Of a stretch of 36,087 bases of DNA, positions 1-36,087 are shown in pieces (position 1 is the first letter of the stretch; each line of letters opens with the position of its first letter). Source of the stretch: Deltaproteobacteria bacterium (GTDB lineage: Bacteria; Desulfobacterota; Binatia; UTPRO1); assembly GCA_029262315.1 (NCBI GenBank), contig JAJCZP010000047.1, forward strand, positions 1 through 36,087. Reading direction: 5' to 3'. A program made the translations under genes and the position numbers. The notes under the pieces are model-generated. The model was given only the letters and a program-made list of their open reading frames with translations. It searched no databases and was not told the origin of the DNA.

Positions 1-1
1 G

Positions 2-877
2 CCCGATGGCATGTACGAGCGGACGACCACCGTACTGGACGCCGCCCTTGATGCCGGAATCGGCTACATCGATACCGCGCGCAGCTACGGACGTGCCGAG
101 GAGTTCCTGGCGCGGTGGCTCGAGACCCGACGCATCACTCCGGGCACGCTCGTGGTCGGCAGCAAGTGGGGATACCGGTACACGGCCGACTGGCAGATCG
201 ACGCCGAAGTACACGAACAGAAAGAACTCAGCCGCGCGCGCTTCGAACAGCAACTCGTCGAGAGTCGTGCCCTCCTCGGCGACCATCTCGCGCTCTACCA
301 GATCCACAGCGCCACGGCAGAGTCCGGCTGTCTCGCCGATACCGCATTGCTAACCGCACTGGTCGCAGGCCGTCGCAACGGCTCGTATCGTGCGCTCGGT
401 CTCACCCTAAGCGGAGCGTCAGCGTGTCAGGCACTCGAGCAGGCACTGGCCGCTCGTGTCGACCGCGAGCCGGTATTCGATACCGTCCAAGCCACCTTCA
501 ACTGCCTCGAGCCGTCGCTGGCGCCGCTCCTCGCTGAAGCGCACGCGGCGGGACTCGGGGTCATCGTCAAGGAGGTGCACGCCAACGGCCGGTTGACGCC
601 AGCGAACACACGCCCGGAGGATTCGGAAATGCGCGGGCGACTGGGCGAAATCGCCGGAGAGCTGGGCACCGATCTTGCCGGACTGGCAATCGCCTTCGCC
701 CTCACGCATCCGTTCGTGGACGTCGCCCTGTCGGGCGCCGCCACGACTGAGCACCTCGCCTCCCATGTCGCAGCAACGAAACTGGCTCTCGACGACGGCG
801 CCCGACGCGCAATCGCGGCAGCTGCGGAGGCCCCCGAGCAATACTGGGCGACACGCGGGTCGCTCCCGTGGAGCTGA
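2..877 (+). CDS. Aldo/keto reductase, 5'-truncated by the window edge
   Basis: NAD(P)H-dependent aldo/keto reductase of the (beta/alpha)8 barrel superfamily, expected to reduce aldehydes or ketones in the cytoplasm. The frame is open to the first base, so the N-terminus with the first barrel strand lies outside; the ATG at 11 is probably internal. Family residues visible in order are the Asp and Tyr of GIGYIDTARSYG, the Lys of VVGSKWGY and the His of YQIHSATAESG, together the Asp/Tyr/Lys/His tetrad. The C-terminal cofactor-binding part includes VDVALSGAATTEHL. The substrate cannot be told. The next gene on the same strand follows after 63 bases. Confidence 0.9.
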   Translation, partial: PDGMYERTTTVLDAALDAGIGYIDTARSYGRAEEFLARWLETRRITPGTLVVGSKWGYRYTADWQIDAEVHEQKELSRARFEQQLVESRALLGDHLALYQIHSATAESGCLADTALLTALVAGRRNGSYRALGLTLSGASACQALEQALAARVDREPVFDTVQATFNCLEPSLAPLLAEAHAAGLGVIVKEVHANGRLTPANTRPEDSEMRGRLGEIAGELGTDLAGLAIAFALTHPFVDVALSGAATTEHLASHVAATKLALDDGARRAIAAAAEAPEQYWATRGSLPWS

Positions 878-940
878 GCGGCATCCCGCACCGTCCCGCA
901 ACGTTTCCGTTGACGCCGCACCGCCGCTACAAGTGCGGTC

Positions 941-1540
941 ATGGCCGCCGAGCTCGAGTTCTTCTTCGACTACGGGAGCCCGTACAGCTACCTTGCTGAT
1001 ACCAGGCTGCCCGAACTGTCTACTCGCACCGGATGTATCGTGCGCTATCGACCGATGCTTCTCGGCGGCGTGTTCAAGGCCACGGGGAATCGCTCGCCGT
1101 TCTTCGAGCCGGTCGAGGCCAAGCGTGAGTACGGAGCGGTGGAGCTCCGGAGATGGATCGCCCACTACGGCGTTCCCCTCCAGATGAGCCCCGCCTTCCC
1201 GATCAACACGCTGCCGCTGATGCGACTGGCGCACGCGGCGCAGCGCGCAGGCGTCTTCCCTGCCTTTCATGCGGCCGTGTATCCGGCGTTCTGGGCAGAG
1301 GGGCAGGACCTCGGCGATCTCGACGTCATCACATCTGTCCTACGCGGCGCCAATCTCGATGCCGAAGCGCTCGGCGCATCCGCCGCCGAATCCACGACCA
1401 AGCAGTCGCTCCGCGACACCACCGACGAGGCGATCGAGCGCGGTGTCTTCGGCGCTCCGACTTTCTTCGTGGGGAACGAAATGTTCTTCGGCAACGATCG
1501 CCTGGCCATGGTGGAGTTGGCGCTCGGGAGGTCCGCGTGA
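941..1540 (+). CDS. 2-hydroxychromene-2-carboxylate isomerase-like (DsbA/kappa-GST fold)
   Basis: A 199-residue thioredoxin-fold protein of the DsbA/kappa-class GST family that contains 2-hydroxychromene-2-carboxylate isomerase, a glutathione-dependent enzyme of naphthalene-type aromatic breakdown. Evidence is the N-terminal FFFDYGSPYSYLA, where the first Ser of GSPYSY takes the place of the DsbA active-site Cys, the FPINTLPLMR segment in the helical insertion, and the C-terminal GVFGAPTFFVGNEMFFGNDR typical of the family. Length is normal. No clear ribosome binding site precedes the ATG. Other members act on different GSH conjugates, so the reaction is inferred from the family only. Confidence 0.85.
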   Translation: MAAELEFFFDYGSPYSYLADTRLPELSTRTGCIVRYRPMLLGGVFKATGNRSPFFEPVEAKREYGAVELRRWIAHYGVPLQMSPAFPINTLPLMRLAHAAQRAGVFPAFHAAVYPAFWAEGQDLGDLDVITSVLRGANLDAEALGASAAESTTKQSLRDTTDEAIERGVFGAPTFFVGNEMFFGNDRLAMVELALGRSA

Positions 1541-1580
1541 GCGCCGCCCCGCCGACAACTGGTAGCGCGGGTCGCGCCTC

Positions 1581-1883
1581 TTAGTCCTTCTTCAGCTCGA
1601 TCAAGATCTCCCGAAACTGGACGTCGCTTCTATTGACGGCCGTTTCTCGAGCACCGGGCTGGACGTAGAATACGGTCCCGGGCTCGACCGGAATCTTCAG
1701 CGACTCGCCGCCCTCGAAATCCGCGTCGATGCTACTGCCTTGCACGACGCACATCAGGTATGGCCGCGTGTGCTCGTGAAAGTCGGAGGCCTCACCCGGC
1801 TGGAGGTTCATCTCCCAAACCTTCACGTGCTCATTCTCGAACAGGAGGCGGTTGGCGACATCACCGAGCGTCTTCTCTTCCAT
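1581..1883 (-). CDS. Small cupin-domain protein
   Basis: A 100-residue single-domain cupin, a small beta-barrel that usually binds a divalent metal. The first cupin motif is seen in GEASDFHEHTRPYLMCVVQG (HxH), and the second around VEPGTVFYVQPGARETAVN lacks the usual His, so metal binding may be altered. A ribosome binding site GGAGG lies 7 bases before the ATG. It lies 15 bases downstream of the dienelactone hydrolase gene on the same strand, so the two are probably co-transcribed. Function is unknown beyond the fold; it is not an obvious DNA-binding regulator because there is no helix-turn-helix. Confidence 0.85.
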   Translation of the reverse strand: MEEKTLGDVANRLLFENEHVKVWEMNLQPGEASDFHEHTRPYLMCVVQGSSIDADFEGGESLKIPVEPGTVFYVQPGARETAVNRSDVQFREILIELKKD

Positions 1884-1898
1884 CCGACGTCCTCCGTT

Positions 1899-2549
1899 TC
1901 AGCTGAGAAAGGCGACGACCCGGCGCCACGCGTCCGCGGCGTCGTCAGCCCGGTGTGCGGGTCGCGCCGGATCGTGCACGAAACCGTGCTCCGCCTCCTC
2001 GTACCGCACCAGGGTAGCGCCCGTCGCCTCGAGCGCCGCCACGTCCTCGGGCGGAGTCCAGGGATCACGCTCCCCGACGATGGCCATCACCCGCGCACCC
2101 CGGGAGCTGCCGATCGCGGCAAGCGGCTCTCCTTGATCGGGCGCCCGCCATGCCTTTGGAACCCGCACCATTCCGTAGAACGACACGGCACGATCGAAAC
2201 ACTCGAACCCGGCCGCCTTGAGCGCGTACATGCCGCCCATACAAAATCCAAGCACGGCAACCGGCGTCACCGCAAGGAGATCCACCGCGGCGCGAACGTC
2301 GCCGAGCAGATCGTCGTCACGAATCGTCCCGACCATCTTCAGACGTTCTTCCAACGGGAGCGCCTCGCGACCGGGCCACGGCTCGATGGCCACTACGGCC
2401 CAGTCGTGCTCGCGCGCGAGCCGTGCGACATGTTCATCGAAAAGGGGCCGGAGCCCCATGATGTCCGGCACGAGCACCAGCCCGCGCCGAGGGGTCCCGG
2501 GGGGACGAACGATCTCGATGGGAGTTCCCGACGGCAAAGCTTCACGCAT
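1899..2549 (-). CDS. Dienelactone hydrolase family protein
   Basis: An alpha/beta hydrolase of the dienelactone hydrolase family, about 216 residues. Carboxymethylenebutenolidase members open lactone rings in chlorocatechol-type pathways, but many relatives have other ester substrates. The nucleophile is the Cys in GFCMGGMYAL, the acid the Asp in VGERDPWTP and the base the His in EAEHGFVHD, giving the Cys-Asp-His triad. I prefer the ATG at 2549 over one 21 codons upstream because GGGAGG lies 8 bases before it and the extra residues do not look like family sequence. It heads a two-gene minus-strand unit with the downstream cupin and diverges from the radical SAM gene. Confidence 0.9.
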   Translation of the reverse strand: MREALPSGTPIEIVRPPGTPRRGLVLVPDIMGLRPLFDEHVARLAREHDWAVVAIEPWPGREALPLEERLKMVGTIRDDDLLGDVRAAVDLLAVTPVAVLGFCMGGMYALKAAGFECFDRAVSFYGMVRVPKAWRAPDQGEPLAAIGSSRGARVMAIVGERDPWTPPEDVAALEATGATLVRYEEAEHGFVHDPARPAHRADDAADAWRRVVAFLS

Positions 2550-2663
2550 GCGCCGAACCTCCCACGCGACACGGTGTACGGCAAGGACGAGGCTGGCGGC
2601 GCAATGCGTCACGGACCCCGTTGACTCCGCTCATTGCACCCGCCAGAACGACCGAAGGGTTGA

Positions 2664-2682
2664 GTGGCCACGCGCTGGCCAC
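2664..2682. repeat. Inverted/direct repeat before the radical SAM ribosome binding site
   Basis: GTGGCCA, five bases, then TGGCCAC forms a perfect 7-bp stem. The same bases also read as a direct repeat of GGCCACGCG at 2667-2675 and 2677-2685. It ends 2 bases before GGGAGG at 2685-2690, the ribosome binding site of the gene starting at 2697. It could be a protein-binding site or a leader hairpin; nothing decides between these. Confidence 0.4.
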
Positions 2683-2696
2683 GCGGGAGGGCTGGT

Positions 2697-4256
2697 ATGA
2701 AGATCTATCTGGTCACGCCGAAGAATCCAGAGAGCTTCTGGACGTACGATCGCATCCTGCCGAGTCTCGGCAAGGACTGCATCTTTCCCAACCTCTCGAT
2801 GCCGACAGTCGCGGGCCTGACCCCGCCCGAGAACGAGATCATCCTCTGCGACGAGAACGTCGAAGACATCGACTTCGACGTCGAGGCAGACATCGTCGGT
2901 GTCACCGGCTACATCGTCCACAAGCAACGCATGCTCGAGATCATCACCGCGTTCCGAGCACGTGGACGCTTCGTGGTCGTAGGTGGCCCGTACGCCTCGC
3001 TCTGCCCCGAGGATCTGCGCGGCCTGTGCGACGTCCTCTTCGTCGACGAGGCCGAGGAGACCTGGCCGCTGTTCCTCCGAGATCTCGCAACGGGCACCTG
3101 GCAGGCCGAGTACCGCCCGGAGGAGAAGCCCGCGCTCACCGACTCGCCGACGCCCCGCTTCGATCTACTCCCCGTCGACCGCTACCACGCCATGACCATC
3201 CAATTCGCGCGCGGCTGCCCGTTCAACTGCGAGTTCTGCGACATCATCGTGGTCTACGGACGCCGCCCCCGCGTGAAGAGCGTGCCGCAGGTGATGGCGG
3301 AGATCGAAGAATGCCATCGCCTCGGCGCAACGCAGGTGTTTCTGGTCGACGACAACTTCATCGGCAACAAGAAGCTCGCCAAGGATCTCCTGCGGGAAAT
3401 CGCCGTGTGGAGCGCGGCGCGCGACTACCCCATCTATTTCAACACCGAGGTCTCGCTGAACGTTGCCCAGGACGACGAGCTGCTCGAACTCCTGCAGGCG
3501 GCACACTTCACGACCATTTTCATCGGCATCGAGAGCCCACGAAAGGCCTCCCTCAAAGAGACAAACAAGACACAGAACATGCGCGGCGACCTCGTCGAGA
3601 ACGTGCGCAAGATTCAGTCCTACGGGATGCAAGTGCAAGCGGGAATGATCGTTGGCTTCGACAACGACGATCTCTCCATCTTTGAGGAGCAATTGCGCTT
3701 CATCCAGGATGCCAGGATCCCGGTCTCCATGACGGGGATGTTGCAGGCGATGCCAAAGACTCCGCTGCACGCGCGCATGGCAAAGGAAGGGCGGCTCGAT
3801 GCCGACTCGAAGGGCGACCAGTTCGTGTTCTCGAACATCCTGCCCAAGGCGATGAGCCGCCTCGAGCTCTACAAGGGCTACCGTGAGCTCATCGCCAACC
3901 TCTACGACTTCCGGAACTTCAGGCGCCGCACGCTCGACTTCATCCTGCATCGCGGTCGGCAAGTCGGGCAGGATCTCCAAGTCCGGAAAGGCGAGCTGCG
4001 CCTACTGATGCGGGTGCTCCGCGACACGATCCTCATTACCAACCCACGCCGGGCCTGGTTCACGCTGTCGCTCATCGGCGCCACCCTGCTCAGGAAGCCC
4101 GGCCGTCTAGCCGACGCCGTCAGCTTCGCCATCGTGCACAAAGGCTTGTACGAGTACATGCGCGCGCTCGACCGACACCTCGAGCGCGTCATCCAAGAGC
4201 TCGAGGCCAGCACACCCCCACCCACACGCGCGGCGATCGCGCCCGCGCGTGCCTGA
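2697..4256 (+). CDS. B12-binding radical SAM protein, DUF4070/HpnP-like
   Basis: A cobalamin-dependent radical SAM enzyme of 519 residues. Residues 1-140 form a Rossmann-like B12-binding domain, then the 4Fe-4S site C174-x3-C178-x2-C181 lies in ARGCPFNCEFCDI. The text after it (VYGRRPRVK) and the C-terminal helical part resemble the DUF4070 group that includes hopanoid C-2 methylase HpnP. Members of this class methylate or otherwise modify unactivated carbons in lipids and other products. The ATG at 2697 is chosen because GGGAGG lies 6 bases before it; a start 11 codons upstream has no such signal. The oxidoreductase gene follows after 18 bases. Its substrate is unknown, and a hopanoid role is only one option. 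Confidence 0.88.
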   Translation: MKIYLVTPKNPESFWTYDRILPSLGKDCIFPNLSMPTVAGLTPPENEIILCDENVEDIDFDVEADIVGVTGYIVHKQRMLEIITAFRARGRFVVVGGPYASLCPEDLRGLCDVLFVDEAEETWPLFLRDLATGTWQAEYRPEEKPALTDSPTPRFDLLPVDRYHAMTIQFARGCPFNCEFCDIIVVYGRRPRVKSVPQVMAEIEECHRLGATQVFLVDDNFIGNKKLAKDLLREIAVWSAARDYPIYFNTEVSLNVAQDDELLELLQAAHFTTIFIGIESPRKASLKETNKTQNMRGDLVENVRKIQSYGMQVQAGMIVGFDNDDLSIFEEQLRFIQDARIPVSMTGMLQAMPKTPLHARMAKEGRLDADSKGDQFVFSNILPKAMSRLELYKGYRELIANLYDFRNFRRRTLDFILHRGRQVGQDLQVRKGELRLLMRVLRDTILITNPRRAWFTLSLIGATLLRKPGRLADAVSFAIVHKGLYEYMRALDRHLERVIQELEASTPPPTRAAIAPARA

Positions 4257-4274
4257 ACCCAGCAGGAGGATTCG

Positions 4275-5108
4275 ATGAAATACGGCGTTCTGATGTTTCC
4301 CGCCGACTACGCCATGCCACCGCACGAGCTCGCAGTCGCGGCCGAGGAGCGGGGCTTCGAATCACTGTTCTTCCCGGAACACACCCACATCCCGACGAGT
4401 CGCCTCAGCCCTTATCCGGGCGGCGGCGAGCTGCCGAAGGAGTACTCGCACACGCACGACCTCTTCGTGGCGCTCGGCGCGGCCGCCGCCGCAACGAAGA
4501 CGATCAAGATCGGCGCTGGGATCTGCCTGGTCGTCGAGCGAGATCCGATCACCACCGCCAAAGAGGTCGCGACCGTCGATCAGTTGTCGAACGGCCGCTT
4601 CATCTTCGGCATCGGCGGCGGATGGAACGCCGAAGAAATGGGGAATCACGGCACCAACTTCAAAACTCGCTGGAAACTCCTCCGCGAGCGCATCCTCGCC
4701 ATGAAAGAGATCTGGGCGAAGGACGAAGCGGAGTTCCACGGCGAGTTCGTCGACTTCGATCCGATCTGGTCGTGGCCGAAGCCAGTCCAGAAACCGCACC
4801 CGCCCATCCTAATGGGTGGCGGCACCAATAGCGCGCGCCAACGGGTCGTCGACTTCTGCGACGGATGGCTCCCGATCGGCCTGGCGCATGATGTCGCCGC
4901 CGGCATGAAAGATCTGGCCGAGCGCGCGCAGGCAGCCGGCAAGAAGCCGGAGGACTTTCCCGTCAGTATTTTCGGGGCCGCGCCCGACCCCGACACGATG
5001 AAGCAGTACGCGGATCTCGGCGTCGACCGTGTCAACTTCTGGGTTCCACCCGAGCCGACCGAGAAAGTACTGCCGGTCCTGGATCAATACGCACGGATGT
5101 TGAGATAG
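4275..5108 (+). CDS. LLM-class F420-dependent oxidoreductase
   Basis: A 277-residue luciferase-like monooxygenase (LLM) family TIM-barrel protein. Supporting segments are the start MKYGVLMFPADYAMPPHELA, then FFPEHTHIP, KIGAGICLV, VDQLSNGRFIFGIGGGWN and HPPILMGGG. These match the group usually annotated as F420-dependent, which transfers hydride between deazaflavin F420 and an organic substrate; FMN use cannot be excluded. GGAGG lies just before the ATG. The short spacing after the radical SAM gene suggests one transcript. A small hairpin begins at the stop codon. Confidence 0.9.
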   Translation: MKYGVLMFPADYAMPPHELAVAAEERGFESLFFPEHTHIPTSRLSPYPGGGELPKEYSHTHDLFVALGAAAAATKTIKIGAGICLVVERDPITTAKEVATVDQLSNGRFIFGIGGGWNAEEMGNHGTNFKTRWKLLRERILAMKEIWAKDEAEFHGEFVDFDPIWSWPKPVQKPHPPILMGGGTNSARQRVVDFCDGWLPIGLAHDVAAGMKDLAERAQAAGKKPEDFPVSIFGAAPDPDTMKQYADLGVDRVNFWVPPEPTEKVLPVLDQYARMLR

Positions 5109-5125
5109 AATCTCGCACGAGATTC
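5108..5125. other. Hairpin at the stop codon of the F420-type oxidoreductase gene
   Basis: GAATCTC, loop GCAC, GAGATTC gives a perfect 7-bp stem starting on the last base of the TAG codon. No T-run follows, so it is at best a weak terminator, or a transcript-stabilising hairpin between this gene and the P450. Confidence 0.45.
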
Positions 5126-5149
5126 AGAAACCCCACTAGCCTCACCACC

Positions 5150-5203
5150 GAGCGCGGCCCATAACGGAAGTATGAGCAGCACACTTCCGATTGGGCCGCG
5201 CTC
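5150..5203 (+). promoter_or_regulatory. Long hairpin enclosing the P450 start codon
   Basis: GAGCGCGGCCCA at 5150-5161 pairs with TGGGCCGCGCTC at 5192-5203 (12 bp). After a small internal loop (TAA opposite AT), CGGAAGT at 5165-5171 pairs with ACTTCCG at 5183-5189 (7 bp). The 11-base loop at 5172-5182 begins with the ATG of the cytochrome P450. The only Shine-Dalgarno-like bases, GGAAG, lie within the inner stem. If it folds in the mRNA it should limit translation initiation. This is seen directly; the regulatory role is inferred. Confidence 0.65.
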
Positions 5204-6515
5204 GCCATCCGTCGTGCAGATGCTGCGCTGGATCCGCCGTCCCATCCCCATGCTGGAGGATTGCCGGACGCGCTACGGCGACACGTTCACGATTCGGTTT
5301 CCTGCCATGCCGCCGATGGTGCTGTTCAGCGATCCCGCGGCGGTGAAGGAGATCTTTACCGCTAGCCCCGACGCCCTCCGCGCAGGTGAAGCGAATGCGA
5401 TTCTCGAGCCCTTCCTCGGCACGAACTCGCTGCTGCTGATGGACGGCCAGCGCCACAAACGCGAGCGGAAGCTCCTCATGCCCCCCTTCCATGGTGAGCG
5501 CATGCGCCTCTACGGCGACGTGATGCGCACGCTCGCCGACGACGCCATCGACTCCTGGCCTCTCGGGCGGCCATTCCCGATTCACCCCGAGATGCAGCGC
5601 ATAACGCTCGAGGTCATCCTGCGTACCGTATTCGGCCTCGACGAGGGACCGCAGCTCACCCGCCTTCGCGACCTGCTGACCGAGGCAGCCGCCCTCATCA
5701 CCGATCACCCTCTGTTGATGGTGGAGTTCTTCCAACGGGATTTCGGCCGCCTCACCGCCTGGGGACGTGCGATGCGCCTACGTGAGGAAGCTGATCGCAT
5801 CCTCTTTGCTGAATTCGCACGCCGACGCAGCGCGAGCACGGCCGGACGCGACGACATCCTCAGCATGCTGCTCGAGGCGCGCGACGAGCACGGTCAGCCG
5901 ATGTCGGACATCGAACTCCGGGACGAGATGATGACGCTCTTGATCGCCGGTCACGAAACGACGGCGACGACGCTTGCATGGCTCCTTCATCGCGTGCTGG
6001 CGAACCCGTCGGTCCTCGATGGCCTCCGCGACGAGGTCCAGCACGTCGGGCATGGCGAGCCGATCGCCTCCGAACGCCTCGGCGAGCTCACGCTCCTCGA
6101 TGCTACCATTAAGGAAACCATGCGTACGATGCCGATCATCCCGATGGTCGGACGAGCAGTGCACACACCGACAGCTATCGGTGACATCGAGCTTCCCGTC
6201 GGTGTGGTCGCAGCCCCCTGCATCTATCTCACGCACCACCGCACTGACATCTGGGGAGATCCGCAAGCGTTCAGGCCAGAACGTTTCTTGGAGACCAAGC
6301 CTGGGCCGTACGAGTTCTTTCCGTTCGGCGGCGGCACACGCCACTGTATCGGGGCGGCCTTTGCTTCCTACGAGATGAAGATCGTCATGTCCCAGATCCT
6401 GACGCGTCTCGAGCTCCGCGCGGCTCCGGGATACCGAGCACGTGTCATCCGCCGCGGCATCGCCTTCGCACCGTCAGCCGGCATGCCGGTCGTCGTGGAA
6501 CGCCGCGCGGCCTAG
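5172..6515 (+). CDS. Cytochrome P450
   Basis: A soluble 447-residue bacterial P450 monooxygenase with all hallmark motifs: the I-helix AGHETTA at 259-265 with the oxygen-activating acid/Thr pair, the K-helix ExxR at E315-R318, and the heme loop FPFGGGTRHCIG with the axial Cys392. It has no N-terminal membrane anchor. Style is like the CYP110-type bacterial group, but I cannot assign a family. It probably inserts oxygen into a hydrophobic substrate using separate ferredoxin partners, none of which is encoded in the window. Initiation is unusual: the ATG lies in a hairpin loop and has no accessible ribosome binding site. It may share a transcript with the two upstream oxidoreductase genes. Confidence 0.95.
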   Translation: MSSTLPIGPRSPSVVQMLRWIRRPIPMLEDCRTRYGDTFTIRFPAMPPMVLFSDPAAVKEIFTASPDALRAGEANAILEPFLGTNSLLLMDGQRHKRERKLLMPPFHGERMRLYGDVMRTLADDAIDSWPLGRPFPIHPEMQRITLEVILRTVFGLDEGPQLTRLRDLLTEAAALITDHPLLMVEFFQRDFGRLTAWGRAMRLREEADRILFAEFARRRSASTAGRDDILSMLLEARDEHGQPMSDIELRDEMMTLLIAGHETTATTLAWLLHRVLANPSVLDGLRDEVQHVGHGEPIASERLGELTLLDATIKETMRTMPIIPMVGRAVHTPTAIGDIELPVGVVAAPCIYLTHHRTDIWGDPQAFRPERFLETKPGPYEFFPFGGGTRHCIGAAFASYEMKIVMSQILTRLELRAAPGYRARVIRRGIAFAPSAGMPVVVERRAA

Positions 6516-6650
6516 CCCCTCACCCAACGCCGTGGGTCTCACGTAGGCCGGAGACCGCCGCCAAGCATCGCGGCGCCCAGGTCCAACGCCGGACCGTGGC
6601 ATGCCGCCCGCAGGCTGATGCGAGGGTCGCGTTCTTGTTGCGCGCTGCCC

Positions 6651-7109
6651 TCACTCGGACCGCAGCGCAGGCGAGGCGCTCGCCGCGCCACCTGACATGA
6701 CCGCGCGCATAAAGAACAACGGCCAGATCACCAGCGCCAGATTCGGCAGAAACCAGCCTGGGTTGAACTCTTGCAGCAGCACCCAATAGCTCACGGCCAT
6801 CCCGCCCGCTGCCATCGTCAACGTCAACGATACGATGGCGGACGAGCGCCACAGCGGATCACCCCGCCGCGCCGCCGCTACTGCCTTCAAGCCGAAGAAG
6901 GAGAAGGCGAGATCCATCGGCAAGAACGACCAGTTCCATGCGATGACATCGGGCTGGTCGTAGTTCGCGTACATCCACTCTGGCGGCAGGTGCACGAGCC
7001 CGACCTGCGAAAGCGCGGCAACGCTCCAATAGAGGATGAATGCCACGTCGGTCACCGTCAGCGCGATCGCCAGCGACTTCGGCATACTCGATTCGTGTGC
7101 GCGCCTCAT
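6651..7109 (-). CDS. DUF5360 (YvaD-like) four-TM membrane protein
   Basis: A hydrophobic protein of about 152 residues with four likely membrane helices. The central YDQPDVIAWNWSFLPMDL and the following FSFFGLKAV closely resemble the DUF5360 family typified by Bacillus YvaD, whose function is not established. Its ATG at 7107-7109 overlaps the TGA of the TetR gene as ATGA, so translation is likely coupled; a second ATG at 7085 would shorten it by 8 residues. Being coupled to the TetR regulator, it may be under the same control. Confidence 0.8.
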   Translation of the reverse strand: MRRAHESSMPKSLAIALTVTDVAFILYWSVAALSQVGLVHLPPEWMYANYDQPDVIAWNWSFLPMDLAFSFFGLKAVAAARRGDPLWRSSAIVSLTLTMAAGGMAVSYWVLLQEFNPGWFLPNLALVIWPLFFMRAVMSGGAASASPALRSE

Positions 7110-7702
7110 GCGGCCTCGAAACGCGCCAGGTGACGGACGAGCGTCGCGGCACACTCGCGCTGCTCGTCGCCAAGCATTCGATCGTTCGACACGTGGCGCG
7201 CCAGACGCAACCCCAACCCGTCGACGAGGGCGACGACGTACGCCAGCTCCCGCTTCGCTTCGGCCCGCGTCCGCATCAGTGGGCGGATCAGGTCCTCGAG
7301 CAGTTGCCGCCACTCGGCATATCGCCGGGCGTTCTCCTTGGCGAGTTCGGCGTCGGTCATGGACTCGGCCCAAAATGCCAGCCAGACGCGCCACTCTCGC
7401 ATCCTCGCGGCGTCGAGCGGGAGCGCCTCCAGCAACACCGCCTGCAAACGTGCCCCATGAGACGAGGTACCCTTGGCCGCGTCCATCATGCGGGCGCCGG
7501 CTTGATAGTGGGCGGCTCGCAACGCATCGACCAGCAAGGACCGCCGGTCGGTATAGTAGTGTGTCAGTGCGCCCGTAGTGCAACCCGCCTCGGCGGCTAC
7601 TCTTCGCAGGGTCGCCGCTTTCAGGCCGTCGGCGGCGATGACGTCCCAGCTCGCCGCGACGAACTCGGAACGCTTTTGAATCGGATCGACTGCTTTCGGC
7701 AT
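7106..7702 (-). CDS. TetR/AcrR-family transcriptional regulator (BetI-like)
   Basis: A 198-residue one-domain repressor type. The N-terminal helix-turn-helix is visible in ATLRRVAAEAGCTTGALTHY, and the C-terminal helical ligand-binding region contains WRVWLAFWAESM, a pattern seen in BetI-like members. The ATG at 7702 follows an AGGAAG-type ribosome binding site. Twin palindromes at 7721-7748 lie directly upstream and overlap AT-rich promoter-like bases, so autoregulation and control of the divergent SnoaL-like gene are likely. The stop overlaps the start of the downstream membrane protein gene. The ligand is unknown. Confidence 0.92.
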   Translation of the reverse strand: MPKAVDPIQKRSEFVAASWDVIAADGLKAATLRRVAAEAGCTTGALTHYYTDRRSLLVDALRAAHYQAGARMMDAAKGTSSHGARLQAVLLEALPLDAARMREWRVWLAFWAESMTDAELAKENARRYAEWRQLLEDLIRPLMRTRAEAKRELAYVVALVDGLGLRLARHVSNDRMLGDEQRECAATLVRHLARFEAA

Positions 7703-7720
7703 GTGCTCTTCCTGAGTGAA

Positions 7721-7748
7721 ATAACACCGGTTATATAACTGCTGTTAT
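7721..7748. promoter_or_regulatory. Tandem palindromic operator of the TetR regulator
   Basis: Two abutting 14-bp near-palindromes, ATAACACCGGTTAT (7721-7734) and ATAACTGCTGTTAT (7735-7748), each ATAAC-N4-GTTAT. The pair is itself close to palindromic over 28 bp. It lies between the divergent TetR and SnoaL-like genes, 18 bases before the TetR start, and contains the most AT-rich stretch nearby (TTATATAAC), which could serve as a -10 on either strand. Two sites suggest two TetR dimers. Binding is inferred from position and symmetry. Confidence 0.8.
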
Positions 7749-7832
7749 CTCCAAGGTCAACGGGAGCGTCGCTTGGCCGCCCTGGAAATGAGCGCCGGCG
7801 ACGTGCCATGGTTCCCACGACGGGGAGACCCC

Positions 7833-8228
7833 ATGGACGAACATCCGAACGCGACGCTGGTCCGCAATCTCTTTGCGGCGTTCAAGAACGCCGATCTCCC
7901 CGCCATCGAGCGAGTCGTCCCTGAGGACGCCGTCTGGCATTTCCCCGGGCACGACGGAAAGCTTGCCGGGGATCATGCCGGCCGCGACGCAATTCTGCGC
8001 TTTCTGTTGAATGTCGGCGCGCTCACCAACGGCACCTTTCACCTCGACCTCGTCGACGTCATCGCCAACGACCGACACGCCGTCGCACTCTTCGAAGGCC
8101 ATGGCGAGCGCAACGGCCGCACACTCCAGAATCCGACCTGTCTACGCATGCGCATCGCGAACGGCCAGGTCACCGAACTCTGGGAGTTCGTGTGGGATCT
8201 GTTTCACGTCGACGAATTCTGGTCGTAG
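7833..8228 (+). CDS. SnoaL-like / NTF2-fold protein
   Basis: A 131-residue NTF2-like alpha+beta barrel protein of the SnoaL/ketosteroid-isomerase-like superfamily, seen from the start NATLVRNLFAAFKNADLPAI, the EDAVWHFPG strand and the terminal VTELWEFVWDLFHVDEFWS. Members isomerise, hydrolyse or bind small hydrophobic compounds, and the family does not predict the reaction. The ATG at 7833 is chosen because GGGGAG lies 5 bases before it; an upstream ATG at 7790 is out of frame, and the longer frame from 7773 adds non-family sequence. It is the first gene downstream of the twin palindromes and so the likely main target of the TetR protein. Confidence 0.85.
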   Translation: MDEHPNATLVRNLFAAFKNADLPAIERVVPEDAVWHFPGHDGKLAGDHAGRDAILRFLLNVGALTNGTFHLDLVDVIANDRHAVALFEGHGERNGRTLQNPTCLRMRIANGQVTELWEFVWDLFHVDEFWS

Positions 8229-8357
8229 CCCGATAGCGTTGCCGAGCCACCAACCAACGCCCCCGCGGGCCAGCGATGACGCACAGTTCGTCGACGCGAA
8301 GACGGAACCTCGTCGAGCAACTCCACCAGATGCATGCAGTAACGCGAGGAGTTTTCT

Positions 8358-8447
8358 ATGAGTGCTGTAATCGTCACCGGCGCGAGCCGCGGCATCGGAG
8401 TACTGGCAGAATCACGACGAGGATACCACGCGGAAGTCGGCGAATGA
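8358..8447 (+). pseudogene. N-terminal remnant of an SDR gene
   Basis: A 29-codon ORF that begins MSAVIVTGASRGIG, the start and dinucleotide-binding fingerprint (TGxxxGIG) of a short-chain dehydrogenase, then changes at once to VLAESRRGYHAEVGE and stops. Normal SDRs have about 250 residues, so nearly the whole enzyme is missing. It keeps a good ribosome binding site (GAGGAG, 6 bases before the ATG), and its TGA overlaps the ATG of the next gene as ATGA. This looks like an internal deletion that spared the translation signals; the leader may still couple translation of the membrane protein. Confidence 0.7.
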
Positions 8448-8701
8448 CGCTCGACGAATGGATTGGATCGATCGGCGTCGCATTGCTCCTGCTTGGCTTC
8501 TTCGCCAACGCGTTCGGATACCTTCCGACCGAGACGCGGCGCTACCACGGCCTGAACGCGATCGGCGCCGCGCTGGCCTGCCTCGCCTCGTTCCAGATCG
8601 GCTTCTTCCCTTTCGTGGTCCTCGAAGGCGTGTGGGGCCTGGTGGCGTTGGCGGCACTCGCGCGGCTGCCTCGGCACCACCACACGCATCGCCCGGCTTG
8701 A
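8444..8701 (+). CDS. CBU_0592-like small membrane protein
   Basis: An 85-residue protein with about three membrane helices (WIGSIGVALLLLGFFANAFG, then LNAIGAALACLASFQIG, then FVVLEGVWGLVALAALARL). The layout and the GxxLLLLxF and VWGLxxL elements fit the CBU_0592-type family of small bacterial membrane proteins, function unknown. The ATG at 8444 overlaps the stop of the SDR remnant, and longer frames upstream have no family support. The Rieske gene begins 17 bases after the stop, so it is probably part of the same transcript. Confidence 0.7.
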   Translation: MTLDEWIGSIGVALLLLGFFANAFGYLPTETRRYHGLNAIGAALACLASFQIGFFPFVVLEGVWGLVALAALARLPRHHHTHRPA

Positions 8702-8718
8702 GCAGAGAGGAGATCGCC

Positions 8719-9867
8719 ATGCCCCATCAAGTTCTCTCGCAAGTTCTCTCACCGCACCACCTCGCCCAAACTCGTCAGCCGTTGGAAAGAGCAACGACAC
8801 TACCCGCCGAGGCGTTCACGTCCCAGTCGGTCTACGAAGGCGAGATCGAGCGCATCTTCTTGCGGGAGTGGCTCTGCGCGGGCCGCATCGACCAGATCCC
8901 CGATGCGGGTGACTACTTCACGCTCGACCTGCTCGGCGACAAGCTGGTAGTCGTTCGGGGCACCGACGAACAGATTCGGGTGTTGTCGCGCGTCTGCCGA
9001 CACCGGGCCGCCGAGGTCGTACGCGGCGCCGGCAACACACGTTCCTTTCGATGCCCGTACCACGCGTGGACCTATCATCTCGACGGCAGTCTGGCTGGAG
9101 CGCCCTACATGGATGGTGCCGCAGGCTTCGATCGAAAGACCTGCCGCCTCCCAGAACTCCGAAGCGAACTCTGGGAGGGCTGGATCTTCGTCAACTTCGA
9201 CCCGGACGCGACCCCGCTCGGCCCACGGCTGACACCACTCTCCAGGACGCTCGCCAACTATCGCATGTCGGAAATGATCGCGGTGGAGACGGCAACGTTC
9301 GACTCACCATTCAACTGGAAGGTGCTCGTCGACAACTTCATGGAGGCCTACCACCATATCGCCATCCATCACGATACGTTCGAGCCCATCCACCCGGCGG
9401 CACTCTCGCATAGCCCCGACAACGAGGGGCCGTACGCGCTGCTCTTCATGCCTCCGACACAAACGCCTGTTCCGGGAGCGGACAACCCGCTGGGCAACCT
9501 TCCTCGACATGGCTCACTTGCCGAAGACGAGATCGGAACGCTCGTGGCGGCCGCCGTCTTTCCCTTCCACCTCTTCGCGCCGTCGGGCGACTCCTTGGCC
9601 TGGTATCAGATCCTCCCACAGACCTTCGATCGATTTACGCTTCGCATCTTCAGCTGTTTTCCGCGCGCCGCATTGGAGAACGCCGAGTTCGAGGATTCGG
9701 TGCGGATGCTGCAGGAATTCACAAAGGTGGTCCACCATCAGGACATACAGGCGTGCGAGACTACCTGGGCCGGCCTCAACTCACGCTCCTTCACCCAAGG
9801 GCGACTCTCTCGCCTCGAAAAGCCCATCTGGCAATTCAACCAGTGGTGGCTGGAGCGGATGTCGTAG
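8719..9867 (+). CDS. Rieske non-heme iron oxygenase, large (alpha) subunit
   Basis: A 382-residue ring-hydroxylating or demethylating oxygenase component. The Rieske 2Fe-2S site is C93-x-H95 and C112-x2-H115 (CRHR, then CPYHAW). The mononuclear iron site is seen in DNFMEAYHHIAIHH with H212 and H217, completed by D342 in HHQDIQACE; D205 is the electron-bridging Asp. The order and spacing match the SRPBCC catalytic domain of GbcA/CntA-type and aromatic oxygenase subunits. GAGAGGAG precedes the ATG. No small subunit or reductase is encoded nearby, so electrons must come from elsewhere. It ends a plus-strand group that lies behind the TetR palindromes. Confidence 0.93.
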   Translation: MPHQVLSQVLSPHHLAQTRQPLERATTLPAEAFTSQSVYEGEIERIFLREWLCAGRIDQIPDAGDYFTLDLLGDKLVVVRGTDEQIRVLSRVCRHRAAEVVRGAGNTRSFRCPYHAWTYHLDGSLAGAPYMDGAAGFDRKTCRLPELRSELWEGWIFVNFDPDATPLGPRLTPLSRTLANYRMSEMIAVETATFDSPFNWKVLVDNFMEAYHHIAIHHDTFEPIHPAALSHSPDNEGPYALLFMPPTQTPVPGADNPLGNLPRHGSLAEDEIGTLVAAAVFPFHLFAPSGDSLAWYQILPQTFDRFTLRIFSCFPRAALENAEFEDSVRMLQEFTKVVHHQDIQACETTWAGLNSRSFTQGRLSRLEKPIWQFNQWWLERMS

Positions 9868-9897
9868 CCTCGTGAGGCCGCAACCCTGCCGGCCGAA

Positions 9898-11046
9898 TCA
9901 GTATCCGTCGAGACTCGCGAGACGATCCCGGTGCCAGGCGCCGTCACCGAACGTCAGCTCCGCGACGCGGGCCCGCTTCACGTAGAAACCGATGTCGTGC
10001 TCGTCGGTCATGCCGATGCCACCGAGCATCTGGACGGCCTCGTGCACGACGTGCATGTACGTGTCGGAGCAGCGGGCCTTGGCGAGAGACGTCGCACGCG
10101 CGATGCCCGTATCGTCGCGACCGTCGTCGAGGGCGCGGTGCGCGTCCATGACAGCCGAACGGGCGAGCTCGAGCTCGACGAACATCTCGGCAGTGCGATG
10201 CTTCAACGCCTGAAACGTGCCGATGAGCACCCCGAATTGGGTCCGGGTCTTCAGGTACTCGAGCGTCATGTCGAACGCGGCCTGCATACCGCCGAGCATC
10301 TCGGCGGTGAGCGCGACCGTCGCGCGATCGACGACGCGGGCCAACAGGGCGCTCCCCTCACCGACTTCACCAACGACAGCGTCGGCAGCGACGCTGATCT
10401 CCCCAAGGTGCACGAGCGCAGCACCTCGCGCGTCGAGCCTATGCTGGCGCTCGATCACCAATCCGGGCGTATCGGACGGCACGAGAAAGAGCGTCACACC
10501 ACTCGCGTCACCCGCCGCGCCACTGGTCCGCGCCGATACGATCAGCTGATCCGCGGTGTGCCCGTCGAGCACGTGCGCCTTCGCTCCGACGAGCGTCCAG
10601 CCCGCCCCATGCTTCTCGGCACGCGTCTCGACGTGGTCCAGCCGGTATCGACTGCGCGGCTCTTGGTACGCCAGGGCCAAGAGCCGTTCACCCGCCGCCA
10701 CGGCTGACAGGTGCGCCGTCCGCTGGGCGTCACTCCCGCCGAGCAGGAGCGTGTTCGCCCCCAACAACACGGTCGAGAGCATCGGCTCGGGCATCAGCCC
10801 ATGGCCAAGGGCTTCCATGACGCCCAGCAAATCCATGTACCCCAGGCCGACGCCACCGTGCTCCTCGGGGATGACGATACCGAGCCAACCGAGACCCGCC
10901 ATCTCGCGCCAGAGATCGCGCGAAAATCCGTCGGCATCGTCACCGTCGCGGAGGCCACGAAGGCGCTTCATCGACGACTTGCCGGTCACGAAATCACGTG
11001 CGGTTCCGGCCAACTGCTGCTGCTCTTCGGTCAGTACAAGGCTCAT
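9898..11046 (-). CDS. Acyl-CoA dehydrogenase, non-catalytic-type subunit
   Basis: A 382-residue acyl-CoA dehydrogenase fold protein with N-terminal helical (EEQQQLAGTARDF), middle beta and C-terminal helical domains, including RTQFGVLIGTFQALKHRTAEM for FAD contact and VQMLGGIGMTDEHD. Where most family members have the catalytic Glu in a YEGTS-like motif, this has LTFGDGAWHRDRLA, with no Glu. That pattern is known from the FadE29/ChsE2-type subunits that form alpha2beta2 enzymes with a Glu-bearing partner. It starts 5 bases after the stop of the other dehydrogenase gene, so the two are surely co-expressed and probably form a heterotetramer. Confidence 0.93.
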   Translation of the reverse strand: MSLVLTEEQQQLAGTARDFVTGKSSMKRLRGLRDGDDADGFSRDLWREMAGLGWLGIVIPEEHGGVGLGYMDLLGVMEALGHGLMPEPMLSTVLLGANTLLLGGSDAQRTAHLSAVAAGERLLALAYQEPRSRYRLDHVETRAEKHGAGWTLVGAKAHVLDGHTADQLIVSARTSGAAGDASGVTLFLVPSDTPGLVIERQHRLDARGAALVHLGEISVAADAVVGEVGEGSALLARVVDRATVALTAEMLGGMQAAFDMTLEYLKTRTQFGVLIGTFQALKHRTAEMFVELELARSAVMDAHRALDDGRDDTGIARATSLAKARCSDTYMHVVHEAVQMLGGIGMTDEHDIGFYVKRARVAELTFGDGAWHRDRLASLDGY

Positions 11047-11051
11047 GGCAT

Positions 11052-12233
11052 TCAGTCCGGCAGCCCAAGCACGCGCTTGGCGATAATGTTCAGCTGGATC
11101 TCCGACGTCCCACCCTCGATGGAGTTGCCGCGCGAACGGAGCCAGTCGCGTGTGCGCTTGATCTCATCGTCTTCGAACCCGGGCCCTTCCCATCCGAGGC
11201 TCTCCGGACCCGCGATCGACATCAACAGGTCGCGGCGACGCTTGTTCAGTTCGGTACCATAGTACTTGAAGATCGATGTCTCGGGTCCGGGCTTGTGGCC
11301 AGCCTTCATACTCTCGCGCGATCGTTGCAGCGTCAGGTCGAAACACGCCTGATCAGCCTCGAGCCGCGTCAGCCGCTCGCGAATCGCGGCGTCGCCGAGA
11401 CGGCCATCGTCCGAAGGCAGGTACTTGCGCGCAAGGTCGAGCGTACGCTTCTTATCGTCCCGTTCCTTGAAGACGTCGGCGATCATGGTGCGCTCGTGGC
11501 CAAGGAGCGCCTTGGCGACGCCCCAACCTTTGTTCACCTCGCCGACGACGTTCCCGACGGGGACGCGCACATCCGAAAGGAACGTCTCGCAGAACGGCGA
11601 CGTACCGCTGATGAGCTTGATGGGCTGCACGGAAACACCGGGCGACTCCATGTCCATCAGAAGAAACGTGATGCCTTGATGCTTCGGTGCCTCCGAATCA
11701 GTGCGCACCAGGACGAACATCCAGTCGGCCCGGTCGGCGTATGACGTCCACACCTTCTGACCATTCAGGACGTACACATCACCGTCGCGAACGGCCTTGG
11801 TCTGCAGGCTCGCCAGATCGGAACCTGAACCCGGCTCCGAGTAGCCCTGACACCATCGGATCTCGCCACGCGTGATCCTTGGCAGATGCGCCTTCTTGAG
11901 CTCCGCGCTGCCTTCCTGCAGCAGAAGTGGCCCGATCATGGCCAGCCCGAACCCCACCAGCGGCGGGCGGAGACGAAGCGTCCGCATCTCTTCCGACAAC
12001 ACCTTGGCCTCGGCATTCGACAGCCCGCCCCCACCGTACTCCGTCGGCCACAGCGGCGCCGTGAACCCGCGCTCAGCGCAAACATCGAGCCAGCGCTTCA
12101 CATCCGCCGGATACTGCGCCTTCCGCCCTCCCCAGCAGAGGTCGTCCTCACCAGGCGGTGTGGACATGAGGTCGGGGGCGTTGGCGACGAGCCAGCGTCG
12201 AGTTTCTTCGCGAAAACTCTCGAGATCGGCCAT
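11052..12233 (-). CDS. Acyl-CoA dehydrogenase, catalytic-Glu subunit
   Basis: A 393-residue acyl-CoA dehydrogenase with the flavin-binding segment WCQGYSEPGSGSDLASLQT and the C-terminal SRGNSIEGGTSEIQLNIIA, which carries the catalytic Glu in EGGTSE. This C-terminus resembles the FadE28/ChsE1-type subunit that pairs with a Glu-less partner in steroid side-chain or other bulky acyl-CoA oxidation. GGAGAG lies 5 bases before the ATG at 12233; the frame extends 16 codons further but without such a signal. It is the first gene of the two-gene unit and diverges from the crotonase gene 180 bases away. The exact substrate is unknown. Confidence 0.93.
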   Translation of the reverse strand: MADLESFREETRRWLVANAPDLMSTPPGEDDLCWGGRKAQYPADVKRWLDVCAERGFTAPLWPTEYGGGGLSNAEAKVLSEEMRTLRLRPPLVGFGLAMIGPLLLQEGSAELKKAHLPRITRGEIRWCQGYSEPGSGSDLASLQTKAVRDGDVYVLNGQKVWTSYADRADWMFVLVRTDSEAPKHQGITFLLMDMESPGVSVQPIKLISGTSPFCETFLSDVRVPVGNVVGEVNKGWGVAKALLGHERTMIADVFKERDDKKRTLDLARKYLPSDDGRLGDAAIRERLTRLEADQACFDLTLQRSRESMKAGHKPGPETSIFKYYGTELNKRRRDLLMSIAGPESLGWEGPGFEDDEIKRTRDWLRSRGNSIEGGTSEIQLNIIAKRVLGLPD

Positions 12234-12412
12234 GGGCACTCTCCAAGGAAGCGCACGAGCGACGCGCGAGCCGCGCCACACGATACGCCGTTTGTCTCAG
12301 CGGCGGCCAGAACGTAGACCGATCCCCAACCCGTTACAAATCGTGCCGCCGCGGCTCGGAGGTCGAGACGCGCCCGGCCCGAGATACGCAACTACGCCCG
12401 GAGGAAACCCGC

Positions 12413-13270
12413 ATGACCTACGAGCAGATCAAGTACGACGTCGCCGACGGCATTCTCACGATCACACTCGATCGCCCCGAGAAGCTGAACGCCTTTACCG
12501 AACGGATGCTCCGCGAGTTGCTCGATGCCTTCGATCGCGCCGACACCGACGACGCGGTCCGTGCCGTGATCGTTACCGGGGCGGGCCGAGCCTTCTGCGC
12601 CGGCGCCGATCTCTCGAGTGGCAAGGGCACCTTCAACTACTCGGATGACGCGACGCAGGACACGCCGAGGACGCACCGCGACGGCGGTGGACTGCTGACG
12701 CTTCGTATCTTCAAGTGCAAGAAGCCAGTGATCGCCGCCATCAACGGGCCAGCGGTGGGTGTCGGTGTGACCATGACCTTGCCGATGGACGTCCGCCTCG
12801 CATCAGACTCGGCCCGCATGGGTTTGGTGTTCGTCAAACGGGGGATCGTCCCCGAAGCGTGCAGCAGCTGGTTCCTGCCGCGCCTGGTCGGGATCGCGCA
12901 AGCAACTGAGTGGGTCTACACGGGACGCATCTTCGACGCCGCCGAAGCCGAGCGCGGCGGCTTGGTGAGCCGGGTACTCCCCGGCGATCAACTCCTCGAC
13001 GCAGCCCGCGCCCTCGCACGCGAGATGTCCGAGGGATCGGCCATGTCGGTCGCACTCTCGCGCCAGATGCTGTGGCGCATGCTCGGCGCCGATCATCCGA
13101 TGGAGGCGCACAAGGTCGACTCACGCGCCATCTACGCCATGGGCCGGTCTGCCGATGCCGCAGAGGGAGTCAACTCGTTTCTCGAGAAACGCCCCGCGAA
13201 ATTTACGCTGAAACCGAGTACGGAGATGCCGGACTTCTATCCGTGGTGGTCGCCACGACGCTTCGAATAG
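12413..13270 (+). CDS. Crotonase-fold enoyl-CoA isomerase/hydratase
   Basis: A 285-residue crotonase family protein. The oxyanion-hole segments are GRAFCAGADL and AINGPAVGVGV. The first hydratase Glu position (in the helix after the second oxyanion Gly) is Thr here, and the second also lacks Glu. An acid is instead present in GIVPEACSSW, the position of the single catalytic Glu in delta3-delta2-enoyl-CoA isomerases of the Eci1/PECI type. This favours isomerase over hydratase activity. GGAGG lies before the ATG. It diverges from the acyl-CoA dehydrogenase pair, and the set fits one beta-oxidation-like route for unusual acyl-CoAs. Confidence 0.9.
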   Translation: MTYEQIKYDVADGILTITLDRPEKLNAFTERMLRELLDAFDRADTDDAVRAVIVTGAGRAFCAGADLSSGKGTFNYSDDATQDTPRTHRDGGGLLTLRIFKCKKPVIAAINGPAVGVGVTMTLPMDVRLASDSARMGLVFVKRGIVPEACSSWFLPRLVGIAQATEWVYTGRIFDAAEAERGGLVSRVLPGDQLLDAARALAREMSEGSAMSVALSRQMLWRMLGADHPMEAHKVDSRAIYAMGRSADAAEGVNSFLEKRPAKFTLKPSTEMPDFYPWWSPRRFE

Positions 13271-13343
13271 GGCGAGATGGACACGGCGCTCCCCGACTCA
13301 CCGGTGCGCGACGCCGCCCGACGAAGAGCGCCCGATCCGGCGA

Positions 13344-14192
13344 TCACTCGAACGAGCTACGCTCGCTTTCAAACGAGGACATGACGCGCTCGACGAGCGC
13401 GACGTGGCTCGCATCGACGTCGAAGTCGCCGTCAGGAACCTCCTCCGCTTCACCAGTCGCACACTCAGCAGCCGAAGCGTAACCAATCTCGTGCGCGATC
13501 CGGTCGGCGGTCGCAAGCTGCACCGCGAGCGCCGCGGAATCGCCGGAGTGATGCAGGAGGATGGCCTCGCTGATCTCCGTATCGAGGCCCCACTGCTCAG
13601 CAAGACACGCGCCGACGGCCGCATGGCTAACGCCGAAAAGCGCCTCTTCGGCGGCCTCATCCTTTCCAGCCACGGTGCGATATCCGTCAGGATCGGAGAG
13701 ATGGAACACGAGCTTGCCGATATCGTGCAAGAGGCCGGCGATGAACCCGTCACCGCCACGAGGACGACCTGACGCCACGGCGATCTCGTCGGCGGCCAAC
13801 GCGGTGGCAAGAGCATGCTCCCACAGCTTCTGCGCCACAGCATCATCGGCGCGGTACGCCGAGCGCGCCGATGCCGCGATCAGGATCTTCCGGAGCGCGC
13901 CGAAACCGACCGTCACGATGGCGTCCTGCAGCGAGTTCGGCGGATAGCGACGCGTGTACAACACCGACCGGGAGATCTTCAGCACCCGCGCGGCCAACGG
14001 GCCGTCGGTCAAAACGAGCTTGGCGAGATCGTTGGCCTTCGCGTCGGGACTGCGCGCCAACGTCAGCGCCCGCGCCGCGACGGCCGGGAGCGTCGGAAGA
14101 TCACAGGTATCGGCCACGCGCCGCACCAGCGCGCGCATGCGGTCGCGCGCATGCGGCTCGGTGGCCTCGGATTCCACCATCGCATCGGACAT
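13344..14192 (-). CDS. HDOD-domain signalling protein
   Basis: A protein of about 282 residues with an HDOD domain, the HD-related output or regulatory domain common in bacterial signalling. It opens with LPTLPAVAARAL, typical of the domain start, has LLTDGPLAARVLKISRS-like text (here LVLTDGPLAARVLKIS), FGALRKILIAAS, and an intact GLLHDIGKLVF with the His-Asp pair; most HDOD proteins lose part of it, so catalysis cannot be ruled out. The ATG at 14192 follows GGAGG by 5 bases; a GTG 4 codons upstream is the alternative. No receiver or GGDEF domain is attached. Targets are unknown. Confidence 0.88.
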   Translation of the reverse strand: MSDAMVESEATEPHARDRMRALVRRVADTCDLPTLPAVAARALTLARSPDAKANDLAKLVLTDGPLAARVLKISRSVLYTRRYPPNSLQDAIVTVGFGALRKILIAASARSAYRADDAVAQKLWEHALATALAADEIAVASGRPRGGDGFIAGLLHDIGKLVFHLSDPDGYRTVAGKDEAAEEALFGVSHAAVGACLAEQWGLDTEISEAILLHHSGDSAALAVQLATADRIAHEIGYASAAECATGEAEEVPDGDFDVDASHVALVERVMSSFESERSSFE

Positions 14193-14436
14193 ACCCACCT
14201 CCACGCACTGTCGAATCGAACCAGCGAGCGCCGTCGATTCGCCGCTCGTCCAGATGCAGCAACGACCGTGCCGAGCGGACCATGATCCGATACAACCCCT
14301 GAACCTCGCTCAGGATTTCACGCTCGAGTCTCCGGGGGAGCAGCCCGGCACGGACAGAGACGCCGCCGTCACCCGTCAACGGCATGACACCGGGGACCCC
14401 TTTGCAACGGAGCCCGATCCATCCTACGTGGGGCCG

Positions 14437-15726
14437 ATGCTGCCCGTCAGGAATCCCTCGATCGCGCCCCGTGTGGCACTCATGCTCGCGCTCCTCCTCC
14501 CACTAGCCGCGTGCCAGAGCGACTCGGGGCCGACCCCTACGCGCAGCGGTGGGGACACGCCACCCGCGCCGGCTGAGCGTCCGAAGGCGGTCCAGGATGC
14601 ACTCGTCGGCGGCCCCTATCCGTCACTCCTGGTCGCCCAAGCCCAGTTCACGGATATCGTCCGCGACGGGAAGCGCATCCCGGTGCCCGGGCCTGCACGC
14701 CTGCTGATCGTCCGCGAGACGGACGCCGGTTGGAAAGTCGCAACCCTGGAGGACGGCGACAGTGCCGTGTTCCACAAGGCGATCCCATGGGACGGCGGCA
14801 TACTCACGATCGCCGCCACCCAAGCCAAGCTGAGCGTGTGGAAATTCGCAAACGGCGCGTGGACCCACGAGACCCATTGGAATCCGACCTTCGGCGGCAA
14901 ATTCGATCGGCTCCGGGACATCGAGTCCGGCGATGTCGACGGTGACGGCAAGGACGAGCTCGTCATCGCGACACACGACGAAGGTGTGATCGCAGTGATC
15001 CACCCCGACGAGGGATGGAAGGTCGACGAGGTCGACCGCACGGCGCGAACCTTCGTCCACGAGATCGAGATCGGCGACATCGACGGCGACGGCACGCAGG
15101 AGTTCTTCGCGACACCGAGCCGCCCGAACAAGCTCGACCAGGAACAACCCGGCGAAGTGACGATGTATCGGCACGAGGGTGACGGCTGGGTCAAGACGAC
15201 TGTGGATGCACCCGGCGACACCCACGCCAAAGAGATCCTCGCGGCCGACACCGACGGTGACGGCACGAGCGAGGTGTTCGTCGTGTGGGAGGGTGCGATC
15301 GCGAAGGGCGGTGCCGTCGTACGTCCAGTGACGATCAAGCAGTATCGCTTTGCCAACGGCGCGTTCACGGGGACCGTCATCGCCACCGTCCCCGATCGCC
15401 AGATGCGCGCGATCGCCGCGGGGGACGTGAACGGCGACGGCAAGACTGATCTCGTGGCCGGAGCGCTGGCCTCCGGACTCTGGCTCTTCGAACAGGGCGC
15501 GACCGGGTGGACGAAGACGCAGATCGACAGCGCCTCGGGTGGGTACGAACATCCCGTGCACCTCGCCGACCTCGATGACGATGGCACGCTCGAACTCTAC
15601 GTTGCGGCTGAGGATCAGAACGAGCTGCGCCGCTATCGTTGGGCTGACGGCGCGTTCGCGAAGGAAGTCATCGCTCCACTCCGAGACAACGACATCACCT
15701 GGAACATCGGCGACGGACGGTTCTAG
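14437..15726 (+). CDS. FG-GAP/VCBS-repeat lipoprotein
   Basis: A 429-residue exported beta-propeller protein. It begins with a signal peptide and the lipobox LAAC (Cys26), so it should be lipid-anchored in the periplasm or outer membrane. Five calcium-binding-like loops of the FG-GAP type follow: DVDGDGKDEL, DIDGDGTQEF, DTDGDGTSEV, DVNGDGKTDL and DLDDDGTLEL, spread along the chain like propeller blades. The frame is open far upstream, but the ATG at 14437 is the one that gives the signal peptide. It is followed with a 1-base overlap by a small membrane protein. It may bind a ligand or scaffold; no enzyme motif is visible. Confidence 0.88.
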   Translation: MLPVRNPSIAPRVALMLALLLPLAACQSDSGPTPTRSGGDTPPAPAERPKAVQDALVGGPYPSLLVAQAQFTDIVRDGKRIPVPGPARLLIVRETDAGWKVATLEDGDSAVFHKAIPWDGGILTIAATQAKLSVWKFANGAWTHETHWNPTFGGKFDRLRDIESGDVDGDGKDELVIATHDEGVIAVIHPDEGWKVDEVDRTARTFVHEIEIGDIDGDGTQEFFATPSRPNKLDQEQPGEVTMYRHEGDGWVKTTVDAPGDTHAKEILAADTDGDGTSEVFVVWEGAIAKGGAVVRPVTIKQYRFANGAFTGTVIATVPDRQMRAIAAGDVNGDGKTDLVAGALASGLWLFEQGATGWTKTQIDSASGGYEHPVHLADLDDDGTLELYVAAEDQNELRRYRWADGAFAKEVIAPLRDNDITWNIGDGRF

Positions 15727-16010
15727 TGGCGCGACGGCGCGGACGAGCCGGCATGTTGGGCCTGCTGGCGCTCCTCGTGTTCATGGGAGTCGTCGTGTAC
15801 GGAAGTCTGAACATCGCTGGCGTCCGCTGCGAGGTATGCATCACCTACAACGGGCGCGCGCAATGCCGGACGGTCGATGGGGTGAGCGAAGAGGAAGCAC
15901 GGATGGCGGCGACGACAAACGTCTGCGCGTTCCTCTCGTCCGGCGTCACCGATAGCATGGCATGCGGACGCACCCCGCCGACACGCGCCGAATGCGTACC
16001 CATCGGCTGA
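15726..16010 (+). CDS. Small Cys-rich single-TM protein, conserved hypothetical
   Basis: A 94-residue protein starting at GTG, whose first base is the last base of the TAG of the lipoprotein gene. A basic start (MARRRGRAG) and one hydrophobic helix (LGLLALLVFMGVVVYGSL) suggest a membrane anchor with the rest outside the cytoplasm. The outer part has six Cys: CEVC, one after GRAQ, one in NVCAF, one in MACGR and one near the end (AEC), consistent with disulfides or metal binding. The pattern resembles uncharacterised deltaproteobacterial proteins. Function is unknown; tight coupling suggests it works with the lipoprotein. Confidence 0.75.
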   Translation: MARRRGRAGMLGLLALLVFMGVVVYGSLNIAGVRCEVCITYNGRAQCRTVDGVSEEEARMAATTNVCAFLSSGVTDSMACGRTPPTRAECVPIG

Positions 16011-16073
16011 ACGAGCGCTGACACCGCCCCAACGCACGATCGCGCGCGGCACCAGCCTCCGACCTAGCCGGTC

Positions 16074-17651
16074 TCACACTTCGACCGCGTAGATCTCGAC
16101 GGGCGCCGCGATCCCCTTCAGCGGCACGCTGCCACACGACTTGAACCGCAGGCCGTCGTGGTCGCCGAAAGCTTCGAACGTGCTGGCGGTAACGAGGATC
16201 GACTCCGGAAACTCGCGCGTCTTCACCTGCAAGCGTGCCGCTTGGTTCACCGCGTCACCGACAACCGTGTACGTCACCCGCGACGACGAGCCGAGGTTTC
16301 CGGCGATTATGTCCCCGGTACAGATGCCGATACCTGCCTCGAGCGATTCCTCTTCTTCGCCCTGATTGTGCTTGGCGAGCTCTCGTTGCAACGCGACGCC
16401 CGCACGCACGGCACGGCGCGCGTGGTCTTCGACGGGAACCAAGGGCCCGCCGAACACGACGACGACGCCATCGCCCAGAAACTGCGTGATGATCCCGCTC
16501 TCCCGTCCGCAGACCTGCTCGACGATCTGGTAGTACTGATTCAACAACCCGACGACGTGAGCTGGCGACAAGCGTTCGGTGAGCGCCGTAAAGCCACGGA
16601 GATCGGCGAAGAGAGCCGTGGCTCGCACGACCTCTCCCCCGAATGCCACACCCCGCTCGAGCGCCGCGTGTGCGACCTGCGGACTCACGTAGCGACCGAA
16701 GAGTTCACCCACCACGCGGGCGCGGCGAAGATCGCCCAGCATGACGTTGAAATGCTCGTTCAGTTCCCCGAGCTCATCGGTGCTCCGCACCGGCACCGCG
16801 ACATCGAGATCGCCCGTACTGACGCGAGCCATGGCGGCGCGCAATGCCTGTACCGGGCGATTGATGAAGCGCGCGGCAAGCAGCGCCATCGCCATCGACG
16901 CGACCAGCGAGACGCTCACAATGAACGTCTGCGTACGCATGAATTTCCCCCAAAGCACCGCAAGCTCTGGCGGTAGCTCTCCCCAGAGCCGCTGGGCGAC
17001 ACTCAGATCGACGGTCAGCATGAGCATCAGCGGAAACACCGCCGTCACGAGAAAGGTGGCTCCCATCCGCACCCGAATGGGAATGCGGAGCACACCGCGG
17101 CGGTCGACACGGCCGTCGGGGAAGAACAGCGGAATCTGGCGACGCCAGTAGAACTCGCTGACCAGAAAGGACATAGCGGACGTGACCGGCCCCGCGACGA
17201 TCACGAGTCCGAGGAAACTACGACTCGCCTCGCCGATGTCGACATCGGCGACGAGAATCAAATACGGGAAGTAGAAGATCGCCGCCACGAGCCAGCTCGC
17301 CATCGTGAGCACGGCGTTGACCAGCGGCGCGTTCAGCGCCCGCCGCCGCACATCGGCCGGCACCTGGCTGGCTTCGAGACCTTCGCGCAACCATCGCGCC
17401 CAGCGACGGAGCGACCCGTGCCAGCGGGCGGACAGGAAGACGTTGGCGGTGATGAGCGTCGTCGCCACAGCCGCGAAAAGGAGAAACTGCTGGATCTCGG
17501 GCTGCGCCGGCCCGATCAGCGGATTGATGTAGTTGAAGTACGCATAGACGAGCAGCGCGGCCACCACATTGGTGGGCACAACGGGCAATGCCGTCGCGCG
17601 TACGAGCAAGCGATGCTCGGTCGCGACCCGCTGATCGTAGGGAGGAAGCAT
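16074..17651 (-). CDS. Six-TM HAMP adenylate/guanylate cyclase, class III
   Basis: A 525-residue membrane cyclase. About six membrane helices occupy residues 20-265, a HAMP linker follows (about 250-310, INRPVQALRAAMARVSTGDL), then the class III catalytic domain from about 340. Metal-binding Asp350 (FADLRGFT) and Asp394 (FLGDG) and the transition-state pair Asn469 and Arg473 (DAVNQAARL) are present. The purine-selecting Lys and Asp of canonical enzymes are Gln390 and Thr462. The six-TM plus HAMP plan is like mycobacterial Rv1318c-type cyclases. Expected product is cAMP, with cGMP possible. GAGG lies 6 bases before the ATG. No cAMP receptor gene is nearby. Confidence 0.92.
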   Translation of the reverse strand: MLPPYDQRVATEHRLLVRATALPVVPTNVVAALLVYAYFNYINPLIGPAQPEIQQFLLFAAVATTLITANVFLSARWHGSLRRWARWLREGLEASQVPADVRRRALNAPLVNAVLTMASWLVAAIFYFPYLILVADVDIGEASRSFLGLVIVAGPVTSAMSFLVSEFYWRRQIPLFFPDGRVDRRGVLRIPIRVRMGATFLVTAVFPLMLMLTVDLSVAQRLWGELPPELAVLWGKFMRTQTFIVSVSLVASMAMALLAARFINRPVQALRAAMARVSTGDLDVAVPVRSTDELGELNEHFNVMLGDLRRARVVGELFGRYVSPQVAHAALERGVAFGGEVVRATALFADLRGFTALTERLSPAHVVGLLNQYYQIVEQVCGRESGIITQFLGDGVVVVFGGPLVPVEDHARRAVRAGVALQRELAKHNQGEEEESLEAGIGICTGDIIAGNLGSSSRVTYTVVGDAVNQAARLQVKTREFPESILVTASTFEAFGDHDGLRFKSCGSVPLKGIAAPVEIYAVEV

Positions 17652-17730
17652 CAGCGTCCTCTAGCACGAGCACCGGGGTGAGGCGCGAGCGATCGCGGGA
17701 TTTCATCGTTCGGTCACGCGACGCGAATGT

Positions 17731-17742
17731 GCTAGCGCTAGC
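17731..17742. promoter_or_regulatory. Perfect 12-bp palindrome before the 600-residue protein gene
   Basis: GCTAGCGCTAGC is a perfect palindrome ending 7 bases before the ATG at 17750, between two divergent genes (cyclase and the pseudokinase-like protein). It sits where a ribosome binding site should be, and no good one is present. It could be an operator or an RNA hairpin; a chance GC-rich palindrome is possible. Confidence 0.4.
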
Positions 17743-17749
17743 GCGACGC

Positions 17750-19552
17750 ATGAGCGACCAACCCGAAAATCCACGGCCGCCGCGCCCCCGTCGTCGCCGC
17801 GGCCGTACACGCCCGAAACCCGCTCCAGGACAAGCGCAGACCGACGGCCCGACAGCCGGACCCCGCGGCTCTGAGTCCGGCGCCGGCAGAGCCCACGCCG
17901 GATCCGGGCGCCCCCCTGTGCGGGACGGTCAGCAGCCCCGGCGACGCCGCCGGAGGCGGCGGGAGCCGAATCGCCCCGCCACCGAAACCGTCAAAGTCGT
18001 ACCCGAGGTCAGTCCGCTCACGGCGCCACCAGCCTCCGGCGATGCACCGCTCAGCCCGGAGGAGATCGTCGAGATGCGAGAGCATCTCGACTACATCCGA
18101 ACCTACAAAGAAGCCCTCCGCCTGAAGTTGAACGCCACCGAAGACCTCTTGATCAACGGCCGCCGCGAGCCAAAAGAGCGCGGCATCTGCCGGCATCTGC
18201 TCGGCAAGATCGACCGGGCCGTCATCGAGCGGGCGGTGGCTCGGGAACCACTCGCGTCCGATCCCGCCGCGCGAGCACGCATGCTTGCCGGCGCCATACG
18301 GTTGACCGCCGATATCGGCGTTCTGCTCGACTACCTGGAAACGCTGGCACAACTGCGGTCGCATTCCGAAGCGGCTCAGGCGTTCGCCGAGGTCGCGGCT
18401 CGAATCGAGTTTGCAAGCCTCTCGGCGGCGAGACTCACCCGTCTGTTACAGGTCCTGACCGAGACGTTCACGGGACACGACCGCGTCCAGGTACTCTTCG
18501 GGCTGCTCGCGCAGTCAGCCTTCCGAAGCGCGTTCGACGGCGCCGAATCGAGCTTGCCGCCCGCCATCGCGGACGTGTTCGCCCCGCTCCGTGCGGTGCA
18601 CAGACGTCTGCACGACGAGGCGGATCAAGCCTCGCCGACACTGCTCGCGCACGGCCTGGAGCAAGTGCTCTCGGCACCGGATCCCATTCTGCGCGCCTAC
18701 GCGGAACCACTGCGCGGACGCATGCTCGAGATGACCCTGCGTCCCGAGATGCCGGCCGAGTTGACGGATCGGGCCGCGACCGTCCTGCTCTCGAGCATCG
18801 ACAAGGGCGGACGCATGTATGCACGCATCGCCCTCCGACGTGCGTCCCTGCTGCTCGCCCGCCACGCGGACGAGCAAGCGCTCGGCACACTCGACGAACT
18901 CCTGCGAGCGCAGCCCGACTACCGCATTGCGGGCCGCTGGCGCACAGCACTCGCCGCCCCACGAGTGGCTCGATTCGCGCTGATGGACGAGGCAGACGGC
19001 GGACGCCTGCGCCGCGCCTTCTGGCTCGATGGCCAGCGTGCGGTCTGGGTGCGTACGGCCGACGCCGCGCTCGACAAGCGACTCACCGACGAGACCGCCC
19101 TGCAAGCACGCGTCGCATTGCCGGGCGTGGCCGCGGTCATCGATCACGGCGTGTCGGGCGACGCAGCGTATGTCGCACTGAATATCGCGGCGCGCCGTGT
19201 CGAACTGTCCGACGCGCGCGCCCTTGGCACCGTGGCCGCGATCGGGCGTATCCTCCACGCCCTCGCGCTGGCCGGCGTGGCGCTGCCCGACGCCGACCTC
19301 GCCCGTTTCCTGCAAACAGGCGACGACCCGGCGCATCTCGTCCTCGCCGACTTCGATGGCGCAGCGCCGGTCAGCGTCGCGATCGCGGTCAGCACCCATG
19401 CGGGGATCGCCACCGACCTCGCCCGCACGCTGCTCGCGTCGGAAACGCACGGGCTGAACGCAGAACTCACTCAGGCACTCGACGCGACGCCCGATCTGCC
19501 GACCCTGATCGCGGCGCTCGATCACGCACTACTCCAACCCCGCTCCCACTGA
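17750..19552 (+). CDS. Large helical protein with a degenerate kinase-like C-terminal domain
   Basis: A 600-residue protein I cannot name. Residues 1-75 are disordered-looking and very basic, with Arg runs (RPRRRRGR and an eight-Arg run near 64-71). Residues 100-400 are helical and repeat-like. Residues about 405-590 have a kinase-like order: VWVR435 where VAxK is expected, E448 in a helix, PGVAAVIDHGVSGDAAYVAL like strands 4-5, GVALPDADLARFL where HRDxKxxN should be, and VLADFDGAA where DFG should be. The Lys, the HR and the Asn are missing, so it is probably a pseudokinase. The ATG at 17750 is chosen because the longer frame is unsupported. RNA or nucleic acid contact by the Arg-rich tail is a guess. 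Confidence 0.8.
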   Translation: MSDQPENPRPPRPRRRRGRTRPKPAPGQAQTDGPTAGPRGSESGAGRAHAGSGRPPVRDGQQPRRRRRRRREPNRPATETVKVVPEVSPLTAPPASGDAPLSPEEIVEMREHLDYIRTYKEALRLKLNATEDLLINGRREPKERGICRHLLGKIDRAVIERAVAREPLASDPAARARMLAGAIRLTADIGVLLDYLETLAQLRSHSEAAQAFAEVAARIEFASLSAARLTRLLQVLTETFTGHDRVQVLFGLLAQSAFRSAFDGAESSLPPAIADVFAPLRAVHRRLHDEADQASPTLLAHGLEQVLSAPDPILRAYAEPLRGRMLEMTLRPEMPAELTDRAATVLLSSIDKGGRMYARIALRRASLLLARHADEQALGTLDELLRAQPDYRIAGRWRTALAAPRVARFALMDEADGGRLRRAFWLDGQRAVWVRTADAALDKRLTDETALQARVALPGVAAVIDHGVSGDAAYVALNIAARRVELSDARALGTVAAIGRILHALALAGVALPDADLARFLQTGDDPAHLVLADFDGAAPVSVAIAVSTHAGIATDLARTLLASETHGLNAELTQALDATPDLPTLIAALDHALLQPRSH

Positions 19553-19573
19553 CACCGCACCGTCGTTCTCCCC

Positions 19574-19593
19574 ACCGTGCAGGCTCGCACGGT
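19574..19593 (+). terminator. Possible terminator hairpin after the pseudokinase-like gene
   Basis: ACCGTGC, loop AGGCTC, GCACGGT is a perfect 7-bp stem 21 bases after the stop codon. The nearest T-run (TTTT at about 19614) is 20 bases on, so this is a weak candidate for a rho-independent terminator. Confidence 0.35.
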
Positions 19594-19702
19594 CGCAGGC
19601 ACGACATGCGAGCTTTTCTGGACCTTTGCGCTCCGAGGTCCTGCCGCTGTCGTTTTCGGTGCTGCACGCACGCAACTCCTTCGGTACCTTGGCAGGCGGG
19701 GG

Positions 19703-21109
19703 ATGACGAACATGGGGTGGATCTTTCGTTCCGCGACCGAGCTCGCTGAGGCAATCGCTTCCCGGAAGGTGTCTTCAGAGGAGGTCGTGCGCGAACATCT
19801 ACACCGGATCGATGTGGCCAATCCGGCCCTGAATGCGGTCGTAGCGCGACTCGACGACGAGGCGCTTGCGGATGCCCAACGCGCGGACGACGAGCTGACC
19901 AGTGGAAAGCGGCGCGGCCCGCTACACGGCGTGCCGGTGACGCTGAAAGAATCGCTCTCGATGGCAGGCAAGGTCACCAGCTGCGGCTCCCAACTGCTAC
20001 AGCAGAACGTGACGCCGGAGAGCGCCACGGCTGTGGCTCGGCTCCGCGCCGCCGGCGCGATTCCGATCGGACGCACCAACGTGCCCGATATGGGTATGGA
20101 CGCGCAGACGCACAACCTGGTCTGGGGCACGACCCGCAATCCGTGGAATCATGCGCTCACCTGCGGAGGATCGAGCGGCGGCGAGGCAGCGGCAATCGCC
20201 TCCGGAATGTCTCCGCTCGGCCTTGGCTCGGACGTCGCGGGCTCGATCCGCATTCCAGCCTCCTTTTGCGGAATCCTCGGACTGAAACCGACGCAAAATC
20301 GCGTCTCCATCGCAGGCCACGTTCCGCTCGTGCTCTCGGACTACCTGCAAATCGGCCCGTTGGCGCGCTCGATCGACGACCTCGAACTCGCCCTCCGCAT
20401 CATCGCTGGCCCCGATGGCAAACAATCACTGATTCCACCGGTACCGCTCCCGCCCAGCAGCGAAGTACGCGCGAAGGAACTCCGCATCGGAATCATCAAT
20501 GGGAATGGCACGACACCGATCTCGCACGCCGTCGACGACGGCCTCGCACGCACCGCTCTGGCGGCTGTCGATGCGGGGCACCACGTCGAACCGGCCGACA
20601 TTCCAGGCGTGGAGGACGTGCTCCCGTGCCTGTCGCGTATCTACGGTGTGGCGCTCTCAGCGCTCTGCCGTAACGTCCGACACAACCCGGAGCGCTACCA
20701 CCCGTATCTCACGCAGCTGGAGGAGCTCTTCGGCGCGCCCACCGCGCGGGAAGTGGAAGAGTCCTACCGGCTCCGCGAAGAGCTGCGCGCTCGCATGATG
20801 GCGTGCTTCGCGCGCCACGACCTGCTCATCTGCCCCCAGGTCACGATCCCGGCGTTTCCGATCGGCACGACCTGGAACGAGGTCGACCTCGATGGCGCAA
20901 CGGTCCCGCTCGTCTCGACACTCGTCTACTCCTTCCTGGTCAACGTAACCGGCAATCCAAGCCTGGCGATCCCGACCGGCTTGAGCGATGGAATGCCGAT
21001 CGGCGTGCAGATCGTCGGCCGCATGTGGGACGAGCCGACGATTCTGGCCGCCGCTCGGCCCTTGCTGGACGCACTCGGTGGCGTGCCCGCGCCCCCGAAG
21101 CTTTCGTAA
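19703..21109 (+). CDS. Amidase signature family hydrolase
   Basis: A 468-residue amidase with the complete Ser-cisSer-Lys site: Lys82 in GVPVTLKES, the cis-Ser Ser157 in [10 protein letters not shown] and the nucleophile Ser181 in [12 protein letters not shown]. It should hydrolyse an amide or ester in the cytoplasm; fatty amide, aryl amide and nylon-oligomer-type substrates all occur in the family. It lacks the GatA-specific context, since no gatB or gatC is nearby. Two starts are close together, ATG at 19703 and ATG at 19712; the second has better spacing from the GGGGG stretch, so the true protein may lack the first three residues. The alpha/beta hydrolase gene follows after 27 bases. Confidence 0.92.
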
Positions 21110-21136
21110 CCCCAGGCGGCCGTATAGGACGGGGGC

Positions 21137-21973
21137 ATGCCCACCGTACCCGTTGGATCGCTCGAGCTCTTTCACGAAACGCACGGCAGCGGCACGCCGC
21201 TGCTCCTGATCATGGGCCTTGCCGTCGACTCGACCGGCTGGGCCCTGCAAACGCCGGAGTTCGCGGAGCACTACCAAACGACGGTCTTCGACAATCGCGG
21301 TGTCGGCCGCAGCTCGAAGCCGGCCGGGCCGTACACGATCAGCGAGATGGCCACAGATGCTATCGGTGTCATGGACGCGCTCGACATCGAACGCGCCCAT
21401 GTCGTCGGTATCTCCATGGGCGGCATGATCGCGCAGGAGCTCACCCTCCAACACCCGGAGCGTGTCGACCGACTGGTACTCGCATGCACGTATGCGGAGC
21501 CCATGGCATCGATGGCGCGCCAACAAGAGGAATCGCTCGCCCAGTTCGGTGGCTCGATCAACGCCACGGGCACGATAGCGGTCGACACATCGACGTTCGA
21601 CCCGATGACACTCTTCCAGCACCTGATGCCGCTCGTCTTCACGCCCACGTTTCTCGCTCAGGAGCTACCGAAGCTGATGCAGCTCATGACGGGCTCGCTC
21701 CAGTGGGGCTTCAGCGTCGAAGGCATCCTCGCCCAAGTGCAGGCGTGCATGGGACACCGCACCACCGACCGGCTGCATCAGATCGCCGCACCAACCCTGG
21801 TATTGACGGGTGATGCGGATCGGCTGATCGCGCCCGAGCACTCCGACGTGCTCGCCGAAAAGATTCCCAACGCGCAGCTGCTGAAGCTCGAGGGCGGCAG
21901 CCACGGCTTCAACTTCGAAACACCCGACGCATTCAATCACGCAGTATTGAACTTTCTCAGCGGCACGTCGTAA
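21137..21973 (+). CDS. Alpha/beta hydrolase
   Basis: A 278-residue alpha/beta hydrolase of the RsbQ/haloperoxidase-like group. The nucleophile Ser is in GISMGGMIAQE, the acid Asp in LTGDADRLI and the base His in GGSHGFNFE; the oxyanion strand is LLLIMGLAVDSTGW and the DNRGVGRS loop is typical. Esters, lactones and C-C bonds of ring-cleavage products are all possible substrates. It lies 27 bases after the amidase gene with a GGGGG stretch before the ATG, so the two are likely co-transcribed. Confidence 0.92.
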   Translation: MPTVPVGSLELFHETHGSGTPLLLIMGLAVDSTGWALQTPEFAEHYQTTVFDNRGVGRSSKPAGPYTISEMATDAIGVMDALDIERAHVVGISMGGMIAQELTLQHPERVDRLVLACTYAEPMASMARQQEESLAQFGGSINATGTIAVDTSTFDPMTLFQHLMPLVFTPTFLAQELPKLMQLMTGSLQWGFSVEGILAQVQACMGHRTTDRLHQIAAPTLVLTGDADRLIAPEHSDVLAEKIPNAQLLKLEGGSHGFNFETPDAFNHAVLNFLSGTS

Positions 21974-21994
21974 CTCGGCACACCTCCGCAACCG

Positions 21995-22138
21995 TCATTC
22001 GTGCGACGGATCGAACAGAAACGTACCGCCGCCACGCGAATGGGTGTGCAGACGCTCGACGAAACGCGCCGCACATTGGGAACGGGTGCGCTCTAGCGGG
22101 ACCTGAAGCATCTGGTCGGCCGTAGTCGACGGGCTCAT
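21995..22138 (-). CDS. Candidate small ORF, 47 residues
   Basis: Reads from MSPSTTADQMLQVPLERTR to HSRGGGTFLFDPSHE. No family is recognised. The amino acid mix is protein-like and codon third positions are GC-rich. Its ATG overlaps the TGA of the 48-codon frame upstream as ATGA, a common sign of coupled genes. There is no clear ribosome binding site, so it may be a chance frame or a decayed gene. Confidence 0.3.
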   Translation of the reverse strand: MSPSTTADQMLQVPLERTRSQCAARFVERLHTHSRGGGTFLFDPSHE

Positions 22139-22281
22139 CGATCACCCGGCCCTACGAACGCCGTCTCGACACGGGGTTGGCGTAGCGCCGTACGCATCGT
22201 CAAGGCCAGCGCACCGGCAAACGCCTGCGCGAGCGCACTAGCGACGTCTGGCGCACTCGCGATCTCGGGCCCCAACGGCAC
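22135..22281 (-). CDS. Candidate small ORF, 48 residues, GTG start
   Basis: Begins VPLGPEIASAPDVASALAQ and ends RVETAFVGPGDR. The middle is Ala-rich and helical. An in-frame stop lies about 9 codons before the GTG. No family is recognised and no good ribosome binding site is seen. It overlaps the next small ORF as ATGA. Reported because the pair occupies an otherwise empty region; a remnant of a lost operon is as likely as two real genes. Confidence 0.28.
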   Translation of the reverse strand: MPLGPEIASAPDVASALAQAFAGALALTMRTALRQPRVETAFVGPGDR

Positions 22282-22679
22282 GCCATATGCTCTTTCGGAG
22301 TCTCAGTTGCCGAGCCGCTATGGCGATACGACCGGCACTGCACGGGGCGCCGTGTGGGGGGACGAAGCTTTCTGGGGAACGATGTGAGGCGCACCGTGTC
22401 GGCGGGGGGATGACGAGGTGGTGCTTGCGCCGCTGATCGGGGGATCGGGCGGCGCAAGCGCCATAGCGGACCACGCCACGGACGCTCGCGTCGGAGTCAG
22501 AGACCTGACAGCGGCGCAACGATGGCGAGGAGTTACTCAGGTGGCGATCGCAGCCTCGAGGCGGGCCGACAGCGGGACCGGTCCCTTGGAAGAACAGTAG
22601 GTTACCCTGCCCGAACGCGGCGCCTGCACGGTACCGAGCGGCATAGGCCTTGCTCACCCATCCGCGTAGCAAAACTATC
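22282..22679. other. Gene-free stretch before the histidine kinase gene
   Basis: No supported gene was found here on either strand; the open frames have poor composition. The one clear structure is the stem-loop at 22423-22459. The stretch should hold the promoter of the kinase gene, but I see no convincing -35/-10 pair. Confidence 0.5.
22423..22459. other. Strong 11-bp stem-loop in the gene-free region
   Basis: GCTTGCGCCGC at 22423-22433 pairs perfectly with GCGGCGCAAGC at 22449-22459. Within the 15-base loop, GATC at 22435-22438 can pair with GATC at 22443-22446 around GGGG. No T-run follows on either strand, so a classic terminator is unlikely. It lies about 220 bases before the histidine kinase start and may be a leader structure or protein site. 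Confidence 0.5.
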
Positions 22680-25403
22680 GTGGATGCCTCCGAGCACAAC
22701 CTGCCGGACGAGGAATCGTCGCGCCAGCCACACCATCGCTGGCCGTTCGTCTATTTCCTCCTCGCGGCGTTCGACGTCCTGATCGTCCTCGCCAGCATCG
22801 GGCTGAACCACACCCTCGTCAACATCCACCGCGAGAATCTCGACCTCGACCAGGTCTGGGCCACCCGTTTGGCCACCTACGACGAGCTCCACGAGCAGGC
22901 CGCCGCGGTGAACGCCCCCGTGAACGACGTCCTGTTTTCGAAAGACTTCATCGCCGAGAAGGCCAAACTCCGTGCGGCCCGCCGCGTGTTCGATGCCGCG
23001 CTCGCCGCAGCAAGCGCCGATCTCGAACGCACGGCCGGGGACCTGAGCCCCGAGGAGTTGGGGCAACTCCAACACGACTTCACCGACATTCACCGCGCAA
23101 TGAACGTCATGGTCGCAGAGGCCAACATGACGTTCTCGTACTTCTCCATCGGCGCACCGATCCAAGCGGGCGAGTGGATGGCGACCATGCAGCGCAAGTA
23201 CAACGACGTCGGCGCAGCGTTCGGACAGCTCGAGCGCGATGTGCGCGCGATGCAAACCGAGTTGCTGGCTCGACAAGCGGCATCGGCCGCCTCGATCCAG
23301 CAGACGGAGTACATTCTCGCGTTCTTCGTCGCGTGCATGATCCTCGCCGCACTCTTGTATGGCGGCCGGCTCATGCACCAGGCGAAACTCGCCATGGAGG
23401 AACGGCGACATCATCTCGACGAACTCGTGCAGGCCAAGGAATCCGCGCTCGAGGCCTCGCGCCTGAAGTCGGAGTTTCTCGCCAACATGAGCCACGAGAT
23501 CCGAACGCCGATGAACGGCGTCATCGGAGCAACCGAGCTCGCGCTCGAGACCGACCTGTCGAACGAACAGCGCGAGTATCTCGAGCTCACCAAATCGTCG
23601 GCCGATGCACTGCTCGCACTTTTGAACGACATTCTCGACTTCTCGAAGATCGAGGCGGGCAAACTCGACCTCGAAGCCGTGCCCTTCGGGCTGCGCGAGA
23701 CCCTCGAAAGCAGCATGAAGACGCTGGCGCTGCGTGCCCACCAGAAGCGGCTGGAGCTCGTGTGCCACATCTCGCCGGAGGTTCCCGATGGACTCGTCGG
23801 AGATCCGGGGCGGCTTCGCCAGATCGTCATCAACCTCGTCGGCAACGCCATCAAATTTACGGAGCGTGGCGAGGTCGCGCTGCATCTCGACGTCACCGAG
23901 GCCGACGACACCAGCGTGCAGTTGCACTTCAGCGTCTCCGACACGGGAATCGGCATTCCGCCCGACAAGCAACGACTCATCTTCGGGGCGTTCACCCAAG
24001 CCGATGGGTCGACCAGCCGCCGCCACGGCGGCACCGGGCTCGGCCTCGCGATCTGCTCACAGCTCGTGCAGATGATGGGCGGCCGCATCTGGGTCGAAAG
24101 CGATGTCGGGAAGGGCAGTACGTTCCAATTCACCACGAGGCTCAACATGAGCGAGGAGGCTGGTTTGCGCGCGAATCTCGAGGATCTTCGAGGTCTGAAC
24201 GTTCTGATCGTCGACGACAACGCGACCAACCGTCGTATTCTGACGGAGCGGATACGTGGCTGGTGGATGGAGCCCCAGGCCGCCGAGGATGGACCGGGTG
24301 CGATTGCCGCCCTGCGCCGCGCGGTCGACCAGGGCCGGCCCTTCGATCTGGTACTGCTCGATTGCAACATGCCGGGACTCGACGGCTTCGCCGTCGCCGC
24401 CCGCGTCCAGCAAGACCCAGATCTTGCCTCCGCCACACTGATCATGCTGACCTCGGCAGGCGAGCATGGCGGCGCGGCCCGATGCAAGGAACTCGGCGTC
24501 GCCGGGTACCTCATGAAGCCTGTCGCCGCTGCCGACCTCCTGCGCACGCTCCACACGGCGCTGGCCTCCGGAGGCGAGCCCGCCAAGAAGCGCCCCGGCA
24601 TCGCACCTCCCGTGGAGCGGGTCGATCGCGAGACGAAGCTGCGTGTGCTGCTGGCCGAGGACAATCCCGTGAATCGAACACTGGGGCTCCGCATGCTCTC
24701 CAAGCTCGGATACGACGTGGTCGGGGCCGAGGACGGCCGGAAAACTGTAGAGGCCGTCGTCAATGGGAGCTTCGACCTCGTGCTGATGGATCTGCAAATG
24801 CCCGGAATGGACGGCTTCGAAGCGACCACCGCCATCCGGGAACGCGAGCGTGGTACCGACCAGCACCTGCCCATCGTCGCTCTGACCGCCCATGCCATGC
24901 AGGGCGACCGCGAGCGATGTCTGGCCGTCGGGATGGACGGGTTCGCCTCGAAACCGATTCAGGCGGCAGAGCTTACCGCGGCCATCGAGAAGCTCGTGCC
25001 AATCACCACGGCCGGCGCCCCGGATGACGCGCCCGTTCCCACATCGAACGCGACCCCAACTGCGGTCCTCGACCGTGAGGCGCTCTACGACCAAGTCGGC
25101 GACGACCCCGAACTTCTGCTGAGAATCGTCGGGCTGTTTCTCGACGATAGCCGTACGGTGCTCGCCGATCTCCTCGAAGGGCTCACGAAGAACGACAACG
25201 ATGCCATCCAACGCGGCGCGCACCGCTTGAAAGGCGCACTCCTAACCCTCGGCGCCAACCCAGCGGCGGAAGTCGCGCGCGAACTCGAGCGTCTGGGTCG
25301 TTCGGGGAGTCTCGATGGCGCGGACACCGTGCTTCACGATCTGCAACGCGAGCTGGCGGCGCTCCAACCCGAACTCGAAGCGCTGACTCGCACCTCCCCC
25401 TAG
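22680..25403 (+). CDS. Hybrid sensor histidine kinase, HK-REC-REC-HPt
   Basis: A membrane phosphorelay kinase of about 907 residues. TM1 is at 22-42 and TM2 at 211-229, enclosing an external sensor region of about 165 residues with no recognised fold. HisKA follows with His272 (NMSHEIRTP), then the ATPase domain ([33 protein letters not shown]), a first receiver with Asp561, a second with Asp704, and an HPt domain with His848 (GAHRLKGA). There is no in-frame ATG near the start; I chose GTG at 22680, with TTG at 22650 as the alternative. No response regulator gene is in the window, so the partner is elsewhere. It overlaps the convergent epimerase gene by 4 bases. Confidence 0.93.
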
Positions 25404-26317
25404 CGCAGCATCGCAGCGACCGCGGGCCAGCCTTCGCGCACGCTGGCATAGCGAGGAGCCCACCCCGACGCCGAGCGGAACATCGTATTGGCGACGCGCT
25501 GCGAGCGACCGAGGATCTCCGCCGCGGGCCCGAGCAGCAACCGCGCGGTCCGGAGCGATACTCGGCGTGGCGGTTTGAAGCCGAAAGCCTCCGTAAACGC
25601 CTGGAGGTGCACCCGTGCCGGCAACGACTCGTCATCGGACACGTTGTAGATCCCCGCTCGCACGCTCAGCGCCGCCACCACCGCCGTGGCCGCGTCGTCG
25701 ACGTGGATGGAAGACACGTACTGCTCGCCCGTCCCCACCAGAGGAAGCAGCCGCCAGCGAGCCAACCGGATCATCTCGTGTGTCGAGGCCGCGGCGGCGC
25801 CGTAGAACGAGGCGCAACGCAGCACGACACCCTCCCCCCCGCGCGCCGTGATCCGAGAGGCCTCGCGCTCCGCATCCCGCGCCGAGCTGAGCGGCCACGG
25901 TGCGTCGACCGGCGCGCTCTCGTAGAGCGCCGTGTCTCCCAGGTCTTGATACACGAACGTCACCGACGGCTGCACGTAGATGCGAATCCCGCTCGCGAGC
26001 GCCGCATTGACCAGGATGCTCGCGCCCTGGCTTCGCAGCCGGTCGTTGTCACGCCACGAGGCGCGTTTGCGCATGTGTCGCAGGGGCGGCACTCGGGACG
26101 CGAGATGCGCGATCGCGTCACACCCCTCGACAGCGCGCTCCATTTCACCCTTGTCGAAGAAGTCCTCGACCAACGCGGGCGTCGCACCGAGCGCGCGCAA
26201 CGCGACGGCGCTGCCATCGCTTCGCGCCACGGCTCGCACCTCGTGCCCCGCCGCGACGAGCGCCCGGACGGTCGGCTTCCCAAGTGTGCCCGTTCCTCCG
26301 GTGACGAAAACCCTCAC
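25400..26317 (-). CDS. NAD(P)-dependent epimerase/dehydratase (extended SDR)
   Basis: An extended SDR of about 305 residues. The cofactor fingerprint [20 protein letters not shown] begins at the start (GxxGxxG), followed by AHLASRVPP. The usual YxxxK site is not kept in the expected form: the text near the active site is [12 protein letters not shown], so it may be an atypical member that binds cofactor or has another reaction. Start is the GTG at 26317, with GGGGG 5 bases before it; the longer frame adds 46 codons without family sequence. Its stop codon and that of the histidine kinase overlap tail to tail within CTAG. Confidence 0.85.
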
Positions 26318-26471
26318 CCGTACCCCCAGGGGCGTGTTGAACACCGTGCGGCTGTCAACTGCAACCGCAGAGACTCGCGCCAGGCTCGGGAGCCGGCGCG
26401 GGTGGGCCCGAAAAGCCGAGAGGGAGATGTCCGTAGGAGAGCGACCCGCACACACCGCAACGCTGACGCGT

Positions 26472-26508
26472 GAAGGGCGCGGGTCCGACTCGCGAACCCG
26501 CGCCCTTC
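26472..26508 (-). terminator. Terminator hairpin after the first secreted hydrolase gene
   Basis: A perfect 13-bp stem, GAAGGGCGCGGGT and ACCCGCGCCCTTC, around an 11-base loop (26485-26495), 28 bases after the stop codon at 26537. A T-run is nearly absent, but the very strong stem and its position fit a terminator. It is similar to the hairpin after the paralogous gene. Confidence 0.65.
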
Positions 26509-26536
26509 GGCGCTACCTATGGAACGACCGCTGCGC

Positions 26537-28549
26537 TTACGGGCAGCTCACGCAGTCGATGACTGTATCGGACCCCACCGTCTTGAAGGGACACTCGAGC
26601 GGGCTCGGCTGCGGGTCGCCGCTGCTCGCCGTTGAGTTGCAGGCCGTGCCAGCACCTTGGTCGGGACAATCCGTGATGCCGGTCGGACACGACTCACCGT
26701 TGTTCGTGCCGCCGGAGCAGAGCTTGATCAACACGTTTCGTGGGCTCGCGATCTGCGTTGTCCACGGATTGTTCGGATCCCGAGCGATCTCGGCATCGAT
26801 GAAGTCGACGATCGTGTCGACGCCACCGAGTGTGGAGTCGTAGACCTTGTTGCTGCCGAACATCGTGTGGCGCGACCCCGAAGACAGGTAGTAGCGGTAG
26901 TTGTCGTTCTGAGCCGAAATCGTGGCTTCGAGCGACGACATTTGCGCTTCCGCGATCGCGTTGTAGGCACACGTGGAATCCCACCAGCGCGGCCACGATG
27001 TCGCAACCTGTGTAATAGTCGGCTCACCCGGATAGGGGTGATTCACCATCACGTGGTGGAACCCACCGAGACCACCGCTGCCGCCATCGTGCGCCGCCAA
27101 ATACTGAGACATCTGCAAGTCGGGGAACTCGGTCGTAATGGCCTCGACCGAGCCCTCGAGAAACTGTGGCGACTTGATCAGCGCCAGGTCGATGGCGTCG
27201 ACGTCCAGTGACTCGAAGTTCTTGGTCAGCCCCCAGCGATCGAAGACCGTGTCCGCGAACTCCTGCGTCGGCTCGAAGGTTCCCGCGTCCGCCAGCTGAT
27301 TCACTTCGGAGTGCGAGTAGATGCGTGCGAGCGGCGTCACGTGCGTCAGGGAGCCGAACGCACCGGCACTCGAGCCCGTCACGAACACCACCTCCGGATC
27401 GAGGAAGTGCTCGCGCGCGAACTTCTCGGCCAGCCTGGCGTTGTGGAAACCGCGATGCTCGACGACCTTCTTACTGCCCGCACACAACCCCGGGAGCACG
27501 TTGTAGCTCTGGCTCTCGTCACCGGTATGGATGTCACAGCTGCAGTACGACACGAAGACGATGTTCCAATCCCGGAACGGGTTGTTCGGATTCGTGATGT
27601 CACCGAAACCGGTAGCGAACCCATTGTTCGGATTGTCGGAGCCGCCGACGTCGACATCCTGGTCGCACGTATTCAGACAGCACGTCGCGCCACTCCAGCA
27701 GACGCCGCCACCCTGGTAATACATGAGAAGCTTGTTCTCGGTGCCGCGCTTCACGAAGTACGAATACTCCGAGAAGTCCTGACAGCGCGGGATCAGGGTG
27801 TCGCCCTCGTATTCGACTTCGTGGCCCGGCTGTCCAAGGGTCGGATGCGTGATGGTGTCGAACATGTTGTCGGACACATTCGGCGACACCGTCGTCCCGG
27901 TCTTGATGTCGTCACGCAACGCATCGATCAGCGCCTCGACCCCCACGGTCGTTGCAGTGGAATTGGGGCAGGCAGCCAGACCGGCGTCGAACTTCTCTTC
28001 GAACTTGCCGCTGATCTTCGCGACTCCCTCGTTCAACTTGACGCGCTTCGGATCCTTGCCGGGATTCTTGATGAACTTGGAATAGGCCTTGTGAAGACCA
28101 GAGCACTTCTTGCTGGCTTCCTTCAGCAGTTTGGCGCCGCACTTCCCGTCGTCGCTCCCGGCTGGTGTGAGCGTCAGCCCGGCGTTGATCGCGGCCACGA
28201 CAGCATCGACGCCGCTCTCGACGAGCCCTTCGGCCGTCAGATTGTCGATCGTCGTGTCGGCGCAATCGACACCCTTGCCGAGCGCCTTGGTGTCGGCCTT
28301 GGTCCACTTCGCCAAGAACTTGCTCTCGGCTTTGCCAATCGCGGTGTCGCGCTTGGCCGTATCCTGGCCCTTGTCCCAGTTGGAGTGGGCCTTCAGGTAG
28401 GCCTGGCACAGTTTACCGGCCTCCTTGATCTTCCCACTGACGCACTTGTTGCCCTCGTACACGCCCGCGGCGGCGTCGTGCACTGGAATGGTCGCGACCA
28501 GCGCGAACGCGAAGGTCAGGGAGACGGCGAGAAAGGCACGGTTGGGCAT
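26537..28549 (-). CDS. Secreted pectin-acetylesterase/Notum-like hydrolase with Lys-rich Cys repeats (copy 1)
   Basis: A 670-residue exported protein. A signal peptide ends near AAA28. Residues 34-125 and 133-215 are two related Lys-rich helical repeats, each opening with a KC...C pair (C36/C48 and C137/C149) and having a later Cys (C96, C194). The hydrolase part (about 245-590) has YQGGGVCW (279-285) as oxyanion strand, G-S-S394-A-G as nucleophile elbow, LADAG (419-423, cf. LADSG in Notum/PAE) and SSGSRH561 as base. A Cys-containing tail with GDPQPSP ends the protein. GGAGGAG precedes the ATG. Its paralogue lies directly upstream on the same strand. It probably deacylates a polysaccharide or other ester outside the cell; the substrate is not known. 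Confidence 0.85.
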   Translation of the reverse strand: MPNRAFLAVSLTFAFALVATIPVHDAAAGVYEGNKCVSGKIKEAGKLCQAYLKAHSNWDKGQDTAKRDTAIGKAESKFLAKWTKADTKALGKGVDCADTTIDNLTAEGLVESGVDAVVAAINAGLTLTPAGSDDGKCGAKLLKEASKKCSGLHKAYSKFIKNPGKDPKRVKLNEGVAKISGKFEEKFDAGLAACPNSTATTVGVEALIDALRDDIKTGTTVSPNVSDNMFDTITHPTLGQPGHEVEYEGDTLIPRCQDFSEYSYFVKRGTENKLLMYYQGGGVCWSGATCCLNTCDQDVDVGGSDNPNNGFATGFGDITNPNNPFRDWNIVFVSYCSCDIHTGDESQSYNVLPGLCAGSKKVVEHRGFHNARLAEKFAREHFLDPEVVFVTGSSAGAFGSLTHVTPLARIYSHSEVNQLADAGTFEPTQEFADTVFDRWGLTKNFESLDVDAIDLALIKSPQFLEGSVEAITTEFPDLQMSQYLAAHDGGSGGLGGFHHVMVNHPYPGEPTITQVATSWPRWWDSTCAYNAIAEAQMSSLEATISAQNDNYRYYLSSGSRHTMFGSNKVYDSTLGGVDTIVDFIDAEIARDPNNPWTTQIASPRNVLIKLCSGGTNNGESCPTGITDCPDQGAGTACNSTASSGDPQPSPLECPFKTVGSDTVIDCVSCP

Positions 28550-28692
28550 TCGAACTCCTCCGTTGGGTCCACACTGGACGGCAAGATCTTCAGGTTACGG
28601 CACCTCCCTGACCTCTAGCGCAGCCGCCGACGAAGGGTCAATGGGAATCTGGCGCCGCGGCGCGTCATGGCGGCGAATTCCTCCGCCCCACG

Positions 28693-28735
28693 AAAAAGGG
28701 CGCGGACCCGCCGTAGCGGACCCGCGCCCAAAATC
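28693..28735 (-). terminator. Rho-independent terminator after the second secreted hydrolase gene
   Basis: On the minus strand GGGCGCGG and CCGCGCCC (28722-28729 with 28698-28705) form the outer stem, CCGC and GCGG (28709-28720) an inner one, followed by TTTTT at 28693-28697. It lies about 20 bases after the stop of the gene at 28751 and is a classic terminator, close in sequence to the hairpin after copy 1. Confidence 0.75.
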
Positions 28736-28750
28736 GAGTTCAGCGCCGCG

Positions 28751-30721
28751 TTACGGCGTGCAATCCGTGCAGTTGATCACAACGTCTGGCCCGCTCATCT
28801 CAAACGGGCAACCGAACGGACTCGGCTGCGGATCGCCGGGATCGACCAGCACGTTAGACGGGCTTGCCTCCACGTTGGCCGGCAGTGGATCGGTTCGGTC
28901 CAGCAGGTCGTTGACCCAGCTGACGAGGGTCGGCACTCCACCAAGCGTACTGGTGTAGGCCCGATCCGTCGGGAACGTGCCGTGCACGCTGCCCGACGAC
29001 ACGTAGTAGCGGTAGTTGTCGTTCGCTACACCAGCCGAGGTCGCCGCAAGCTGATCGGTGAGATGCCCGTTCCACTCGCAGATGCTGTCCCACCAGCTGG
29101 CCCATACCAGGATGTTATTGAGGTTCTTCATCACGTGGTAGAAACCGCCCTGCCCGTTCGGACCGTCGAACGCGTTGGTCACGTGCGCGTAGTTCGTATC
29201 CGGGAAGAGATTGGCGCTGAAGATGTGGGCGGCCTCGTTGGTCGGCCCCTGGAGCGTGATACCAGCCGGAAAATTCTTGAGTGCGTCCCAGTTGGCGAAG
29301 ACCGTGTCGAGGAACACCTGGGTGACGACGAGCACGAACGAGTCGTAGATGACCGTCTTCTCCGCCGCTGGATACGCCAGATTGTAGAAGTACTGGTGCA
29401 GTGGGAGACCCGCCGACCCTGCGCTGAGACCCGTCACAACGAGTTCGTCAGGATCGAGGAAGTGCTCGCGAACGAACTTCTCCGCGACCTTGGCGTTCTG
29501 GAAACCTCGGTGGCGAGCCGCACGGATAGAATTCGGGATACCACCCGAGTAGCTCTGGTCTGCGGCGTCGCCGCTGAAAACGTCTCCAGCGCACGTCGGC
29601 ACCCAAACAATGGTCCAGTCGTGCCACGGATTGTTCGGATCACTGAAGTCGAAGAATCCAGGCGCGCCTGGGTCGAGCAGCTGGTTGGCGTTGTCGTTAC
29701 CGATGCAGTCGGTCTCGTCGACACACGCATTGCCGTTCGAGGCAGCCGAACCATTCTCACAGATGTTGGAGTTACACTCACCGTAAACCTGGACGTCGGG
29801 GTCGGTGGTGCCAGCCAGGTAGCAGGAGTTGAAGTCCCAGCACGCGCCACCACCCTCGAGATGGACGAAGACCTTGTTCTCGTTGCCGTTCTCACCACGC
29901 TTCACGAAGAACGAGAAGTCGTCGAAGTTGTCCGGGTCGGCGAGCGGGGCGGAGAGGCAGCTTGGCGAATGCGTGCGGCCCTCGTACTCGACCGTCTCTT
30001 GAATATTCGGGTCGGCGTGTGCCGCAAAGGTAAAGATATCGAACTCGGTGTCGGAAACGTTCGGCGAGATCGTGGTGTTGGCGACCATGTCGTCACGGAG
30101 GCCGTCAATCAGGAGCTCGACGCCCGCTGTCGTTGCGGTGCTATTCGGGCAGGCAGCCAACGCAGAGTCGAATTTGCCCTCGAACTTGTCCGTCACCTTC
30201 AGGTTGGCGGCATCGAGCTTGACCTTGCTCGGATCCTTACCTGGAGCCTTGATGTACTTGCTGAAGTTCTTGATGAGCCCATCGCACTTCTTTGTGGTTT
30301 CGCCGAGGAGCTTGGCACCGCACTTGCCGTCATCACTCCCGGCCGGCGTAAGCGTCAGGCCACCATTGACGTCGGCCACGATCGCGGCAACCGCCGCGTC
30401 GATCAACGCCTGAGCACCAGCGAGACTGATCGTCGTATCCGCGCAATCGGTACCCTTGGCGAGCGCCTTGCCATCGATCTTGTCCCACTTCTCGGCAAAC
30501 TTGGTCGTGGTCTTGAGAATCGCCGCGTCGCGCTTGACGGCATCTTGGGTCTTGTCCCATTTGGACCAGGCCTTGAGCAGCCCCTTACAGGTCTTGCCCG
30601 CTTCTTTCAGCTTCGAGCTCACGCACTTATTGGCCTCGAAGGTCGCGGCGTCGGCTGCGGGAAGTGGCGCAAGGGCGGTAACCGCCCACACGATTGCCAG
30701 GGTAAACGATAGCCTCTTCAT
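28751..30721 (-). CDS. Secreted pectin-acetylesterase/Notum-like hydrolase with Lys-rich Cys repeats (copy 2)
   Basis: A 656-residue paralogue of the neighbouring gene with the same plan: signal peptide ending near ADA25, Lys-rich Cys repeats at about 31-120 and 130-210, and a PAE/Notum-like hydrolase with HLEGGGACW as oxyanion strand, G-L-S433-A-G as elbow, IYDSF (458-462) where copy 1 has LADAG, WWDS and SSGSVH580. Between 300 and 350 it has a Cys-rich insertion (six Cys around CNSNIC and CVDETDC) that copy 1 lacks. The tail GDPQPSPFGCPF and final CTDC match copy 1. AAGGAGG precedes the ATG. A separate terminator follows each copy, so the two may be expressed apart. Confidence 0.85.
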   Translation of the reverse strand: MKRLSFTLAIVWAVTALAPLPAADAATFEANKCVSSKLKEAGKTCKGLLKAWSKWDKTQDAVKRDAAILKTTTKFAEKWDKIDGKALAKGTDCADTTISLAGAQALIDAAVAAIVADVNGGLTLTPAGSDDGKCGAKLLGETTKKCDGLIKNFSKYIKAPGKDPSKVKLDAANLKVTDKFEGKFDSALAACPNSTATTAGVELLIDGLRDDMVANTTISPNVSDTEFDIFTFAAHADPNIQETVEYEGRTHSPSCLSAPLADPDNFDDFSFFVKRGENGNENKVFVHLEGGGACWDFNSCYLAGTTDPDVQVYGECNSNICENGSAASNGNACVDETDCIGNDNANQLLDPGAPGFFDFSDPNNPWHDWTIVWVPTCAGDVFSGDAADQSYSGGIPNSIRAARHRGFQNAKVAEKFVREHFLDPDELVVTGLSAGSAGLPLHQYFYNLAYPAAEKTVIYDSFVLVVTQVFLDTVFANWDALKNFPAGITLQGPTNEAAHIFSANLFPDTNYAHVTNAFDGPNGQGGFYHVMKNLNNILVWASWWDSICEWNGHLTDQLAATSAGVANDNYRYYVSSGSVHGTFPTDRAYTSTLGGVPTLVSWVNDLLDRTDPLPANVEASPSNVLVDPGDPQPSPFGCPFEMSGPDVVINCTDCTP

Positions 30722-30777
30722 GAATCCTCCTTGGTGCGAATACTTCGAGAGATGGGGCCGCTGGAATGTACGGCACT

Positions 30778-30817
30778 AATATATCGGCAACTTACGCCAG
30801 GCCGAAAAACGGGTCAA
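30778..30817 (-). promoter_or_regulatory. Candidate promoters for the second secreted hydrolase gene
   Basis: On the minus strand, TTGACC (30812-30817), 17 bases, TAAGTT (30789-30794) is one candidate; TTCGGC (30801-30806), 17 bases, TATATT (30778-30783) is another with a better -10. Both end about 57-68 bases before the ATG at 30721. This is the most AT-rich stretch of the intergenic region. Confidence 0.35.
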
Positions 30818-31063
30818 CTAAAATCGCATGCGTTGTCGCAGCATCGGCGAGTGCTCCGGTCACGGCCCGGAAACGCGAATTCGGCCTGATTCATAAGGGA
30901 TACTACCCGAGTGGAAGGCACCGATCTGGCCCAGAGCGTAGCGCGAGAGTCGGACCCGCCGCCCACCTGACTCGCGCTGCCTGACAGGGCAAGCTAGGGT
31001 CCGCCGTCCCGAACGACCTGTGTCCCGGGTCGAATGTTCGGGGACCACAAAGGGGGAATTCGA
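30818..31063. other. Intergenic stretch before the SDR gene
   Basis: The rest of the divergent gap between copy 2 and the SDR gene. I see no gene or convincing repeat here; it ends with the GGGGG ribosome binding site of the GTG start at 31064. Confidence 0.5.
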
Positions 31064-31834
31064 GTGAAGAACTTGTTCTCGATCGAGGGAAAGGTGGCCG
31101 TCGTCACCGGCGGTTCACGGGGTATCGGCGAGATGATCGCCCGCGGCTTCGTTGATGCCGGCGCCAAAGTGTACATCTCCTCGCGGAAGGGCGCCGACTG
31201 CGAACGCCTCGCCACAGAGTTATCCAAGGAGGGCACCTGCATCCCGCTCCCCGCCGACCTCTCGACCGAAGCCGGCGCGAACGGACTCGCCAAGGCCCTC
31301 GGAGAGCACGAGCAATCCCTCGACATTCTCGTGAACAACGCCGGGGCGAATTGGGGCGCGCCGCTCGCCGAGTATCCCGACAGCGCCTGGGACAAAGTCC
31401 TCGCCCTGAACGTCAAGGGCATCTTTCACCTCACACGCGCGCTCGTACCGATGCTCGAGCGCGCCGCGAAGGACGGCGATCCGGCGCGGGTCATCAACAC
31501 CGCATCCATCGACGGTATTCGCGTGCCCGTCCTCGAAACCTACGCCTACTCGGCAAGCAAGGCCGCGGTCATTCACATGACGCGCGCCCTCGCGATGCGC
31601 CTCGCCCCGAAGATCACCGTAAACGCCGTCGCCCCCGGCCCGTTCGAGAGCAAGATGATGGCCGTCACCCTCGAGCAATTCAAAGACAGCATCATCGCTT
31701 CGTGCCCGCTCGGCCGCATCGGCGAACCCGAAGACATGGCCGGCGTCGCCATCTACCTCGCCTCTCGCGCCGGCGCCTACGTCACGGGCCAGGTCATCCC
31801 CGTCGATGGCGGCATCACGGTCAAGCCGAGTTAG
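31064..31834 (+). CDS. Short-chain dehydrogenase/reductase (RhlG/FabG-like)
   Basis: A classical SDR of 256 residues with the fingerprint VVTGGSRGIGEMIARGF, VNNAGANWGAP (NNAG), the catalytic Ser in INTASIDG, the YxxxK of YAYSASKAAV and APGPFESKMM, and the C-terminal GxVIPVDGGI common to FabG-like enzymes. Text such as NAGANWGAP is like RhlG-type members, but specificity cannot be read. Start is GTG at 31064 because GGGGG lies 7 bases before it, and the ATG at 31034 would add unlike residues. Its stop overlaps that of the convergent cupin gene by 4 bases. Confidence 0.92.
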   Translation: MKNLFSIEGKVAVVTGGSRGIGEMIARGFVDAGAKVYISSRKGADCERLATELSKEGTCIPLPADLSTEAGANGLAKALGEHEQSLDILVNNAGANWGAPLAEYPDSAWDKVLALNVKGIFHLTRALVPMLERAAKDGDPARVINTASIDGIRVPVLETYAYSASKAAVIHMTRALAMRLAPKITVNAVAPGPFESKMMAVTLEQFKDSIIASCPLGRIGEPEDMAGVAIYLASRAGAYVTGQVIPVDGGITVKPS

Positions 31835-32364
31835 ATCTTTCGTTCGGCGCCCACCAAGAAGCCCACCATACGGCAGGGCTCCGCAAAGGGATTGCGCCAC
31901 GCATGGCGCGTCCCGTTTTGGACGACCGTGTCACCCGGGCCGAGTTCTCGGGTAGCGCCGTTGTCCAGTTCGAGCACGACACGACCCGAGACCACGTACT
32001 CGAAATCGATCGTGTCGGTCGTGTGCATGCCGGGCGCCTCGGGCTCCATGTGCTCCGCGAGACCGGGAAGTTTTTCTTCCATTTCGGCCGCCACCGCTGC
32101 CGGCGTGACGCCGCTGGGCAAAACGGTGGCGGACGGCGGGACCGTGAACATCACGAAACGGAAGCCGCCGACTTCAGGAAAGTAGCGGGGATTCGCTGGC
32201 GGCGAACCGTCGTCGGGAAACGTCGAGACCGTGTCCCCGCCCCAGAGGCGATGGAACTGGTTGCCCTGCAGCTGCTCCAGGACAATAGGGTCGACCGTCG
32301 CGTCGCTGGCAAAGATCGCCTTCCCCTCAGCAGAGTGCCCCGTCACGATGCGCCGTACCTTCAT
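31831..32364 (-). CDS. Cupin-domain protein
   Basis: A 177-residue cupin. The N-terminal half has the text RRIVTGHSAEGKAIFASD and FHRLWGGDTVSTFPDDG seen in one uncharacterised cupin group. The barrel is in the C-terminal half: MHTTDTIDFEYVVSGRVVLE (with His and Glu of motif 1) and LGPGDTVVQNGTRHAWRNP (motif 2 with His). The residues fit metal binding. GAGGAG precedes the ATG at 32364 by 7 bases. It is the last gene of a three-gene minus-strand run with an SDR and a Nudix gene upstream. The reaction, if any, is unknown. Confidence 0.88.
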   Translation of the reverse strand: MKVRRIVTGHSAEGKAIFASDATVDPIVLEQLQGNQFHRLWGGDTVSTFPDDGSPPANPRYFPEVGGFRFVMFTVPPSATVLPSGVTPAAVAAEMEEKLPGLAEHMEPEAPGMHTTDTIDFEYVVSGRVVLELDNGATRELGPGDTVVQNGTRHAWRNPFAEPCRMVGFLVGAERKI

Positions 32365-32417
32365 GTCGTTTCTCCTCTTGATCGTCACACCAGAACTCCG
32401 AAGGACTCTCCCATGCC

Positions 32418-33323
32418 TCACGCAACCTCGGCGCTGATACGCGCAAGCGTCGCCGACCAGAGCCGATCCGCCCGCTGGTCGTCGCGTCCGACGCGGCTGG
32501 CCTTCGCCGGGACACCGCGCTCGAAGTATCTCCCCGATGGAACGCCGAGATCTGGCATCAACGCGACCCGTTCCAGGCCGGCAGCGGCTTCGTCGGGTGT
32601 CAGCAGCGCGAAACGCCGCGCGAGTGGCAGAAACCACCGCAAGGCGGGCCGGTCGAAGTAGCGCCGCAGCATCTTCGTATCGACCGCTCCGGGATGCGCA
32701 GCGTACACCTCGAGCACCGGCTCACGTTTCGCGAGCGCACGGGCGAACAGGACGTTCGCCAACTTGGAAGCCCCGTACGCGCGACCAGGTGAGTACCCGT
32801 GTCGGAAATCGAGATCCTCGAGATCTCCGGCGCGTGCCCACTTGTGCACATCCGAGGCCACCATGACCACCCGGGCCCCGCCGTCGAGGCGAAGCATCGG
32901 CGCTACACCGAGGGTGAGGGCCGCGTGTCCGAAATGATTCACGCCCGCCGTCGACTCAAATCCGTCCGCGGTCTCCGTCCGTGACGATCCGGTCCCGCTG
33001 AAGTTGGCTCCAGCGTTACAAACCAAAAGATCTAGACGCACGAGGCGAGCGTTGATCTCCGCGATCGCAGCTCGAACCGACGACAGGTCCGACAGATCGA
33101 GGCGAACGCACTCGATGGTCGCGCTCCCGGTCTCTCTTTGCAGTTCGCGCGCGACCGTCTCGCATTTGCGGAGGTCGCGGGCGGCAATGACGACCCGCGC
33201 ACCACGCGACGCCAGTCGATGCGCGAGACAGCGGCCAATGCCGTCGGTGCCGCCAGTCACGATCGCCGTCCGTCCCCGCGCGTCGACGTCCTGTTCGAGC
33301 GAGGCAACGCGCTGCAACCGCAT
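32418..33323 (-). CDS. SDR, retinol-dehydrogenase-like
   Basis: A 301-residue SDR with TAIVTGGTDGIGRCLAHRL (fingerprint), LDLLVCNAGANF (NAG), VVMVASDVHKWA with the catalytic Ser, YGASKLANVLFARAL with the Tyr and Lys, and VYAAHPGAVDTKM. The HPG and YGxSKLAN pattern is that of retinol-dehydrogenase/WWOX-like SDRs. The ATG at 33323 lies 14 bases from the stop of the Nudix gene, so the two are likely one unit; no strong ribosome binding site is seen. Substrate unknown. Confidence 0.9.
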   Translation of the reverse strand: MRLQRVASLEQDVDARGRTAIVTGGTDGIGRCLAHRLASRGARVVIAARDLRKCETVARELQRETGSATIECVRLDLSDLSSVRAAIAEINARLVRLDLLVCNAGANFSGTGSSRTETADGFESTAGVNHFGHAALTLGVAPMLRLDGGARVVMVASDVHKWARAGDLEDLDFRHGYSPGRAYGASKLANVLFARALAKREPVLEVYAAHPGAVDTKMLRRYFDRPALRWFLPLARRFALLTPDEAAAGLERVALMPDLGVPSGRYFERGVPAKASRVGRDDQRADRLWSATLARISAEVA

Positions 33324-33336
33324 CGTCGTGAGGCGC

Positions 33337-33969
33337 CTACTTCCAGGCGAAGACGGGTTGCTCGTAGTGGGCGACGCGGGTGTCGCGCCCGTGCAGGGCA
33401 ACTTCGCGCAATTGGTACAGGATGGCGGCGGTCGGCGCGTGCACATGGGTGTCGAGCATATGAATGGAGATCACCGGTCGGTCGCTCTCCGGAATCGTTC
33501 GCAGATGCGGGACGCCGGGACGCTCGAGCACCGCGAGAGGAACGTGATAGATGCCCGCAACCTCGTGCGGGTCGGGAACGAGATCGGGCGGGTCCGCGGC
33601 CCAGACCAGCACCGGTGTGATCACATAGCCCGAGCGCGTCGGGTAGTCGTCGAGCACACCGAGGACGTGCTCCGGGCCAAGGTGCAGTCCGACCTCCTCG
33701 GCTAGCTCGCGAAGCGCGGTCTCGGTCGCACTCTCGCCGGGCTCGACACGCCCACCCGGGAGCGCCCACTGGCCGGGGTGGGCGCGCAGCTTGGCCGCCC
33801 GTCGCGTCAGAAGAAAACAGGGTCGCTCCTCCGCATCGGCAAGCAACGTCACCGCGACGGCCGCCGCGCGGCGCCCCTCGAGCGGCACGCCAATACGGGC
33901 GTGGGCACCGAGATGTCGCTGCACCCGACGCTCGAGCTCCGCATCGAGCCGCTGTGGCACCGCATCCAT
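33337..33969 (-). CDS. Nudix hydrolase, CoA pyrophosphatase-like
   Basis: A protein of about 210 residues. The Nudix box is [20 protein letters not shown] followed by EVG, with all consensus acids (GX5EX7REUXEEXGU). In front of it, [20 protein letters not shown] matches the motif (LLTxRxxxLRxHxGxxxFPGG) that marks CoA-pyrophosphatase members such as NudL and NUDT7/8, so it may cleave CoA or acyl-CoA to phosphopantetheine and 3',5'-ADP. I chose the ATG at 33969; the frame extends 34 codons upstream across the divergent promoter, without support. It starts the three-gene unit and diverges from the quinone oxidoreductase gene 54 bases away. Confidence 0.87.
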
Positions 33970-34023
33970 GAACGGTACATATATCTCCGACGCACAGTTG
34001 CCACGCAACGTCACGGAGGATTC

Positions 34024-34992
34024 ATGAAAGCGATCCGCGTACACGAGACCGGCGGCCCCGACGCCATGCAACTCGAGGAGCTGCCCGATCCGACACCCGG
34101 GCCGGGCCAGGCCGCGATTTCCATTGAAGCAGCAGGCGTCAATTTCATCGACGTCTACTTCCGCACTGGGCTCTACCCCGCGCCGATGCCGTTCGGCCTC
34201 GGACTCGAAGCAGCCGGCACGGTCAGCGCCATCGGTGAAGGCGTGCGCCAGGTGCGCGTCGGCGACCGCGTTGCCTACACCGGCCAGCCAGGATCGTACG
34301 CGACCATGAACGTCGTTGCCGCGGATAGCCTGGTCGCGCTGCCGTCCGGGCTCTCGTCACGCGACGGGGCCGCCGCCATGCTGCAGGGCACGACGGCGCA
34401 CTATCTTGCCTGCGCCACCTACCCGCTGCAGAAGGGCGACCATTGCCTCGTACACGCCGCCGCTGGCGGCGTTGGACTCCTTCTCTGTCAGATCGCGAAG
34501 AAGCGCGGCGCGATGGTGATCGGCACGGTCTCGACCGAGGCAAAGGCGGCCCTCGCACGCGCCGCGGGCGCGGACCATGTCATCCTCTACACGCAACAGG
34601 ATTTCGTCGCAGAGGTGAAGCGCATCACCGAAGGGCGCGGAGTCGATGTCGTCTACGACGGTGTCGGCGCCACCACTTTCGAGGGCGGCCTCGATTGTCT
34701 ACGCCCGCGTGGCACGATGGCACTCTTCGGGCAGTCGAGCGGTCCCGTACCGCCGTTCGATCTTTCGATCCTGAACTGGAAGGGCTCGCTCTTCGTCACG
34801 CGTCCAAGTCTCATCGCCTACGTCGCAACCCGCGACGAGCTTCTGGAGCGTGCCGGGGACGTGCTCGGCTGGATCAACGACGGCAGCCTGTCACTGCGGG
34901 TCGAGCACGTCTTCCCGTTGGCGAACGCCGCCGATGCTCACCGCGCGCTCGAGGGAAGGAAGACGACCGGCAAGATCATCCTCGAACCGTAG
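34024..34992 (+). CDS. NADPH:quinone oxidoreductase (zeta-crystallin-like MDR)
   Basis: A 322-residue medium-chain dehydrogenase/reductase without zinc ligands. Features are [18 protein letters not shown] at the start, [35 protein letters not shown], the NADPH fold with [20 protein letters not shown] (AxxGGVG) and the C-terminal [13 protein letters not shown]. It reduces quinones or other enones with NADPH in the cytoplasm. GGAGG precedes the ATG at 34024. The last 17 bases overlap the convergent DUF4202 gene. The 54-base gap to the Nudix gene contains GTTGC-CAC-GCAAC, a small inverted repeat at 33997-34009. Confidence 0.93.
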
Positions 34993-35584
34993 GGGGCACC
35001 ACGTCGGTGGTGGCACGATCGACGAGTCGAGCCAGTTCGGGCGCGAGCGGAATCGTTCGCGCCTGCGCCCGCCCCGCGGGGCTCATACGCTTCCACGTCT
35101 TCCGGACGATGTCCACGAACTTCTCCTCGGTATAGTCTCGGTGATCGTGCGCGAACGTCGCGAGCTCGCTCTCCAGAAACACCAGACACGCCGCGTCTTC
35201 CAGGGCCTGTCCTTCCGCATCATCGGCGGCCGCCGCCTTGGCAACGAGGGTCGCCACCCGTCGTCCGAGTGCGTCGTCACACCCGACCGCGCTGAGAATC
35301 TCGGCTGCACGCTCGCCCTGTCGCCTCTGGACGGCTTTTCGCCAGCGAAAATACCCGCCACGCCCCGTCGGATAGTCGGTGCGGGGAATCGCCCAGCGTT
35401 CGAGGTGCTGCGCACGCGCCGCAAGAAGAAGCGCCGCACTCGGATCACCGACCAGTGTCTCGACCCACCGTCCAACACGCTCCACGTACACGATCTCCGC
35501 GGGCCGACCATCGACGCGCTTCTCGTCAACCGCGTGCGCCGCGTCGATGGCCTCGATGGCACGTCGTACCGTGTCCGAGTTCAC
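34976..35584 (-). CDS. DUF4202 family protein
   Basis: A protein of about 202 residues matching the uncharacterised DUF4202 family. Characteristic parts are [58 protein letters not shown] and [15 protein letters not shown]. The function of the family is not established; the HLERW and YPxxRxGYxxWR elements are its hallmark. The chosen GTG at 35584 gives the usual start; a TTG at 35632 would overlap the divergent small gene. No good ribosome binding site is seen for either. Confidence 0.85.
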
Positions 35585-35622
35585 GCGACGAGTCTCAGCC
35601 GGCCGCCCAAAGGATGCAACCC

Positions 35623-35943
35623 ATGAGCGCAACAGACCCGATCTGCGACCTCTGCCAAGCCGCCCGTCTCACCACCTGGCACCACGAAGACGACATCTGC
35701 TGGGTCGCGGATTGCGAAGTCTGCGACGTCCCCATGGTCGTCTGGAAACATCACGGAACCGATCCCCCACCAACCGACCTCGCGCACATGAAAGCAATGC
35801 TCGAACGCGCCGCGCTCGCCCGCTTCGACGACTGGGCCATCGACCAAGTCCGCCGCCAGATCCCCGACCACTGGCACGCCCACGGCCGCCCCGCCGGCAA
35901 GTCCGCCCTACAATGGTGGACCCGCCGCTTCATGGGCAAGTAG
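35623..35943 (+). CDS. Small CxxC protein, conserved hypothetical
   Basis: A 106-residue protein with two Cys pairs at the start, ICDLCQAARLTTWHHEDDIC and then DCEVCDVPMVV, and several His (TWHHED, WKHHG, IPDHWHAHG), a likely zinc-binding layout. The second half is helical. I recall similar uncharacterised proteins in other high-GC bacteria but no known role. It diverges from the DUF4202 gene across about 38 bases, so the two may share a promoter region. A ribosome binding site is not clear. Confidence 0.75.
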   Translation: MSATDPICDLCQAARLTTWHHEDDICWVADCEVCDVPMVVWKHHGTDPPPTDLAHMKAMLERAALARFDDWAIDQVRRQIPDHWHAHGRPAGKSALQWWTRRFMGK

Positions 35944-35968
35944 AAAAAGGCCTCCCAAAAAGGAAGCC
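35944..35968 (-). terminator. Terminator for minus-strand transcription from the right
   Basis: On the minus strand GGCTTCC, a T-rich loop, GGAGGCC (one G-U pair) is followed by TTTTT at 35944-35948, a good rho-independent terminator. No minus-strand gene lies between it and the window end, so it probably serves a gene beyond 36087, or is the far side of a bidirectional terminator. Confidence 0.55.
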
Positions 35969-36012
35969 CAGCCCACCGAGTTCGACCATCAAACGGTTGA
36001 AGCGCGGGGGGC

Positions 36013-36087
36013 GGCGGCGGAGGTGCGTCGCAGCCGAAGCAGACCGGCCGAAGGCCAGGGCGAAGGCAGCGACGCACCTCCGCCGCC
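36013..36087. repeat. 19-bp perfect inverted repeat at the window edge
   Basis: GGCGGCGGAGGTGCGTCGC at 36013-36031 is the exact reverse complement of the last 19 bases, 36069-36087, across a 37-base spacer that itself has GGCC-GAA-GGCC (36046-36056). The arms may continue beyond the window. It could be a dispersed repeat, a terminator-like structure or the end of an element. Confidence 0.6.

Follow-up and report, generated by a model that had tools for sequence, protein, structure and literature searches.

Two neighbouring genes, encoding proteins P0001 and P0002 and located in the window (the whole stretch of 36,087 nucleotides analysed here, from an uncultured Binatota bacterium), are best read as coding for exported carboxylesterases of the PAE/Notum fold that carry a disulfide-stapled six-helix accessory domain, composed of two three-helix units, which positions the enzyme; we assign this reading a probability of roughly 55%. 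The kind of enzyme is itself already known, and the helical unit represents a three-helix domain of ~90 residues, hitherto undescribed and expanded in this lineage. The hydrolase would cleave an acyl ester outside the cytoplasm via an acyl-Ser433 intermediate, and the module, presumably non-catalytic, would hold or orient the enzyme at an extracellular or surface ligand.

Gene organization

The two exported paralogues of about 660 residues proposed from the letters alone correspond to two open reading frames (Table 1), the products of which are 43% identical over their full length and 59% identical across the N-terminal ~220 residues. Good ribosome-binding sites are located upstream of both ATG codons, and the signal peptides, called by eye, consist of a charged start, a hydrophobic run and A-x-A ahead of unit 1. 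Transcription as one operon was considered, but a strong terminator-like hairpin separates the two genes, which makes co-transcription doubtful and suggests that they are transcribed separately. The same genome encodes a third paralogue on another contig (C180), as well as a module-less PAE on contig C140.

Table 1. Features of the P0001 and P0002 genes (positions in the window)
Feature	Position	Strand	Description
P0001 gene	26537..28549	(-)	670 aa; signal peptide, two-unit helical module and PAE/Notum-like hydrolase
P0001 ribosome-binding site GGAGGAG	about 28555-28561		before ATG
P0001 Pfam PAE match	27257..27787	(-)	residues 255-431, E 3.9e-18
P0001 helical unit 2	27896..28153	(-)	
P0001 helical unit 1	28187..28459	(-)	
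Intrinsic-terminator-like hairpin	28698..28729	(-)	just past P0002 stop; 14-bp stem, 12 G-C pairs, then TTTTT
P0002 gene	28751..30721	(-)	656 aa; signal peptide, two-unit helical module and PAE/Notum-like hydrolase
P0002 ribosome-binding site AAGGAGGA	about 30725-30732		before ATG
P0002 Notum-fold hydrolase domain	28832..30052	(-)	model residues 224-630; VIA-align Z 28.5
P0002 His580 codon	28982..28984	(-)	proposed catalytic His; 27/28 relatives, remaining row a gap
P0002 Asp519 codon	29165..29167	(-)	proposed catalytic Asp, AFDG...GQ; 28/28 relatives
P0002 Ser433 codon	29423..29425	(-)	nucleophile in GxSAG; invariant in 28/28 relatives
P0002 helical unit 2	30074..30334	(-)	about residues 130-217; helices 130-158, 167-189, 198-217; Cys 134, 146, 191
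P0002 helical unit 1	30368..30637	(-)	about residues 29-118; helices 29-58, 61-88, 100-118; Cys 33, 45, 93

The hydrolase domain

Assignment of the C-terminal part as a PAE/Notum-like hydrolase, and with it the α/β-hydrolase fold for which structure prediction had been proposed as a check, is borne out by profile and structural comparison alike. The Pfam PAE family (PF03283) matches P0001 with 66.1 bits and P0002 with 33.7 bits (residues 361–442), in both cases above the curated cut-off of 26.6, and a profile match to human NOTUM was obtained with E = 4e-13. In the full-length model of P0002 (pLDDT 86, pTM 0.87), which comprises module and hydrolase in one confident structure, the latter exhibits a Notum-type fold, as evidenced by the comparison with Drosophila Notum (VIA-align Z-score 28.5; 3.5 Å, 312 aligned residues) and a Foldseek match to Notum (E 7e-10). 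Residues S433, D519 and H580 would constitute a Ser-Asp-His set in the order characteristic of the PAE/Notum family: all 28 relatives share GxSAG as their nucleophile motif, with the GDSx motif of the bacterial CE12 (SGNH) pectin acetylesterases not being encountered, and the residues around Asp519 can be compared with the plant PAE motif NxayDxxQ (PMC5465549). Besides D519, residue D460 is invariant, as is C294 (28/28 relatives).

With Notum, a palmitoleoyl-protein carboxylesterase (PDB 4uzk, 4uyu), the P0001/P0002 family shares the fold over those 312 residues, GxSAG, and the conserved Asp and His, and both are secreted and disulfide-rich. However, sequence identity is only 14–20%, the GGWYCF of Notum at the oxyanion region is replaced by GGGACW or GGGVCW, and Notum is devoid of an N-terminal helical module. 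Plant pectin acetylesterases (PF03283; CAZy CE13) likewise share the Pfam match above cut-off and comparable triad motifs (GCSxG, NxayDxxQ and HCQ in plants; PMC5465549), but differ in that the plant HCQ is GSRHTMW-type in the present family (GSVHGTF in P0002) and the plant GGxWC is GGGACW (PMC5465549), and in that P0001 and P0002 are bacterial and contain the extra module. A further point of comparison is LipT, a metagenome-derived lipase and bacterial PAE-family member for which esterase activity has been measured (PMC3480424); according to its description, LipT is of thermophile origin, has a mass of about 36 kDa, and no helical N-terminal module is reported.

Acyl groups other than acetyl are conceivable, and by analogy medium-chain lipid esters and acetylated sugars may be equally likely substrates, considering that LipT, a characterised bacterial enzyme of the PAE family, prefers C10 esters (PMC3480424; family assignment PMC5424146). 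That the hydrolase in fact resembles a lipase in acting on esters of medium or long acyl chains, and is not a polysaccharide deacetylase, is an alternative to which we give slightly less than even odds. LipT, likened to P0001 and P0002 by family and description, favours pNP-decanoate and shows weak activity on C4 (PMC3480424; family PMC5424146), and Notum, the nearest solved fold, takes off a C16:1 acyl group, yet plant PAEs, which belong to this Pfam family as well, are acetylesterases and the Trp of the Notum GGWYC is an invariant Gly in GGGACW, so that the Notum pocket need not be present. The description of Binatota as alkane degraders and methylotrophs (PMC8262859), and the presence of the helical unit, both in this genome and in a relative, on PETase/PAF-AH-like hydrolases, are in turn consistent with a lipase-like activity. 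Because the characterised bacterial member prefers medium-chain over short esters, this branch offers a chance to learn which substrates are used by the prokaryotic enzymes related to Notum and to plant PAE.

The helical module

The two helical repeats with spaced Cys that had been recognized by reading the translations are homologous to each other (HHalign probability 97.6%, E 3e-12), and the isolated module is predicted to fold into six helices, that is, two times three (pLDDT 96.6). Homology of both units also extends to unrelated proteins that carry a single unit (HHalign probabilities of 98.3% and 97.4%); a control performed for unit 1 only, with 30 column-shuffled alignments, yielded at most 2%. 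Neither the module nor the units on other proteins matched any curated model of Pfam or NCBIfam, and the sole trace for the P0002 module is a sub-threshold Cadherin_5 (13.5 and 15.3 bits vs a cut-off of 26.5). A Foldseek search of the module against solved structures returned nothing under E 0.001, and VIA-align identified middling helical bundles at best, which does not imply a novel fold. PhoU-like six-helix proteins (2iiu, 2olt, 3l39) share two tandem three-helix units (Z-scores of about 8.5 over 170–179 residues), but with a Z-score of 8.7 for 2iiu and of 8.9 for a designed protein complex this likeness does not exceed the noise level of helical bundles; PhoU proteins act as regulators in the cytoplasm. 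TIGR02232 (myxo_disulf_rpt)/DUF4215 and TIGR04201 are likewise small Cys modules of myxobacterial and Binatota exoproteins, sometimes in the same chain, but these are short repeats, and the ~90-residue three-helix unit matches none of them.

Literature searches, subscription papers aside, yielded no account of a bacterial Notum/PAE bearing such a module, or of the module in Binatia. For the repeat, neither a domain model nor a protein with a published description was found, and no match to a domain already described with PAE hydrolases was obtained. The uniqueness of the combination that the sequence-only reading implied does not hold, as module and hydrolase occur together in an architecture conserved in Binatota and Myxococcota.

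The cysteines, unlike Lys content or charge, are conserved in the module across 28 relatives. Seven of these relatives are devoid of some cysteines, and what is missing is always the pair C45+C146, the pair C134+C191 or both, never a single cysteine. Since the cysteines are retained or lost pairwise, disulfides C33-C93, C45-C146 and C134-C191 are predicted, which imply a module stapled by three such bridges. No residue pattern indicative of ligand binding was identified.

Distribution and history

The architecture is conserved in about 40 relatives in Binatota and Myxococcota metagenome-assembled genomes, 39 loci having been found by a contig profile scan based on an alignment broader than the three paralogues of this genome. 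In the tree, 42 module-bearing PAEs form one clade (97/93), within which a single module-less group is nested, consisting of three lipoproteins (L072, L075, L076) with the hydrolase alone behind a lipobox-like signal; the fusion of module and PAE arose once, and the module was lost once. L082 was entered into this tree as module-less, but in its hydrolase row it agrees exactly with the module-bearing L065, so that the lack of the module is probably a frame or assembly artefact. Viral spread was rejected, as no relatives were found in viral contigs and plasmid records contain only distant PAE domains (23–28% identity). Clustering of the flanking ORFs at 41 loci revealed no conserved neighbourhood pointing to a substrate, the clusters shared by many loci being mainly the PAE gene itself and opposite-strand ORFs.

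The unit is by no means confined to PAEs. It is present on dozens of other exported Binatota proteins, with 7–31 unit matches per closely examined genome, in agreement with the abundance suspected initially, and of 47 distinct proteins with the unit, 43 have a signal-peptide-like segment ahead of it. The proposed search for fusions to other enzymes was likewise productive: apart from PAE, the unit is joined to GSDH, YHYH, PETase/PAF-AH-like, Lcl_C and DUF4215 domains. The exported proteins of Binatota, a widespread, uncultured group, are poorly known; a domain without a model that recurs this often in a genome, in front of exported enzymes, hence provides a handle on their exoproteome and on enzyme placement.

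Role of the module

It is tempting, but at this stage rather doubtful, to extend the positioning role to the unit in general, that is, to consider the three-helix Cys unit as a domain by which Binatota exoproteins are docked or retained, an N-terminal adapter that might take tens of exported enzymes to a common extracellular scaffold or surface component, with the PAE fusion having been passed to, or being shared with, Myxococcota.

Whatever the module does, it is dispensable, because L072, L075 and L076 manage without it, and retention of the enzyme on the cell does not by itself call for it, because several Myxococcota relatives (e.g., L061, L062 and L070) combine it with a lipobox-like signal. 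The latter observation also speaks against the module serving a dedicated surface system of Binatota as a tag for sorting or retention, comparable to SLH domains, dockerins or C-terminal sorting domains. While the position of the unit right after the signal peptide of many exported proteins with unrelated C-termini, and its multiplicity in closely examined Binatota genomes, are what one would expect of such a tag, nine presumed Myxococcota genomes have a single copy of the module apiece, borne by the PAE (with a second module protein in one of them), and a dedicated system is unlikely where the module occurs on a single protein. We regard a sorting tag as unlikely. Equally improbable, in our judgement, is a role within the molecule itself, in which the module would assist folding of the hydrolase or cap it for regulation: in Myxococcota the module stays with the PAE and almost nothing else, and both domains are part of one confident model (pTM 0.87), but in Binatota the unit is found alongside numerous unrelated domains, and from one PAE group the module is absent altogether.

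Finally, the label 'Lys-rich' holds for P0001 and P0002, since Lys amounts to 14.2% in the module and to only 1.7% and 2.3% in the hydrolase parts, with net charges of +5/+6 and -31/-36, respectively. The earlier proposal that these helices bind an anionic polymer or surface through their charge is not supported as a family function and, although modules of most relatives from clear Binatota genomes are mildly positive, appears quite improbable: acidic residues (12.7%) nearly equal Lys in number, leaving a small net charge; the conserved residues are Cys, not Lys; and the charge spread across the 28 relatives, from -34 to +20 with Lys contents of 0.5 to 14%, does not support Lys-based binding as a general property. 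Strongly acidic modules (-24 to -34) are found in L062, L070, L079 and L084, the last of which is labelled Candidatus Binatia.

Hydrolase domain

P0001 and P0002, the products of the neighbouring genes, each combine two parts: a hydrolase from a bacterial, uncharacterised branch of a known family, and a helical module whose domain family has no name and has expanded in Binatota. Both score above the cut-off of Pfam PAE (PF03283), and the model of full-length P0002 (pTM 0.87, mean pLDDT 86), predicted from an alignment of 28 sequences (window proteins and relatives), superimposes with residues 224-630 on Drosophila Notum 4uzk (Z 28.5; 312 residues, 3.5 Å, 18% identity), which bears out the PAE/Notum-like hydrolase proposed by the sequence-only reading. 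Foldseek relates the P0002 hydrolase to Notum with E 7e-10, and the family profile matches human NOTUM by sequence alone (E 4e-13).

Ser433 (GxSAG) and Asp519 are kept in 28/28 sequences and His580 in 27/28, the remaining row being a gap; since Asp460 is likewise invariant, Asp519 is proposed as catalytic acid from its motif. The contexts of these three residues are comparable with those of the triad motifs of plant PAEs (GCSxG, NxayDxxQ and HCQ; PMC5465549). In this family HCQ is replaced by an RHTMW-like sequence, and the oxyanion region reads GGGACW, as opposed to GGWYCF in Notum and GGxWC in plants. The predicted chemistry is most likely acyl-ester hydrolysis outside the cytoplasm, which would proceed via an acyl-serine intermediate. 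Known enzymes differ in the acyl group they cleave off: acetyl in the case of plant PAEs, palmitoleate in that of Notum. The bacterial LipT, placed in the PAE family by PMC5424146, prefers C10 esters (PMC3480424).

A short Cys-rich insert (C-x-GG-x-N-x-G-x-x-C...DCP-x-G-x-C) occupies a hydrolase loop of P0002 (residues ~313-340); the same type lies near the C-terminus of P0001 (residues ~612-640) and others, and the insert also occurs in L034, L058, L073 and L090. Elsewhere in the window's genome, TIGR04201 has seven weak matches, all under cut-off.

Helical module

Modelled alone, the module between signal peptide and hydrolase is predicted (mean pLDDT 96.6, pTM 0.91) to form two three-helix units, six helices in all. 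Judged by profile comparison, the two units are homologous to each other (HHalign 97.6%, E 3e-12). Unrelated proteins that carry just one unit also show homology to both (98.3% and 97.4%; maximum of 2% in thirty column-shuffled control runs for unit 1). The unit falls outside every Pfam and NCBIfam model, Foldseek yields no match of the module to solved structures below E 0.001, and its VIA-align scores (top 8.9; PhoU-like 8.7) are such as helical bundles without any relationship would be expected to give. A literature search, mostly outside subscription journals, found no description of the module or of its combination with PAE, in agreement with the earlier claim that no described protein is known to have this combination.

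That claim's companion, a Lys-rich repeat that may bind an anionic polymer or cell surface, is not supported in general: the window modules do contain 14.2% Lys, versus ~2% in the hydrolase, but also 12.7% acidic residues, leaving a net charge of just +5/+6, and across 28 relatives the module's net charge spans -34 to +20 and its Lys content 0.5-14%, while the cysteines are kept or lost in pairs. C33 and C93 are invariant in these relatives, and the seven in which any of the other cysteines are missing have lost them always as pairs, never singly: C45 and C146 in L063 and L064, C134 and C191 in L066, L067, L074 and L080, and both pairs in L083. As L063/L064 and L067/L074 are sisters in the tree, the independent losses number fewer than seven. 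From this paired presence and loss we infer disulfides C33-C93 and C134-C191 within the units and C45-C146 between them.

The unit is also abundant, as had been surmised for Binatota-like genomes: a broader profile finds 10-31 matches per genome in nine Binatota genomes, and 7-19 in four further ones reached via loci (one of which, G259, is evidently G023). It directly follows a signal-peptide-like segment in 43 of 47 distinct unit-bearing proteins, 27 of which carry two units and 20 one. Its C-terminal partners include GSDH, YHYH, a PETase/PAF-AH-like hydrolase, Lcl_C and DUF4215. Three exported proteins (L050, L103, L115) have two units and then a Thr-rich tail, possibly a glycosylated linker, alone or ahead of a YHYH domain.

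Distribution, origin and proposed role

A second scan of genome contigs gives 39 loci, from Myxococcota MAGs and from Binatota (UBA1149, HRbin30, 'Candidatus Binatia' and UTPRO1, the last placed among Binatota by PMC8262859 and filed under Polyangiaceae by NCBI). A maximum-likelihood tree built from 50 hydrolase domains places 46 of them in a single clade (97/93), and 42 of these possess the module. Because the module-less lipoproteins L072, L075 and L076 form a single nested group therein, one fusion and one loss would be the simplest reading of the tree. The three paralogues of the window's genome cluster (89/92), with a long branch for P0002. The contig of L076 (CAMBZJ010000029.1), carrying a main-clade PAE, is titled as a Klebsiella pneumoniae MAG and is most likely mislabelled or from a mixed bin.

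Among 58 genomes (the window's own and class relatives), 31 have module and PAE, 23 neither, three the module only and one PAE only, a co-occurrence confounded by relatedness in that whole families are without both. Across the window's phylum, only seven of 198 genomes have the module. Nine genomes presumed from their titles to be Myxococcota encode the two-unit module once each, on a PAE; one of the nine has a further protein with it.

The favoured reading makes the module an accessory domain, one that would position the hydrolase, since it joined once, was kept across two phyla, is predicted to be disulfide-stapled and is reused before many unrelated exported domains. A pure anchor is disfavoured, as several module-bearing relatives already have lipobox-like signals and one PAE group manages without the module. 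A dedicated sorting system is unlikely as a general answer, the Myxococcota module serving essentially one gene.

Gene pair and genome setting

The two ORFs of the sequence-only reading are confirmed, each with a good ribosome-binding site before its start. Identity between their products is 43% from end to end and rises to 59% in the N-terminal ~220 residues. The strong terminator-like hairpin between the genes suggests that they are probably transcribed separately, that is, in tandem but not co-transcribed.

Features of the window and of other contigs of its assembly
Feature	Location	Strand	Remarks
Rieske ring-hydroxylating oxygenase	window 8458-9867	+	neighbourhood
HAMP-guanylate/adenylate cyclase	window 16074-17651	-	neighbourhood
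Amidase	window 19577-21109	+	neighbourhood
Hybrid histidine kinase	window 22650-25403	+	neighbourhood; identified by eye
P0001 gene	window 26537-28549	-	670 aa
Terminator-like hairpin	window 28698-28729	-	after P0002 stop; 14-bp stem, 12 G-C pairs, T5
P0002 gene	window 28751-30721	-	656 aa
Third paralogue	L011:5303-7168 (C180)	+	signal peptide, two units, PAE
Degenerate-unit protein	L014:3896-4735 (C40)	-	Lcl_C domain
Degenerate-unit protein	L014:6194-10003 (C40)	+	large C-terminal part, PHP/CehA-like by eye

Acyl-CoA and short-chain dehydrogenases also occur in the neighbourhood, and no polysaccharide genes were recognised among ten window ORFs scanned. The assembly (5.9 Mb, 298 contigs; the window is bases 1-36087 of C47) encodes a third paralogue of the same architecture and, on C140, a PAE without module. 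Beside the former, on the opposite strand (L011 1145-4942), lies a gene whose very long product looks secreted and contains a stretch of VTPT repeats rich in Thr and Pro. Tandem module-PAE pairs are also found in UBA1149-like relatives (L042/L043; G027 contig C87, G020 contig C13), apparently duplicated independently of the window pair.
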